From NCBI GenBank assembly GCA_017554335.1, contig JAFZIO010000037.1, forward strand, positions 1 to 55,557: a stretch of DNA of 55,557 nucleotides, read 5' to 3'. Below, piece after piece: positions 1 to 55,557 of this stretch (position 1 is the first letter of the stretch; each line of letters starts with the position of its first letter). Both the position numbers and the translations under genes were made by a program. This DNA is from Bacteroidales bacterium (lineage in GTDB: Bacteria; Bacteroidota; Bacteroidia; Bacteroidales; UBA932). Below the pieces are notes generated by a model, which saw nothing but the letters and a program-made list of their open reading frames with translations, had not been told where the DNA came from and made no database searches.

Positions 1-1
1 G

Positions 2-75
2 TGGTCCCAGAGGGACTTGAACCCCCGACCCGCTGATTATGAGTCAGCTGCTCTAACCGACTGAGCTATAGGACC
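2..75 (-). tRNA. tRNA with CAU anticodon (elongator Met or Ile2)
   Basis: Read on the minus strand the segment folds into a complete cloverleaf: a 7-bp acceptor stem (GGTCCTA with TGGGACC, one G-U), D arm GCTC/GAGC, anticodon stem GCTGA/TCAGC with loop CTCATAA (anticodon CAT), a 5-nt variable loop and a T arm with TTCAAGT. G1-C72 and the lack of three G-C pairs in the anticodon stem argue against initiator tRNA. A CAU tRNA may be elongator Met or lysidine-modified Ile2, and I cannot separate the two without identity-element comparison. The discriminator base is A; the window edge cuts off the sequence after it, so presence of an encoded CCA is unknown. Confidence 0.93.
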
Positions 76-100
76 GTTCCCCCGGAATGAACCGGGAATG

Positions 101-108
101 CAAAGTTA
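101..108 (-). promoter_or_regulatory. Bacteroidota-type -7 box for the tRNA
   Basis: TAACTTTG on the minus strand matches the Bacteroidota -7 consensus TAnnTTTG and lies 26 bp before the tRNA 5' end. No clean TTTG -33 box is visible at the usual spacing. Between box and tRNA is a small GC-rich hairpin (CCCGG/CCGGG, about 80-95). This suggests the tRNA is expressed separately from the upstream rpsJ. Confidence 0.4.
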
Positions 109-136
109 GTAAACTTTTACAATAAAGCTACTGAAC

Positions 137-442
137 TCACACTTTGATCTCAACCTCTACGCCGGAGGGCAGCTCGAGCTTCATGAGGGCGTCAACGGTC
201 TTTGCGTTGCTGTCCTCGATGTCGAGAAGCCTGCGGTAAGAATCGAGCTCGAACTGCTCACGGGCCTTCTTGTTAACGAAGGTCGAGCGGTTGACGGTGA
301 AGATCTTCTTGTTCGTAGGGAGAGGGATAGGGCCGTTCACCTTCGCACCAGTAGCTTTCACCGTGTCAACGATCTTAGCTGCGGACTTGTCCACGAGCAT
401 GTGATCGAAAGACTTGAGTTTAATTCTAATTTTCTGATTCAT
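137..442 (-). CDS. rpsJ: 30S ribosomal protein S10
   Basis: S10 of the small subunit head, also the NusE partner of NusB/NusG in antitermination. The 101-residue product is family length and shows the usual N-terminus ([11 protein letters not shown]), the GPIPLPTNK stretch and the [16 protein letters not shown] segment. It is the last gene of the str operon (rpsL-rpsG-fusA-rpsJ), 27 bp after fusA. In many Bacteroidota rplC of the S10 operon follows at once; here a tRNA on the same strand follows 61 bp downstream, so the operon is either interrupted or the tRNA is inserted in it. The continuation lies outside the window. Confidence 0.97.
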
Positions 443-469
443 ATAATCTTAATTTTTTAACAATCATTT

Positions 470-2587
470 TTATTCGTCATCCGAAACAAACCTGTAGCCG
501 CTCTTCTCCACAATGTCTTTGGCCATAGGCCCCGGAACCTCCGCGTAGTGGTCGAACGACATGGTGCTCGTAGCACGTCCTGAAGACAGGGTACGGAGCA
601 CGGTAACGTAACCGAACTGCTCGGAGAGCGGGACATAGGCCTTGACAATGCGGGCGCCGCTTGCAGAAGAATCCATCGAAGTAATCTGGCCGCGACGGCG
701 GTTCAGGTCTCCGACTATCTCGCCCATGTACTCCTCCGGCGTCACTACCTCGAGGTCCATAATGGGCTCGAGGAGGACGGGCTTGCACTTGCGGCAAGCG
801 TGACGGAAAGCCATACGGGCTGCAAGCTCGAATGACAACTGATCAGAATCTACCGGATGATATGAACCATCCAGCAGGGTGACCTTGAGAGACTGCACCT
901 CGTAACCCGCAAGTACGCCGTTGGCCATTGCGGACTCGAAGCCTTTCTGCACGCTCGGAATGAACTCTTTGGGGATGTTGCCGCCCTTTACCTGGTTGTC
1001 GAACTGGAGGCCGTTCACACCCTCGTCTGCAGGGCCGATCTCCACGATGATATCTGCGAACTTGCCTCGGCCGCCCGTCTGCTTCTTGAAGACCTCGCGA
1101 TGCTGTACGCTCGCGGTAACGGCCTCCTTATAGTTGACGTGCGGGGCGCCCTGGTTGATCTCCACGCCGAATTCACGGCGGAGACGGTCCACGATGATAT
1201 CCAGATGGAGCTCGCCCATACCGCTGATGACGGTCTGGCCGGTCTCGTTGTCCGACTTAACGGTAAAGGTAGGATCCTCCTCCGCCAGCTTCGCCAGAGC
1301 CACCCCGAGCTTGTCGAGGTCGGCCTGGGTCTTGGGCTCCACCGCGATACCGATGACCGGATCGGGGAATTCCATAGACTCCAGCGAGTAGCGGTGGTTC
1401 TCTGCGCACACGGTATCGCCCGTGTGGAGATCCTTGAATCCTACTGCTGCGCAGATGTCTCCCGCCTCCACGAACTCGATAGGGTTCTGGTGGTTGGAGT
1501 GCATCTGGTACAGACGCGCCACCCTCTCCTTCTTGCCGGAACGGGCATTCATCACATAGGTACCTGCATCCAGATGTCCGGAATAGGCACGGATGTATGC
1601 CAGACGTCCGACGAACGGATCCGTTGCAATCTTGAACACAAGACCGCAGAACGGAGCGTCGGGAGAAGGAGGAAGCATCACGTCCTTTTCTGTCGCCATG
1701 TTGGTGGCGCGGGTCTCGCCGATGTCCAGGGGAGAAGGCAGGTAACGCATTACCGCATCCAGGAGGAACTGGACTCCCTTGTTCTTGAAGGAAGAGCCGC
1801 AGCATGCCGGCACGATCTGCATTGCGATAGTGCCTTTACGCAGGGCGGCCACGATTTCCTCTTCGGAAATGGAGTCGGGATCCTCGAAGAACTTCTCCAT
1901 AAGCGCATCGTCGAACTCCGCTGCTTTTTCCACCAGCGAGGCACGCCAGGTCTCGACGTCTTCCTGCATGTCTGCGGGAACGTCGGCCACGGTGTAGTTG
2001 ACGAGTTCTTCGTTGTTGTTGTAGTAGATTGCCTTGCGTGCAATCAGGTCGACGATACCCTGGAAGTTCTCCTCCGCCCCGATAGGGAGACAGATGGGAA
2101 CTGCGGTAGCGCCGAGCTTGGTCTTAATCTCTTCTACACAGGCGAGGAAGTCCGCACCGACGCGGTCCATCTTGTTGACATAAGCCAACTTGGGCACGCC
2201 GTACTTGTCGGCCTGACGCCACACCGTCTCGCTCTGCGGCTGCACGCGCCCGACCGCACAGAAAGTGGCGATCGTGCCGTCCAGCACGCGGAGGGAACGC
2301 TCTACCTCCACCGTGAAGTCCACGTGACCGGGAGTGTCGATCAGGTTGATCTGATAGGTCTGACCGCCGAAGTGCCAGAAGGCCGTGGTGGCAGCGGAGG
2401 TGATAGTGATACCCCTCTCCTGCTCCTGGACCATCCAGTCCATGGTGGCAGCACCCTCGTGGACCTCTCCGATCTTGTGGGTCTTGCCGGTGTAGTAGAG
2501 GATACGCTCGGACGTAGTGGTCTTGCCCGCATCAATGTGGGCCATAATGCCGATGTTCCTCGTGTATTTGAGATCTCTCTTGGCCAT
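470..2587 (-). CDS. fusA: Translation elongation factor G
   Basis: Ribosomal translocase GTPase. The 705-residue product is typical EF-G length. The G domain near the N-terminus has P-loop [10 protein letters not shown] (about residues 16-25), switch motif [13 protein letters not shown] (G3) and NKMD (G4). Domains II-V follow, with the domain IV/V segments [12 protein letters not shown] and [14 protein letters not shown] near the C-terminus. It lies between rpsG (12-bp gap) and rpsJ in the str operon and should be transcribed with them. No sign of duplication or truncation in this window. Confidence 0.97.
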
Positions 2588-2599
2588 CAGGTGTTCAGG

Positions 2600-3076
2600 C
2601 TAAAAGCGGAAGTGGGCAAATGCCTTGTTGGCCTCTGCCATTCTGTGCATATCCTCTTTGCGCTTGAATGCGCCGCCTTCGTTGTTGTAAGCAGCGATAA
2701 TCTCTGCACAAAGTTTCTCTGCCATGGAGCGGCCGGAACGCTTGCGGGCGAAGTTGATCATATTCTTCATCGACAGCGAGATCTTCCTTTCAGGGCGCAA
2801 CTCCGTAGGCACCTGGAAGTTGGCACCACCGATACGGCGACTCTTAACCTCAATCTGAGGGGTCACGTTCTCGAGAGCCTTCCTCCAAATATCGAGAGGA
2901 GCCTTGTCAGAATCTTTCATCTTCTCGCCTACCAAATCAATGGCATCGTAAAAAATAGAATACGCGATACTCTTCTTCCCCTGCAACATAAGGTTGTTCA
3001 CGAAACGTGTAACCATCGTGTCGTGGAACTTAGGATCAGGAAGTAGAATCCTCTTCTTAGGCTTTGACTTTCTCAT
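2600..3076 (-). CDS. rpsG: 30S ribosomal protein S7
   Basis: S7 nucleates assembly of the 16S rRNA 3' domain and lines the exit site. The 158-residue product is family length, with the N-terminal KPKKR(I)LLPDPKF stretch, the [11 protein letters not shown] helix region, [11 protein letters not shown] and the C-terminal NKAFAHFRF. It lies 12 bp before fusA and 30 bp after rpsL in the str operon. Confidence 0.97.
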
Positions 3077-3106
3077 TTTTGTAATGTTTTTTTAACACTT
3101 CGCGGA

Positions 3107-3481
3107 CTACTTCTTGGGCCTCTTGGCACCATAGAGAGAACGGGACTGGGTCCTACCCTCTACGCCAGCGGTATCCAAAGCGCCACGAAGGATGTGGTAA
3201 CGTACACCCGGAAGGTCCTTCACACGGCCTCCGCGAACGAGCACGATGGAGTGCTCCTGGAGGTTGTGACCCTCGCCGGGGATGTAGGCATTGACCTCTT
3301 TGGTGTTCGTGAGACGTACACGGGCAACCTTACGCATTGCTGAGTTAGGTTTCTTAGGGGTAGTAGTGTAAACCCTAAGGCATACGCCACGCTTCTGAGG
3401 GCAAGCATCCAACGCGCGGGACTTGCTTTTTACTTCGACAGTCTCGCGTCCTTTGCGGACCAATTGTTGAATTGTTGGCAT
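3107..3481 (-). CDS. rpsL: 30S ribosomal protein S12
   Basis: S12 is the decoding-site protein where streptomycin resistance maps. The 124-residue product contains the conserved [27 protein letters not shown] and [10 protein letters not shown] motifs; the residues that vary in resistant mutants (Lys in TPKKPNS and Lys in VKDLPG) are the sensitive, wild-type ones. First gene of the str operon. Its upstream 70 bp carry a -7 box and the terminator of the preceding gene. Confidence 0.97.
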
Positions 3482-3507
3482 AAGTGTTTGTTAATAAATA
3501 AAATAAA

Positions 3508-3533
3508 CAGCCCCAATCATTCGAAAGGGGCTG
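3508..3533 (-). terminator. Probable terminator of the OmpA/TPR lipoprotein gene
   Basis: CAGCCCC and GGGGCTG form a 7-bp GC-rich stem with a 12-nt loop. Read on the minus strand it follows the stop of the lipoprotein gene by about 20 bp and is followed by TTTATTTTATTT. It abuts the promoter box of the str operon, so terminator and promoter overlap here; a role in the rpsL leader is an alternative. Confidence 0.55.
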
Positions 3534-3541
3534 CAAAGATA
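3534..3541 (-). promoter_or_regulatory. -7 box upstream of the str operon
   Basis: TATCTTTG on the minus strand matches TAnnTTTG and lies 53 bp before the rpsL start. No good TTTG -33 element is found 19-21 bp upstream. The neighbouring hairpin begins at once downstream, so the start site would fall within or next to it. Confidence 0.45.
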
Positions 3542-3552
3542 CAAAAAATAAT

Positions 3553-5208
3553 TTATTTAGCAAGCGCTGCAAACTCAATATCACGCGCTGCACGCTCCTT
3601 CAAGGCCGGTTTCCTGGAACAAGCATCGTCCAGATATTTCTGAGCCTCGGAGACGTTCCCCTTGCGGGCCGCTATGATGGCGCGGATGTAGTTGGACTTG
3701 GGGCACTTGCAGGTGAGGGCGGCGGATGCCGCATCCAGGTTTCCGTTCAGCAGGTTGGCGAGGCATGCGTTGCTGCCCTTGAGTCCGTCGGCGGCCTTTG
3801 CTGCTGCCTCATAATCACCCTTGATGATGTTCAGCACTACCAGGTTCTCTTTGGCCTTGGCGTTGCCGGATTTCTCGAAGCACTTGGCTGCCTGGGCATA
3901 ATCCTCGTTGCGCAGGGCGACTACGCCGGTGGCGTTCAGCACGTCGGCGTCAGGATTGGTGATCTTGCCGAGATAAGCTCCGGCGAGGGAAGTCTTGTCT
4001 TCGTCCAGATAAAGCATGGCCAGGTTGTAGCGAGCCACGTCGGAATTGAACTTGCTGACGGCGTACTTGTAGAGGGTCTCCTTGCTGTCGCGGGACTCGC
4101 TGATGGCGGCCAGACGGAGGATGGACGGCTCGTCAAAGTTGTCGATTCCGTTCTCGGCCATCTTCAGAAGCTCGTCGTTGTCGTAGTTGCGGAACTCGGA
4201 ACTGGTGACGAAACGGGCGCGGCGGAGCTCGGGGAAGACGGTCTTGTTAATCTCAGAGTAGATCTGCGACATGTTGCGGATCTCGCTTTCGCGTACGGCG
4301 GGGTCGCTGTACATGGAGAGGACGCGGAGAATGAGGTCCTTATCCTCTATGTTGCTCTTGGCGACGGCCTCCTGGAAACCTTCCCAGTCCTGGCCCATAC
4401 TCTTAACCTCGACGCCGGTTACCTCTATGTCCTTGGCATCCTTGGCGATGGTGTCCCATGCCTTCTGGGCGGAGCCGGCACGCTTGTCGGAGAGCTTGGC
4501 GTTGTAGTCCTTGCCTCCTTCCGGAGAAGCGTAAGCAACGATCTGGGTGCCCTTGACGGTGGTGCGCTCGTCTTCCTGGAGTTTGCCCAGGTTGTAGCGG
4601 TAGCCGTCCATGGCGTAGGTCTCGAGTTCGCTCTTCTTCACCTTGTCGGAGTTTACATCGTAGAGAATCTTTGCCTCGGTAGTACGCTCGATCACAGCCT
4701 GATAGCCGTCCGGCTTGCGCTCATAAACGCCGCCGAGGTCGGCCAGCTGGTAGGTGGCGATGCATCCGTCGGCAACCTTGACGGGATCCACGGGATAGTC
4801 CTTATCCTTGTAATGGATTACGCCGCGAAGCTCCAGGCGCGCTTTCTCGCATCCGGGAACATATTTAAAGTTGATTTTTTCGGTAACGGTCGTACCGGCG
4901 GAAGAAATCACCTTGAAGTTGTCTTTAACCTTATCGCCCTGGTACTGGAGCACGGGAGCTGCCATCATTCCTCCTTCATACACCAGGTAAGGAGTAACGT
5001 CCATGGTTGCCTGAGGATAGAAATAATCCTTGGGGCAGGTGACGGTGATGGTGGCGGGAATCTGGCCGCCCTTGATCTCGAGGACTTCGGGATTGCACTG
5101 TATAACCACGTCCTTGGCGAGCTGCATCTTTTCAAGCCTGGACTTGGCGCAAGAGGCAGACATTAACACAAGCGCCGAGAGCGCTGCAAAAGTAAGAATT
5201 CGTCTCAT
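3553..5208 (-). CDS. OmpA-like/TPR repeat outer-membrane lipoprotein
   Basis: A 551-residue envelope protein. The N-terminus is a signal peptide ending in a lipobox (LMSASC, Cys about residue 20), so it should be lipid-anchored. The middle has an OmpA_C-like stretch (VAYASPEGG followed by NAKLSDKRAGSAQ, about residues 235-260), which in true OmpA domains contacts peptidoglycan. The C-terminal third is alpha-helical with TPR-like spacing (YNLAMLYLDED, ALRNEDYAQAAKCFEKSG). Families with this layout occur in gut Bacteroidales but their exact role is not established. It is divergent from the sigma-54 activator, with 60 bp between the start codons. Function beyond an envelope-anchored scaffold is not inferred. 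Confidence 0.75.
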   Translation of the reverse strand: MRRILTFAALSALVLMSASCAKSRLEKMQLAKDVVIQCNPEVLEIKGGQIPATITVTCPKDYFYPQATMDVTPYLVYEGGMMAAPVLQYQGDKVKDNFKVISSAGTTVTEKINFKYVPGCEKARLELRGVIHYKDKDYPVDPVKVADGCIATYQLADLGGVYERKPDGYQAVIERTTEAKILYDVNSDKVKKSELETYAMDGYRYNLGKLQEDERTTVKGTQIVAYASPEGGKDYNAKLSDKRAGSAQKAWDTIAKDAKDIEVTGVEVKSMGQDWEGFQEAVAKSNIEDKDLILRVLSMYSDPAVRESEIRNMSQIYSEINKTVFPELRRARFVTSSEFRNYDNDELLKMAENGIDNFDEPSILRLAAISESRDSKETLYKYAVSKFNSDVARYNLAMLYLDEDKTSLAGAYLGKITNPDADVLNATGVVALRNEDYAQAAKCFEKSGNAKAKENLVVLNIIKGDYEAAAKAADGLKGSNACLANLLNGNLDAASAALTCKCPKSNYIRAIIAARKGNVSEAQKYLDDACSRKPALKERAARDIEFAALAK

Positions 5209-5239
5209 ATTAATTTATAAATGTTTCGTCGTAGAAATG

Positions 5240-5247
5240 CAAAGATA
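5240..5247 (-). promoter_or_regulatory. -7 box for the OmpA/TPR lipoprotein gene
   Basis: TATCTTTG on the minus strand, matching TAnnTTTG, 31 bp before the lipoprotein start. A second box TAACTTTG lies on the plus strand at 5260-5267, only 1 bp before the ATG at 5269 of the divergent activator, which would give a nearly leaderless transcript or use of the next ATG at 5275. Confidence 0.45.
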
Positions 5248-5268
5248 AGATTTTTTGCATAACTTTGC

Positions 5269-6486
5269 ATGGTTATGGACGCACAAGAGCTTCAAATCCT
5301 GAAAAACAGGTACGACATCATAGGAAACGACCCTGCACTCAACAGGGCGCTGGAGACTGCCGTGGCCATAGCGCCCACCGACCTCACCGTCCTGATTGAG
5401 GGCGAGAGCGGTACGGGCAAGGAAAACATACCCAAGATAATCCACCAGTACAGCCGCCGCAAGAACGGCAAATACCTGGCAGTAAACTGCGGAGCCATTC
5501 CGGAAGGGACAATCAACGCAGAGCTCTTCGGGCATGAGAAAGGCGCCTTCACGGGTGCCGTCGGCGAGCGCAAGGGCTACTTCGAGGAAGCCAACGGCGG
5601 CACGCTCTTCCTGGACGAAATCGGCGAGCTGCCCAAGGAGACGCAGGCCATGCTGCTCCGCGTGCTGCAGAACGGCGAGTACATGAAGGTGGGCTCCTCC
5701 AAGGTGGAGAAGACCGACGTTCGCGTAATCTGCGCCACCAACGTAAACCTGCAGTACGCCGTAGCCACGGGCAAGTTCCGCCAGGACCTCTACTACCGAA
5801 TCAATTCCATCGAGATAAAGATGCCGCCGCTGCGCGAACGCAAGAGCGACATCTACCTGCTGTTCCGCAAGTTCTCCTCCGACTTCGCCCAGAAGTTCGG
5901 CTGCTGCCGCGTGACCCTGGACCTGGAGGCCATCTCCAGGCTGTCGGCGTACCGCTGGCCGGGCAACATCCGTCAGCTGAAGAACGTCGCGGAGACGATT
6001 ACCGCCATCGAGAGCAAGCCGATGCGGGGTTCGGACGACCGCGTGGAACTCGGGGCCGACGTGCTCTCCCGCTACCTGCCGGACGAGCAGGACTCCCTGC
6101 TTCCCGCCACCCCTGCTGCGCCCGCCGGCGCTTCGGCACCCTTCGGCGATGCGGACAAGCAGATGATCATCAAGGCACTGCTTGACCTCAAGCAGGAGGT
6201 CGACACCCTCAAGCGGACCGTCAGTTCGCTGGAAGGAGGCACCGCCGTTCCGGAGCCGCACCACGGATACATCGCCCCGCCGCCCGTTGCAGACGAGCCG
6301 GAGGAGCAGATGCCCAGCTTCGAAGAAGCGGAGCCGCAGGAGATCAGCATGCGCCAGATGGGGGACGACCTCATAGAGCGCGCGCTCGCACGCCACGGTG
6401 GGAAAGTGAAGCCGGCGGCCAAGGAGCTCGGCATCTCGGAACGCACAATTTACCGCAAACTCGCAGAAAAAAAGAAAAAGCAATGA
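5269..6486 (+). CDS. Sigma-54-dependent transcriptional activator without receiver domain
   Basis: An AAA+ enhancer-binding protein that remodels sigma-54 RNA polymerase. The 405-residue product starts almost directly with the AAA+ domain: Walker A GESGTGKE (45-52), the sigma-54 contact loop GAFTGA (92-97), Walker B LFLDEIGE and the sensor region. A low-complexity linker follows (about residues 275-350), then a Fis-type HTH (GGKVKPAAKELGISERTIYRKL) at the C-terminus. There is no N-terminal receiver or sensor domain, so control must act otherwise. Start could be the ATG at 5269 or at 5275; the latter fits the promoter box better. It overlaps lptE by 4 bp (ATGA), the usual Bacteroidales arrangement. 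Confidence 0.92.
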   Translation: MVMDAQELQILKNRYDIIGNDPALNRALETAVAIAPTDLTVLIEGESGTGKENIPKIIHQYSRRKNGKYLAVNCGAIPEGTINAELFGHEKGAFTGAVGERKGYFEEANGGTLFLDEIGELPKETQAMLLRVLQNGEYMKVGSSKVEKTDVRVICATNVNLQYAVATGKFRQDLYYRINSIEIKMPPLRERKSDIYLLFRKFSSDFAQKFGCCRVTLDLEAISRLSAYRWPGNIRQLKNVAETITAIESKPMRGSDDRVELGADVLSRYLPDEQDSLLPATPAAPAGASAPFGDADKQMIIKALLDLKQEVDTLKRTVSSLEGGTAVPEPHHGYIAPPPVADEPEEQMPSFEEAEPQEISMRQMGDDLIERALARHGGKVKPAAKELGISERTIYRKLAEKKKKQ

Positions 6487-6983
6487 GACGACTGTTGGTT
6501 CTGCTGGCTGCGGCTGTGGTATTGTGCTCCTGCAGCGTGAGTTATTCTTTTTCCGGCACCTCTATCCAGCCGGACGTGAACACCATTACCATCAACTATA
6601 TTGAATATCGCGCGCTGCGCGTGAACCCGTCGCTCAGCAACGATCTCACGGAGGCCATACGCAACCAGTTCCGACGCATGACGCGCCTGGAGCAGGTAGA
6701 CCGCGACGGCGATATGGAGCTTTCCGGCGAAGTTACCGGTTACGACATCACCGCCGCTGCAGTTACGGCGAATGAAGTTGCCGCCCGCAACAAGCTGACG
6801 GTGACGGTTAAAATCTCGTTCTCAGACAAGAAGCACCCGGAGGAAGACTTCGACAAGAGTTTCTCTGCGTTCGCGGAATACGATTCGACCAATACCCTGG
6901 ACGCGGTGGAGAGCTCCCTGTGTGCAGAAATCATAGAAAAACTGGTGGAGGATATCTTCAACGCCTCCGTGGCACAATGGTAG
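6483..6983 (+). CDS. lptE: LPS-assembly lipoprotein LptE
   Basis: Outer-membrane lipoprotein that plugs LptD and helps insert lipopolysaccharide. The 166-residue product has a lipoprotein signal peptide (VLCSCS lipobox) followed by the typical YSFSGTSI start, INYIEYRALRVNPSLS and GEVTGYDITA strands of Bacteroidota LptE. Its start overlaps the stop of the activator gene and its end overlaps the next start, indicating translational coupling. Confidence 0.85.
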   Translation: MRRLLVLLAAAVVLCSCSVSYSFSGTSIQPDVNTITINYIEYRALRVNPSLSNDLTEAIRNQFRRMTRLEQVDRDGDMELSGEVTGYDITAAAVTANEVAARNKLTVTVKISFSDKKHPEEDFDKSFSAFAEYDSTNTLDAVESSLCAEIIEKLVEDIFNASVAQW

Positions 6984-7576
6984 GCAGCATAGACATAAAA
7001 CGTCTGAACCTGGACGAACTGCTGGGGGTGGTGAGCATCTATCCCTGGTACGCCGGTGCACGCTCCGAACTTTGCCGCCGCATGGCTGCCGCCGGTACGT
7101 TGAGCGAGCAGCAGTTGTCACAGGCGGCAGTCTACCTGTGTTCCCGCAGGATTCTGTCCGACATGGTCCGGCACAAGGCCGATTACTCCGACAGTGCCGT
7201 GAGCGCCCTGGTGAAGAGCGTGATGACGGAGGACGCTGCGGCCGCCGAACCCTCGCCGGAAACCGGGCCCAAGGATACGGCACAGGCGGAGGCGCGACGC
7301 ATTTTCGTGGTTGGCGGAGACTATTTTTCCTCTTCCCAGTACAAGGAGGTGCGGCACGAAGACGACAACATTTTCTCCGGATTTGCTACTTCTGAACGCG
7401 AAGAGCTGAACGGCGAGCTGCCGGAAGAAGGCTTCGATTTCTGCACCGAGACGCTGGCACAAATCTATGCTGAACAGGGTTATACAGAGGAGGCAAAACA
7501 AATTTATTCCAAACTAAGTTTGCGATATCCGGAAAAAAGTGTTTACTTTGCATCCCTTATTGAAAAATTAGACTAA
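6977..7576 (+). CDS. TPR-like protein between lptE and secG
   Basis: A 199-residue protein without signal peptide. I place the start at the ATG at 6977, inside the lptE stop region, because a longer frame only adds residues encoded within lptE. The C-terminus has a TPR-like helix pair (FCTETLAQIYAEQGYTEEAKQIYSKLSLRYPEKS). The rest is not recognised. Genes of this kind stand regularly between lptE and secG in Bacteroidales, suggesting an envelope or secretion role, but no activity can be assigned. Confidence 0.8.
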   Translation: MVGSIDIKRLNLDELLGVVSIYPWYAGARSELCRRMAAAGTLSEQQLSQAAVYLCSRRILSDMVRHKADYSDSAVSALVKSVMTEDAAAAEPSPETGPKDTAQAEARRIFVVGGDYFSSSQYKEVRHEDDNIFSGFATSEREELNGELPEEGFDFCTETLAQIYAEQGYTEEAKQIYSKLSLRYPEKSVYFASLIEKLD

Positions 7577-7584
7577 AAACAGAT

Positions 7585-7935
7585 ATGAACGCATTATTCA
7601 CAACATTGACCGTGTTTATCGTTATAGCAGCTATCCTGTTGATTATCGTGGTGCTGCTTCAGAACGGAAAGGGTCAGGGAATGGCCAGCAACTTCGTGGC
7701 AGGTAACCAGACCTTCGGTGTCCGCCAGACCGCAGACATCCTCGAGAAGATCACCTGGGGCCTCGTGGCATTCATCATCGTTGTTTCCATCGTGTCTTCC
7801 TTCACCACCGGAACCAACGGCGCCGCCATCGACGTTACCGACCGCCTGGAGAACGTGGATACCGATGAGGCTCCCGCCTTCCCCGCCGCTCCCGTCGACC
7901 AGACCGCACCCAGCACGGAAGTTCCTGCCGAGTAA
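7585..7935 (+). CDS. secG: Preprotein translocase subunit SecG
   Basis: Small inner-membrane component of SecYEG that assists SecA cycling. The 116-residue product has two transmembrane helices (about residues 4-24 and 55-75) around the conserved loop VVLLQNGKGQGMASNF and the sequence FGVRQTADILEKITW, then a non-conserved Ala/Pro-rich tail. Start ATG lies 8 bp after the upstream stop; it closes the activator-lptE-TPR-secG run and is followed by a strong hairpin terminator. Confidence 0.93.
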   Translation: MNALFTTLTVFIVIAAILLIIVVLLQNGKGQGMASNFVAGNQTFGVRQTADILEKITWGLVAFIIVVSIVSSFTTGTNGAAIDVTDRLENVDTDEAPAFPAAPVDQTAPSTEVPAE

Positions 7936-7962
7936 GATTTAGCACGGAATTAAGCAAAACGT

Positions 7963-8046
7963 CGCCGGAGGTACACGCAAATGTACCTCCGGCGTCATTT
8001 TTGGCCTTTTTTGCTGCCGGAGGTCCAAGTGAATGTACCTCCGGCA
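7963..8046. repeat. Twin-hairpin repeat copy 1 (also secG terminator)
   Basis: Hairpin 1 (7963-7994) is a perfect 13-bp stem CGCCGGAGGTACA with a 6-nt loop; hairpin 2 (8015-8046) is a perfect 10-bp stem TGCCGGAGGT with a 12-nt loop. Between them lies a T-rich linker (7996-8016) that on the minus strand reads GCAAAAANGGCCAAAAATG. Hairpin plus T tract is a good Rho-independent terminator for secG. The linker recurs at 10291-10311 in opposite orientation with different stem sequences, which marks a repeat family. Confidence 0.85.
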
Positions 8047-8117
8047 ACACTTGCGCCCCTTATTTCTGCTTCACCAGGACGCCGTATTCATGATCAACAT
8101 CCCCCTGGTGTGTTCTC

Positions 8118-8147
8118 TGACATTTTGTCACTGGAACGAAACTTGAC
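8118..8147 (+). promoter_or_regulatory. Candidate regulatory region of clpB (palindrome and sigma-54-like element)
   Basis: TGACATTTTGTCA (8118-8130) is a perfect palindrome with 5-bp arms. It is followed by TGGAACG, 4 bp, TTGAC (8132-8147), which resembles the sigma-54 consensus TGGCACG-N4-TTGC with the -24 GG present but the -12 GC changed to GA. A further 7-bp inverted repeat CACCAGG/CCTGGTG lies at 8072-8078 and 8104-8110. No TAnnTTTG box is seen in the 150 bp before clpB. The assignment is weak. Confidence 0.25.
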
Positions 8148-8198
8148 CGAAACAGATTCGGAACCCATCGAAACCCAGGGTTCTTGGAGGACATTATT

Positions 8199-10250
8199 AT
8201 GGAAAACAAATACGAATTCTTAAGTAAGTACGCGATCGACCTCAACGAGGCCGCAGCAAAAGGCCGTCTGGACCCGGTGATAGGGCGAGACGACGAAATA
8301 CGACGCGTCCTGCAGATACTGAGCCGCAGGACCAAGAACAACCCTATCCTCGTAGGCGAGCCTGGTGTGGGCAAAACCGCTATCTCTGAAGGTATTGCTA
8401 CCAAGATCGTAAACGGGGAGGTGCCTGAGAACCTGAAGAGCCGCAAGGTCTTCTCACTGGACATGGGTGCCCTCATCGCGGGCGCAAAGTACCAGGGCGA
8501 GTTTGAGGAGCGACTCAAAGGCGTAGTAAAAGAAGTAGTGGAGTCCGACGGAGAGATTATCCTCTTCATCGACGAAATCCACACCCTGGTGGGCGCGGGC
8601 CGTACCAGCGGCGCCATGGATGCATCCAACATCCTCAAGCCGGCGCTTGCCCGAGGCGAGCTGCGCACCATAGGCAGCACCACCCTGGACGAGTATCAGA
8701 AGTACTTCGAGCAGGACAAGGCCCTCGAACGCCGTTTCCAGAAGGTAATGGTGGATGAGCCGAGCCCCGCCGAGAGCATCGCAATCCTGCGTGGCCTCAA
8801 GGAGAAGTACGAGACGCACCACCGCGTGAGCATCGAGGACGACGCTCTCATCGCCGCCGTGAACCTCAGCCACCGATACATCAACAACCGTTTCCTGCCG
8901 GACAAGGCCAGCGACCTGGTGGACGAAGCGGCCAGCAAGCTGCGTCTGGAGATGAATTCGGTACCGGAGCCCATCGACGACCTCAATTCCAAAATCCGTC
9001 AGCTGGAGATCGAGAAGGAGGCCATCAAGCGCGAGGGCACGTCGCTCAAAAGTGAGAAAATCGACTCCGAGCTCAAGGAGGCAAAGGAGCAGAAGGCAGC
9101 TCTCGAAGCACGTTGGAACGAGGAAAAGGGCATCGTGACGGAGCTCAACAACCTGCGTTCGCAGATAGAGGACTACAAGCGCGACGCGGCCATCGCCGAA
9201 CGCTCCGGTGACTACGGCAAGGTGGCGGAGATACGCTACGGCAAGCTCGCCGGCGCTCAGCAGCGCCTCAAGGAGCTCAGCGACAAGCAGGCCGCCATCA
9301 AGGACCCCATCATCACGGAATCCGTTACGCCTGAGGACATTGCGGAGGTCGTGGCCCGCTGGACCGGTATCCCCGTCAACCGTATGCTGGAGAGCGAGAA
9401 GGAGAAGCTCCTGCGGATGGAGGAGCAGCTGCACAAGCGCGTCGTGGGTCAGGACAAGGCCATCGAGGCCGTTTCCGACGCCGTACGCCGCAGCCGCGCC
9501 GGCCTTAGCAACGAGCACCGTCCCATCGGTTCCTTCCTCTTCCTGGGAACCACCGGCGTGGGTAAGACCGAACTAGCGAAGGCACTTGCCGAGTTCCTGT
9601 TCAACGATGAGACGATGATGACCCGTATCGATATGAGCGAGTACCAGGAGGCGCACACCGTCTCTCGTCTCGTAGGCGCGCCTCCGGGATACGTCGGATA
9701 CGACGAAGGCGGCCAGCTGACCGAGGCCGTACGCCGCAAGCCCTACTCCGTTGTGCTGCTGGACGAAATAGAGAAAGCCCACACCGACGTCTTCAATATC
9801 CTCCTGCAGGTGCTGGACGACGGCCGCCTCACCGACAACAAGGGGCGCACGGTGGACTTCAAGAACACCATCCTCATCATGACCTCCAACCTCAAGGAGG
9901 AGGAGCTGCGCCTGCGTATGCGTCCGGAGTTCATCAACCGTATCGACGAGATAGTGAAGTTCGACCCGCTCACCAAAGAGGATATCAGGCAGATCGTGCG
10001 GATCCAGATGTCGCTGCTGCAGAAGAAGCTGGAAGACGACAACGTGACGCTCGAGTACACCCCCGCGTACGAAGACTACGTAGTGGAGAACGGCTACGAC
10101 CCCGACTTCGGAGCCCGTCCCGTCAAGCGGCTCATCCAGCGTGAGCTTGTGAACCGCCTGGCCAAGGAGATACTCGAAGGCCGCATCCACAAAGACTCCG
10201 CCATCCTGGTCGACGCCGGCCCCGACGGGGTTGAGGTGAAGCAGAAATAA
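8199..10250 (+). CDS. clpB: ClpB-type disaggregase lacking the N-terminal domain
   Basis: Hexameric AAA+ chaperone that threads aggregated protein with DnaK. The start is the ATG at 8199 with a GGAGG Shine-Dalgarno 8 bp upstream (8186-8190); an in-frame stop at 8118-8120 excludes an upstream N-domain. The 683-residue product begins just before AAA-1: Walker A GEPGVGKT at 53-60 (about residue 206 in E. coli ClpB), pore loop [11 protein letters not shown] and Walker [11 protein letters not shown] full coiled-coil middle domain follows (about 250-370), identifying ClpB rather than ClpC. AAA-2 has Walker A GTTGVGKT and pore loop GYVGYDEGG. Between sensor-1 (TSN) and [10 protein letters not shown] only 9-10 residues remain, against about 29 in E. 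coli ClpB. Twin-hairpin repeats flank the gene. Confidence 0.9.
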
Positions 10251-10256
10251 CCAGAA

Positions 10257-10347
10257 CTGTCGTCCGTCTGCTTTTTGATGGGTGGACGGACAGCAAAAAG
10301 GGCCAAAAATGTCGTCGGTCATCCCATCAAAAGGATGACCGACGACA
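10257..10347. repeat. Twin-hairpin repeat copy 2 (convergent terminator)
   Basis: Hairpin A (10262-10291) has a 7-bp stem GTCCGTC/GACGGAC with a longer bulged form from 10257 to 10293. Hairpin B (10310-10347) is a perfect 15-bp stem beginning TGTCGTCGG with an 8-nt loop. The linker 10291-10311 is identical to that of copy 1 at all but one position, but on the plus strand. The motif GATGGG(N)GACCGACGAC-like recurs in both arms of the unit. Read from the SGNH gene on the minus strand, hairpin B plus a T-rich tract is a terminator starting 3 bp after its stop codon. Confidence 0.85.
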
Positions 10348-10349
10348 CT

Positions 10350-11576
10350 TTATTCCCCCGCTACCTCTTCCGCCACCTTGCGCAGGGCGGCGGCGTCCTC
10401 GGGGCGGAGACCGCAGGAGGGGACGGGGCCGTTGAAGCGGGTACGGCCGGAAATGGTGAGCCAGGTCAGGCAGGCTTTGAGGTAGGAGCCGTGGATGCTC
10501 TGGTGCTTGTCGTCATTGTCCAGAAGGGGAATGTGGGGCACCTCGGCACGGGCTCTTGCAAAAGCGCGCCCGACCAGCGTGCGGTCGCAGGAAGCGGCTT
10601 CCGAAAGCGCCAGCGTACCTTCTTCCAGCCTCTGGCCGAATTCCTCCAGAGAGGCGAAGCCACCGTTGTCGAGTGCAGGGTAGGCCCAGGTGCTTTCTGC
10701 GTATATCTTGCAGGATGGATGCGACTTGCGGATACGCCCGCAGAGTTCGCAGAAGGCCTTCTTGACGTCGACCAGGCTGTCCGGAGCAGCGGCGAACTGC
10801 CCGGGCTCCTGGCTTTGGCCCTGAATGACGGCGAAATCGTAGTCTACAGGCATGTCGCACTGCATCCCGGTCATTTCCAGCCCGCAGTGCTGGCGGTAAG
10901 TCATTCCGCCCTTCAAGGATGCGTTGAGCTGAAGTATCCAACCCTGGGAGAAAGCTATCTCTTGAAGCATGAAAGCCTCTCCGAAATAATAGGTGAATGA
11001 GTTGCCGATAAGCAATATATGCTTCTCGGGGAAACCTTCTCCGGCTCCCAGGGGAATCAGTTTGGCGCCTACATACTTACGGTTCTTAAGCCCCACCCTG
11101 TTTTCCGGCTCATCCTGGCTCAGGAGGCTGCCGTTGGCGGCAAACGGGCTGCAGACGCGACAGCGGGCCTTCAGCGTATCGCGCACCTCACCTTTGAGCT
11201 TATAGACCGCCGTAAAAGTGGAAGGGTGCTTCACGGAAGAGCTGACGGTTCGGAAGGAGTAGTCGGACAGGCCGTCTTCGTAAATGAAAGAAGGGTCGCT
11301 GACCCACTCTCCGCCGTCGTAAAACTCCACTTTGTAGTGCAACGGAGCCTTCTCCCCGGCATTTTCCAGGCTCACGCAGAACTGGACATAAGAGCCTGCG
11401 GGCAAAGTGGATGACACGGGGGTGGCGAAGGTGAAGGCGTCTCCCTCAACCATACCGGTACGCTCAATGGGACGCTGTTTGCTCAGGAACCACAGGCCGT
11501 TACGGTTCTGGGCGGCTCCGCTGAAAAAGCAAACGGCGGCAAGCACCGCCGTAAGCATATAACGCATATATTTCAT
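10350..11576 (-). CDS. Exported SGNH-hydrolase-like (DUF4886) protein
   Basis: A 408-residue protein with an N-terminal signal peptide (cleavage near GAAQN). The second half carries the SGNH/GDSL-like layout of DUF4886: ILLIGNSFTYY with the nucleophile-type Ser (about residue 192), a central VIQGQSQEP block and a C-terminal DDKHQSIHGSYL block holding Asp and His. This suggests a periplasmic esterase or deacylase, substrate unknown. The first 170 residues form a beta-rich region I do not recognise. It is convergent with clpB and 9 bp downstream of the TlpA-like gene on the same strand, so likely cotranscribed. Confidence 0.75.
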   Translation of the reverse strand: MKYMRYMLTAVLAAVCFFSGAAQNRNGLWFLSKQRPIERTGMVEGDAFTFATPVSSTLPAGSYVQFCVSLENAGEKAPLHYKVEFYDGGEWVSDPSFIYEDGLSDYSFRTVSSSVKHPSTFTAVYKLKGEVRDTLKARCRVCSPFAANGSLLSQDEPENRVGLKNRKYVGAKLIPLGAGEGFPEKHILLIGNSFTYYFGEAFMLQEIAFSQGWILQLNASLKGGMTYRQHCGLEMTGMQCDMPVDYDFAVIQGQSQEPGQFAAAPDSLVDVKKAFCELCGRIRKSHPSCKIYAESTWAYPALDNGGFASLEEFGQRLEEGTLALSEAASCDRTLVGRAFARARAEVPHIPLLDNDDKHQSIHGSYLKACLTWLTISGRTRFNGPVPSCGLRPEDAAALRKVAEEVAGE

Positions 11577-11585
11577 AATCAGGAT

Positions 11586-12680
11586 TTATTCACCGAGCAC
11601 TTCTGCCAGCTTGGCGCCGAGGGCGTCGCCACGGAGGTCGCGGGCCACTACGGTTCCTTCAGGATCGACCAGCAGGCTGGCGGGGATTGCCTTTACGCCG
11701 TAAGTATCGGAGGCGACGGTCTCCCAACCCTTGAGGTCGGAAAGGTGTATCCAGGGCATTTCGAGGTCGGCAATGGCCTTCACCCATGCTTCCTTGTCGC
11801 TGTCGAAGGAGAGGCCGACAATCTCCAGGCCCTTGTCGTGATACTTCTTGTAGGCCTCCACCACATTCGGCATTTCCCTGCGGCAGGGACCGCACCAAGA
11901 AGCCCAGAAGTCAATCAGTACCCACTTGCCCTGGCCTACATACTCGCTGAGCTTGTGCATCTTGCCGTTCACATCGGGCTCCTCCAGGTCGATGAACTTC
12001 TTGCCGATAATGCCGTTCTTCAGGGCCTCGGCTTCAGCCATCTTGGCGTTGTATTCGTCCAGCTGCTTCTTGACCTTAAGGGCATAAGGGTGAGTAGCGT
12101 AAGGATACTTGGGATTGAAGATATCATCCAGTTCGTCCTCTTCCGCACCCTCGGCAATCTCGGAAATGAAAGCGGCGGGAATAATATTGTCGCGGTTTTC
12201 CTCAAGAATCTGCTTGTAATATGCGGAAATACCTTCAATCTTCTCGTTGATTACGGCCGCAAACGCCGGCTGCTCCTCCTCGGGAAGCTCGCCGTAGCGG
12301 GCAATGTCGCTGAGCACGTCTTTGTAGTTCTCTCCTGCCTGCAAGTCGTAAGCGGTCAGCTTTTCGTTGAGCTCGGATCCTACCAGGCTGTTGTCCTCCA
12401 GGTCGACCGCTACGTCCTTGCCGTCGGCAAAGAAGATGGTCTGCCAATCGGAATCGGCCTTCTGAACATACAAGAGAGCGTTTTTATCGGCTTTACCGCT
12501 AAGGTTCAGCTCGCCGCCGGCAATTTCGCCGGACGCAATGACGTCGCCGGAAAGCTTGTCTACCAGGGACACGGCAGTTCCGTCTTCGGCGCCGGTCACG
12601 CAGACGTTATACTTGACCTGCTTGCCGGAGCAGGAGCTGAGCACCGCAATGGCGGCGGAAAGGAGGAGTATCTTTTTCAT
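11586..12680 (-). CDS. TlpA/ResA-like thiol-disulfide oxidoreductase lipoprotein
   Basis: Periplasmic-facing redox protein. Start taken at 12680 (MKKILLLS) because the longer frame puts residues before the signal peptide. The 364-residue product has a lipobox (LSSC, Cys17), a DUF4369-like N-terminal beta domain, a helical middle (about 110-225) and a C-terminal thioredoxin fold with WCGPC (263-266) and the cis-Pro loop KAIPAS. Such proteins reduce exported cysteines or cytochrome sites. It stands between the porin (30 bp upstream) and the SGNH gene on the minus strand, a likely three-gene unit. Confidence 0.88.
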   Translation of the reverse strand: MKKILLLSAAIAVLSSCSGKQVKYNVCVTGAEDGTAVSLVDKLSGDVIASGEIAGGELNLSGKADKNALLYVQKADSDWQTIFFADGKDVAVDLEDNSLVGSELNEKLTAYDLQAGENYKDVLSDIARYGELPEEEQPAFAAVINEKIEGISAYYKQILEENRDNIIPAAFISEIAEGAEEDELDDIFNPKYPYATHPYALKVKKQLDEYNAKMAEAEALKNGIIGKKFIDLEEPDVNGKMHKLSEYVGQGKWVLIDFWASWCGPCRREMPNVVEAYKKYHDKGLEIVGLSFDSDKEAWVKAIADLEMPWIHLSDLKGWETVASDTYGVKAIPASLLVDPEGTVVARDLRGDALGAKLAEVLGE

Positions 12681-12710
12681 ATAGGCTAGAGTATTGATTT
12701 TCAAATATAA

Positions 12711-13739
12711 CTATTTTTTTGAATACACCGAGAAACGCCAGGTGATACCAACGTCGAAATTATTCACGCGGTCGTGGTTGTCGCGGAAGTAGGCGGCATG
12801 CAGGCGCAGGCGTTCGTCTTTCAATGGGAAGTATTCAACACCGGCTCCGTAGTACAGGTAGTCGTTGCCGGCCGGCAGCACCAGGTCGTAAGAGCCCTTG
12901 TGAGTCTCGGCCACCAGCGAATCCCATTCGGGGTTCCAGTCCGGATCTACATTAGCCGCATCGTTGCGCTCGTAGCCCACTTTGGTGCAGAGGTTCCACT
13001 CTCCGAGAGAGAGTATAGCCTTTACGATGAAGGACCAGTCGGAAAACTTGTTCTTCTGTTTGAAGGCAAAGCGGTCTATCACATCTACATCCACCACCAG
13101 CGGTCCCATGGGGAACTTGTTGCCCAGCACAAACCAGTTCATCTTGCGGTGCAGCTCGTCCTCGACCAGGTTATAGCTCCAGATGGTCTTCCACCATGGG
13201 GCAAAGTAGCCGTTCCAATACAGGTTGTAGGAATAGGCATTCTGTGTTACCGGAGAGATTGGAGACGGGGCGAACTGCACGCTTATGTCCTGACCCTCGG
13301 CCGGACTAAACGTGGCACTTACCCCGAATGCATAATACTGGTAAAGGTTAAGGCTGAAGGCTCCGTAATAATACACGTCTATAGGCGCAGAGTCTATTTC
13401 ATAGCCGCCCACCAGAATAGGATGCTTTCCGGCTGTTAATGAGAACTTTGGCGCAAACTGCCATTTCAGCCACAGGAAATCGGTAGCGTTAAAGGGGTTC
13501 TTGTCCTCTATCTTCTTGTTGAGGCGCTGGCGTATGCGGTATGTAAGCCCGTCGGCCAGCTCGCCGCTCATGTGGAAATTGAAGTAATCCCCCTGGAAAT
13601 GGGAATCGTACACACCTGCTGTGGTCTGCTGATGGAAGGTCGCGCGGGTGTCTATCCAGATTTCTTCGATATAGTTATGCTGGGCCTTTGCAATAAAAGC
13701 GGCCGTCAGGAAAAACAGAATCAGAACAGTCTTTTTCAT
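12711..13739 (-). CDS. Outer-membrane porin, phosphate-selective porin (OprO/OprP)-like
   Basis: A 342-residue beta-barrel candidate with signal peptide (FIAKAQ cleavage), alternating aromatic strands throughout and a C-terminal strand ending in WRFSVYSKK. The sequence AEGLTYRIRQRLNK-like early block and the TAGKHPILVGGYE segment resemble OprO/OprP-type porins annotated in Bacteroidota; substrate is not predictable. The start at 13739 is chosen because it begins a signal peptide; the frame extends far upstream but that part is antisense to the divergent transporter. Divergent promoter boxes lie in the 76-bp intergenic. Confidence 0.75.
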   Translation of the reverse strand: MKKTVLILFFLTAAFIAKAQHNYIEEIWIDTRATFHQQTTAGVYDSHFQGDYFNFHMSGELADGLTYRIRQRLNKKIEDKNPFNATDFLWLKWQFAPKFSLTAGKHPILVGGYEIDSAPIDVYYYGAFSLNLYQYYAFGVSATFSPAEGQDISVQFAPSPISPVTQNAYSYNLYWNGYFAPWWKTIWSYNLVEDELHRKMNWFVLGNKFPMGPLVVDVDVIDRFAFKQKNKFSDWSFIVKAILSLGEWNLCTKVGYERNDAANVDPDWNPEWDSLVAETHKGSYDLVLPAGNDYLYYGAGVEYFPLKDERLRLHAAYFRDNHDRVNNFDVGITWRFSVYSKK

Positions 13740-13745
13740 AGGCTT

Positions 13746-13753
13746 CAAAGGTA
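13746..13753 (-). promoter_or_regulatory. -7 box upstream of the porin
   Basis: TACCTTTG on the minus strand fits TAnnTTTG, 6 bp before the ATG, implying a very short leader. No -33 element is clear. Confidence 0.35.
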
Positions 13754-13786
13754 CAAAGATTTCCGTGGATAATGACAATAATATTG

Positions 13787-13794
13787 TATCTTTG
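13787..13794 (+). promoter_or_regulatory. -7 box upstream of the AspT-like transporter
   Basis: TATCTTTG on the plus strand fits TAnnTTTG exactly and lies 21 bp before the transporter ATG. The -33 element is not clear. Confidence 0.45.
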
Positions 13795-13815
13795 CGGCCG
13801 TTATTTGCAATCTGA

Positions 13816-15498
13816 ATGAAGGAGTTGTTTTTCGGTACAGGAATAGCGCACAGCATACTGTTGTTTGCCGTGTTGATAGCCAGCGGCCTGTGGCTTGGAC
13901 GCTTCAAAATCAAAGGCGTCTCCATTGGTGCAACATGGATATTGTTCCTGGGCATAGTGTTGAGCCATTTCGGGCTCAGGGTTGATCCTACGGTGCTTTC
14001 CTTCATGAAAGATTTCGGCCTTATACTCTTTGTCTTTTGTATCGGCCTGCAGGTCGGCCCTGGCTTCTTCCACTCCTTCAGGGCAGGCGGCGTGAAGCTT
14101 AACCTGCTGTCGGCCGGAATGGTACTGCTGGCTGTCCTTACGACCATTTGTATCCACCTGATCACGGGAGAGAGCTTCCATACCATGGTAGGGGTGATGT
14201 CGGGCGCCGTAACCAATACCCCCGGTCTCGGTGCCGCGCAGCAGACCCTCACTGATGTGTTGGTCCAGCAGGGAGTGGATGGGGCGGCGGCCCAGCAGAC
14301 GGCGGCCTCTATGGCGTCTTCGTACGCCGTCGCATATCCGCTCGGCGTGCTCGGAATAATCCTGGTGCTAATTATTCTGGGGCCGCTGTTCAAGGCGGAT
14401 CTGGAGGCAGAGAAGGCTGAGCTGGACAAAGTGGATCCGTCGGCTGCATCTACGGCGCGCCGTATGCACTGCGAAGTGGAGAACCCGGCCATCTTCGGCA
14501 AGCGTCTGGAGGACATCATGCGCGAGCACCACGGGAGCTTCCTGGTGTCCCGCCTGATGCGTGGAGGCGATATCTTCATCCCCGGACCTGATACCGTTCT
14601 GCTGCAGGGAGACCGCATCCTCATAGTCACCAGCCAGCCGGAGGTCGATTATATACGGAACATCTTCGGCGAAGAGGTGCCCCTGCACCTGAGCGACTGG
14701 CTCAAGCACGAAGACAAGCTCGTCAGCCGGCGGCTCACCGTCAGCAAGTCCTCCGTGAACGGAAAGACCCTGCGGGAGCTGAACCTGAGGGCCAGATACG
14801 GCATCCAGGTGACCCGCATTCTCAGAACCGGAATGGAACTGGTAGCACGCCCGAATTCCTTGCTCCTGATGGGCGACACCATATTGGTTGTGGGCACGGA
14901 ACGTTCCATCAACGAGGTGGCGGAAATAGTCGGCAACAAGCCCGACAACCTCCTGCACCCCAACCTGGTGCCGATTTTCTTCGGCATTGCCTTAGGCGTC
15001 ATATTCGGCTCCATACCCTTCCGCTTCCCCGGAATACCCCAGCCCGTAAAGGTAGGCCTGGCCGGAGGACCGCTGATTATCGCAATACTGCTCAGTCATT
15101 TCGGGCCCAAGTGGAGAATAACCACCTACACCACCGTAAGCGCCAATATGATGCTCAGGCAGATAGGTATATGCTTCTTCCTTGCGGCTGTAGGGCTCGG
15201 GGCTGGTGAAACGTTTGTTCAGTCACTTCTCGCGGGAGGCTTCTGGTGGATACTTTACGGTTTCATAATCACCGTGCTGCCGCCGCTTGTCATAGCTCTG
15301 CTGGCCAGGTACGTGTTCAAGGTCAATTTCTACCAGATTTGCGGCCTCGTTTCCGGCTGCATGACAAACCCCGCCGCCCTCTCATACGCGCAGGACGCAT
15401 ATAAATCGGACTACATCTCCGTCAACTACGTAACGGTCTACCCCCTGACCATGTTCCTCCGCGTCCTCGCCGCCCAGATGATGATACTGCTGGCGTAG
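13816..15498 (+). CDS. AspT/YidE/YbjL-family membrane transporter with two RCK_C domains
   Basis: A 560-residue integral membrane protein of the aspartate:alanine antiporter-like family. Two homologous membrane halves (about residues 1-185 and 385-560) each have several hydrophobic helices and a matching signature (GVMSGAVTNTPGLGAAQ in half one, GLVSGCMTNPAALSYAQ in half two), typical of the internal duplication. Between them are two cytosolic TrkA-C/RCK_C domains (about 210-380; e.g. GGDIFIPGPDTVLLQGDRI). Substrate in Bacteroidales is not established. Its end lies 9 bp from the convergent pepT stop. Confidence 0.9.
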   Translation: MKELFFGTGIAHSILLFAVLIASGLWLGRFKIKGVSIGATWILFLGIVLSHFGLRVDPTVLSFMKDFGLILFVFCIGLQVGPGFFHSFRAGGVKLNLLSAGMVLLAVLTTICIHLITGESFHTMVGVMSGAVTNTPGLGAAQQTLTDVLVQQGVDGAAAQQTAASMASSYAVAYPLGVLGIILVLIILGPLFKADLEAEKAELDKVDPSAASTARRMHCEVENPAIFGKRLEDIMREHHGSFLVSRLMRGGDIFIPGPDTVLLQGDRILIVTSQPEVDYIRNIFGEEVPLHLSDWLKHEDKLVSRRLTVSKSSVNGKTLRELNLRARYGIQVTRILRTGMELVARPNSLLLMGDTILVVGTERSINEVAEIVGNKPDNLLHPNLVPIFFGIALGVIFGSIPFRFPGIPQPVKVGLAGGPLIIAILLSHFGPKWRITTYTTVSANMMLRQIGICFFLAAVGLGAGETFVQSLLAGGFWWILYGFIITVLPPLVIALLARYVFKVNFYQICGLVSGCMTNPAALSYAQDAYKSDYISVNYVTVYPLTMFLRVLAAQMMILLA

Positions 15499-15507
15499 GG
15501 GAACGCT

Positions 15508-16728
15508 CTACTCAGCGAACAGCTTTACTATATTCAGGATAACCGCGGAGGCTTTCTCCATGGACTCGACGGGCACCCACTCGAGCTTGCCGTGGAAGTT
15601 GAGGCCGCCGGCGAAGATGTTGGGGCACGGGAGGCCCTTGAAGGAGAGGTTGGCGCCGTCGGTGCCGCCGCGGATGGGCTGGATATGAGGTTTGACGCCT
15701 GCCATCTCCATGGCGCGCACGGCTTTCTCTATAATATGATAGTGGGGCTCCACCTGCTCGCGCATGTTGTAGTACTGATCCTTGATGACGGGTGTAGCAG
15801 TGCCGGCGCCATACTTGCGGTTGATAAAGTCGCAGCATTCCTGCATCACAGCCTTCTTGCTCTCGAACTTGGCCCTGTCGTGGTCGCGGATAATCCAGGT
15901 GACGGTGCTCTCTTCCACCGTGCCCTTAAAGCCGACCACATGGAAGAAACCCTCGTAATCCTGAGTGTACTCCGGCCGCTGGTCCACCGGCAGGAGTGAA
16001 ATCAGCTCCTGAGCGATAAGTATGGAGTTGAGCATCTTGCCCTTGGCGTAGCCCGGATGCACGTTGCGTCCCTGGATATGCACTACGGCCGATGCTGCAT
16101 TGAAGTTCTCGAACTCCAGTTCGCCGACCTCGCCGCCGTCCATGGTGTAAGCGTAATCGGCACCGAAGCGCTTTACGTCGAACTTGACCACACCGCGGCC
16201 GATCTCCTCGTCGGGCGTGAAACCTATCTTGATCTCGCCGTGCCTGAACTCGGGATGCGATACGATGTACTCAACCGCATGCATAATCTCCGCCACGCCG
16301 GCCTTGTCGTCCGCGCCCAGCAGGGTGGTGCCGTCGGTGGTTACGATAGTCTCGCCTTTATGGGCCAGCAGCTCAGGGAAGGCCGCCGGATCGAGGTAGA
16401 GGCCCTCAACGCCCTTCAGGGCTATGGGCGAGCCGTCGTAATTCTCGATTATCTGCGGCTTAATGTCCTTGCCGCTGGCGTCGGGAGCCGTATCCACATG
16501 GGCGATGAAGCCCACGGCGGGAACCTTGGCCTCTATGTTCGAGGGGATGGTCGCCATTACGTAACCGAACTCGTCAAGCTCGGCCTTTACGCCCATGGCC
16601 ACCAGCTCGTCGCGCAGCATCTGCAACAGCACCAGCTCCTTGACGGCGGACGGCTGGCTCTCACTCTCCTCGTTGCTCTGGGTGTCGACGGCAACGTATC
16701 TTAGAAATCTGTCAAGTATCTTACTCAT
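15508..16728 (-). CDS. pepT: Peptidase T (tripeptide aminopeptidase)
   Basis: Cytosolic dinuclear zinc M20 peptidase that removes the N-terminal residue of tripeptides. The 406-residue product is full length, with metal-binding motifs IAHVDTAP, GADDKAGVA and TPDEEIGRG, the lid-domain signature NVHPGYAKGKMLN and C-terminal RGGTDGANLS and NIFAGGLNFHG. Its start overlaps the end of the oligopeptide transporter gene by 8 bp, so uptake and cleavage of peptides are coupled genetically. Confidence 0.97.
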   Translation of the reverse strand: MSKILDRFLRYVAVDTQSNEESESQPSAVKELVLLQMLRDELVAMGVKAELDEFGYVMATIPSNIEAKVPAVGFIAHVDTAPDASGKDIKPQIIENYDGSPIALKGVEGLYLDPAAFPELLAHKGETIVTTDGTTLLGADDKAGVAEIMHAVEYIVSHPEFRHGEIKIGFTPDEEIGRGVVKFDVKRFGADYAYTMDGGEVGELEFENFNAASAVVHIQGRNVHPGYAKGKMLNSILIAQELISLLPVDQRPEYTQDYEGFFHVVGFKGTVEESTVTWIIRDHDRAKFESKKAVMQECCDFINRKYGAGTATPVIKDQYYNMREQVEPHYHIIEKAVRAMEMAGVKPHIQPIRGGTDGANLSFKGLPCPNIFAGGLNFHGKLEWVPVESMEKASAVILNIVKLFAE

Positions 16729-18718
16729 TGTTCTTGGTTTTAAGTGAAGCGTAAATCATGTAGCCGATGATGCAGAGGAACGGCACGACGGCCAGGACCT
16801 CGGCGGGAGCGGCACCGGACGCGCCGGCGGTGTTCCATGCCTTGAGGTACCAGTCGACGCCGGCGAACTTGAGAATCGCGGAAACGACGCCCATTAGCGC
16901 ACCGCCGGCGATGAAGCCGCTGGCTATCAGCGTACCCTTCTCCTGGCGACGTGCGTTGACGGCCGCATCTTTGCTGCGGGTGCTGACGAACCATGAGACG
17001 GCGCCACCAACCAGCAGCGGCAGGTTGAGGTCGATAGGGATGAACATGCCGAGGCAGAACGCAAGGGCGGGAACCTTGAAGACGGTCAGCAGGATAGCGA
17101 TCACCGCTCCTATGCCGTAGAGCAGCCAGGGGGCGCTTCCGCCGTTCATCATAGGCTGGATTACCGCCGCCATCGCGTTGGCCTGAGGTGCCACGAGTGC
17201 GCCCTCGCCGGTGAAACCGTAGGTCTTGTTGAGCACCAGCATCACGCCGCCTACGGTAGCCGCAGCAACCGCCACGCCCACAAACTTCCATGCCTCCTGT
17301 TTGCGGGGCGTCGTTCCTATCCAGTAACCGATCTTAAAGTCGGTGATGAGGCCTCCTGCGGTACTCAGGGCCGTACATACCACGCCGCCGATAACCATGG
17401 CCGCAACCATGCCGGCATTGCCCTTAAGGCCTACCGCCACAAGCACCAGCGCGGTGATAATCAGCGTCATGATGGTCATGCCGCTCACCGGGTTCGTGCC
17501 CACTATGGCAATGGCGTTCGCGGCAACGGTAGTAAAGAGGAAGGCGATAACGGCCACAATCAGCAGGGCGACTACCGCCTGCCATATGCTGGTGACCACT
17601 CCACCGAAGCCGAAGAAAGCGAAAATGGCGAGCAGGGTAAGAATGACGCCGAAGGTGACGGTACGCATGGGCAGATCCTGCTCCGTACGGGGAACCGCCG
17701 CCTCTCCTGCGCCCGGCTTGCGCTTGAACTCGCCCACGGCAAGGCCGACGGCGCTCTTGATTACGCCTGCGCTCTTGATTATGCCGATAATTCCGGCGGT
17801 AGCAATGCCGCCGATGCCTATATGGCGGGCGTACTCCTTGAAAATCTGCTCCGGTGCCATCTCCCCGACGGTCGTAGCGATGCCGGTACCCATGAGGTCT
17901 ATCACCTGACCGCCCCAGATGAGGTTGATGAGCGGAATGATGAGGAGCCACACCAGGAACGAACCGCAGCAGATGATGAAAGCGTACTTGAGGCCGATAA
18001 TGTAGCCCAGGCCGAGCACTGCGGCGCCCGTATTGAGCTTCAGGACCACCTTGGCCTTGTCGGCGACCACCTGGCCCCAATGCATGACGGTAGTGCTGAG
18101 CGTTTCTGCCCAGGTGCCGAAGGTCGCCACCACGAAGTCGTAGAGACCGCCGATGAGACCGGCCAGCACGAGGGTCTTGGCGCTTCCGCCGCCACTCTCG
18201 CCGCTCACCAGCACCTGCGTTGTAGCAGTAGCCTCAGGGAAGGGGTACTGGCCGTGCATCTCCTGCACGAAGTATTTTCTGAACGGAATCAGGAAAAGGA
18301 TGCCGAGGGCGCCGCCCAGCAGGGAACTGAGGAACATCTGCCAGAAATTGACGTCCAGGCCGAGTATGTAGATGGCCGGAAGGGTGAAGATGGCACCTGC
18401 CACCACCACGCCTGAACAAGCTCCGATGCTCTGGATAATTACGTTCTGGGCCAGTCCGTCTTTCTTTCCGAGTATGCCGGTTACGCCGACGGCTATAATT
18501 GCGATGGGGATTGCCGCCTCGAAGACCTGTCCGACTTTAAGTCCCAGGTAAGCGGCGGCCGCTGAGAACAGAATCGTCATCAACAGGCCCATCGTCACCG
18601 AGTATGGCGTCACCTCCAGGGGCTTGCTCTCCGGACTCAGGAGGGGCTGGTATTTCTCCCCCGCCGCCAGTGGCCTGTGAGCGTTCTCTGGCAGCTTTAC
18701 GTTTTTGCTCTCTTTCAT
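16721..18718 (-). CDS. OPT-family oligopeptide transporter
   Basis: Inner-membrane, proton-coupled peptide (or metal-chelate) transporter of the OPT family. The 665-residue product has about 15 hydrophobic helices, an N-terminal block EVTPYSVTMGLLMTILFSAAAAYLG-type typical of bacterial OPT proteins, and the conserved GQYPFPEATATTQVL motif. Start at 18718 is supported by family N-termini, which places 182 bp of it inside the 3' end of the upstream OstA-like gene. With pepT downstream it forms a peptide-import and cleavage unit. Confidence 0.93.
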   Translation of the reverse strand: MKESKNVKLPENAHRPLAAGEKYQPLLSPESKPLEVTPYSVTMGLLMTILFSAAAAYLGLKVGQVFEAAIPIAIIAVGVTGILGKKDGLAQNVIIQSIGACSGVVVAGAIFTLPAIYILGLDVNFWQMFLSSLLGGALGILFLIPFRKYFVQEMHGQYPFPEATATTQVLVSGESGGGSAKTLVLAGLIGGLYDFVVATFGTWAETLSTTVMHWGQVVADKAKVVLKLNTGAAVLGLGYIIGLKYAFIICCGSFLVWLLIIPLINLIWGGQVIDLMGTGIATTVGEMAPEQIFKEYARHIGIGGIATAGIIGIIKSAGVIKSAVGLAVGEFKRKPGAGEAAVPRTEQDLPMRTVTFGVILTLLAIFAFFGFGGVVTSIWQAVVALLIVAVIAFLFTTVAANAIAIVGTNPVSGMTIMTLIITALVLVAVGLKGNAGMVAAMVIGGVVCTALSTAGGLITDFKIGYWIGTTPRKQEAWKFVGVAVAAATVGGVMLVLNKTYGFTGEGALVAPQANAMAAVIQPMMNGGSAPWLLYGIGAVIAILLTVFKVPALAFCLGMFIPIDLNLPLLVGGAVSWFVSTRSKDAAVNARRQEKGTLIASGFIAGGALMGVVSAILKFAGVDWYLKAWNTAGASGAAPAEVLAVVPFLCIIGYMIYASLKTKNNE

Positions 18719-21554
18719 ACTGTTTCCTGTATATCTCTATGTATTTCTGCAACTTGGCTGCGTCCTTGGCCTCCTGTTTCTGAATGGCCTTTAGGGCCTT
18801 GAGAGTCTTTGCGCGCTGTTTCTCCAGTTCCTTCTGCTTCTTGGCCTCAAGCTTCAGGGAATCCTGACGGTCGAGTTCCGCCCAGCGGGCCTCCCTGGCG
18901 GCGATGCGGGCGTCCCTTGCAGCAATGCGGAGCTTGCGGCGCAACTCCCTTTCTTCCTTGCGCTTCTGCTTGGGATCTATTGTGGGGATGGAAAGAGGAT
19001 CGATGTCTTCCTTGACGGAAACGGAATCCTTGGGGGCGGAAACGCCTCTCGCGACAACACTGTCGCGAACGGCAAGGGAATCACGTACCGCCAGGGAATC
19101 GCCTGCTGCCAGAGAGTCACGGACAAACAGTGAGTCGCGTACCAGCAGGGAGTCGCCCCTGACAGGCAAGACCAGGCTGTCCGGCGAGGCAAGGCTGTCT
19201 GCCGAGGGCAGTTCGATTTTCGGCTTGGGCAGCTTGGCCAGGGAGTCGCGGACGGCTATTTCCCTCAATATTCCGGGTATGTATCCGGGGAAGTATTTCG
19301 CAGTCTCACGGAACTCCGGCCTCGCCTTGGACTCATAGTAGCTGCGCTGGGAACTCCTTACCGTAAGCTTCGTTATGTCTTCCGGGCCTGCAGGCCTTTC
19401 TTCCGGACGCCAGCTGAAGCCCTTCATCTGACGCTCCGACTCGGGCATCTGCACCACGGGATACGCGTTGTTCTTCGGGTTCTCGAAGTAGTAAACGTGG
19501 TCTATGTCGCCGTCTTTCAGCAATCCGGAAAGCATCTTGCTCTCGACCTTGTTAACAGTGGCGAAAGCCTCGTTTTCACGGAGGTAGAATATTGCGGAAG
19601 AGCCACCCAGCGCATCGAAACGCTTGAGGGAGCTGTCCAGGCTGTCGAAGTACGCCAGAATTTCCGTACCCTTTATCTGGTCGTAGCTGACCTCGTCTTC
19701 CTGAATTACCACGAAGGCGTTCGACTGAAGGCTGGCCTTGCGCGGACCGCCACCGCCAACCAGGATAAAGAGGCTGTCGGCGGTATATTGACGCCTGCCG
19801 TCGTTCCACACGACGGGGTCCTTATAGAAGCGGGCAATGGAGTCGAGGTCGCAGTAAACCATTGAGTCGCAGCGCATCTGGATGTCGTCACGGAACACCC
19901 GGACGTTGCGTATGCCGTAGACGAAACCTATTTTGGTGGTGTCCAGCTGTACGGTATCCACAGCCACCGTATCAACCGCCAGCGTATCTTCTGCCGGCGG
20001 CAGTTCCCCGTCGACGGACAGAGGCGCAGCTGTGGCAAGACTGTCCGGCCTGGCAGTTCCGGCAGCAAGGCTGTCAATCGCAGCCAGGGCGTTGTTCAGC
20101 GGGGCCATCAGGCTGTCCTTCCGGGCCTGGGCGGCAGCGACGGAGTCCACCGGCGGCAAAACCACTCCGGAGGTGTCGGCAAGTGAGTCCACCGGCGGCA
20201 ACAATACTCCGGCGGTATCGGAAGGTGCCTCCACCGGCGGCAGTTCCACTCCGGAGGTGTCGGCAGGAGGTCCGGGGGAATCCTCCGGCGGCTGCGGCTT
20301 ATCGACGGGCGGCTGCGGCTTTTCGGCAGGCGGTCCGGCGGGGGCACCCTTACCTGGGGCTCCTTTACCCTCGTCAGCGCCTTCCGCTTTCTCGTCGGCG
20401 GGGGCCTCTTTAGTCTTCTTTGCAGGAGGACCGCCCTGCGGCTGGCTGGCTGCGGCGGCAGCGGCGGCGGCTTCTTCGGCCGCCTTCCGACGGTACTCGT
20501 TAACAGGGTCCGTCAATATATCGGCAAGGCGGTCTTCGCACGACTTAACCGTGCCGTCGGACAGGTCGCAACGGCGTATCGTCCTGTAAATCAGCGTGTC
20601 GGCGCCCATGTAAATGGTATCGCGCTTCTCGTCCTTGCCGGTCTCGAGCACGACGGCCGCGTTACGCTGGAGCTTCACCTGGGACAGGGTATCGTTGTAA
20701 TGGACGCGCTCGGCAACGGCCGTCACGTCCCTGCCGGGATCCTGCACCTGGGCGTGTCCCAACATCAGCAGGTCTCCGGAGCCGCGATAGAAATACAAAC
20801 TGTCGGACCAGGCCTCCTGCTCCTTGGACATCGCATGCACGTTACGCTCGAAGAAGACAGTTTCCCGTCCCTTGTCGTACCAGCCCTTCTCTGCAGAGAG
20901 CATGTTTCCGCCCTTCCAGAAGTCTATGAAAACCGGGAATTCGGCTTTGTCCTGCTCGGAATAATAGAACAGCTTGTTGGTTTTCACAAACATGGAGTCC
21001 GAAAACATGTTCACCTGGTCGTCGAAGATGAACATCTTGGCATCCGTGCTGTATTTTCCGGAAAGGCTTTCTATCACCTGGCCGTCCGCGTCCCTCATGG
21101 ACGCTCCGTTATAAAACACGGCCATGCTGTCCCTGGTGTTGTAATCCAGGAACTTGGTTCTGAGCAGGTTCTTTTTCTTGTTCTGGAGCTGGACCAGCGT
21201 ACCGCGGAACTGCGCCAGGTTGTCGTCGATCAGATAATCCAGCTTGTCGCTGGTCAGGACGGTCTCGTCCTGTATCACCTTTACGTGGCCGACGGCGTTG
21301 ATTACCTTCGTATCCACGTTCCACAGGGCCGTATCGCTAATCAGATATGTTCCGTTATGCAGGAATGTCGACGAGATGGCCTTGCGGTACTGCTGACCGT
21401 TTATCATCAGCTGTTCCAGGCTCTCCGCCTTCATCAGGCGCACCAGACTGTCCGCCTTTTCCTTCTTGGGAGGACGGGCGGAGGCGGGCTGCACGGCCAG
21501 AACGGCCGCCAGTACCAGCAGCAGCGTCAGTCGTTTGTGAACTTGGATTTCCAT
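18537..21554 (-). CDS. OstA/LptA-like periplasmic protein with proline-rich and DSL-repeat insertions
   Basis: Probable LPS-transport related protein: the N-terminal region after the signal peptide (cleavage near ASA) has the repeating beta pattern of OstA/LptA (ALWNVDTKVINAVGHVKVIQDETV-type, then YSEQDKAEF and HYNDTLSQVKLQRNAAVV), and a second such block follows around residues 570-720. The start is set at 21554, giving 1005 residues, far longer than usual. The extra length is low complexity: a Pro-rich 14-residue tandem repeat, a VRDSLA-type repeat and a Lys/Arg/Glu coiled coil. Its 3' end overlaps the OPT gene by 182 bp in another frame, and its 5' end overlaps the SurA-like gene by 28 bp. 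Confidence 0.8.
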   Translation of the reverse strand: MEIQVHKRLTLLLVLAAVLAVQPASARPPKKEKADSLVRLMKAESLEQLMINGQQYRKAISSTFLHNGTYLISDTALWNVDTKVINAVGHVKVIQDETVLTSDKLDYLIDDNLAQFRGTLVQLQNKKKNLLRTKFLDYNTRDSMAVFYNGASMRDADGQVIESLSGKYSTDAKMFIFDDQVNMFSDSMFVKTNKLFYYSEQDKAEFPVFIDFWKGGNMLSAEKGWYDKGRETVFFERNVHAMSKEQEAWSDSLYFYRGSGDLLMLGHAQVQDPGRDVTAVAERVHYNDTLSQVKLQRNAAVVLETGKDEKRDTIYMGADTLIYRTIRRCDLSDGTVKSCEDRLADILTDPVNEYRRKAAEEAAAAAAAASQPQGGPPAKKTKEAPADEKAEGADEGKGAPGKGAPAGPPAEKPQPPVDKPQPPEDSPGPPADTSGVELPPVEAPSDTAGVLLPPVDSLADTSGVVLPPVDSVAAAQARKDSLMAPLNNALAAIDSLAAGTARPDSLATAAPLSVDGELPPAEDTLAVDTVAVDTVQLDTTKIGFVYGIRNVRVFRDDIQMRCDSMVYCDLDSIARFYKDPVVWNDGRRQYTADSLFILVGGGGPRKASLQSNAFVVIQEDEVSYDQIKGTEILAYFDSLDSSLKRFDALGGSSAIFYLRENEAFATVNKVESKMLSGLLKDGDIDHVYYFENPKNNAYPVVQMPESERQMKGFSWRPEERPAGPEDITKLTVRSSQRSYYESKARPEFRETAKYFPGYIPGILREIAVRDSLAKLPKPKIELPSADSLASPDSLVLPVRGDSLLVRDSLFVRDSLAAGDSLAVRDSLAVRDSVVARGVSAPKDSVSVKEDIDPLSIPTIDPKQKRKEERELRRKLRIAARDARIAAREARWAELDRQDSLKLEAKKQKELEKQRAKTLKALKAIQKQEAKDAAKLQKYIEIYRKQYEREQKRKAARERSQATGGGGEIPAPPESGEQAPGGDAILGDDGPVDDDSVLSGRRLPGT
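19056..19165. repeat. 18-bp tandem repeat encoding VRDSLA units
   Basis: Within the OstA-like gene, about six degenerate 18-bp units encode (V/A)(R/G)DSL(A/F/V) hexapeptides. This is a coding, variable-number type repeat and a likely site of slippage. Confidence 0.7.
20143..20268. repeat. 42-bp tandem repeat in the proline-rich region
   Basis: Three successive 42-bp units (starting near 20143, 20185 and 20227) encode 14-residue repeats of the form LPPVDSLADTSGVV within the OstA-like protein. Units share the CCACCGGCGGC core and differ at scattered positions. Confidence 0.7.
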
Positions 21555-22903
21555 CCGTCGAGCTCGAATTCGCAATCCTGGAACAGGGGATCGATCTTGA
21601 TGTATGTGACTTTAATCTTCTCTTTCGTGAATTGGTCTATGGCCTCCGCCTGTTTGACGTTGCGCACGTCACCGAGCAGCTCGGTGTAGTCATGTTCGAA
21701 AGTGGCGGTATGTGCCGGAACAATCTTGTCCAGGCGTACGATCTTGTATACCAGGTTGCCGTCGCGCCCCTCGTTGTCCAGGGACTCGATAGGGTCGGAG
21801 ATCTGCCCGGGCTGGAGGTCCTTGGCTGCCGCGTAGTCCTGCGGCTTCAGCTGGTCTATCTCGAAATATGCCGAACCAGTGTTGGGGTCGGCCATCTGGC
21901 CGCCGTTGGTGCGGGTGGCTGGATCCTGGGAATAGAAGCGTGCCGCCAGTTCGAAGGTGATGAGGGAATCGGTGATGGCCGTCTTGAGGCTGTCCAGCTT
22001 GCTGAAGGCCTTATCCCTGTCTTCCACGGTGTAGCGCGGCTTGAGCAGGATGTGGCGTGCGTTGAACATGTCGCCCTTCTTCTCCAGCACCTCGATGATA
22101 TGGAAGCCGTCGGGGGTCTCAACTATCTGGGATATGGCGCCAGGCTTGAGGGACATGGCGGCGTCCGAGAATGCCGGCCAGAATATGGATTTGGAGGCCA
22201 GGCCGAGTTCGCCGCCCTTGCGGGCGCTGCCGGGGTCTTCCGAATAGAGGCGGGCGAGCGTGGAGAACTTCTCCCCGTTGATGATGCGCTCACGTATGTT
22301 CAGGAGGCGCTCCTTGACCGCAAGCGCAGCCGCTTCCCTGTCGGGATAGATGCATATCTGGCTGAGCTTGTACTTGATGGGGACGACCGGAAGCTTATCC
22401 ACGGAAGAGGTGTCGATGTACATCTTGACGTCGTAGGGCGTCACCTCCGGGATGCGTTTGGCTATCTCCTGCTGCTCCTGCTGGGCGAGCGTGTTGTCTT
22501 CAATTTGCTTGCGCCACTCCTGGCGGAGCTTGTAGACCGGTTTGTGGAAGTATGCCTCCATGGCCTCGTCGCCGCCGAGTGCGGTGCGGGCCTGGTCCAT
22601 CTGCTGGGAAAGGTGGGCCTCCACCATCTCCTGGTTGACTGTAAGCGAATCCAGGCGGGCCTGCATGAGGAAGAGCTTGGCGCGCATCATGCTCTCCAGG
22701 ATTTCGCAGCGGATGTTGCGGTCCGATGCAAAGCCCCTGGCGCTCATCATCTGCACTTCCTGCTCAACTTCCGACAGGGTTATGAGTTCGTTGCCGACTA
22801 CGGCCACGGACTTGTCCACTACGCCTTTGTACTTCTGTGCCGACGCCACTGCGGGAATGGCAAGCAGCATAAGCACTATGGCTGTTTTGATGTAAATTTT
22901 CAT
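21527..22903 (-). CDS. SurA-like periplasmic peptidyl-prolyl isomerase
   Basis: Periplasmic chaperone/PPIase for outer-membrane proteins. Start taken at 22903 (MKIYIKTAIV), giving a signal peptide ending near ASAQ; 458 residues. An N-terminal chaperone helix region is followed by two parvulin-like domains: SDAAMSLKPGAISQIVETPDGFHIIEVLEK with NARHILLKPR, and a second around GGQMADPNTGSAYFEIDQLKP. It lies 34 bp after galE and overlaps the OstA-like gene by 28 bp, linking outer-membrane protein and LPS biogenesis. Confidence 0.92.
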   Translation of the reverse strand: MKIYIKTAIVLMLLAIPAVASAQKYKGVVDKSVAVVGNELITLSEVEQEVQMMSARGFASDRNIRCEILESMMRAKLFLMQARLDSLTVNQEMVEAHLSQQMDQARTALGGDEAMEAYFHKPVYKLRQEWRKQIEDNTLAQQEQQEIAKRIPEVTPYDVKMYIDTSSVDKLPVVPIKYKLSQICIYPDREAAALAVKERLLNIRERIINGEKFSTLARLYSEDPGSARKGGELGLASKSIFWPAFSDAAMSLKPGAISQIVETPDGFHIIEVLEKKGDMFNARHILLKPRYTVEDRDKAFSKLDSLKTAITDSLITFELAARFYSQDPATRTNGGQMADPNTGSAYFEIDQLKPQDYAAAKDLQPGQISDPIESLDNEGRDGNLVYKIVRLDKIVPAHTATFEHDYTELLGDVRNVKQAEAIDQFTKEKIKVTYIKIDPLFQDCEFELDGWKSKFTND

Positions 22904-22937
22904 AAGCGTCTGGATTAGCTTGCAAAGCTTGTTCCAA

Positions 22938-23960
22938 TTATTCGGCGGCTTCTGCAAGGCGCTTCTCCCAGGCCCATGCAGAGGCGAGAGTCTCGTCTAC
23001 CGAACGCACGGCCTTCCAGCCGAGTTTCTGTTGGGCAAGGGTAGGATCTGCCCACACTGCGGTCACGTCTCCTGGGCGCCTGGGGGCTATACGGTAGTTG
23101 AGTTTGATGCCGTTGACGCGCTCGAAAGAGTTGACGAGTTCGAGCACGGACACGGGACGGCCGGTGCCGATGTTGAAGATCTCGTAAGGCTCGTCCATCT
23201 TACCCTCGATCATACGTGTGACTGCGCAGACGTGCGCCTTGGCGAGGTCGGTTATGTCGATATAGTCACGCAGGCAGGTGCCGTCGGGCGTGGGATAGTC
23301 GTCGCCGAAGATATTGAGGCACTCACGCTTGCCGATGGCGGTCTGGGTGATGAAAGGTACGAGGTTGTTGGGGATGCCGCGGGGGAGTTCGCCGATGAGT
23401 GCGGACGGGTGCGCTCCGATGGGGTTGAAGTAGCGGAGGGCGATTCCGTGCATGCCGTAGGCGGCTACGCAGTCACGCAGGAAGTCTTCGCACATCTGCT
23501 TGGTGTTGCCGTAGGGGGAGGTGGCGGGCTTGCGGGGAGAGGTCTCCGTGACAGGGGTCTCGTCGGGTTCGCCGTAAACCGTTGCGGATGAGGAGAACAG
23601 CACGTTGGTGCCATGTACGCGGGCGCACTCCAGAACGTTCAGGAAGGAGTCCAGGTTGTTTTTGTAATACATAAGAGGCTGCTCCACAGACTCGCCTACT
23701 GCCTTGAAGGCTGCGAAGTGGATGACGGCGTCTATCTTATACCTGTTGAAAAGATCGTTTGCGGCTGCGGCGTCACAGAAATCTATTTTCTCGAAAGGCA
23801 GCTGGCGGCCGAGGATGGCACAGACGCCTTTGTAATTGGTCTCGTCGCAATTGGACATATTGTCGGCTATAACGACGTCATAGCCGGCCTGGCTCAGTTC
23901 CACGGTTACGTGGCTTCCTATAAATCCGGCTCCGCCGGACACAAGTACTGTTTTCTTCAT
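22938..23960 (-). CDS. galE: UDP-glucose 4-epimerase
   Basis: NAD-dependent SDR enzyme interconverting UDP-glucose and UDP-galactose for envelope polysaccharides. The 340-residue product has the Rossmann motif GGAGFIGSH (about 10-18), SSSATVYGEP with the catalytic Ser, SPYGNTK with the Tyr-x3-Lys pair, and the C-terminal WKAVRSVDETLASAWAWE. A well-formed Bacteroidota promoter (TTTG-N19-TAATTTTG) lies just upstream, making it the likely head of the galE-surA-ostA-OPT-pepT run. Confidence 0.96.
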   Translation of the reverse strand: MKKTVLVSGGAGFIGSHVTVELSQAGYDVVIADNMSNCDETNYKGVCAILGRQLPFEKIDFCDAAAANDLFNRYKIDAVIHFAAFKAVGESVEQPLMYYKNNLDSFLNVLECARVHGTNVLFSSSATVYGEPDETPVTETSPRKPATSPYGNTKQMCEDFLRDCVAAYGMHGIALRYFNPIGAHPSALIGELPRGIPNNLVPFITQTAIGKRECLNIFGDDYPTPDGTCLRDYIDITDLAKAHVCAVTRMIEGKMDEPYEIFNIGTGRPVSVLELVNSFERVNGIKLNYRIAPRRPGDVTAVWADPTLAQQKLGWKAVRSVDETLASAWAWEKRLAEAAE

Positions 23961-23966
23961 AGCTTA

Positions 23967-23997
23967 CAAAATTAAGAATTTTGTATGAAGTTGCAAA
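23967..23997 (-). promoter_or_regulatory. Complete Bacteroidota promoter of galE
   Basis: On the minus strand: -33 TTTG (23994-23997), a 19-bp spacer and -7 TAATTTTG (23967-23974), matching the primary-sigma consensus in sequence and spacing. The -7 box is inside a 9-bp perfect inverted repeat (TACAAAATT/AATTTTGTA, 23965-23985). The galE ATG follows 6 bp after the box, so the leader is minimal. Confidence 0.65.
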
Positions 23998-23998
23998 A

Positions 23999-24928
23999 TC
24001 AGCGGCCTTTGAGCTTCTGGCGGCGGGTTTCCGCAGTGTCGCGGCCGAACAGCGTCCGGTGGCCCTCGACGCTGCGCCAAAAGTCGGGATCGAAATCGGC
24101 CGGGCTGACGTAGGCGCTGGCGGAGGGTGCAGCTTCTGCAGACCGTGGCCGCCCATGGCCGCGTGAATGGGAGGGGCCCGCCGCTTCAGCGGTGGGAGGG
24201 ATGAGCGAAGCGAAGTCTGACGAAGCAGCACCCTCCGCCGCCTTCGTCAGCCGGAAGCAGAGATAGCGGATCGGGTAACCCTGCTCGCGGAACATGGATT
24301 CGTAGAAGGTCTGGACCTCGGTGAGGGCGGGGGCGAAACGGTCGGCTTCGGCGTAAAGGTCTTCGGAGGCGGCCAGGACAGGGAAGTTGTTGGCCCTGCA
24401 GACGGCCAGGGTATACTGGTACAGGAACTGCGAATCGGTCTTCAGGTGTATGAGGCCGCCGGGGGCAAGGAAACGGGAATACCGCTCCAGAAACACCGGC
24501 GAAGTGAGGCGGGAGTTCTCGCTCTTGACCTGCGGGTCGGAGAAGGTAAGCCATATTTCCGACACCTCACCGGGGGCGAAGAAAGCGGAAATGAACTCGA
24601 TGCGGGTGCGAAGGAAGCCGACGTTGCCCAGGTTGTGCTGGGTGGCATATTTCGCCCCTTTCCACAACCGCGCCCCCTTGATATCGACGCCCACATAATT
24701 CTTCGACGGGTCCCGCTGCGCAAGGTCTATCGTGTACTCCCCCTTTCCGCAGCCGAGCTCCAGCACCAGCGGCGCCTCAGGGTCCGCAAAACGCTCGCCC
24801 CAATGGCCCTTCACTTCATGATCGCGCAAGGCGAAATAGCCGTCGCGCAACAGCTCCTCCGCCGACGGCTGCAGCAGGCAGGCGAACGTCTCGTTCTCCG
24901 CGAACTTACGTAGCTTGTCGTGCCCCAT
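23999..24928 (-). CDS. trmB: tRNA (guanine-N7)-methyltransferase carrying an in-frame palindromic insertion
   Basis: SAM-dependent enzyme that methylates G46 of tRNA. The 309-residue product has the SAM motif LVLELGCGKGEYT (about 54-66), VGVDIKGARLWKGA, WLTFSDPQVK and the substrate-binding TEVQTFYESMF, so the catalytic domain is intact. Residues about 230-270 are a low-complexity segment (SDFASLIPPTAEAAGPSHS) encoded by a 121-bp palindromic repeat related to one in the YfhO-like gene. After it a normal-looking tail resumes (DPDFWRSVEGHRTLFGRDT). It starts 3 bp after the FAD oxidoreductase stop, so is probably coexpressed with it. Confidence 0.92.
   Translation of the reverse strand: MGHDKLRKFAENETFACLLQPSAEELLRDGYFALRDHEVKGHWGERFADPEAPLVLELGCGKGEYTIDLAQRDPSKNYVGVDIKGARLWKGAKYATQHNLGNVGFLRTRIEFISAFFAPGEVSEIWLTFSDPQVKSENSRLTSPVFLERYSRFLAPGGLIHLKTDSQFLYQYTLAVCRANNFPVLAASEDLYAEADRFAPALTEVQTFYESMFREQGYPIRYLCFRLTKAAEGAASSDFASLIPPTAEAAGPSHSRGHGRPRSAEAAPSASAYVSPADFDPDFWRSVEGHRTLFGRDTAETRRQKLKGR
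24119..24239. repeat. In-frame palindromic element, copy 1 (in trmB)
   Basis: Outer arms 24119-24136 and 24222-24239 pair at 17 of 18 positions. Inside are conserved blocks GGGAGGGGCCC (24169-24179) and GGGAGGGATGAGCG (24194-24207), which flank an 8-bp stem with loop TTCA (24177-24184 with 24189-24196). A second small hairpin CCGTGG/CCATGG lies to the left. Both blocks recur in order and orientation at 41252-41288. It is open in the trmB frame and adds about 40 residues. Confidence 0.85.
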
Positions 24929-24931
24929 CGG

Positions 24932-26770
24932 CTATCTGTCTTCCGCCTGATGGCCGGTACGGTCGATCTGGTGATAGAACTGCGTGTACGGCACGTCGGT
25001 GCGGCCGGCGCCCTTCTTCATCAGGGCCACCAGGTCGGCGAAATTGGTCTTGTAGATGTCCCTCGGCAGGAGTTTCTTGCCCACGCAGACGCTCGCCGCC
25101 AGACCCACGACCTCGCCCATCATGGCGCAGGTACGCATGACGCGCACGGAACCCAGGGCGATGTGCGTTACGCTGATGTCGCGGCCCGCCATGAACATAT
25201 TGGGCACGTCGGCGCTGTAGAGGCAGCGGTACGGAATGGCGTACGGGTCGATGGGGGTGAGTTTTCCTATGCTCATCCACTCGGCGCCCGGATACTTGCC
25301 GGCGTTTCGGGGGTCGGGGTAGTGCTGGTCGATGCGCCAGGTGGTGGTGCAGGTGCCGTCCTCATAGGGAATCGGGCGGGTGAGGTCCTGCTCGCGCAGG
25401 ATGAGGTCACCCACGATGCGGCGGCTCTCGCGCTTGCCGCTCACGTGCGACACCCAGGTGAGGTGCGTGCACTCCCAGTCCTCCTTCTTTGCGAGGCGGT
25501 TCTTGCAGTAGGAGAAGGTGCTGTAGGCCACGTACATACCGTAGTCGCGTATCTTTTCGGCGTCGGCCACCTGGTCGTCGTTCATGCCCACCTCCCAGTA
25601 CCAGTTGGCGCGGTGCACGGGCTCCACCGTCTCCTCGTCGAGCTTGAGGCCCCAGTCGAGGCTGTCGGGGAAGGTCGACGGGGTGTTCCAGTCTTCGCAG
25701 TACCACTCGATACTCACGCCCATGGTGTAGCCGTCGGCCTTCTCGGGGGCGAGCGACTCACCGTACTCGCTGCGCGCTTCGCGTCCCATCATGGTGCGGG
25801 CGCCTGCCAGCACTGCCAGGTGGGCGTCGCCGGTGCAGTCGGAGAAGACGTATCCGCCGATGCGTATGCGATCCTGGCTGGTGGCCTCAACTGCCTCTAC
25901 GGCCTTGATGGCCTTTCCGTCCATCTCCACCTTGTCCACCGTGTAGCCGGCGAAGAGGGTGATGTTGGGCTCGGCAGCGATGACGTCCCACTTCTTCCAG
26001 TCCTGATAGTGGTGGGCGCCGCGGGCGTTGCCTATGCGGTCGGGGCCTATTTCGTTGAGGATGTATCCCAGCGACGGGTACGGGTTCACGTTGATCTGGC
26101 CGCCGAGGCCTACGCGCACCTCGGAGCTGTTGTTGCCGCCGAGGATGTAGCGGTCCTGGATGAGGGCCACGCGCGAGCCGTTGCGGGCGGCGGCGATTGC
26201 GGCGCAGAGGCCGGACATGCCGGCACCGACGATTACAAAGTCGTAATCTCCCTTGTCGACTGTGGGAGTGGGCAGAAGCTCGTTGCGGAGAGCCTTGTAG
26301 GCCTCCAGGCTGTTGCCGGGAACCTCGTCGGTGGTGGTGAGGAGTATGGCGTCGCAGCGGCCGTCGAGTCCGCTGAGGTCCTGAAGCTCAATTTCGTGCT
26401 TGCCTTTTTTAAGTTCGTAGTTGCCGCCTTTCTGCCAGTACCAGGCTGCGCGCTCGGGGCGCGTTGCGCCGGGGCATCCGATGCCGAATTCCGCATCATC
26501 TGCTGCGCCGTCTATTTTGACCTGGAAAATGCCGGGCGTCTTGCCTTCGGACCAGAAAGCGGTCCAGTTTTTCGTGCGTACCCAGAGCTGGTATTTGCCG
26601 CTCGCAGGCACTTCTATCGTTGTTTTTGGATTCTTCTTGATGGGCTCTCCGAGTCCGTGGGCCAGCAGGTAGCTGGATCCCATCTGAAGTACGAACTGCT
26701 GTTCTACCGTCCAGTCGCCAAGCTCCTGGAACCTCGTGCAAAGCACGAAAATAGAGTTTTCGGGTGTCAT
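24932..26770 (-). CDS. FAD-dependent oxidoreductase with N-terminal beta-sandwich-like domain
   Basis: A 612-residue protein of the FAD_oxidored type (class containing sugar-linked oxidoreductases in Bacteroidota). Residues 1-160 form an unassigned, beta-rich, possibly carbohydrate-binding region (GKYQLWVRTKNWTAFW, KKGKHEIELQDLSG). The FAD Rossmann motif VGAGMSGLCAAIAAARNGSRV starts near residue 181, followed by GGNNSSEVRVGLGGQ and a C-terminal MAGRDISVTHIALGSVRVM FAD-binding segment. No signal peptide is seen, so it is probably cytosolic. It is followed 3 bp later by trmB. The substrate is unknown. Confidence 0.82.
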   Translation of the reverse strand: MTPENSIFVLCTRFQELGDWTVEQQFVLQMGSSYLLAHGLGEPIKKNPKTTIEVPASGKYQLWVRTKNWTAFWSEGKTPGIFQVKIDGAADDAEFGIGCPGATRPERAAWYWQKGGNYELKKGKHEIELQDLSGLDGRCDAILLTTTDEVPGNSLEAYKALRNELLPTPTVDKGDYDFVIVGAGMSGLCAAIAAARNGSRVALIQDRYILGGNNSSEVRVGLGGQINVNPYPSLGYILNEIGPDRIGNARGAHHYQDWKKWDVIAAEPNITLFAGYTVDKVEMDGKAIKAVEAVEATSQDRIRIGGYVFSDCTGDAHLAVLAGARTMMGREARSEYGESLAPEKADGYTMGVSIEWYCEDWNTPSTFPDSLDWGLKLDEETVEPVHRANWYWEVGMNDDQVADAEKIRDYGMYVAYSTFSYCKNRLAKKEDWECTHLTWVSHVSGKRESRRIVGDLILREQDLTRPIPYEDGTCTTTWRIDQHYPDPRNAGKYPGAEWMSIGKLTPIDPYAIPYRCLYSADVPNMFMAGRDISVTHIALGSVRVMRTCAMMGEVVGLAASVCVGKKLLPRDIYKTNFADLVALMKKGAGRTDVPYTQFYHQIDRTGHQAEDR

Positions 26771-26794
26771 TTTTAGTATTGGTTAACCGGGCAT

Positions 26795-26802
26795 CAAAGG
26801 TA
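26795..26802 (-). promoter_or_regulatory. -7 box upstream of the FAD oxidoreductase
   Basis: TACCTTTG on the minus strand fits TAnnTTTG, 24 bp before the ATG at 26770. A TTTG lies 13 bp further upstream, too close for a standard -33 element. Confidence 0.4.
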
Positions 26803-26867
26803 GCAAGAAAACAGACAAAAGACAAGATAAGATGCAACGGATGATGGCGCTGGTGCATCTATATTGT

Positions 26868-27473
26868 ATGCGTAAGTTAATCATTGTGTTTTTGTTGGCC
26901 CTTGTATCGGCCGGTCTGTACGGCCAGACTGCGGGTCATAAGTTTGAGGCGGGTGTTGGATATTCACCTTTTACTTTTTTTACTGTCGATGGTGGTTATA
27001 ACGCGCCTTATAGATGCAATGCATACTTCGAGTGGAGATACGAGTTTGATAAAAACACTGTTGACAAGTCTTTTGACCTTGGAGCAAAACTGGATTACAA
27101 GACGTTTCCGATAAGTACCTTTTACGATTATTATGCTTCATATTACGGAACGAGGCATGACATTGCACTTCTGGCCGTCGGCGACTTCAACCTCAATCCG
27201 GGAGGCATTGTAAACCCGTTTATGGGACTTGGCTTCGGCCCCGGCATTCTTATCGAGCATTGGACATCTTCAAAAACGGAGGATATCCCCGAAGAATACA
27301 AGCCTTATTATTCATACAAGCCGATCCCTTCCGTCAATTCCTGTTTTACCGTCATCGCATCCCCCCGTATCGGTATCGAACTGTTCCGCCACCTGCGCAT
27401 ATCCACCTCGGTAGATATCTCCCTCTTCGACTTCCGCCTGCCCGTCTGCTTCAACGTCGGCTGGACGTTCTAG
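26868..27473 (+). CDS. Small outer-membrane beta-barrel protein
   Basis: A 201-residue exported protein. Start at 26868 gives a clean signal peptide (MRKLIIVFLLALVSAGLYGQ). The mature part alternates hydrophobic and polar residues in strand-length blocks with repeated aromatic ends (FEAGVGYSPFTFF, NAYFEWRYEF, LLAVGDFNLNPGG) and terminates in FNVGWTF, a typical barrel-terminal strand ending in Phe. The AT-richer sequence at the start differs from the neighbours. No family is recognised beyond porin-like barrel. It is convergent with the glycerophosphodiesterase gene (4-bp gap). Confidence 0.7.
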   Translation: MRKLIIVFLLALVSAGLYGQTAGHKFEAGVGYSPFTFFTVDGGYNAPYRCNAYFEWRYEFDKNTVDKSFDLGAKLDYKTFPISTFYDYYASYYGTRHDIALLAVGDFNLNPGGIVNPFMGLGFGPGILIEHWTSSKTEDIPEEYKPYYSYKPIPSVNSCFTVIASPRIGIELFRHLRISTSVDISLFDFRLPVCFNVGWTF

Positions 27474-27477
27474 CGTC

Positions 27478-28290
27478 CTACTTCCTGATATCCAAGCGCC
27501 CTTCATCTATGCAGCGGCATAGCTCACGGGGCTTGTCGGTACAGATGAAATCGGCACCGAGACCGAGGGACAGGGCGGCGTCCGTTGCATCTGAGTTGGG
27601 CCACAGGTTAATGAGAAAACCTTCTTCGTGAGCCTTGCGCATCTGCTCCTGTGTGGTTCGTGTCCTGTAGCAGGCCAACCTCTTGATTCCGAGGGCAGAT
27701 GCTACGGCGCGTGATTCTTCCGTATTGCCTTGAGCCGTTATGAGCATCAACGTGGCGTCCGGGTGGTGTTCTTTCAGGTAACGCAGGACGCGGGAGTCAA
27801 AAGAAGACAATACATAGGTGGACCCCTCCGGGCAGGCCTTGGTTACAGCGGAATACAACTCTTCTGCATATATGGCGAGCAGCGCCTCAGGATAGAGCTT
27901 TTCGTCTGTGGTCTTCATTTCAAACTCCACATAAAGCCCCGGTTGCCGCCCAAAAAGCGACAGGACCTCATCAAGTGTGGGAATGAGGTTTCCCTTCTTC
28001 GTCCGAAGAGCCCGTATGTCGCTGAGACTCATATTCTCCAGGATACCTTCTGCGTCTACCATGCGGGAGACGGAAGAATCATGCATGATAACATATTTGC
28101 CGTCAGCTGTCCGGTGAACGTCCAGTTCATATCCGGTAATACCGGCCTCAAGGGCCGTTGCGAATGCAGGCAAAGTGTTCTCTTCCGCCTCGAACCGGCC
28201 ACCTCTGTGCGCTACGATTCTGGGCTGCGCCATAGCAGCTTCGGCAAAAAAGCCGAGTAGAAGCATGAAAACCAGTGATGCTCGTTTCAT
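27478..28290 (-). CDS. Exported glycerophosphodiester phosphodiesterase
   Basis: GDPD-family TIM-barrel enzyme hydrolysing glycerophosphodiesters to glycerol-3-phosphate and alcohol. The 270-residue product has a signal peptide (AEAAMAQ) and the catalytic layout AHRGG (His/Arg), AEENTLPAF (Glu/Asn), YELDVHRTADGKYVIMHD (Glu, Asp, second catalytic His) and C-terminal LGADFICTDKP. All key residues are present. A -7 box lies about 24 bp upstream. Confidence 0.93.
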   Translation of the reverse strand: MKRASLVFMLLLGFFAEAAMAQPRIVAHRGGRFEAEENTLPAFATALEAGITGYELDVHRTADGKYVIMHDSSVSRMVDAEGILENMSLSDIRALRTKKGNLIPTLDEVLSLFGRQPGLYVEFEMKTTDEKLYPEALLAIYAEELYSAVTKACPEGSTYVLSSFDSRVLRYLKEHHPDATLMLITAQGNTEESRAVASALGIKRLACYRTRTTQEQMRKAHEEGFLINLWPNSDATDAALSLGLGADFICTDKPRELCRCIDEGRLDIRK

Positions 28291-28313
28291 TTGATTTAGA
28301 GTTTAATGTATTG

Positions 28314-28321
28314 CAAAGATA
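28314..28321 (-). promoter_or_regulatory. -7 box upstream of the glycerophosphodiesterase
   Basis: TATCTTTG on the minus strand fits TAnnTTTG and lies 23 bp before the ATG at 28290. It comes just after the tRNA-Leu terminator, so the gene is separately transcribed. Confidence 0.45.
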
Positions 28322-28340
28322 TGCATTTTACAAAACAAAA

Positions 28341-28366
28341 GAGACAGCCTCTTTCGAAGCTGTCTC
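28341..28366 (-). terminator. Terminator of tRNA-Leu
   Basis: GAGACAGC and GCTGTCTC form a perfect 8-bp stem (28341-28348 with 28359-28366). On the minus strand it is 4 bp after the tRNA 3' end and is followed by TTTTGTTTTG, a good Rho-independent signal. Confidence 0.75.
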
Positions 28367-28370
28367 CTTG

Positions 28371-28453
28371 TGCGGTAGGTGAGACTCGAACTCACACAGG
28401 CCAATGCCCACTACCCCCTCAAAGTAGCGTGTCTACCATTTCACCACTACCGC
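28371..28453 (-). tRNA. tRNA-Leu (GAG anticodon)
   Basis: The minus strand folds as a class II tRNA with a 7-bp acceptor stem (GCGGTAG/CTACCGC), anticodon stem CTACT/GGTAG with loop TTGAGGG (anticodon GAG), a long variable arm typical of leucine tRNAs (GTGGGCATTGGCCTGT region) and T loop TTCGAGT. Discriminator A is the leucine identity base. It reads CUC/CUU codons. It has its own promoter and terminator. Confidence 0.95.
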
Positions 28454-28468
28454 AGTTATTTGGGACTG

Positions 28469-28499
28469 CAAAATTAAGCATATTTAGCAGAATCGCAAA
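28469..28499 (-). promoter_or_regulatory. Complete Bacteroidota promoter of tRNA-Leu
   Basis: On the minus strand: -33 TTTG (28496-28499), 19-bp spacer, -7 TAATTTTG (28469-28476), 15 bp before the mature tRNA 5' end. It is identical in both boxes and spacing to the galE promoter. Confidence 0.65.
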
Positions 28500-28510
28500 A
28501 AATTTTTTGA

Positions 28511-28518
28511 TAACTTTG
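28511..28518 (+). promoter_or_regulatory. -7 box upstream of queH
   Basis: TAACTTTG fits TAnnTTTG, 15 bp before the queH ATG. A standard -33 element at 19-21 bp is not clear; the sequence there is AT-rich. Confidence 0.4.
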
Positions 28519-28533
28519 TGAAAAATAGACGGA

Positions 28534-29247
28534 ATGTTACATCTGGAGGTCCCTGGAGGCGGGTCTGAAGTCCTTCTGCACAGTTGTTGCGCGCCTTGCT
28601 CCGGCGCAGTGCTGGAGTGTCTCCTGGCCAACGGAATCCGTCCTATAGTCTTTTTCAGCAACTCAAATATTACCCCCGTCGAAGAATACGAGCTGCGCCG
28701 CGACGAGCTTAAGCGCTACTGCACGTCTCTTGGCGTCACGATTATTGACGACGAGTATAACCATGAAGCATGGCGAAACTTTGTGCTAGGTGTTCCTCCG
28801 GCCGGCCGCAGGGGTGGACGGACGCCGAGCGATTTTGAAACTGTAGAGCAGTTTTGTATCATGAGCGAGGTGCCGTCGCAGCCCGCGGCGTTAACGCCGG
28901 AGGAACTTGCTGCCGCTCCAGAGCGCGGGCCGCGCTGCCTTAACTGCTTCAAATTCCGGTTGAAACGAGCCGCCGAATATGCCGCGGCGCATGGTATTCC
29001 CGTGCTCACAACCACACTCGCATCCTCCCGCTGGAAGAGCCTTGAGCAGATGGCCGAGGCTGGCAACTGGGCCTGCAGTTCCATCGGATCAGCGGATATG
29101 GAAAATCCAGACGGGCACCCAGTGCTCTTCTGGCCCCAAAATTGGCGCAAAGGCGGCTTGCAGGAACGCCGTTCGCAGATCATTTGCGAGCAGAACTTCT
29201 ATAACCAGAACTGGTGCGGCTGTGAATTCTCGCACAGAAACGTATGA
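28534..29247 (+). CDS. queH: Epoxyqueuosine reductase QueH with a palindromic insertion
   Basis: Iron-sulfur enzyme for the last step of queuosine tRNA modification. The 237-residue product keeps the family cysteines: HSCCAPCS (16-23), PRCLNCFKFRL (about residues 132-142) and the C-terminal FYNQNWCGC. The block TTLASSRWKSLEQM is also typical. Between the early helices and ERGPRC the family normally has a short linker; here about 45 extra residues (VPPAGRRGGRTPSDFETVEQ onward) are encoded by a segment bounded by 11-bp inverted repeats. It overlaps the next gene by 4 bp (ATGA). Confidence 0.9.
   Translation: MLHLEVPGGGSEVLLHSCCAPCSGAVLECLLANGIRPIVFFSNSNITPVEEYELRRDELKRYCTSLGVTIIDDEYNHEAWRNFVLGVPPAGRRGGRTPSDFETVEQFCIMSEVPSQPAALTPEELAAAPERGPRCLNCFKFRLKRAAEYAAAHGIPVLTTTLASSRWKSLEQMAEAGNWACSSIGSADMENPDGHPVLFWPQNWRKGGLQERRSQIICEQNFYNQNWCGCEFSHRNV
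28792..28906. repeat. In-frame palindromic segment in queH
   Basis: GTTCCTCCGGC (28792-28802) and its perfect complement GCCGGAGGAAC (28896-28906) bound a 115-bp segment with an inner hairpin AAACTG/CAGTTT (about 28838-28854). The length and nested-hairpin layout match the 121- and 127-bp elements in trmB and the YfhO-like gene, but I see no convincing shared sequence blocks. It corresponds to residues about 87-125, where QueH proteins usually have no such stretch. Confidence 0.65.
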
Positions 29248-30179
29248 TACTACATAAGAAAATGAAGATGTCGGAGCTGGTGGAAGCTAATTTCCATCTG
29301 CTCGGCATATTGTCCCGCCTTGGCATCCGGGGAAGCTTTTCCGATCATTCGGTTGAAGAAATCTGCGCCCGTTATTCCATTGATGCAGACACGTTTATTC
29401 TAATCTGCTCGGTCTATTCCGGACGTGATGTCAAGCCTACCGAAGACCAGTTACGCCACGTGCGCCTGGAAGACTTGCTGCTGTATCTTCACTCCTCTCA
29501 CGAGTACTACCTCAATTCGGCCCTTGCCAAACTTGCGCCTTCGATCGAAGACATGATCCGCCCTACTCAGCCGGTGCGCCAGAAGGTTTTCCGTCAGTTC
29601 TTCGAGGACTATTGTGCCGAGCTGGAGAAACATTTCGCGTACGAGGAGAATACCGTAATTCCTTACATCCGCCAGCTGCTGGACGATACTGCCCATGCCG
29701 GTTATTCCATTGCCAAGTTCCGCGAGGCCCACTCAAACATAGAAGAGTCGCTCTCCGATCTTAAGAACCTCATCATGCAGTCCATGCCGCCGGAGTGCGA
29801 CGGGGAGCCTCGAATAGAAGTTCTGTCCAACATCTTCCATCTCCAGGAAGATCTTCGGCACCACACTTACATAGAGGATGATATCCTTGTTCCGCTGGTG
29901 GAACTCTATGAAAGAAGGACTCCGGGATTCGGCCGCCCGGCCAGGACGGAGGACTTGGAGGAAGATCGTAATGAACTAAGCGACAGGGAGAAAGAGGTGC
30001 TGGTACTGGTGGCCCGAGGCTTCCTGAACAAAGAGATCGCCGACAAGCTCAACATCTCCATCAACACCGTCATCACGCACCGCAAGAACATCACCCGCAA
30101 GATCGGCATCAAGACCACTCCGGGTCTTACGGTCTACGCCATCCTCAACGGTCTGGTGGATATCAATACGATAGAATAG
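29244..30179 (+). CDS. YtfE/RIC-like hemerythrin domain fused to a LuxR-type HTH
   Basis: A probable diiron-sensing transcription regulator of 311 residues. Residues 10-60 resemble the ScdA_N region but lack its paired cysteines. The hemerythrin-like four-helix part carries His86, His130, Glu134, His163, His207 and Glu211, which match in identity and spacing the six diiron ligands of E. coli YtfE (84, 129, 133, 160, 204, 208). The C-terminus (246-305) is a LuxR/GerE HTH (LSDREKEVLVLVARGFLNKE then NISINTVITHRKNI). Family knowledge links YtfE to repair of nitrosative and oxidative iron-site damage; regulation of such genes here is inference. It overlaps queH by 4 bp. Confidence 0.85.
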   Translation: MILHKKMKMSELVEANFHLLGILSRLGIRGSFSDHSVEEICARYSIDADTFILICSVYSGRDVKPTEDQLRHVRLEDLLLYLHSSHEYYLNSALAKLAPSIEDMIRPTQPVRQKVFRQFFEDYCAELEKHFAYEENTVIPYIRQLLDDTAHAGYSIAKFREAHSNIEESLSDLKNLIMQSMPPECDGEPRIEVLSNIFHLQEDLRHHTYIEDDILVPLVELYERRTPGFGRPARTEDLEEDRNELSDREKEVLVLVARGFLNKEIADKLNISINTVITHRKNITRKIGIKTTPGLTVYAILNGLVDINTIE

Positions 30180-30232
30180 AATCTGGGCCCGCAACCCGGC
30201 CGAGCTGAAGCCGCACATTCTGGCGTCGCAAC

Positions 30233-30411
30233 AATAATCCTCGCTGTCCTGACAGAAATCAGCAGTATTTCTGTCAGATGGGGATTATTTTCACTGTTTC
30301 TGACAGGTTTTGAGCAAAATCCTGCCCAATTGACCGATATTTCTCCAGTTCTGACAGAAAAACAGGTGAAAGCTGTCAGATTATGACTGAAATCAGTCTG
30401 GCGGACAGAAA
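30233..30411. repeat. Cluster of CTGACAGAAA-type inverted and direct repeats
   Basis: The 266-bp gap between two convergent genes holds a long palindrome at 30233-30289: outer 8-bp arms AATAATCC/GGATTATT and an inner perfect 11-bp stem CTGACAGAAAT/ATTTCTGTCAG with a 7-nt loop. Further copies of the motif follow: TTTCTGACAG (30297-30306), TTCTGACAGAAA (30349-30360), GCTGTCAGA (30372-30380) and GGACAGAAAT (30402-30411). No coding potential is evident. It may act as a bidirectional terminator or a repeat nucleation site. Confidence 0.7.
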
Positions 30412-30445
30412 TATGGCAGAAAGTTGCCCGAATCAGTTCGAGTCT

Positions 30446-33400
30446 CTATTCCTCCTCCTTGCCGGCGGCCCAGTCGATGAGCTTGGAGAAGCCGTCGGTG
30501 AATTTATCGGCCACGTCCTTGTCGCCGCCTTCCTTCATCACGTCGGCCAGGTAGTAGACGTAACTGCCGCAGAGGTCGAATTCGTTCTTGCCGAACTCGA
30601 AGAACTCCAGGTAGAAGCGTGTGGTCTCCAGCAGGTCGGCCGCCATCTGCGCGCCGAGCTCGCGGGCCTTGTCTGTCTGGCCCAGCTTGTAGTACGCCTC
30701 TATTATACCTATCACAAGGTAGTCGTTGGTGGACATTCCAAGAGGAATGCTCTCTATCGGGAAACGGTGCATAACCTCCTGGGCACGGTCCAGCATCTCA
30801 AGCGCCCACTCGTTCTTGCCCTCCTTCATGAAGGCCTTGGCAGCGTTGAGGAAAATGCCGCGCGGAGCCATGACGCCAAGATGCGTGTAGATGTTCTGGT
30901 AGTCCACAAACCACTTGTCGGCAGCCAGGGCGTCCCAGCGGTACACCTGGGTCATCTTGCGGTACAGCTCTTCAGTATCCACAAAACCTATATCGGTAGT
31001 GGTAATCTTATTGCGAATAGGCACGAACTTATAGGAGTAGCCCTCGTACACCAGATAATCCTTGATGCCGATGTTAAGGTCACCGCCCATGTTGAGCATG
31101 TTGATGGGACGGTCCCACTTATAGTTGCTCAGCAGGTCGAGCATGAAGAGCTCGGGCTTGGTCAGGTAGTCCTTGCTGGCGGGAATCTGCAGCTCTATGC
31201 TCTCCGGAATCATGTCGGCATACTTGGCATCCAGAATGCCGGACGCTATCACGTTGGCCTTGTTCACCGGCACGATAAGCTTGCGGGAGGCAATATAGTC
31301 CACCTTGCGGCCGCTGCTCATAGGCACCTTGACGTCCGGATGGCGGAAGAGCGTCATCACGTCGGCGATGCTCATAGCCTGCTCGCGGGTGTCCAGGATA
31401 GGGATGTATTCGTTGGTGCCGTAGAGGTACTGCTCCGGGCCGACGGAAAGGTCGAGCGGCGCGCTCTCGTTGCATGCCCACTTCATCTGGTCGATATGCC
31501 AGTCGGTGCCGAGCAGGGAGGTGTTGCAGATGCGCACGTCCGTACGGATGTTCTCCACCTCCTGCGCGTACCAGACAGGGAATGTGTCGTTGTCGCCGTG
31601 GGTGATGAGAATGCCGTTGGGTCCCACCGACTCCAGGTAGTTGCGGGCCATCTCTACCGCGGTCGCACGACCGGAACGGTCGTGGTCGTCCCAGTTCTGT
31701 GAGCCCATCTGCACGGGCACCAGCACGCATACCGCCGTAATGGCGGAGGCCAGCAGGACGTCGTGGCGCCCCTTGGTAACGCTGCCGATCCAACTGTACA
31801 GCGCCGCCACGGCCATACCGATCCAGACGCTGAAGAAGTAGAACGAGCCGGCGTAGGCGTAATCCCTCTCGCGCACCTGGTAAGGCGGCTGGTTGAGGTA
31901 GAGCACGATGGCGATGCCGGTCATGAAGAACATGAGGAAGGTGAGCCAGGAGCCCCTCTTGTCGCGGTCGAACTGGAAGCAGAGGCCGATGAGGCCGAGC
32001 AGCAACGGCAGGAAGAAGTAGTGGTTCTTGCCGGCGTTGTGCGCAAGGGTGGCGGGAGCGTCGCTCTGGTCGCCCAGGCGGAAGTCGTCTATGAATTTTA
32101 CGCCGCTCTCCCAGTTGCCGTGGAAGATATCGCCGGGGGTGGGGGAATGGATCTCGTTCTGCCGTCCGACGAAGTTCCACATGAAGTAGCGCCAGTACAT
32201 CCAGCCCAGCTGGTAGTCGAAGAAGTAGTAGAGGTTGGCTCCCATGGTGGGCTTGCGGTCGGTCGCTCCGCGTACCTGCTTGCCCTTGCCGCCGGTGTAT
32301 GCACGGTAGAAGCTCTCGTACTTGCCGTCCGGGGATGAACTCCACATACGGGGGAAGAGCATCTTGCCGGAAGCCTTGTAGTCTGCGTCCACAGGGCCCT
32401 CGACGTGCTTGTATTTACCGTCCAGCGGAGCCCAGTAGCGGGTCGACTTCAGCTCGTACGGGGCGTCGTAGTACTGGCCGTAGATGAGCGGGGTGGAGCC
32501 GTACTGCTCACGGCTGAGGTAACGCACCAGCGTGAAAGCGTTGTCCGGCTGGTACTCGTTGGTCGGAGTCTTGGCGCAGGAGCGGATGACGTCTATGCTG
32601 AACACCGAGAAGCCGATGGTTATCATGGTAACGCACAGCAGGGCGGTGTTGAGGAAGACCTTCTTGGACTTGAGCGTGGCGAACAGACCCCAGAAGCACA
32701 GGCCCAGAAGGGCCACCATGAAGAACGCCGCACCGCTGTTGTACGGCAGTCCGAGCACGTTCACGAAGAAGAGGTCGCAGTAGGCGGCCAGCTTGGGCAG
32801 ATAAGGGATGAACAGGAAGACCAGGAGGCCTATGATCACACTCCCTATGGCGAATATCTTCACCAGCTCCCAGAAACCGAAGGGCTTGTCTTCGCGCCTG
32901 CGGTAGTAGAACATGAACACCAGGGCAGGGATGGCCAGCAGGTTGAGCAGGTGCACACCAATGCTGAGGCCCATCAGGAAGGCGATAAGCACTATCCAGC
33001 GGGACGAATGGGGCTCGTCCGCCCTGTCGTACCACATGGTCATGGCCCAGAACACCACGGCGGTGAAGAGGGACGACATGGCGTACACCTCACCCTCAAC
33101 GGCGGAGAACCAGAAAGTATCGGAGAAGCAGTAGGCCAGCGCACCCACAAGGCCGGAACCGATGACGGCAATGGCGCCGCCGGTGGTGTCGGTCTTGACG
33201 AAACGCCTGGTCAGCCACACTATCGTAAGATACAGGAAGAAGATGGTGAGGGCCGAGCACAGTGCGCTCATAGCGTTGACCAGGATGGCGGCGTGCATGT
33301 TGTCGCCGAACATGGTGAAGAAGCGCGCGATAAGCTGGAACACAGGGTTTCCCGGCGGGTGGCCCACTTCCAGCTTGTAGGATGATGCTATGAACTCTCC

Positions 33401-33517
33401 GCAATCCCAATACGAGGCCGAAGGCTCGATGGTAAGCAGGTAAGTTACGGCGGACACGGCAAAGGCGGCCAGAGCCGCAATGCGGTGCCAGAGGGTAAAT
33501 TTATCAGTCTTCTTCAT
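30446..33517 (-). CDS. DUF2723 multi-pass membrane protein (TMEM260-type glycosyltransferase family)
   Basis: A 1023-residue protein. Start at 33517 (MKKTDKF) is preferred over a start 4 codons upstream. The N-terminal half has about 10-12 hydrophobic helices and the DUF2723 signature SYWDCGEFIASSYKLEVGHPPGNP (about residues 33-56), where the acidic residue after Cys is the type used by GT-C enzymes. The C-terminal half is soluble, with TPR-like helices (EWALEMLDRAQEVMHRFP). Human TMEM260, an O-mannosyltransferase, belongs to the same family, so protein or envelope glycosylation is a reasonable inference. It overlaps the upstream CNNM-like gene by 14 bp. Confidence 0.85.
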   Translation of the reverse strand: MKKTDKFTLWHRIAALAAFAVSAVTYLLTIEPSASYWDCGEFIASSYKLEVGHPPGNPVFQLIARFFTMFGDNMHAAILVNAMSALCSALTIFFLYLTIVWLTRRFVKTDTTGGAIAVIGSGLVGALAYCFSDTFWFSAVEGEVYAMSSLFTAVVFWAMTMWYDRADEPHSSRWIVLIAFLMGLSIGVHLLNLLAIPALVFMFYYRRREDKPFGFWELVKIFAIGSVIIGLLVFLFIPYLPKLAAYCDLFFVNVLGLPYNSGAAFFMVALLGLCFWGLFATLKSKKVFLNTALLCVTMITIGFSVFSIDVIRSCAKTPTNEYQPDNAFTLVRYLSREQYGSTPLIYGQYYDAPYELKSTRYWAPLDGKYKHVEGPVDADYKASGKMLFPRMWSSSPDGKYESFYRAYTGGKGKQVRGATDRKPTMGANLYYFFDYQLGWMYWRYFMWNFVGRQNEIHSPTPGDIFHGNWESGVKFIDDFRLGDQSDAPATLAHNAGKNHYFFLPLLLGLIGLCFQFDRDKRGSWLTFLMFFMTGIAIVLYLNQPPYQVRERDYAYAGSFYFFSVWIGMAVAALYSWIGSVTKGRHDVLLASAITAVCVLVPVQMGSQNWDDHDRSGRATAVEMARNYLESVGPNGILITHGDNDTFPVWYAQEVENIRTDVRICNTSLLGTDWHIDQMKWACNESAPLDLSVGPEQYLYGTNEYIPILDTREQAMSIADVMTLFRHPDVKVPMSSGRKVDYIASRKLIVPVNKANVIASGILDAKYADMIPESIELQIPASKDYLTKPELFMLDLLSNYKWDRPINMLNMGGDLNIGIKDYLVYEGYSYKFVPIRNKITTTDIGFVDTEELYRKMTQVYRWDALAADKWFVDYQNIYTHLGVMAPRGIFLNAAKAFMKEGKNEWALEMLDRAQEVMHRFPIESIPLGMSTNDYLVIGIIEAYYKLGQTDKARELGAQMAADLLETTRFYLEFFEFGKNEFDLCGSYVYYLADVMKEGGDKDVADKFTDGFSKLIDWAAGKEEE

Positions 33518-34562
33518 CAGGCAGTACAATCTGTTTGTATTGGTTCTTGCGCTTCATCCAGCGCTCGCGGGCGAACTGCTGCATGTCGGTAACCGTGTCG
33601 TTCTCGTCAATAATTTCCATGCCAAGAATGGTCTCGATTATGTCTTCGAGGGTAATTATTCCCTGGAAGCACCCGTAATCGTCTATTATGCAGGCAATCT
33701 GGTCCCTGGTCTTGAGGAGGCTCTCCCAGATGTCGGACACGGAGGTCTCTTCGTGGAAGGCGGCAATCTTGCGCTTGATGCTGCGCAGGCGCATGTCGAA
33801 CTTGTCTTCCGCCAGCTTCTCAAGCACGTCGTAACGCATCACGTAGCCGGTGATGAACTCGGGCGAGTCGGCATATACGGGGATGCGGGAGTTGTGGGAA
33901 AGCTCCTCCTGCTTGTAGAACTGCTTCAGGGTCATGCCCTCGTGGGCTATCGCCGCCACCACGCGGGGGGTCATGACGTCGTAGGCCTTGATATCGTCCA
34001 GCTTCATTATGTTCTGGATCACCTTGTTCTCGGAGTCGTCCAGCACGCCCTCCTCCTCGCCTATGTTGGCCATGGCGCTCACCTCCTCGCGGGAGATGGT
34101 GGTATCGGGCTCATCGTCGGTGATGCTGCGGCGGAGCTTCATGATGAGCCACACCAGGGGATACATCACCCAGACCAGCAGATTCATAATCTGCGAAAGC
34201 CAGAGCAGGTCTTTCCAATGGGCAGTTCCCAGGGTCTTGGGGACTATTTCGGAGAAAACCAGGATGAGTATGGTCATGAGGGCGCTGATTACGCCGAACC
34301 AGTAGTCTCCGGTAAGCATGGAGGCCTGGTGGCCGACGGCTGCCGCGCCGAGGGTGTTGGCTATGGTATTGAGGGACAGGATTGCAGATAGCGGCTTGTC
34401 GGGCTCCTGCTTGAGCTTCATGAAGCGGGCGGCGTTGGTGTCGCCCTCTTCCTCCTTCATGGTAATATAGGAGATTGGCGTGGTCATCAGCACCGACTCG
34501 AGTAGCGAGCACAGGAAGGAGACGGCCATCGTCAGAAGCAGATATATGATTAATAATGTCAT
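33504..34562 (-). CDS. CNNM/CorC-family DUF21-CBS membrane protein
   Basis: A 352-residue protein. Start at 34562 (MTLLIIYLLL) gives a direct N-terminal membrane helix. The DUF21 domain with about four helices (residues 1-150; NTIANTLGAAAVGHQA and FSEIVPKTLG motifs) is followed by a CBS pair (about 190-320; VMTPRVVAAIAH, CIIDDYGCFQGIITLEDIIETILG). The usual C-terminal CorC_HlyC domain is absent. The family is linked to magnesium or divalent-cation homeostasis. It precedes and overlaps the DUF2723 gene. Confidence 0.88.
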   Translation of the reverse strand: MTLLIIYLLLTMAVSFLCSLLESVLMTTPISYITMKEEEGDTNAARFMKLKQEPDKPLSAILSLNTIANTLGAAAVGHQASMLTGDYWFGVISALMTILILVFSEIVPKTLGTAHWKDLLWLSQIMNLLVWVMYPLVWLIMKLRRSITDDEPDTTISREEVSAMANIGEEEGVLDDSENKVIQNIMKLDDIKAYDVMTPRVVAAIAHEGMTLKQFYKQEELSHNSRIPVYADSPEFITGYVMRYDVLEKLAEDKFDMRLRSIKRKIAAFHEETSVSDIWESLLKTRDQIACIIDDYGCFQGIITLEDIIETILGMEIIDENDTVTDMQQFARERWMKRKNQYKQIVLPDEED

Positions 34563-34624
34563 ATGTATTATATAGCCTACAAAATTACGGATTATTCCGC
34601 GCATTAAAAAATTTTTCAGTTTTT

Positions 34625-34655
34625 ATTGTTTTTCAATAAATAATTATTATATTTG
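34625..34655 (+). promoter_or_regulatory. Promoter of the NfeD-flotillin unit
   Basis: -7 box TATATTTG (34648-34655) fits TAnnTTTG; ATTG (34625-34628) lies 19 bp upstream as a one-mismatch -33 element. The gene start is 32 bp downstream of the -7 box. The surrounding 125 bp are strongly AT-rich. Confidence 0.5.
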
Positions 34656-34687
34656 CGAAAAATAAACCGACAAACAATATTTGAGCT

Positions 34688-35311
34688 ATGATTGAATGGT
34701 GGAATTCCCTGAGCGTCGTGATGAAGGTCCTGTGGGCCATCACGCTCTCTGCATCACTGATTTTCGTTATCCAGAGCATCCTGACCTTCATAGGCGCGGG
34801 CTCTGACAGCGACCTTGACATGGATGTCGATGCGACCGGCGACTTCGATTCGGTGGCGGCAGATGCGGCTGACGCATCCGCGCACAGCACCGGAATGGGC
34901 CTGCTGACCTTCCGCAACTTCGTCAATTTCATCCTGGGATTCGGCTGGAGCGCCATCCTGCTGAGGAGCAGCATCTCCTCAACTTCGGTACTGCTGATAG
35001 TATCGATTTTAATAGGTATCGCCCTGGTCTTCCTGGTGATGATGCTCTTCCGCTGGCTGGGCAGCATGCAGCAGGCCGGCAACATCAACCTCTTCCGCTC
35101 CGCCGTTGGCTGCGAAGGCAAGGTATACCTTAAGATTCCCGCAGAGCGTGCGGGCTCCGGCAAGGTTCAGATTACCATCAACAATGCCGTACGCGAGTAC
35201 GAGGCGGTAACCGACGGCGACGCCCTGGCTACGGGCACCGGCATCCGCGTGGTGGAAGTGCTGAGCTCCGACACCGTGCTCGTAGAGCCCCTTGAAACCC
35301 TCATCGTCTAA
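34688..35311 (+). CDS. NfeD-like membrane protein partnered with flotillin
   Basis: A 207-residue protein with a membrane helix near the N-terminus (about 12-35), an acidic loop (GAGSDSDLDMDVDATGDFDS), two further helices (about 80-125) and a C-terminal OB-fold-like domain (VGCEGKVYLKIPAERAGSGKVQI, VVEVLSSDTVLVEPL). This is the layout of NfeD/YuaF/YqiJ proteins, which are encoded beside flotillins and act with them in membrane organisation. It lies 20 bp before the flotillin gene. Confidence 0.8.
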   Translation: MIEWWNSLSVVMKVLWAITLSASLIFVIQSILTFIGAGSDSDLDMDVDATGDFDSVAADAADASAHSTGMGLLTFRNFVNFILGFGWSAILLRSSISSTSVLLIVSILIGIALVFLVMMLFRWLGSMQQAGNINLFRSAVGCEGKVYLKIPAERAGSGKVQITINNAVREYEAVTDGDALATGTGIRVVEVLSSDTVLVEPLETLIV

Positions 35312-35331
35312 CTTTTAAAAACTAAATAGCT

Positions 35332-36693
35332 ATGCAACTTTACCTTATTCTCATCATTGTATTTGTCTTGTTCGTCACCTTTGCGGCCATTCTCCGCAGA
35401 TATCGCAGGTGCCCTTCAGACAAGATCCTGGTCATCTACGGTAAGACCGGCAAAAACAACTCCGCCAAGTGTATCCACGGCGGCGCAGCGTTCATCTGGC
35501 CTGTTTTCCAGAACTACGCCTACCTGGACCTTACCCCTATTTCCATCGAGTGCAACCTCACCAACGCCCTGAGTAAGCAGAACATCCGCGTCGACGTTCC
35601 CTGCCGCTTCACCGTAGGTATCAGCACCGAGACCGACAGCATGACCAACGCCGCCGAGCGTCTGCTCGGACTGGGCATCGACGAGATCCGCAACATCGCC
35701 ACCGATATCCTCTTCGGCCAGCTGCGTCTCGTCATCGCCACCATGGACATTGAGGAGATCAACGCCGACCGCGACAAGTTCCTGGCCAACGTATCCACCA
35801 ACGTGGAGGCCGAGCTCCGCAAGATAGGCCTGAAGCTCATCAACGTGAACGTAACCGATATCCGCGACGAGTCCGGCTACATCGAGGCCCTCGGTAAGGA
35901 AGCCGCCGCCAAGGCAATCAACGACGCCAAGAAGAGCGTTGCAGAGCAGAACCGTTACGGTGAGACCGGCAAGGCCCTGGCCGACAAGGACACCCGTGTG
36001 AACGTGGCAGCCGCCGACGCCGACGCCGTGAAGGGTGAGAACAACGCCAAGATCGAGATCGCCAACTCCGACGCCCTCCGCCGTGAGAAGCAGGCAGAAG
36101 CCGAGCGCATTGCAGTCGCCGCCGAAAAGGTTCAGGCCGCAAAGGCTCTGGAGGAGGCCTACAAGAGCGAGCGTGACGCCGAACTTGCACGTGCCGAACG
36201 TGAGAAGGCAACCCAGCAGGCCAACATCGTGGTCGCCGCCCAGATCGAGAAGGAGAAGGCCATCATCGAGGCCGAGGCCGAGGCCGAGCAGCTGCGCCGC
36301 AAGGCAAAGGGTGAGGCCGACGCCATCTTCGCCAAGATGGACGCACAGGCCCGCGGTACCCTGGAGGTCCTGAGCAAGCAGGCCGACGGTTTCGGTCAGC
36401 TGGTAGCTGCCGCAGGCGGAGACGCCCGTCAGGCAATCACCATGCTCATCACCGACAAGCTGCCTGAACTCGTGAAGACCCAGGTCGAGGCCGTGAAGGG
36501 CATCAATATCGACAAGGTAACCGTGTGGGACGGCGGCAAGGGTGAGAACGGCAAGACCGCTACCGCGAACTTCGTCTCCGGTCTCATGCAGTCCGTACCT
36601 CCGCTCGAGGACCTGTTCAAGATGGCAGGCATGGAACTTCCCAACTATCTTAAGGGAGAGGCAAAACCCGAAGAACAGAAAAGTGAGGAATAG
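35332..36693 (+). CDS. Flotillin-like SPFH-domain protein
   Basis: A 453-residue membrane scaffold protein. One N-terminal helix (residues 2-22) anchors it; the SPFH/PHB domain spans about 25-190 (KILVIYGKTGKN, RVDVPCRFTVGIST, LKLINVNVTDIRDESGYIEALG); then a long Ala/Glu/Lys-rich coiled coil (about 190-350), and a C-terminal oligomerisation part. This matches FloT/YqiK-type bacterial flotillins. The NfeD-like partner is directly upstream and a small Xre regulator begins 3 bp after its stop. Confidence 0.92.
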   Translation: MQLYLILIIVFVLFVTFAAILRRYRRCPSDKILVIYGKTGKNNSAKCIHGGAAFIWPVFQNYAYLDLTPISIECNLTNALSKQNIRVDVPCRFTVGISTETDSMTNAAERLLGLGIDEIRNIATDILFGQLRLVIATMDIEEINADRDKFLANVSTNVEAELRKIGLKLINVNVTDIRDESGYIEALGKEAAAKAINDAKKSVAEQNRYGETGKALADKDTRVNVAAADADAVKGENNAKIEIANSDALRREKQAEAERIAVAAEKVQAAKALEEAYKSERDAELARAEREKATQQANIVVAAQIEKEKAIIEAEAEAEQLRRKAKGEADAIFAKMDAQARGTLEVLSKQADGFGQLVAAAGGDARQAITMLITDKLPELVKTQVEAVKGINIDKVTVWDGGKGENGKTATANFVSGLMQSVPPLEDLFKMAGMELPNYLKGEAKPEEQKSEE

Positions 36694-36696
36694 TAT

Positions 36697-36900
36697 ATGA
36701 TAGTGGTTAATTTAGACGTGATGCTGGCCCGGAGGAAAATGTCCTCCGGGGAGCTTTCCGAGAAAGTGGGCATCTCGCCGGCCAATATCTCCATACTTAA
36801 AACCGGCAAGGCAAAGGCCATACGTTTCTCGACGCTGGACGCCCTCTGCTCCGTCCTCGACTGTTCCCCCGGCGATATCCTTGAATACCGTCCCGACTAA
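36697..36900 (+). CDS. Small Cro/CI-type (YozG-like) transcription regulator
   Basis: A 67-residue protein that is almost only an HTH: VNLDVMLARRKMSSGELSEKVGIS, then PANISILKTGKAKAIRFSTLDALCSVLDCSPGDILEY, the standard YozG/XRE layout with the C-terminal DLLEY-like end. AAGTGAGGA upstream (36681-36689) may be a Shine-Dalgarno. Being 3 bp after the flotillin stop it is probably cotranscribed. It ends 6 bp from the convergent yidD stop. Targets are unknown; autoregulation of the flotillin unit is possible. Confidence 0.88.
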   Translation: MIVVNLDVMLARRKMSSGELSEKVGISPANISILKTGKAKAIRFSTLDALCSVLDCSPGDILEYRPD

Positions 36901-36906
36901 AGCAGC

Positions 36907-37146
36907 TTACGGCACCGGATCGTAGCCGCTACCGCCGAAAGGATGGCAACGTAAGATTCGCTTGAGAGAAAGCCAGAAACCTTTGAGCGGACCGTACTTG
37001 CGGAAGGCTTCCAAAGCGTACTGCGAACAGGTGGGCGTGAAACGGCAGCTGTTGGGCAGATAAGGTGAAATACAGTGCCTGTAGAACTGTATAAGCAAAA
37101 TGAAAGGTGCGTTGAGCACCTTTTTTATTATCTCCCCGGCGCTCAT
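36907..37146 (-). CDS. yidD: Membrane protein insertion efficiency factor YidD
   Basis: A 79-residue protein helping YidC-dependent insertion at the inner membrane. It has the family signature [28 protein letters not shown] with the paired cysteines and the end [17 protein letters not shown]. The start at 37146 overlaps the rnpA stop by 4 bp (ATGA). The longer frame upstream is only out-of-frame rnpA sequence. rnpA-yidD is a near-universal pairing. Confidence 0.94.
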
Positions 37147-37490
37147 TTTCCTATTCTCTGAAGCAGCTCGGCGACCTCTCCGAAGATGACGGAGAAATCG
37201 GCTATCTCTGCCGAGTTGTAAACGAAAAGGATGTCGTGCCCGGGTTCCGGCAGCAGTTCTTTCTGCAGGCGGTAAGCCTCGCGCAGGCGCCTCTTGAGCA
37301 GGTTGCGCTTTACGGCACGCTTGAAATAGCGTTTGGGCACAGAGACCATTATCCGGTTGAGTCCGGAGCCGGTCCCGTTCAGGCAGCAACAACGGAGGTG
37401 GGGCGTATGGTCCCACTTTCCTTTGCCCGTCAGCGCGGCTATTGCCGTCTTTCCGGACAGTCTTTCTTCCTTGGGAAGAGTTGCCTGCAA
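37143..37490 (-). CDS. rnpA: Ribonuclease P protein component
   Basis: Protein subunit that assists RNase P RNA in 5' tRNA maturation. The 115-residue product has the basic RNR-type motif [18 protein letters not shown] (about residues 57-74) and an N-terminal [13 protein letters not shown]. The only possible start is TTG at 37490: an in-frame stop lies five codons upstream and no ATG is available before the conserved region. The hemD stop ends 1 bp earlier, so coupling by re-initiation is likely. Confidence 0.9.
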
Positions 37491-37491
37491 T

Positions 37492-38223
37492 TTATTTAGA
37501 GCTTAATAATACGTCAATCGCTTTGGCTGCCGACTGAATCTCAGGAGTGGGGCCTTCCACTGCGGGGGTCAGGCCCTCGTTCTTCAGTGCAGCAGCGATG
37601 CCGCGGCCGTAGGAAACCAGAGCAAGCTTGCTTAGGTCGAATTCCGGGAAGGAGGAACGCAACGACTTAAGGTCGTACGGGTTGTACAACACCAGGGCGT
37701 TGTAGTCGTCCAGCTTGATATCGGAAAGGTCCTGGGTAACGGACTTGACCAGAACGGACACGGTATAATCCAGGCCGGCCTTTTCGAACAGGGCGGCCAC
37801 GGGAGGAGTATTGGACTCCGCGGAAGTGGTAATGAGGAACTTCTCGCCTTTGTGCTTGGGACCGATCAAAGCCACTACGGAAGCGGGAGTGCCGTCTCCA
37901 AAGAAAATCTTGCGCTTGCGGTACACCACATGCTTCTGGAGGTAAAGGGCCACCAGTTCAGTGGTGCAGAAATACTTCATGGTCTCAGGAACCTTGAAAC
38001 GCATCTCTTCGCACAGTTTGAAGTATGCGTCGATGGCGTGGCGGGAAGAAAAAACTATAGCGGTGTAGTCGGGGAGATTAATCCTCTGACTGCGGAATTC
38101 CTTGGCAGAAAGCGGTTCTATCAAGAAGAAGGGGTGGAACTCTACCGTTGCACCGTATTTATCCTCCAAAGCCTTGAAAGCGTTCAAGTTAGATGGAGCC
38201 TTTTGCGAAACTAGTATCTTCAT
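37492..38223 (-). CDS. hemD: Uroporphyrinogen-III synthase-like protein
   Basis: Cyclises hydroxymethylbilane to uroporphyrinogen III in haem or corrinoid synthesis. The 243-residue product has the two-domain alpha/beta layout: KILVSQKAP start, NLPDYTAIVFSSRHAIDAYF, LITTSAESNTPPVAALFEKAGL and VVLYNPYDLKSLRSSFPEF with LALVSYGRGIAAAL. Sequence conservation in this family is low. Start at 38223 overlaps the DUF4271 stop by 4 bp. The DUF4271-hemD-rnpA-yidD order is a known Bacteroidota block. Confidence 0.85.
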   Translation of the reverse strand: MKILVSQKAPSNLNAFKALEDKYGATVEFHPFFLIEPLSAKEFRSQRINLPDYTAIVFSSRHAIDAYFKLCEEMRFKVPETMKYFCTTELVALYLQKHVVYRKRKIFFGDGTPASVVALIGPKHKGEKFLITTSAESNTPPVAALFEKAGLDYTVSVLVKSVTQDLSDIKLDDYNALVLYNPYDLKSLRSSFPEFDLSKLALVSYGRGIAAALKNEGLTPAVEGPTPEIQSAAKAIDVLLSSK

Positions 38224-38924
38224 AACGTGCTTACGAAAGCCAAAATACCAAGCGGCAGGATTTCGAGGGCGCAAAGATACAAAATAGTTGCAATAATCGA
38301 ACAACGGGAGCCTAAAATTTGTCCGCACCGCACAACATGCAGCAGAACGAACATCGCAGTCTCTATCAACAAGATAACGCGGGCGGCTCCTTCCGGAACG
38401 CGGAAAATCACCAGCAACAAAGAGGAGACAAGCATCAGCGTGCTCAGCAGTATCTGGTAATTGTACACACAATGGCGCAGGCACGAATCGTATTCGCTGA
38501 TGAGACTGCGGAAGCGGGAAGCCAGGTACAGCAGCCGGCGCAGCACTGCATAGCCGGTAATGATACCCGCCGTGACGGCCAGTTGCCATTCGGCGGGCAG
38601 TTCAGTCTTGAAAGAAGGTGCAATCAGGCCCCATCGGTCAACAACCAGACATAACACCATGGCTATTACCAGCGCCACCGTGTTCCTTGTCCTGGCCGTG
38701 CTGACGCTGTGTTCCAGTTCCAGGTTGCCTTTCCATCTGGTGACGCAGCGGAACAGGTGGGGCATCAGACTCAGGAGGTCGCTGATTTCTAGCAGGAACA
38801 GTATCATCGTAACTATTACGGCGATTCTGTTCACCATGCAGTCGCCCCACACCAGGTCCAGGCCTTCATGCGGGACCGGCGTTACCGGCATATCCAGACT
38901 TCCTCCTTTGAACAGATCCGGCAT
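38220..38924 (-). CDS. DUF4271 inner-membrane protein
   Basis: A 234-residue protein with about six hydrophobic helices (e.g. IAVIVTMILFLLEISDLL, NTVALVIAMVLCLVVDRWG, IIATILYLCALEILPLGILAF). It fits DUF4271, a Bacteroidota membrane family without assigned function usually directly upstream of hemD, as here. It overlaps the SUI1-like gene by one base and hemD by four. Confidence 0.85.
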   Translation of the reverse strand: MPDLFKGGSLDMPVTPVPHEGLDLVWGDCMVNRIAVIVTMILFLLEISDLLSLMPHLFRCVTRWKGNLELEHSVSTARTRNTVALVIAMVLCLVVDRWGLIAPSFKTELPAEWQLAVTAGIITGYAVLRRLLYLASRFRSLISEYDSCLRHCVYNYQILLSTLMLVSSLLLVIFRVPEGAARVILLIETAMFVLLHVVRCGQILGSRCSIIATILYLCALEILPLGILAFVSTL

Positions 38925-39268
38925 CAGTTACCTCTCTTAGCGTTGTACCCCATGGACTGCAGCAGGGCGGTGACTTTGTCCCTAAGGTCTCCCTGGATGG
39001 TGATCTCCCCATCCTTGGCTGTACCTCCGACGCCACATTTGGTCTTGAGCGTCTTGGCAAGTGCGGCAAGGTCCTCCGATTTGCCCACGAAACCTTCAAC
39101 CAGGGTGACCTGCTTGCCGGCACGCTGGCGGCGGTCTATACGGACTATGAGACGCTGCTTCCCGGGGGCAAGCGTTTCCGCTTCCTCCTCAGCTTCCTGC
39201 TGGTATTTGAAATCCGGATTCGTGGAATAAACCACTCCGAGGCGGGATTTCCAATCGTTGTCGGCCAT
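38924..39268 (-). CDS. SUI1/YciH-like translation initiation factor
   Basis: A 114-residue protein with the eIF1/SUI1 fold: IVRIDRRQRAGKQVTLVEGFVG, LAALAKTLKTKCGVGGTAKDGEITIQGDLRDKVTALLQSMGY. Bacterial YciH influences start-codon fidelity. The first 35 residues are a lineage-specific tail. It ends at the first base of the DUF4271 gene and lies 33 bp after the YfhO-like gene, the only real gap in the mutS-to-yidD run. Confidence 0.92.
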   Translation of the reverse strand: MADNDWKSRLGVVYSTNPDFKYQQEAEEEAETLAPGKQRLIVRIDRRQRAGKQVTLVEGFVGKSEDLAALAKTLKTKCGVGGTAKDGEITIQGDLRDKVTALLQSMGYNAKRGN

Positions 39269-39301
39269 AACAATGCTCTTTACTAATAACGTTTCCGGTA
39301 C

Positions 39302-41827
39302 CTACCTCGCCTTTGCGGCGGCAAAGTAACCCGCTGCGGAGCCAAGTACCAGCAGAATCAAAAGGATGGAGCAGGCGCGGGAGATTGCCTCTCCGCGCGA
39401 ATAGGACTTGGGCTCGAAGCTCATGGTGAGGTGATGCTCACCGGCGGGAAGGTCGATGCAGCGCAGCACGCCTCCTGCCACCGGGCCAAGCTCGTCAGAA
39501 CCTCCGCCGTAAAGCTCAACCGGCAACTCAGTGCCGTCTTCCAGGCGCGCCACCCATCCGGCAGGATAGTAGACCTCGCTGAAAACAGCCAGTCCGCCCT
39601 CGGCGCTGGAGTAGCTGTACTCCAGTTTGTCGGGGGTGTAAACATCGAGAGTAATGTCTCCGGCGGCCTGGTTCTCAAACCAGGCATTGCCTCTGGCGTA
39701 CTTGTATGCCAGAGGCGGATTGTCCTCACCTACAATAATATACCGGCAGTTGAGCGACGCCAGGCTCTCCAGATACGGCAGAAGGTCCTCGGCCTCACCG
39801 ACCGTCGCAGCTCCGGAAATCGCCCTGGAGAGGCGGGAGATGTCGGGAACGATGCGGGCGTCGATGTACTCCTGGTAACGCTGCAGCTTGGCTGGTGAGT
39901 AGCCGCCTATGTTCTTGTGCCAGTAGGACGGGTGCGAGTCGTTGAAAACGTTGACGGTAAGGTCGAGCACACGGTACGACGGATCCTTGTCGGCCAGTAT
40001 CATCTCATCCACCGGGCGCTTGTCGAACTGGCTCTGGAAGGCCTTTGGGCTCACGAAATCGTCCGGCCCGAGGTAGCGCTTGCCTATAAGGAACAGGTCT
40101 GCCAACACCAGCACGCCCACCAGCACCGCTCCGACCATCCTACGGCCGCCAGCGACTTGCGCCCCAGCGCCCCAGACCAATACAAGCGCCGCTGCTGCCA
40201 CCAGCAGCATCGAGCGCAGCGTATCCGCCCACAGGAGGTGGTAGCGGTCGGCGGCAAGAGCGTTCGTCAGAATTTCCGGCTGACCGGCGTCGGCGGCTCC
40301 CGTAAAGCTGCCGAACATGCTCTGAAGGAGCGCCAGAAGGAGCAACAGGCCGAGGGATACGCCCCCGGAAATCAGCACCTTGCGCCTGAGGACCTTGGAT
40401 CCGGAGGCGTCCCGCACGATGCCGTCCAGCATAAGGAAACCCAGCACCGGCAGGGTAAACTGCAGCACCACGAGGGCCATGGAGACCGTCCTGAACTTAT
40501 TGTACAGCGGCACCCAGTCGTAGAACAGCTTGGTGAACCACAGGAAGTGGCTGCCGAGGGCGAGCAGCACCGCCAGCAGCGACGCAATTACCGCCCACCA
40601 GCATTCGCGCCCCTTGAACCAGCAGAGTCCGAGGATGAAGAGAAAGATGGTAACGGCACCCATGTACATTGGTCCGGCGGTGAAGGGCTGGGGACCCCAG
40701 TACGTCGGCAGGTGCTTGCTGACCTGTTTGAGGTTTGTCTGGCCGGCGCGCTTGAGGAGCTGTACGGTCTCGGAGTCCATGCCGAGGGGGCCGGAGGACG
40801 CTCCGCCGTTGTAGTTGGGGATTGCGAGGTTGGGGAGTTCTTCCCAGCCGTAAGACCATGCTGTGGCGTAGTCGATGTCGAGGCCCTTGCGGGCGCCTCC
40901 GTCGTCAGCAGACTTGGCGGTAGTGCCGCCGCGCATGGAGTAGGGTGTATATTCCCAGGTGGGCAGGAGCTTGATGGCGTTGGTGCCTATGCCGGCAAGG
41001 CCGGTGGCCAGCAGAAGCGCCGAGGCCACCCAGAAGCCCTTGAGCGACTGTTTCCGCTTCAGCAGCGACACCAGCAGCACGGCCACATAGATTATTATCA
41101 TTATCGCCAGATAGTACGATATTTGAGGATGGTTGGCTTTGATCTGGAAGCTCAACGCCAGTCCGAATAGCGCGGCCCCCAGAAGTATCGCGGGCCACCG
41201 GAGGGAGGGCTTGTAATCCCGGGAACCGTGTCCACCCTCGGACACGTTAGAGGGAGGGGCCCAGCCGCCAGGCTGGGAGGGATGAGCGCGTAGCGCGAAG
41301 TTCTCCGGGTTGCAAGCCCTCCCTCCGCTGGCTACGCGATACGTGTACACTATGGCGGCCAGAACCCACGGGGCGAAGGCCAGGGCCTGCATCTTGGTGT
41401 TGTGGCCCACCTGGATAATCTGGATGTTGTACGAACAGAAAGTGACCGCAATGGCGCCGAAGGCGGCAATCAGAGGGTTAACGCCGAAGGCCAATAACAG
41501 CAGGAAGGCGCCCAGCAGGGAAATGAACAAATAAGTCGCCGGACGCTTGCCGATAAGCAAGAAGTCGTAAATCTTCTGCGTCCAGTCGCCCTTCGTCGAT
41601 GCCTGGATAGTGGTCGTAGGCATGCCGGAGAACATGGAACCGGTCCATGCGGCCGGATCGCCGGGATGAGCCCTGTCCCACTCCAGCTTTTCGTGCGACA
41701 TGCCCTGCCAGCCGGAGATATCGCTCTGGTTTACAATCTTACCCTCAAGCAACTGAGGCACAAAAGCATAGGACAGCACCAGAAAACCCAGCACTATCCC
41801 CAGACATATCAGCAAATTCTTCTTCAT
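39302..41827 (-). CDS. YfhO-family membrane protein carrying an in-frame palindromic insertion
   Basis: An 841-residue multi-pass protein (about 12-14 helices) of the YfhO family, GT-C-like membrane proteins linked to glycosylation of envelope polymers. Start at 41827 (MKKNLLICLG). Typical blocks are GWQGMSHEKLEWDRAHPG, SMFSGMPTTTI, VGHNTKMQALAFAPWVLAAIVYTYR and LSFQIKANHPQISYYLAI. Residues about 167-209 between the last two are a Gly/Pro-rich stretch (NPENFALRAHPSQPGGWAPP) encoded by a 127-bp palindrome related to the one in trmB. The C-terminal periplasmic part ends in EHHLTMSFEPKSY and a final helix. Confidence 0.88.
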   Translation of the reverse strand: MKKNLLICLGIVLGFLVLSYAFVPQLLEGKIVNQSDISGWQGMSHEKLEWDRAHPGDPAAWTGSMFSGMPTTTIQASTKGDWTQKIYDFLLIGKRPATYLFISLLGAFLLLLAFGVNPLIAAFGAIAVTFCSYNIQIIQVGHNTKMQALAFAPWVLAAIVYTYRVASGGRACNPENFALRAHPSQPGGWAPPSNVSEGGHGSRDYKPSLRWPAILLGAALFGLALSFQIKANHPQISYYLAIMIIIYVAVLLVSLLKRKQSLKGFWVASALLLATGLAGIGTNAIKLLPTWEYTPYSMRGGTTAKSADDGGARKGLDIDYATAWSYGWEELPNLAIPNYNGGASSGPLGMDSETVQLLKRAGQTNLKQVSKHLPTYWGPQPFTAGPMYMGAVTIFLFILGLCWFKGRECWWAVIASLLAVLLALGSHFLWFTKLFYDWVPLYNKFRTVSMALVVLQFTLPVLGFLMLDGIVRDASGSKVLRRKVLISGGVSLGLLLLLALLQSMFGSFTGAADAGQPEILTNALAADRYHLLWADTLRSMLLVAAAALVLVWGAGAQVAGGRRMVGAVLVGVLVLADLFLIGKRYLGPDDFVSPKAFQSQFDKRPVDEMILADKDPSYRVLDLTVNVFNDSHPSYWHKNIGGYSPAKLQRYQEYIDARIVPDISRLSRAISGAATVGEAEDLLPYLESLASLNCRYIIVGEDNPPLAYKYARGNAWFENQAAGDITLDVYTPDKLEYSYSSAEGGLAVFSEVYYPAGWVARLEDGTELPVELYGGGSDELGPVAGGVLRCIDLPAGEHHLTMSFEPKSYSRGEAISRACSILLILLVLGSAAGYFAAAKAR
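41200..41326. repeat. In-frame palindromic element, copy 2 (in YfhO-like gene)
   Basis: Outer arms GGAGGGAGGGCTTG (41200-41213) and its perfect complement (41313-41326) pair over 14 bp and extend inward imperfectly. Inside are CGTGTCC/GGACACG (41227-41246), block GGGAGGGGCCC (41252-41262), a 7-bp stem CCCAGCC/GGCTGGG with loop GCCA, block GGGAGGGATGAGCG (41275-41288) and a CGCG-TAG-CGCG hairpin. Blocks, order and strand match the copy in trmB; stems differ but still pair. It is open in the host frame. Confidence 0.85.
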
Positions 41828-42414
41828 CACTGTAAAAACTGTTCCGCCCAATCCCTGTCGACACGCACCAGGCCCTTCAGGCCTTCGGTAATCGCAGGAT
41901 TGCGGCCCACGATGGCCCGGCAGTCCTCATAAACATTGAATCCCACCGCCAGCATCTGCATCTGGCCGCCCTCGGGATAAGTAAAAATGATATCGTTGTC
42001 CGCACCGTCCACCTTCAGGAACTTCAGGTCCACATCCTTGCCCAGCTCCTGACGGGTGACGAACTTGCAGAATTCCATAGGTACGTCGTCCAGCCCGGCA
42101 TCGAAAATCTTCACCTTCTCTATAAGAGAGCCCACATCCGACACCAGACGGCCGGTAACGCCTTCCAGGCCCTCCACGGCTATGCTCCTGTCTGACAGGC
42201 AGGCCAGCAGATGCTCGTCGCGGTAAATCACGGGCGAGGTAATCAGGCTCTTGAAGCCGCAAGCCGGACAGGTAAAGACAAAAAGCTCCCCGCTAAGCAC
42301 CTTTGCCTTGAGCTCAGGTTCGGCAACGGCATCTATGTGCCTGTAAACCTGCTGCACGGACTCGTTGCCGCAACGGGAGCAGCGCATGGGAACTGAAGTG
42401 AAGACTGAACTCAT
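41827..42414 (-). CDS. CpXC-domain zinc-ribbon protein
   Basis: A 195-residue cytosolic protein. The N-terminal third has two knuckles, MRCSRCGNE and FTCPACGFKS, forming the CpXC domain (one knuckle has Ser in place of Pro), followed by VIYRDEHLLACLSD. The rest is a variable alpha/beta region. The family is of unknown function. It overlaps both neighbours by 1-4 bp, so it is expressed with the glycosyltransferase and the YfhO-like protein. Confidence 0.8.
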   Translation of the reverse strand: MSSVFTSVPMRCSRCGNESVQQVYRHIDAVAEPELKAKVLSGELFVFTCPACGFKSLITSPVIYRDEHLLACLSDRSIAVEGLEGVTGRLVSDVGSLIEKVKIFDAGLDDVPMEFCKFVTRQELGKDVDLKFLKVDGADNDIIFTYPEGGQMQMLAVGFNVYEDCRAIVGRNPAITEGLKGLVRVDRDWAEQFLQ

Positions 42415-43697
42415 AGTATACCGGTCAGTTTTTCGGTCAACGCAATACGTGAATACTTGGAAATGTCGCCTTCCGGAGCGGCGTCGGCGCCAATCAGGTG
42501 GCGCTCCCAGGCACTTTCTATAAAGTTGCGGACAGGCTCCTGACGGCTCCAGTCGTACATTACTCCGGCGCCGGCGTCAGACAAGACGGCAGCGGCCGCC
42601 CCGCCCTCCTGACCTATGCCCAGCACAGGCCTGCGGGCGGCAAGATACTCGAAGATCTTGCCCGGCAGAGCCTTGGCGTACTCCGGCTCCTGCCGCAACG
42701 GAAGCAGCAGTACATTAGCCGAACGCTGCAGCTCAACAGTCTCATGATGAGGCAGATACCCAAGGTTCTCAACGTTTCCTGAGAGCCCCCGGGCAGACAG
42801 CGCTTCCAGAATTTCGGGGTCTGTCTTGCCGGCGAGGCGTATGCACAGCTGGGACTTGAAATTGGCGTCCGAAGCGCACTTGCGTGCCAGAACGTCCCAG
42901 AGGGCCAGCGGGTTGCCGTCGGAGGCGAAGAGGCCGGTATGCGCCAGCACGAACTTGTCTGCAGGCAGCTCGGGCGTCACGGCGGCAAAGTCTTCCTCGT
43001 CGTAGCCGTTGGTAATAAGCACCACGGGCGTCTTGGTTCGCGCCTGGAAGTCGTCGCGCACGGGGGCGGAAACGGCAATCACGGCATCCGCCTCGTCCAG
43101 CACCTTCTGCTCTACACGGCGGTGACGGGCGGCGGTCCAGGGAAGAAGGCCCATATGCTTGAAGTAGTGCATCTCGGTCCACGGATCTCGGAAATCCGCT
43201 ATCCAGCGAATGCCGGTAGAAGCATGCAGCTTCATGCCTATAAGGTGCATGGAGTGCGGCGGGCCGGTGGTTACTATTGCATCTACAGGATTGTCCTTCA
43301 GATACTTGGTCAGATACTTCACCGACGGCCCCACCCAGCCGGCGCGGGGATCCGGGAAGAACAGATTGCCCCTCAGGAACACCGCCAGCTTCTGCTTGAA
43401 GCTCTTTTTCTGCTGGTTCAGGGGGTTCACTCCCTCACCCTTGGAGGCGACGCTCCCGCCGAAAAGCTTCCGGTACAGATTATACGGCTCCACTATCTTG
43501 CGCTTCAGCACCGTAAGGTCCCCTGGCAGCTCTTTCAGCAGACTCTCGTCGACCGCAAGCTGCTCCGGATTCTTGGGAGTATAGATTACCGGCTCCCATC
43601 CGAAACGGCGAAGGTATTTGCTGAACTTGACCCAGCGCTGCACCCCGCTGCCTCCGGTAGGCGGCCAATAATATGTAATTACAAGTACTTTCTTCAT
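42411..43697 (-). CDS. GT4-like glycosyltransferase
   Basis: A 428-residue GT-B glycosyltransferase. Start at 43697 gives MKKVLVITYYWPPTGGSGVQRWVKFSKYL, a typical GT4-type N-terminus. The block NLFFPDPRAGWVGPSVKYL and ADFRDPWTEMHYF fall in the N-terminal domain, and the C-terminal domain has VLAHTGLF, NVENLGYLPHHETVELQRSANVLLLPL and LPGKIFEYLAARRPVLGIG, where the Glu in KIFEY is the donor-binding acidic residue. Cell-envelope or capsular glycan synthesis is likely; substrate unknown. Overlaps the histidine phosphatase gene by 4 bp. Confidence 0.92.
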   Translation of the reverse strand: MKKVLVITYYWPPTGGSGVQRWVKFSKYLRRFGWEPVIYTPKNPEQLAVDESLLKELPGDLTVLKRKIVEPYNLYRKLFGGSVASKGEGVNPLNQQKKSFKQKLAVFLRGNLFFPDPRAGWVGPSVKYLTKYLKDNPVDAIVTTGPPHSMHLIGMKLHASTGIRWIADFRDPWTEMHYFKHMGLLPWTAARHRRVEQKVLDEADAVIAVSAPVRDDFQARTKTPVVLITNGYDEEDFAAVTPELPADKFVLAHTGLFASDGNPLALWDVLARKCASDANFKSQLCIRLAGKTDPEILEALSARGLSGNVENLGYLPHHETVELQRSANVLLLPLRQEPEYAKALPGKIFEYLAARRPVLGIGQEGGAAAAVLSDAGAGVMYDWSRQEPVRNFIESAWERHLIGADAAPEGDISKYSRIALTEKLTGIL

Positions 43698-44968
43698 CGC
43701 CTGAAGCCATCCAGATTCGCTTTCACCACATCCCACTCATAATAAGGCCCGGAGAAGCTCGCCAGCTCGCGCAGCAAGCGCTCCTGTTCCTGATACAGGA
43801 ACTTGACCAGCACGTGCCCCGTCTTGTTGCGGTAGAAAATCATCTGCAGGTTGGAAGCCATGCAGAGCTCGCGCCACTGCCACCAGTTCCTGTCAACCTC
43901 GTCGAACTTGAGCTTTGAGCCGGGGCCTTCGACGCCCAGGTACGCCACAAGCACGTGCAGCGGGTAATCGTGACCGAAGCGAAGGTCCACGGAATAATTC
44001 CCTTCCGCGATGACCTCGTCGGCTTTGGCCACGAAGTCGTCAACAAGAAGGTGGGCCGATGCGAGGCGCTCGCGGCTAATCTCGGCGGCGTCACCGTATT
44101 TGGCAAATGTACGGTGGGCGTCGTAGGAATAATACTGATACAGCAGGTTGAAGTCCATTTCCGGAAGAATATAGTCCTCAACGTCCCAGCAACGGCTTAT
44201 GGTGGCCACGTGCAACAGCGCCTGGTTGAATTTGTTCACGCTCGGAATTATCCTGGCGGCGGCGAGGGAATCCGTAAAGAAGCGGCCAAGGGCAGTACAG
44301 CTGTCCACCTGAAAATCCCAGTTCCGGTGCCTTAGGGTAGCACGCAGATTGTTGACGTCGGGCGTAGCGGTACCGGTATCGCCTATGTACTCCATAATCT
44401 TCTCGCCGGTATCGAAACTCCATTGAGCCTGCGGCACATCGGAAGCCATGGCGGAAGTGAAGGCGGACATGCTCACCAGGCAACGCTGCACCGTGCTGGA
44501 ATTCGCCCGAATCTTAGGCGCACCCCTGAACACCTCAGGATAGCGCTTCACCATCCTGTGCGCTATGCCCTTATGCTCCTCCACGCCTCGCGGCGAAAGG
44601 CGTCCGTCCATGCCGTTCCAGGCCTCGTAAACGAGCTCGGACTCACGCCAGGCGGCACGACCCTTGTCGCTGAGTATGCCGAGGCTGTCGGCCTTGCCGA
44701 AGATGCCGAAAAGCAGCTCATAGCGGTCGCCGGCCCAGGTGTGGCGGCTTCCGTGGCGGCCGTAATGGCTGATATAGAAGGGCTTGTACCCCTTGGGCGC
44801 GGGGGTCTCGGAAAGGTCGCCGTGGCTGTAGGGGATAAGGTTTCCGCCGACACGCATACGGTCTGCCTGCAAGGCTTCGGCAAGATCCTGTACCATGTAA
44901 TCCTGGCCATTCAGTCCCAGGCAGAGCGCAAGTGCTCCGAGTATCGTAATCAATCGTTTCATTTGCAT
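43694..44968 (-). CDS. Exported histidine-acid phosphatase (phytase/MINPP-like)
   Basis: A 424-residue secreted phosphomonoesterase. A signal peptide (ALCLGLNGQ) precedes the catalytic RHGSRH (71-76), whose first His is the phosphorylated nucleophile, and the later FGHD supplies the acid. Additional Arg (KIRANSSTVQRCLVSM) completes the pocket. Bacteroides MINPP-type enzymes act on inositol phosphates; substrate here is not fixed by sequence. It sits between mutS and a glycosyltransferase with ATGA overlaps on both sides. Start may be the first or third codon (44968 or 44962). Confidence 0.88.
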   Translation of the reverse strand: MQMKRLITILGALALCLGLNGQDYMVQDLAEALQADRMRVGGNLIPYSHGDLSETPAPKGYKPFYISHYGRHGSRHTWAGDRYELLFGIFGKADSLGILSDKGRAAWRESELVYEAWNGMDGRLSPRGVEEHKGIAHRMVKRYPEVFRGAPKIRANSSTVQRCLVSMSAFTSAMASDVPQAQWSFDTGEKIMEYIGDTGTATPDVNNLRATLRHRNWDFQVDSCTALGRFFTDSLAAARIIPSVNKFNQALLHVATISRCWDVEDYILPEMDFNLLYQYYSYDAHRTFAKYGDAAEISRERLASAHLLVDDFVAKADEVIAEGNYSVDLRFGHDYPLHVLVAYLGVEGPGSKLKFDEVDRNWWQWRELCMASNLQMIFYRNKTGHVLVKFLYQEQERLLRELASFSGPYYEWDVVKANLDGFRR

Positions 44969-47577
44969 CAGTTCTTGTCGGCCCCGACCTCTTCCCGCAG
45001 CTTGCGCAGCAGGTCGAAGGCCTGAAGGGGAGTCATGTTGTCCAGATTGGCGGCCAGCAGCTGCTCGCGCAGGGAGCTGAGCACCGGGTCGTCCAGCTGG
45101 AAGAAGGAAAGCTGCACGCTGCCGTCTTCCGCGGTGTCTTTGGAGAGAGCGTCGGCATTCTTCTCGCGCCTCTCGAGCTCTCGAAGGGTGCGTTCCGCCG
45201 AACGTATCACCTCCTGCGGCATGCCGGCCATGCGGGCCACGTGGATACCGAAACTGTGGGCCACGCCGCCCCGCTCCAGCTTGCGCAGGAAGATGACGTC
45301 GTGACCCTCCTCCTTCACGGCTATATGCCAGTTGTGCACGCGCGGGAAGTGGTTCTCCATATCGTTCAGCTCGTGGTAGTGGGTGGCGAAGAGGGTCTTG
45401 GCGCCGTGCCCGTGGTCGTGGGTGTATTCTATTAGCGCACGTGCGATGGACATGCCGTCGTAGGTCGACGTACCGCGGCCTATTTCGTCCATCAGCACCA
45501 GCGAGCGCTCGGAGAGGTTGTGCATGATCATGGAGGTCTCCAGCATCTCCACCATGAAGGTGGACTCGCCGCGGGAGATGTTGTCGGTGGCGCCCACGCG
45601 GGTGAAGATTTTGTCGAACAGGCCGATGCGGGCTTCGCGCGCCGGCACGAAGGAGCCCGCCTGCGCCATGAGCACAATGAGGGCGGTCTGGCGCAGCAGA
45701 GCCGACTTACCCGCCATGTTGGGGCCGGTAAGCACCATAATCTGCTCGCGCTTGCTGTCCATGGAGATGTCGTTGGGCACGTATTCCTCGCCCGGGCCCA
45801 TCATGGTCTCGATAACCGGATGCCGGCCCGCCTTGATGTCGAAAGACAGCGACTTGTCCATCACCGGGCGGCAGTAGTTGCGGTCCAGCGCCTGCCGGGC
45901 GAAGCTTTGCAGCACGTCCAGCGTGGCCACCACCAGGCAGTTGGACTGGATATCCTTGATGCGCTTCTGCACATCGGCCACCAGGGCGCCGTAAAGGCCC
46001 GATTCCAGCTCGTAGATGGAGCCCTCGGCCGAAAGTATCTTGCTTTCGTAGTCCTTCAGCTCCTCCGTTATGTAGCGTTCGCAGCCCACCAGGGTCTGCT
46101 TGCGTATCCACTCCGGCGGCACCTGGTCGCGGTAGGTGTTGCGGACCTCGATATAATAGCCGAAAACGTTGTTGTAGCCTATCTTGAGGGAGCTTATGCC
46201 GGTACGCTCGGCCTCCCGGTTCTGCATCTCCAGCAGGTAGTCCTTGCCGCCGCGGGAGATGCTGCGGAGCTCGTCCAGCTGGGCCGACACCCCGGGGGCG
46301 ATAATGTCGCCCTTGCCGAGCTGTGCGGCGGGATTCTCCGCCATCGTTTCGCGTATGCGCTTCAGCAGCGGGTCGGTGTCCTTGATGCCCCTGGCCAGCT
46401 TGTCCAGGGCGGTGATGCCGGTGTCGCTGCACATGTTGCGCAGCGGTGTCATCTGGTCCAGGGAGCGGGCGAGCTGCATCATCTCGCGGGGGTTGATCTT
46501 GCCGGTGGCGGCGCGCGCCGTGATACGGTCAAGGTCGCCTATGTCGGAGATGCGCGCGCGGGCGTCGTCCAGCGCCTCCTCGTTGTCGCAGAAGAACTGC
46601 ACCACGTCGTAGCGGCCGTTCAGCGTGGGAATGTCCAGCACCGGCAGGGAGAGCCACTCGCGCAGCAGGCGGGAGCCCATCGGCGAACTGCAGCGATCGA
46701 GCACGTCCACCAGCGACACGCCTTCGCGGCCGGCGTTGCTCTGGAAAATCTCCAGGTTGCGTATGGTGAAGCGGTCCATCCAGACGAAGCTCCCTTCGTC
46801 GATGCGGCTGATGCTGCATATGTTGCCGAGGCCAACGTGATGCGTCTGCTCGAGGTAGAACACAAGGGCGCCGGCGCTGCAGACGGCCAGCGGATAGCGG
46901 TCTACCGCGAAGCCCTTCAGCGAGCTGACGTTAAGCTGGCGGCAGAGCTTCTCCGTGGCGGCCTCCTGCACGAAGGCCCATTCGTCTATGGCGGAAACGA
47001 AGAAATCGGGATACTTCTCCTTGACGGCTCGGTACACGTCCCGCTGGACCACCAGCTCCTTGGGGCGGAAGCTGTAGAGCAGGGTGGCGATGTAGTCCGT
47101 GCTGCCCTGGGCCACCTTGAAGGTGCCGGTAGAGACGTCCAGGAAGGCCGCTCCGCACTCGGGACCGTCGAACAAAAGGCCGGCGAGCCAGTTGTGCTCG
47201 CGGCTCTCCAGCATGGTCTCGCCGAAAGCCACGCCGGGGGTGAGGATTTCCGTCACACCCCTCTTGACGAGCTTGGTTTTCACCAGCTTGGGGTCTTCCA
47301 GCTGGTCGCAGATGGCCACCTTGTAGCCGGCGCGTACCAGCTTGGGCAGGTAGGTATCTATGGCGTGATGAGGGAAGCCGGCCATCTCTGTATCTCCCTT
47401 CTCGCCGTTGGAGCGGCGGGTGAGTACCATGCCGAGGACCTTGCTCAGGGTCACGGCATCGTCGGAATAACACTCATAAAAATCGCCAACCCGGTACAGC
47501 AGAAGGGCTTCCGGGTTTTGTGCCTTTATGGAAAAGTACTGCTTCAGCAGCGGAGTATCTTCCGAAGATTTCGCCAT
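44968..47577 (-). CDS. mutS: DNA mismatch repair protein MutS
   Basis: Mismatch sensor ATPase. Start at 47577 (MAKSSEDTPLLKQYFS) is chosen because earlier codons run into the promoter; 869 residues is normal. The mismatch-reading Phe-x-Glu-type motif is in VGDFYECYSDDAV, the Walker A in LTGPNMAGKSALLRQ (about 615-630), Walker B in SLVLMDEIGRGTSTYDG and the family signature ATHYHELNDME. It heads a run of ten genes with stop/start overlaps. Confidence 0.96.
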   Translation of the reverse strand: MAKSSEDTPLLKQYFSIKAQNPEALLLYRVGDFYECYSDDAVTLSKVLGMVLTRRSNGEKGDTEMAGFPHHAIDTYLPKLVRAGYKVAICDQLEDPKLVKTKLVKRGVTEILTPGVAFGETMLESREHNWLAGLLFDGPECGAAFLDVSTGTFKVAQGSTDYIATLLYSFRPKELVVQRDVYRAVKEKYPDFFVSAIDEWAFVQEAATEKLCRQLNVSSLKGFAVDRYPLAVCSAGALVFYLEQTHHVGLGNICSISRIDEGSFVWMDRFTIRNLEIFQSNAGREGVSLVDVLDRCSSPMGSRLLREWLSLPVLDIPTLNGRYDVVQFFCDNEEALDDARARISDIGDLDRITARAATGKINPREMMQLARSLDQMTPLRNMCSDTGITALDKLARGIKDTDPLLKRIRETMAENPAAQLGKGDIIAPGVSAQLDELRSISRGGKDYLLEMQNREAERTGISSLKIGYNNVFGYYIEVRNTYRDQVPPEWIRKQTLVGCERYITEELKDYESKILSAEGSIYELESGLYGALVADVQKRIKDIQSNCLVVATLDVLQSFARQALDRNYCRPVMDKSLSFDIKAGRHPVIETMMGPGEEYVPNDISMDSKREQIMVLTGPNMAGKSALLRQTALIVLMAQAGSFVPAREARIGLFDKIFTRVGATDNISRGESTFMVEMLETSMIMHNLSERSLVLMDEIGRGTSTYDGMSIARALIEYTHDHGHGAKTLFATHYHELNDMENHFPRVHNWHIAVKEEGHDVIFLRKLERGGVAHSFGIHVARMAGMPQEVIRSAERTLRELERREKNADALSKDTAEDGSVQLSFFQLDDPVLSSLREQLLAANLDNMTPLQAFDLLRKLREEVGADKN

Positions 47578-47602
47578 TTGGAATAGATTTCTTTCAGAAA
47601 TC

Positions 47603-47610
47603 CAAAGATA
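47603..47610 (-). promoter_or_regulatory. -7 box upstream of mutS
   Basis: TATCTTTG on the minus strand fits TAnnTTTG, 25 bp before the mutS ATG at 47577. This supports the start chosen for mutS, since a start at 47670 would lie upstream of the promoter. Confidence 0.5.
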
Positions 47611-47623
47611 ACGTTTTTTTTCA

Positions 47624-47631
47624 TAACTTTG
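47624..47631 (+). promoter_or_regulatory. -7 box upstream of the SusC-like gene
   Basis: TAACTTTG on the plus strand fits TAnnTTTG, 54 bp before the ATG at 47686. It is back to back with the mutS box at 47603-47610. Confidence 0.45.
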
Positions 47632-47685
47632 GTGGTTGAATAATTCGCCTAAAACTTTATAACTATTCAATCTTAACCATCATTC

Positions 47686-50600
47686 ATGAAAACCAAAATC
47701 TTTGCTTTGATGCTGGTGCTTCTGTCGATGGCCCTTCCCGCGTTCGCGCAGGGAGGAGGACAGAGTGCCGGTAAGATTACCGTATCCGGACGTGTCCTGG
47801 ACGACCAGGGCTCCCCGGTTATCGGAGCAGGTGTAATGATTGAGGGAACGTCTACGGGAGTAGCCACCGACGTAAACGGCGTCTACACCATTTCCGTTCC
47901 CGCAAACGCTACTTTGTCTGTCCAGAGTATCGGCTACAAGACGGTTTCAGTTCCCGTCCGCGGCCGAACCAGGATTGACGTTTCTCTGGTCCCCGACCAG
48001 GAACTGCTCGGAGAAGTCGTGGTCGTGGGCTACGGCACGCAGAAGAAGGCCAACCTCACCGGCGCGGTGGCGCAGGTGGGTGAAGACACCTTCGAGGGCC
48101 GCCCCAACGCCAACCTGGCGCAGATGCTCCAGGGCCGCGTGGCCAACCTGAACCTCAAGTTCACCGACGGCCGACCGAACTCCTCACCTTCGTTCAACAT
48201 CCGAGGCACCACCTCCATCGGACAGGGCGGCAGCGCGCTGGTGCTCATCGACGGCGTAGAGGGTAACGCCTCCCTGCTGAACCCGAACGACATCGAGAGC
48301 GTATCTGTGCTGAAGGATGCGGCATCATCGGCAATCTACGGCTCCCGTGCCCCTTACGGCGTGGTGCTCATCACCACCAAGAACGCCAAGAAGGGCACCG
48401 CTACCGTGACTTACCAGACCAACCTCTCCTTCGAGACCCCTACGGCCATGCCGGATGTGGTTTCCGACGGTTACACCTGGGCAGAGCACTTCTATATGGC
48501 ATGGTACAACTACAAGGGCAGCAACCCCACCGCCATCAACAAGACCATGGAATTCTCCATGGCATGGCTGGAGGAGTACCGCCAGAGGGCCGAGAGCGGA
48601 AACTACGAGACCCTGGTCTCCGACGGATCCATCGGAACCAAAGGCCGCTGGCTCTACTATCACACCGGTACCGACTACTACGACGCCCTGTACAAGGATT
48701 TCACTTTCACACAGACCCATAACCTCTCCGTCTCCGGAGCAGACGACAGGTTCGACTACTACGTGTCGGCCCGTCTGTACGACAACGACGGTCTCTTCGA
48801 CAGCCAGGTCAACCCCGACTCCTACAAGCTCTACAACGGACGCGTGAAGGTGGGATTCCAGGTGACCCCCTGGCTCAAGATAACCTCCAACTCGGACATC
48901 GCTTACAGCAAGTACGTCATGCCCGAGACCCAGAGCGAGGGCGGCGGCAACATCTGGCGTAACATCGCCGACGAAGGCCACCCCTGCTCACCTATACTCA
49001 ACCCCGACGGCAGCCTTACCTACAGCGGCGTGTATTCGGTCGGCGACATACTCTACGGCGGCAGCAACCGCACCTACGTCAACCGCCAGGCCCAGAACAC
49101 CGTCGCCGCCAAGGCAACGTTCTTCGACAACCGCCTGAGGGCCAACGCCGACTTCACCTACAGGGCCCGTTCCTACGACACCCACGTACACCGCCTTCCT
49201 TCTCCTTTCTCAAGGTATGAAGGCGTGACCGAGTCGCTCGCGGAGATCAAGGGCCTTGCAGACTACATCAGCGAAACCCTCCGCACCTACGACTACCTCG
49301 CCACCAACGAATACGTTGAGTACGAAGACAGCTGGGGCAAGCACAACGTGAAGGCCCTCGTGGGTTACAATTACGAGCAGCAGACCTTCAAGAGCACTTA
49401 TGCTTATAACGACGGCCTACTCTCCCCCAACGTGGACAACATCATGCTGGCCCTTGGCGTGGAGAACAAAGCCATCGAGGGCGACTACTCCAAGTGGCGC
49501 ACTGCCGGCGCGTTCTTCCGCTTGAACTACAACTTCGACGAGCGCTACCTCCTGGAGATCAACGGCCGCTACGACGGATCTTCCAAATTCCCCGCACGTC
49601 AGCGCTGGGCGTTCTTCCCTTCCGTCTCCGCCGGCTGGCGCGTGAGCCAGGAGCCCTGGTTCAACGTAGACAAGAGCATTGTTTCCAATATCAAGCTCCG
49701 CGCCTCCTACGGTTCGCTCGGCAACAGTAACGTCGGAGTGTACGCCTACGACGAAACCTTCAACTTCGACAACACAACCATCATCAACGGCCAGAAAGTC
49801 AGCTACACCTCCGCTCCTTCGCCGATTCCCGAATCCCTTACCTGGGAGACGGCCCAGACCCTGGACGGGGGCGTCGACCTGAGCTTCCTCTCCGGCAGGC
49901 TCAACTTCAGCGGCGACTGGTACTCCCGCAAGACCCTGAACATGTACACGGTAGGACCTACCCTGCCGGACGTCTTCGGCGCATCATCGCCCAAGGGCAA
50001 CTACGCAGAGATGACCACCCGCGGCTTCGAACTCGAGCTCGGCTGGGACGACTCCGGCACCCTGGCAGGCAAGCCGTTCAAGTATGGCATCCACGCCACC
50101 CTGGCCGACTATGTGTCCATCATTGACAAATACAACAACGACACCAAGTCGCTGAGCAACAACGCCTATAACACCTCCTACTACGAGGGCATGAGAATAG
50201 GCGACATCTGGGGCTTCGTCTGCAACGGTCTCTATCAGACTCAGGAACAGATCGACGCCGACGAGGCAATGGCCGTGGCTCAAGGAAAGACTCACTACAA
50301 CGACCTGATGCAGCAGACCGAGAACTATGTGCCCCTCCCCGGACACATGCGCTTCGAGGACCTTAACGAAAACGGTTTCATAGACCGCGGCAAGAATACC
50401 GCAGACGAGCCGGGCGACCGCAGGATCATCGGTAACAGCTCTCCCCGTTTCATCTACTCCTTCGGATTCGACGTAGAGTGGGCCGGTATTTTCGCCAACG
50501 CCTTCTTCCAGGGCGTGGGCAAGCAGGACTGGTATCCGGACAACGAATCCTCCGCCTTCTGGGGCATGTACAACAGGCCTTACAACCAGATGCCTTCATG

Positions 50601-50994
50601 GCACCTCGGAAACTACTGGACGGAAGACAACCCCGACGCCTACCTGCCACGCTACACCGGCTACTTCGGTCCTTTCTACAAAGGCCGTACAAACGCCAAT
50701 ACGAGGTACCTGCAGGATGCGTCCTACATCCGCCTCAAGAGCGTACAGATCGGTTACAACATCCCCGAGAAGTTCACCCGCAAGATAGGCCTGCAGAAGG
50801 TTTCCGTCTTTGTGGCGGGAGAAAATCTCTGGACCTGGTCTCCCATGTACAAGTGGACCCGCGACGTGGACGTCACCGCCAATATCTACGGTAACGACAG
50901 CGTCCTCTCCACCACCGGCGACGGCTACAACTTCCCTACCATGAAGAGCGTCAGCCTCGGCGTCAAAGTCAACTTCGGCCAGATTAGCAAATAA
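47686..50994 (+). CDS. SusC/RagA-family TonB-dependent receptor
   Basis: Outer-membrane importer that forms a complex with SusD for uptake of glycans or peptides. The 1102-residue product has a signal peptide (ALPAFAQ), a carboxypeptidase-like CNA-B domain (ITVSGRVLDDQGSPVIGAGVMIEG, to about residue 110), the EVVVVGYGTQKKANLTGAV TonB-box and plug region with FNIRGTTSIGQGGSALVLIDG, and a large barrel ending in LGVKVNFGQISK. Only 14 bp separate it from the SusD-like gene. The cargo cannot be read from the sequence. Confidence 0.96.
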   Translation: MKTKIFALMLVLLSMALPAFAQGGGQSAGKITVSGRVLDDQGSPVIGAGVMIEGTSTGVATDVNGVYTISVPANATLSVQSIGYKTVSVPVRGRTRIDVSLVPDQELLGEVVVVGYGTQKKANLTGAVAQVGEDTFEGRPNANLAQMLQGRVANLNLKFTDGRPNSSPSFNIRGTTSIGQGGSALVLIDGVEGNASLLNPNDIESVSVLKDAASSAIYGSRAPYGVVLITTKNAKKGTATVTYQTNLSFETPTAMPDVVSDGYTWAEHFYMAWYNYKGSNPTAINKTMEFSMAWLEEYRQRAESGNYETLVSDGSIGTKGRWLYYHTGTDYYDALYKDFTFTQTHNLSVSGADDRFDYYVSARLYDNDGLFDSQVNPDSYKLYNGRVKVGFQVTPWLKITSNSDIAYSKYVMPETQSEGGGNIWRNIADEGHPCSPILNPDGSLTYSGVYSVGDILYGGSNRTYVNRQAQNTVAAKATFFDNRLRANADFTYRARSYDTHVHRLPSPFSRYEGVTESLAEIKGLADYISETLRTYDYLATNEYVEYEDSWGKHNVKALVGYNYEQQTFKSTYAYNDGLLSPNVDNIMLALGVENKAIEGDYSKWRTAGAFFRLNYNFDERYLLEINGRYDGSSKFPARQRWAFFPSVSAGWRVSQEPWFNVDKSIVSNIKLRASYGSLGNSNVGVYAYDETFNFDNTTIINGQKVSYTSAPSPIPESLTWETAQTLDGGVDLSFLSGRLNFSGDWYSRKTLNMYTVGPTLPDVFGASSPKGNYAEMTTRGFELELGWDDSGTLAGKPFKYGIHATLADYVSIIDKYNNDTKSLSNNAYNTSYYEGMRIGDIWGFVCNGLYQTQEQIDADEAMAVAQGKTHYNDLMQQTENYVPLPGHMRFEDLNENGFIDRGKNTADEPGDRRIIGNSSPRFIYSFGFDVEWAGIFANAFFQGVGKQDWYPDNESSAFWGMYNRPYNQMPSWHLGNYWTEDNPDAYLPRYTGYFGPFYKGRTNANTRYLQDASYIRLKSVQIGYNIPEKFTRKIGLQKVSVFVAGENLWTWSPMYKWTRDVDVTANIYGNDSVLSTTGDGYNFPTMKSVSLGVKVNFGQISK

Positions 50995-51008
50995 TAGGAG
51001 GAACAGCA

Positions 51009-52832
51009 ATGAAAAAATTAGTATATATCCTTTCTTCATTCGTCGTCCTGGGCCTTCTGGCCGTTTCCTGCGACCTCACCGAAGATCCGCAGGCCGAAGC
51101 CGGCCGCGCCATCGTATTCGGCGACGAATCCGGACTCCGCAGCTACACCTACGGCTTCTACACATATCTGCCGGACTACTCCAATGCGCACAAGATCAAT
51201 GTGATGCATGACCATTCGGCAAAGATGAACATAGGTACGTACGAGCAGGGCGCATATACCGTCAACACCTCCACATCATGGAGCTGGGGCAGCATACGCA
51301 ACGTCAACTACTTCATCAAGTACAACGTCGACCCTAACGTACCGGAGGAAGTGCGCAACAACTACACCGGCATAGCCCGCCTGTTCCGTGCCTTGCTCTA
51401 TTACGACAAGCTGGTCACCTACGGCAACGTGCCCTGGATAGACAAGCCCCTCGACCCTACGGACGAGGAACTCTACAAGACCCAGGACAACCGCGACGTC
51501 ATCATTTCCCATATCATTGAAGATCTTGACTACGCAGCCGATAACATCCTGGCCACCGGCCCGACTCCTTCCGCCAACACCGTGAACAAGTGGACGGCAC
51601 TGGCCCTGAAGAGCCGCATCTGCCTGTTCGAAGGCACCTTCCGCAAGTATCACGCTAAAGGCAGCCAATACGGCGCCCAGTACCTTGAGGGCTGCACCAT
51701 TTCTGCCGACGAACTGCTGAAGGCCGCTGCCGATGCCGCATTAGAGGTGATAAACTACGGCCCTTACAAGCTGCACACCGGCACCGTCTATGAGTCCGGC
51801 GGCCGCGGCGCTTACCGCGACCTGTTCATCAGCGACACCCCGGTCTCTGAAGAGGTGATGCTTGCCTACATGCAGAGCAAAGACCTCTCCCGCCTGGGCG
51901 AAGCAAACTGGTACTACAACTCCACTTCTTACGGCCCCCACCTCTCGATGACCCGCGCCTTCGCGAAGACCTACCTCAACGCCGACGGTTCCATCTACAA
52001 CGAGAAGACCGCTACCGGTGCCTACAAGACCTTCGCGCAGGAGACGGCCGGACGTGACGCCCGCCTGTGCCAGACCATCCGCGGTGCCGACTACACCCGT
52101 AAGAACAACACCGGCTCCTATGAGAAGACCGCTCCCGACATGAGCCTTTCGCTCACCGGCTATCAGTACACCAAATACGTCATGGACGACGTTGGCTACG
52201 ACAATGCCCGCTCCAACGACAACGACGTGCCCCTGATGCGTTACGCCGAGGTGCTCCTGAACTATGCCGAAGCAAAGGCCGAGCTCGGTTCCATCACCGC
52301 CGACGACTGGAGCAAGACCATCGGTGCCCTGCGCCGCCGCGCCGGCATCACCGGAGGCGACCTCGACAAGCTGCCGACCGTCGTGGATACCTATCTGCAG
52401 AAGACTTTCTATCCCAACGTGACCAGCCCCGTTATTCTTGAGATACGCCGCGAAAGGGCCATCGAGCTCATCCTCGAGGGCTTCCGCCTCACCGACCTCA
52501 AGCGCTGGGCATGCGGAAGCAACTGGCAGAACGCCCCTTGGGACGGCGTGTATATTCCGGCCCTCAACACCCCTGTCGACCTCAACGGAGACGGCGTGAA
52601 CGACGTGTACGTGACAGAAGATGCCAACTACCAGAAGAGCGGCACCTACAAGTCCATAGCCATGACGCTCAACTCCAACCAGAAGGCCGTCAAGATTGCC
52701 GACGACCCTGCCGGCGGCTACCTGCTCGGTTACGAGATGCCCCGTAAATGGAATGACAACATGTACATTTATCCCGTGCCCGAGATTGTGATTCAGAAGA
52801 ACGAAGCTCTGAAGCAGAATCCCGGTTGGTAA
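51009..52832 (+). CDS. SusD/RagB-family nutrient-binding lipoprotein
   Basis: Surface lipoprotein capping the SusC-like receptor. The 607-residue product has a lipobox (LLAVSC, Cys about 20), TPR-like helices (YTGIARLFRALLYYDKLVTYGNVPWIDKPL), the PLMRYAEVLLNYAEAKAELG block and ILEIRRERAIELILEGFRLTDLKRW, all hallmarks of SusD. The start has an unusually good Shine-Dalgarno (AGGAGG, 50996-51001), suggesting high expression. Confidence 0.96.
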   Translation: MKKLVYILSSFVVLGLLAVSCDLTEDPQAEAGRAIVFGDESGLRSYTYGFYTYLPDYSNAHKINVMHDHSAKMNIGTYEQGAYTVNTSTSWSWGSIRNVNYFIKYNVDPNVPEEVRNNYTGIARLFRALLYYDKLVTYGNVPWIDKPLDPTDEELYKTQDNRDVIISHIIEDLDYAADNILATGPTPSANTVNKWTALALKSRICLFEGTFRKYHAKGSQYGAQYLEGCTISADELLKAAADAALEVINYGPYKLHTGTVYESGGRGAYRDLFISDTPVSEEVMLAYMQSKDLSRLGEANWYYNSTSYGPHLSMTRAFAKTYLNADGSIYNEKTATGAYKTFAQETAGRDARLCQTIRGADYTRKNNTGSYEKTAPDMSLSLTGYQYTKYVMDDVGYDNARSNDNDVPLMRYAEVLLNYAEAKAELGSITADDWSKTIGALRRRAGITGGDLDKLPTVVDTYLQKTFYPNVTSPVILEIRRERAIELILEGFRLTDLKRWACGSNWQNAPWDGVYIPALNTPVDLNGDGVNDVYVTEDANYQKSGTYKSIAMTLNSNQKAVKIADDPAGGYLLGYEMPRKWNDNMYIYPVPEIVIQKNEALKQNPGW

Positions 52833-52850
52833 TGAATAATACTTTTGATT

Positions 52851-54761
52851 ATGAAAAGATTTAGCATAGCATTCCTCAGCTCCCTTGCCTTGATGGCCCT
52901 GGCTTCCTGCCAGAAGCCCGTGGTAACGGTCTATGCCGACTTCACCACAGACAAGGAAGTGTACGAGATTTATGAGGATATAACTATCACCAACATTTCC
53001 AAGTGCGCCAACGACATAATCACTGCATGCAAGTGGGAATGGGGCACCGAGCATGTATGGGGCAAGCAGCTGGAGAAACCTCTCTCCTTCGACACCCCCG
53101 GCGACAAGGAAATCACCCTTACTGCCGTTGCCGACTGCGGCGTTACCGGCACCTGCACCAAGATAATCAAGGTCCAGGACACCAACATACGCCCCGTGGC
53201 CGACTTCAGCTACTCTCCCGCCACCGGCATTACGGCCGGCGACGAGGTGCAGTTTACCGACAAGTCCTCCGACTCTGACGGCAAGATAGTCGCCTGGGAG
53301 TGGAAGATAGGCGCCAACGTGGTGACCGAGCAGAACCCCAGGTTCCAGTTCAACGAGGCCGGTGACATAGAGGTTACCCTCACCGTCACCGACAACCAGA
53401 GGGGCAAGGGCTCCGTCTCCAAGATTGTCCACGTAGAAAAGAACATGTACTCCATCGAGCTCCTCTGGTCCACCGCTTACGACAACGACGGAGACGTTAT
53501 CTTCACTTCCCCTGCTGTCAGCCCCGACGGAAAGACCGTATATGCCTTCTCCAGCGGCCTGCATCTGGTAGCTGTAGGCAACGACGGCAAGCAGAAATGG
53601 AGCTTCGACGCCGGAGCCCACCACCCTGCCACCACCAAGAACTTCAGCAGCTGCACGCCTTCCGTGGATGCAGACGGCAACGTTTACCTGGTAGTCGGCA
53701 ACAAGGACGCCCAGGACAAGACCGGTGCAACCGAAGCCGGTGTCTACTCGGTCAAGCCTGACGGCAGCCAGAAGTGGTACTATCCTTATGCTTATGGATG
53801 GTTCATCAACGTAATCCCCGTAGTCTTCAAGGACCAGATTTTCGTTGCCACCAAGAGGAATCCTTCTGCCGCCGACGCTCCTTCGCTGTGGCCCGGCAGC
53901 GGCCCCAACGGTTCCGGAGCTGACAACGGTCTCATTATCAACAAGGGTGACGGTTCCTACTACGATTATCTGAAGGTCAAGCGAGGCTCCCACGGAGGCT
54001 TCGCCGCAACCAAAGAAGAGAACCTCATCGTCCACACCGACACCAAGTACGGCACACGTGTCTACTGGAAGGACGGAGTTCAATGGAAGCACGCCGGAGC
54101 CGACGCCGGCCAGGACGCCTATATGCTCGGATATATCGGAACCAAGAACACGGAAATCGGATTCACCAGCTACATGGCCGTAGACGGCGACAAGGTCTAC
54201 ATCCTCTTCGGCAAGGCCGAAGGAGCAGGCTCCGCTGCCGCGAATGCAGTACTGCATTGCTACGACCTCAGCAAGTATGACAAGAGCTCCGGTACGTCTC
54301 CCGAGTGGACTCTCGACCTCGAGGGTGAAAACAGGATGTACTACAGCTACGGCGTCGTACTCGGTCCTGACGGAACCATCTATGTGACGACCAGCGCAGG
54401 TGTTACCGCCGTGACGCCGAACGGAGCAAAGAAATGGTTCGCATCTGCCGAGGGCAACGAGGTTGTGGGATGTGCAGCCGTGGACAACAGCGGCTCTGTC
54501 TATTACAACGAGACCGCACCCGACAAGACCGCTGCCAAGATGGTGAAACTCAGTCCGGACGGCAAGAAGGTCGCTGAAGTGACCCTGGGCCAGAGCCTCT
54601 GCTCTTCCCCGGCCATCGGCCCTGACGGAACCATCTACTGCACCGGTATCAAGGACGACAAGCCCACTATCTCCGCAGTCAAGGGTACTGCAACCGGCCC
54701 CGCTGACGGATGGTCACAGCTCGGCGGAAACTACCGCAAGACGTGTAAAGCTGAAAAATAA
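52851..54761 (+). CDS. PKD-domain and PQQ-like beta-propeller lipoprotein
   Basis: A 636-residue surface or periplasmic lipoprotein. Start at 52851 gives a signal peptide with lipobox LASC (Cys20). Two PKD-like domains follow (about 25-110 and 115-200; e.g. ADFSYSPATGITAGDEVQFTD). The remainder is a beta-propeller with repeated PQQ-type blades (SPAVSPDGKTVYAFSSG, PSVDADGNVYLVVG, GVVLGPDGTIYVTTSAG, AIGPDGTIYCTG). Such proteins often bind glycans or proteins in Sus-type loci. It lies 18 bp after the SusD-like gene and overlaps the next gene by one base (TAATG). Confidence 0.88.
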   Translation: MKRFSIAFLSSLALMALASCQKPVVTVYADFTTDKEVYEIYEDITITNISKCANDIITACKWEWGTEHVWGKQLEKPLSFDTPGDKEITLTAVADCGVTGTCTKIIKVQDTNIRPVADFSYSPATGITAGDEVQFTDKSSDSDGKIVAWEWKIGANVVTEQNPRFQFNEAGDIEVTLTVTDNQRGKGSVSKIVHVEKNMYSIELLWSTAYDNDGDVIFTSPAVSPDGKTVYAFSSGLHLVAVGNDGKQKWSFDAGAHHPATTKNFSSCTPSVDADGNVYLVVGNKDAQDKTGATEAGVYSVKPDGSQKWYYPYAYGWFINVIPVVFKDQIFVATKRNPSAADAPSLWPGSGPNGSGADNGLIINKGDGSYYDYLKVKRGSHGGFAATKEENLIVHTDTKYGTRVYWKDGVQWKHAGADAGQDAYMLGYIGTKNTEIGFTSYMAVDGDKVYILFGKAEGAGSAAANAVLHCYDLSKYDKSSGTSPEWTLDLEGENRMYYSYGVVLGPDGTIYVTTSAGVTAVTPNGAKKWFASAEGNEVVGCAAVDNSGSVYYNETAPDKTAAKMVKLSPDGKKVAEVTLGQSLCSSPAIGPDGTIYCTGIKDDKPTISAVKGTATGPADGWSQLGGNYRKTCKAEK

Positions 54762-55557
54762 TGTCTGTTAAGAATTTACTTCTTCTCGTTCTCCTGCCTG
54801 CAGCTCTGGTGCTCCAGGGCTGCAAGCCGGAAGACGTGGTTACCCCGGTGACGCCCCCCAAACCAGAGACGCCCGAACCGGAGGTACCGGGACCCGAAAA
54901 CCCGTCCGGCAATCAGGCGGCCTTGACGGTCTGTACGTTCAACATTCGCTACGCCAACACTTCCGACAAGTATCCGGACGGCAGCAGCGCCGCCTGGGTA
55001 GACCGTTGCGCATCGGTGAAAAAATTCATCGATACGGCCAAGCCGGACCTCATAGGCCTCCAGGAAATCCGCAAAGAGCAGTCACAGTGGTTTGCGTCTG
55101 CTCTGAAGGACTATTATGGCTTCTATGATGTGTCCAGGGACAGTGCCAGCGGCTCTTCTGTTTCTTCAGCAGGGGGCGAAGGCGTGGGGGTGCTTTACCG
55201 CAAAGACCGCTTCGATGTGCTCATAAAGGATTTCTTCTGGCTCGACCCGAAAACCCGCGAGCGTCCCGCACAGAATTCGGACGGCACCTACGGAGCGTGG
55301 AACGGAGCATGCCGCAGGGTTACCGTTTACGTCAAGCTTAAGGACAAGCTGCACGGCGATTCCATAGTTTACTTCTTCCCTACCCATTATGACCATAAGA
55401 GTTCGACGGCACGGAAGAATGCGGCAGAGCTGATGGTTACGCAGATGAAGACCCTCTGCAAGGCGGAGAACCTCAAAGAGGCCGATTGCCTGATCGTTCA
55501 TCTGGGCGACCTCAACACCACCTACGATTCGGCGGAACTGGCCCCGCTCAACTCTAA
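54761..55557 (+). CDS. Endonuclease/exonuclease/phosphatase-family lipoprotein (3' end outside window)
   Basis: The frame from ATG 54761 stays open to the window end (265 codons), so it is a partial gene. The N-terminus is a lipoprotein signal (VLQGC, Cys21) followed by a Pro/Glu-rich linker. The EEP fold is clear: TVCTFNIRYAN, PDLIGLQEIRK with the metal-binding Glu, GVLYRKDRF, FPTHYDHKSSTARKNAAELM with the catalytic His, and LGDLNTTYDS with the Asp-x-Asn pair. Members cleave phosphodiesters or phosphomonoesters; in Bacteroidota exported forms may act on nucleic acids, phospholipids or sphingomyelin-like substrates. It is cotranscribed with the SusC/SusD locus. Confidence 0.88.
   Translation, partial: MSVKNLLLLVLLPAALVLQGCKPEDVVTPVTPPKPETPEPEVPGPENPSGNQAALTVCTFNIRYANTSDKYPDGSSAAWVDRCASVKKFIDTAKPDLIGLQEIRKEQSQWFASALKDYYGFYDVSRDSASGSSVSSAGGEGVGVLYRKDRFDVLIKDFFWLDPKTRERPAQNSDGTYGAWNGACRRVTVYVKLKDKLHGDSIVYFFPTHYDHKSSTARKNAAELMVTQMKTLCKAENLKEADCLIVHLGDLNTTYDSAELAPLNS

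Follow-up and report, generated by a model that had tools for sequence, protein, structure and literature searches.

We found a dispersed family of palindromic sequences in Bacteroidales that is best explained, with a probability of about 0.57, as a non-autonomous, multi-copy mobile element whose arms are probably rewritten by template switching. Its core fold, which consists of a helix P2 with a pseudoknot, the helices P3 and P4 and a closing stem P1, forms on one defined strand and is conserved across several families of the order, in elements of about 100-180 bp that are typically roughly 150 bp long. The window, by which we mean the whole stretch of 55,557 nucleotides that was analysed, contains two copies, one inside trmB and one inside a membrane-protein gene, with the following features (the basis for each is given in brackets):

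23999..24928, minus strand: trmB open frame, with about 40 codons added (open reading frame, orthologue comparison, NCBIfam)
24103..24252, plus strand (element orientation), antisense to trmB: copy 1, the full palindrome within trmB (arm pairing, fold)
24129-24231, plus strand: covariance-model match of copy 1, 104.8 bits
24119..24143, plus strand: left arm of copy 1, 5′ strand of the private stem P1 (fold)
24144..24163, plus strand: helix P2 of copy 1, hairpin CGTGGCC/GGCCGCG (alignment, fold)
24152-24156, plus strand: 5′ strand of the pseudoknot of copy 1, the P2 loop CCCAT (alignment, fold)
24167..24171, plus strand: 3′ strand of the pseudoknot of copy 1, ATGGG (covariation)
24177..24196, plus strand: helix P3 of copy 1, CCCGCCGC/GCGGTGGG, a variable hairpin separating two G-rich blocks (covariation, fold)
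24194..24214, plus strand: conserved block GGGAGGGATGA of copy 1, then the mini-hairpin P4 (GC GAA GC) and GAA (alignment)
24215..24239, plus strand: right arm of copy 1, 3′ strand of the private stem P1 (fold)
39302..41851, minus strand: host frame of copy 2, a weakly YfhO-like membrane protein (open reading frame, Pfam)
41193..41333, plus strand, antisense to the host gene: copy 2, the full palindrome within the membrane-protein gene (arm pairing, fold)
41212-41316, plus strand: covariance-model match of copy 2, 83.8 bits

Two copies in the window

Copy 1 had originally been predicted as a 121-bp palindrome with outer arms of 17/18 bp. The palindrome is real, with the arms GGCGGAGGGTGC / GCACCCTCCGCC at 24119-24130 and 24228-24239, but its extent is larger: beyond an internal loop the pairing resumes (GGCTGACG / CGTCAGCC), and we therefore place the element at 24103-24252, that is 150 bp. 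The plus strand of 24104-24252 folds at -91.6 kcal/mol (z -6.2, with 0/200 shuffles equally stable), and the fold of 41190-41336, around copy 2, reaches -94.5 kcal/mol (z -6.1). The host frame of copy 1 encodes TrmB, with NCBIfam NF001080 matching over residues 2-228, and the element accounts for residues ~234-268, in the C-terminal tail just past this domain. With 310 codons in this frame against 270 in an empty orthologue, the predicted in-frame addition of some 40 residues after the catalytic domain is borne out.

Two sequence blocks had been proposed to be common to palindromes in trmB and in a YfhO-like gene. Both are exact in the two copies, a 14-mer at 24194 and 41275 and an 11-mer at 24169 and 41252, but the YfhO likeness of the second host is weak (PF09586 at E = 0.63, below the cut-off; an NCBIfam search of this protein gave zero matches). 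As was also predicted, the two copies are read in different frames, each of which is open. Mismatch-tolerant scans of the window with the 14-mer and the 11-mer do no better than chance (5 sites vs 8.6 expected and 3 vs 2.3, respectively). In the whole genome, the exact 14-mer occurs 25 times against 0 for a reversed control, so that this block is found well beyond the window.

Other repeats were also seen in the window. Short REP-like palindromes at 7956-8067 and 10306-10351 (AAAACGTCGCCGGAGG..., AAAATGTCGTCGG...) resemble, by eye, those adjoining the Y1 transposase genes of relatives, and a 36-nt unit stands in three tandem copies at 42-nt spacing within a large open frame (20146-20265).

A conserved core between changing arms

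On the plus strand, the element reads in the order private P1, P2, pseudoknot strand, GGGG, P3, AGGGATGA, P4, GAA and the return strand of P1. The P2 loop CCCNN pairs with NNGGG, three bases 3′ of P2, which creates the pseudoknot, and P3 is a hairpin variable in both length and sequence. The core measures about 75 nt, and its unpaired nucleotides rank among the most conserved. We built the covariance model from an alignment of 36 copies (A1), leaving out 10 of the first 46 loci (half copies, extended or nested copies and two others); the set A3 overlaps A1 in some genomes. In A1, standard pairs fill 91.7% of the cells and double changes occur in 15 pairs. None of 500 shuffles was as high on four of the five measures, 44/500 were on the fifth, and sliding by 1-3 columns leaves a pairing of 30-52%. 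P4 continues past its first two pairs only in the five rows having the longer form.

The pseudoknot was left out of the covariance model that aligned further copies. At the two variable pairs of the pseudoknot, the bases are Watson-Crick partners in 85 and 84 of 87 usable rows, in 43 and 43 of 44 and, for the set with remote hits, in 46 and 46 of 52, after 4/91, 1/45 and 7/59 rows with odd loop lengths or without an anchor had been dropped. Minimum-energy folding of the plus strand gives the same four helices in both window copies; on the complementary strand the core of the trmB copy folds otherwise, and copy 2 yields the same helices mirrored. In some copies, extra hairpin domains sit within P3 or separate P2 from the pseudoknot strand, and a genus from the source genome's own family carries a shorter form that lacks P4. 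In two copies (L004, L038), the domain added between P2 and the pseudoknot strand is itself like a small pseudoknot. Taken together, these data make selection on structure more convincing in the core than in the arms.

Among the 171 copies having enough flank, the arms pair (score 24 or more) in 158. The arm score has a median of 44 within a copy against 12 across about 400 random pairings of trimmed arms, and some subfamilies share arms between copies. At orthologous sites the arms change together, for example in ksgA (L037 vs L183) and in a phosphatase gene (source genome vs L253). After removal of 7 same-locus pairs, 24 of 66 orthologous pairs were kept for arm homology; in these, double changes are compensatory in 41 cases and non-compensatory in 20, against about one to two by chance, in counts that are non-independent because loci recur among the pairs. 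The arms also decay, with 135 one-sided changes (21 G·T, 27 A·C and 87 other mismatches) against 61 two-sided ones. If a folded strand were under selection, an excess of G·T on that strand would be expected, which is not seen in these one-sided changes (21 vs 27). Furthermore, the core can flip between its arms: the trmB inserts of G023 and G063 have common arms and opposite cores, their alignment score rising from 38 to 118 after one core is inverted, and cores are in opposite orientation in 26 of the 66 orthologous pairs and in 6 of the 24 with homologous arms.

Paired arm change, no G·T excess and core flips together form a signature of template switching in replication, a process described as homogenising arms and inverting the spacer (PMC8604942; PMC8794818). 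In trmB, folC and ksgA, one side of the palindrome seems by eye to enter the native flank, as is expected if copying extends the arms. The covariation of the arms had originally been read as selection on folding. The paired changes in place (41 vs 20) agree with that reading, but the lack of a G·T excess and the flipped cores do not, and template switching of DNA explains the covariation at least as well; the in-place rewriting of the arms seems to owe as much to DNA copying as to selection.

A second hairpin family, with a conserved loop like TTTTCCCAAAGTATTTT and long private arms, was seen in three copies (L040 1375, L168 991 and L213, minus strand) in the 1.57 Mb of sequence examined.

Distribution, occupied sites and host genes

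With E limited to at most 0.001, the covariance model has 43 matches in the source genome, scoring down to 26 bits, and across the genus it matches 51 of 61 genomes (source genome counted), with up to 50 matches per genome. Outside the genus, the few matches fall in four other genera of the order. Scans that scored few candidates per genome, and whose counts are thus lower bounds, matched 6 of 393 genomes order-wide (the source, one weak match in the same genus, another genus of the family and one genus each from three other families) and, with a second model, 2 of 395 phylum-wide, namely the source and a doubtful one (G619). The latter, the sole phylum match beyond the order, scores 27 bits and on inspection looks like chance. 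A scan of named genomes returned at least 80 records; among the matches listed, all are Bacteroidales, Bacteroidaceae, Bacteroidia or Candidatus Cacconaster, many being from ruminants and two from horse faeces. The carrier genus may, we assume, be the GTDB genus Cryptobacteroides. Phage carriage was looked for in IMG/VR by exact pattern only, with zero matches, and a search of the open-licence PMC literature found nothing on the element. In a genome of another family (G238), two arm-sharing subfamilies occur as inverted pairs 33-106 bp apart (L106, L111, L115, L125), in the order minus then plus in 4/4.

Occupancy differs between close relatives. In the closest relative found, G043, whose TrmB is 97% identical, the insertion is absent from the TrmB alignment and the trmB site is empty; this genome has a copy in a gene read as ksgA (contig C81, record L165, with identical coordinates), where the source genome has none. 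Empty sites were found for trmB, ksgA and folC, the last in L180. Among the six most similar TrmB genes, those of G000, G023 and G063 have a tail copy, the arms in G023 and G063 being other than those of the source genome, and those of G043, G064 and G004 have none. This comparison, made within the genus, bears on the alternative of an ancestral TrmB feature, and the insertion may be an older one with losses. Sites are variably occupied among close species in general, and several are common to several species and could hold old residents.

Copies sometimes stand in inverted pairs, two species differ by the inversion of a ~4.5-kb segment with a copy at each end, and half of an element is apparently replaced between L165 and L013. 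Taken together with presence and absence, these observations point to past movement and recombination within the family; that the element is mobile is suggested by presence and absence in the compared sequences. At the empty sites no target-site duplication was defined, the flanks being too diverged to fix the ends.

At the trmB loci L127-L156, the TrmB match of many species is split near residue 49 or 197 by in-frame insertions of more than 60 bp, and G004 (trmB tail) and G006 (near 197) have what by eye resembles another repeat. In L119 (1-210), a stretch resembling the end of a transposase gene, of IS3 type by eye, adjoins a broken element copy, as if an IS had landed inside.

In the source genome, 21 of the 43 matches fall within a long open frame that has a Pfam hit, the YfhO-like host of copy 2 being additional, and copies also occur in stretches without a long open frame. 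By Pfam, the hosts of the 21 are dnaX, polA, uvrA, uvrD/pcrA, trmB, a SpoU methylase, a THUMP-like protein, atpG, fmt, prmC, folC, aroB (two copies), a relative of AIR synthase, a PP-loop protein (presumably tilS-like), a radical SAM protein, a relative of UDP-glucose dehydrogenase, a histidine phosphatase, a nucleotidyl transferase, a penicillin-binding protein and a TonB receptor, with the element near the start of the gene in the last. Domain matches flank or span the element in ten of the 21 (atpG, fmt, SpoU, UDP-glucose dehydrogenase, prmC, uvrD, uvrA, the nucleotidyl transferase, polA and the penicillin-binding protein). aroB and the PP-loop protein have a single domain stretch among the matches listed, and the second stretch of the AIR synthase relative is below the cut-off. 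In one aroB open frame (L326 1487-1801, contig C23 of the source genome), two copies lie in opposite orientation.

The genic copies of this genome are antisense to their host in 16 of 21 cases and sense in 5, an excess that fits the TGA or TAG triplets in the sense consensus, which would end many sense frames. Two antisense-frame peptides recur by eye, and both orientations and more than one frame are in use. We take the inserted peptides to be tolerated passengers.

Possible origins and relation to known systems

Under the mobile-element reading, the folded strand, as single-stranded DNA or RNA, would be recognised by a trans-acting enzyme for copying or insertion, and survival would be limited to insertions that leave the reading frame intact and fall in a loop or linker. 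Afterwards, template switching between the arms may homogenise, extend and rewrite the long stem, and may also flip the core and give each copy its private arms, in accordance with the patterns observed. Recombination between copies also occurs, and gene conversion may keep the core alike. It is a bolder and rather unlikely idea that the core, as a structured RNA or single strand of DNA belonging to no described class, directs its own spread through a host or borrowed enzyme and keeps adding peptides, genus-wide, to housekeeping proteins such as DnaX, AtpG and PolA.

Among the genes common to element flanks at 181 loci (of the 25 largest clusters, those in at least 4 loci), no mobile-type gene was recognised, which counts against the mobile-element reading and against a gene carried along with the element. 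A reverse transcriptase as helper was rejected, since RVT_1 is present in 19 of 61 genomes, missing from several copy-rich ones and present in one that is element-free.

As a tentative possibility, a specific form of the mobile-element reading would have a Y1 (HUH) REP-associated transposase act in trans on the element as its REP-like single-stranded DNA substrate. Y1_Tnp is present in 45 of 51 genomes with the element against 1 of 10 without (Fisher p 2.6e-6; 19/22 vs 0/3 among genomes at least 90% complete), a pattern that the control RVT_1 does not have, and element copies at times form inverted pairs, as REPs do (PMC3733652). However, Y1 was undetected in six element-bearing genomes, including G001, G013 and G014 with 12-15 matches, and of the 40 Y1 loci examined, out of about 140, only 2 have strong element matches (E below 1e-5), which by estimate is around the level expected from copy density. 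Furthermore, by eye, several of 21 Y1 genes inspected adjoin other palindromes, and the Y1 proteins seen in copy-rich genomes differ in type. A functional non-coding RNA family, a regulator or ribozyme-like, selected at each site and with its stem formed as plus-strand RNA, would explain why unpaired core nucleotides are so conserved and why the plus strand of both window copies folds to the consensus. Strand bias in the core points the same way at P3 pair 54-69 (G·T 78, A·C 0) and in P2 (28 to 9). The pooled core bias (135 G·T to 43 A·C) does not establish an RNA function, as most of it comes from P3 54-69, without which the core is near balance (50 to 42). Pooled arms likewise have more G·T than A·C (146 to 101, p 0.005, in 154 copies with an arm score of 24 or more; 152 to 89 in another count), which favours strand-level selection somewhere. 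Split by location, the excess is 68 to 59 in genic copies, 49 to 26 in copies without a long open frame and 29 to 16 in unclear ones, so that the strand effect remains in the non-genic copies, but in genic arms, as in the one-sided changes at orthologous sites (21 to 27), there is no strand preference. With 16 of the 21 genic copies antisense, a plus-strand RNA would require its own promoter; the mirrored helices on the complementary strand of copy 2, the differing occupancy in close species and Rfam (the window at gathering score and 10 loci at E up to 5, none matched on the element) count against this reading too, and we regard it as improbable.

Two further readings have a very low probability. 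Ordinary quasi-palindromes, grown by template switching and sharing a core by chance with no mobile element involved, would have arms behaving just as observed, but a pseudoknotted core at about 40 places in the genome and in several families is beyond local copying, and empty sites exist; we consider this barely credible. Nearly as implausible is an insertion of the core into hairpin loops already present in the DNA, which would account for the private arms. A few coreless palindromes do occur (G064 trmB tail; L168, L179), but those of L168 and L179 have a different conserved loop, and by eye the empty sites (G043 trmB, L180 folC) have no such hairpin. Moreover, 276 kb of trmB and Y1 loci contain 7 palindromes at threshold, 1 with the core and six REP-like or long-looped by eye.

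Palindromes in frame in housekeeping genes are best known from Rickettsia, and Bacteroidales adds an unrelated case with a far more elaborate conserved core and with before-and-after sites in close species. The same stem at the same gene position across species provides a natural test of the origin of compensatory changes, with the warning that covariation in a long stem need not mean selection on RNA. As hosts, the clamp loader, the ATP synthase gamma subunit and DNA polymerase I make insertion tolerance directly testable.

The likeness in concept to Rickettsia palindromic elements, which the original prediction had pointed out, holds for a dispersed palindrome that is in frame in trmB and whose site is empty in the closest relative found. 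As described, those are palindromes of about 150 bp, with many copies, in frame in unrelated protein genes and elsewhere (PMC10969869); compared by description, the present family corresponds to them in size and in its range of genes (43 matches, 21 of them genic) and in having an in-frame insertion opposite an empty orthologous site (trmB, 310 vs 270 codons, empty in G043). It differs in belonging to another phylum, in its core with a pseudoknot and four helices, in arms private to each copy and in using both orientations and more than one frame, seemingly with no single conserved peptide. The Rickettsia elements are described as having an open frame with a conserved peptide (PMC10969869). 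With REPs and their transposases it shares dispersed palindromes, inverted pairs and Y1 transposases in the same genomes, and some REPs, which also form inverted pairs, are described within coding regions (PMC3733652). In contrast, REPs are 20-40 bp with GTAG or CGTC tags, while the element is ~100-180 bp, has no shared end motif by eye in the aligned copies and does not flank Y1 genes (2/40 loci with strong matches). MITEs are similarly short, non-autonomous and multi-copy with inverted repeats at their ends; their ends are common to the copies, whereas here the ends vary between copies (12 vs 44 within a copy) and the middle is shared. Coding palindromes of Nematomorpha mitochondria are likewise long inverted repeats kept in translated genes, in an account that describes no shared core or mobile family (PMC6649704). 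Finally, the homogenised arms and inverted spacers resemble those of template switching (PMC8604942; PMC8794818), which those accounts treat as a mutational process of yeast genes and RNA genes and which here would act on a dispersed element family.
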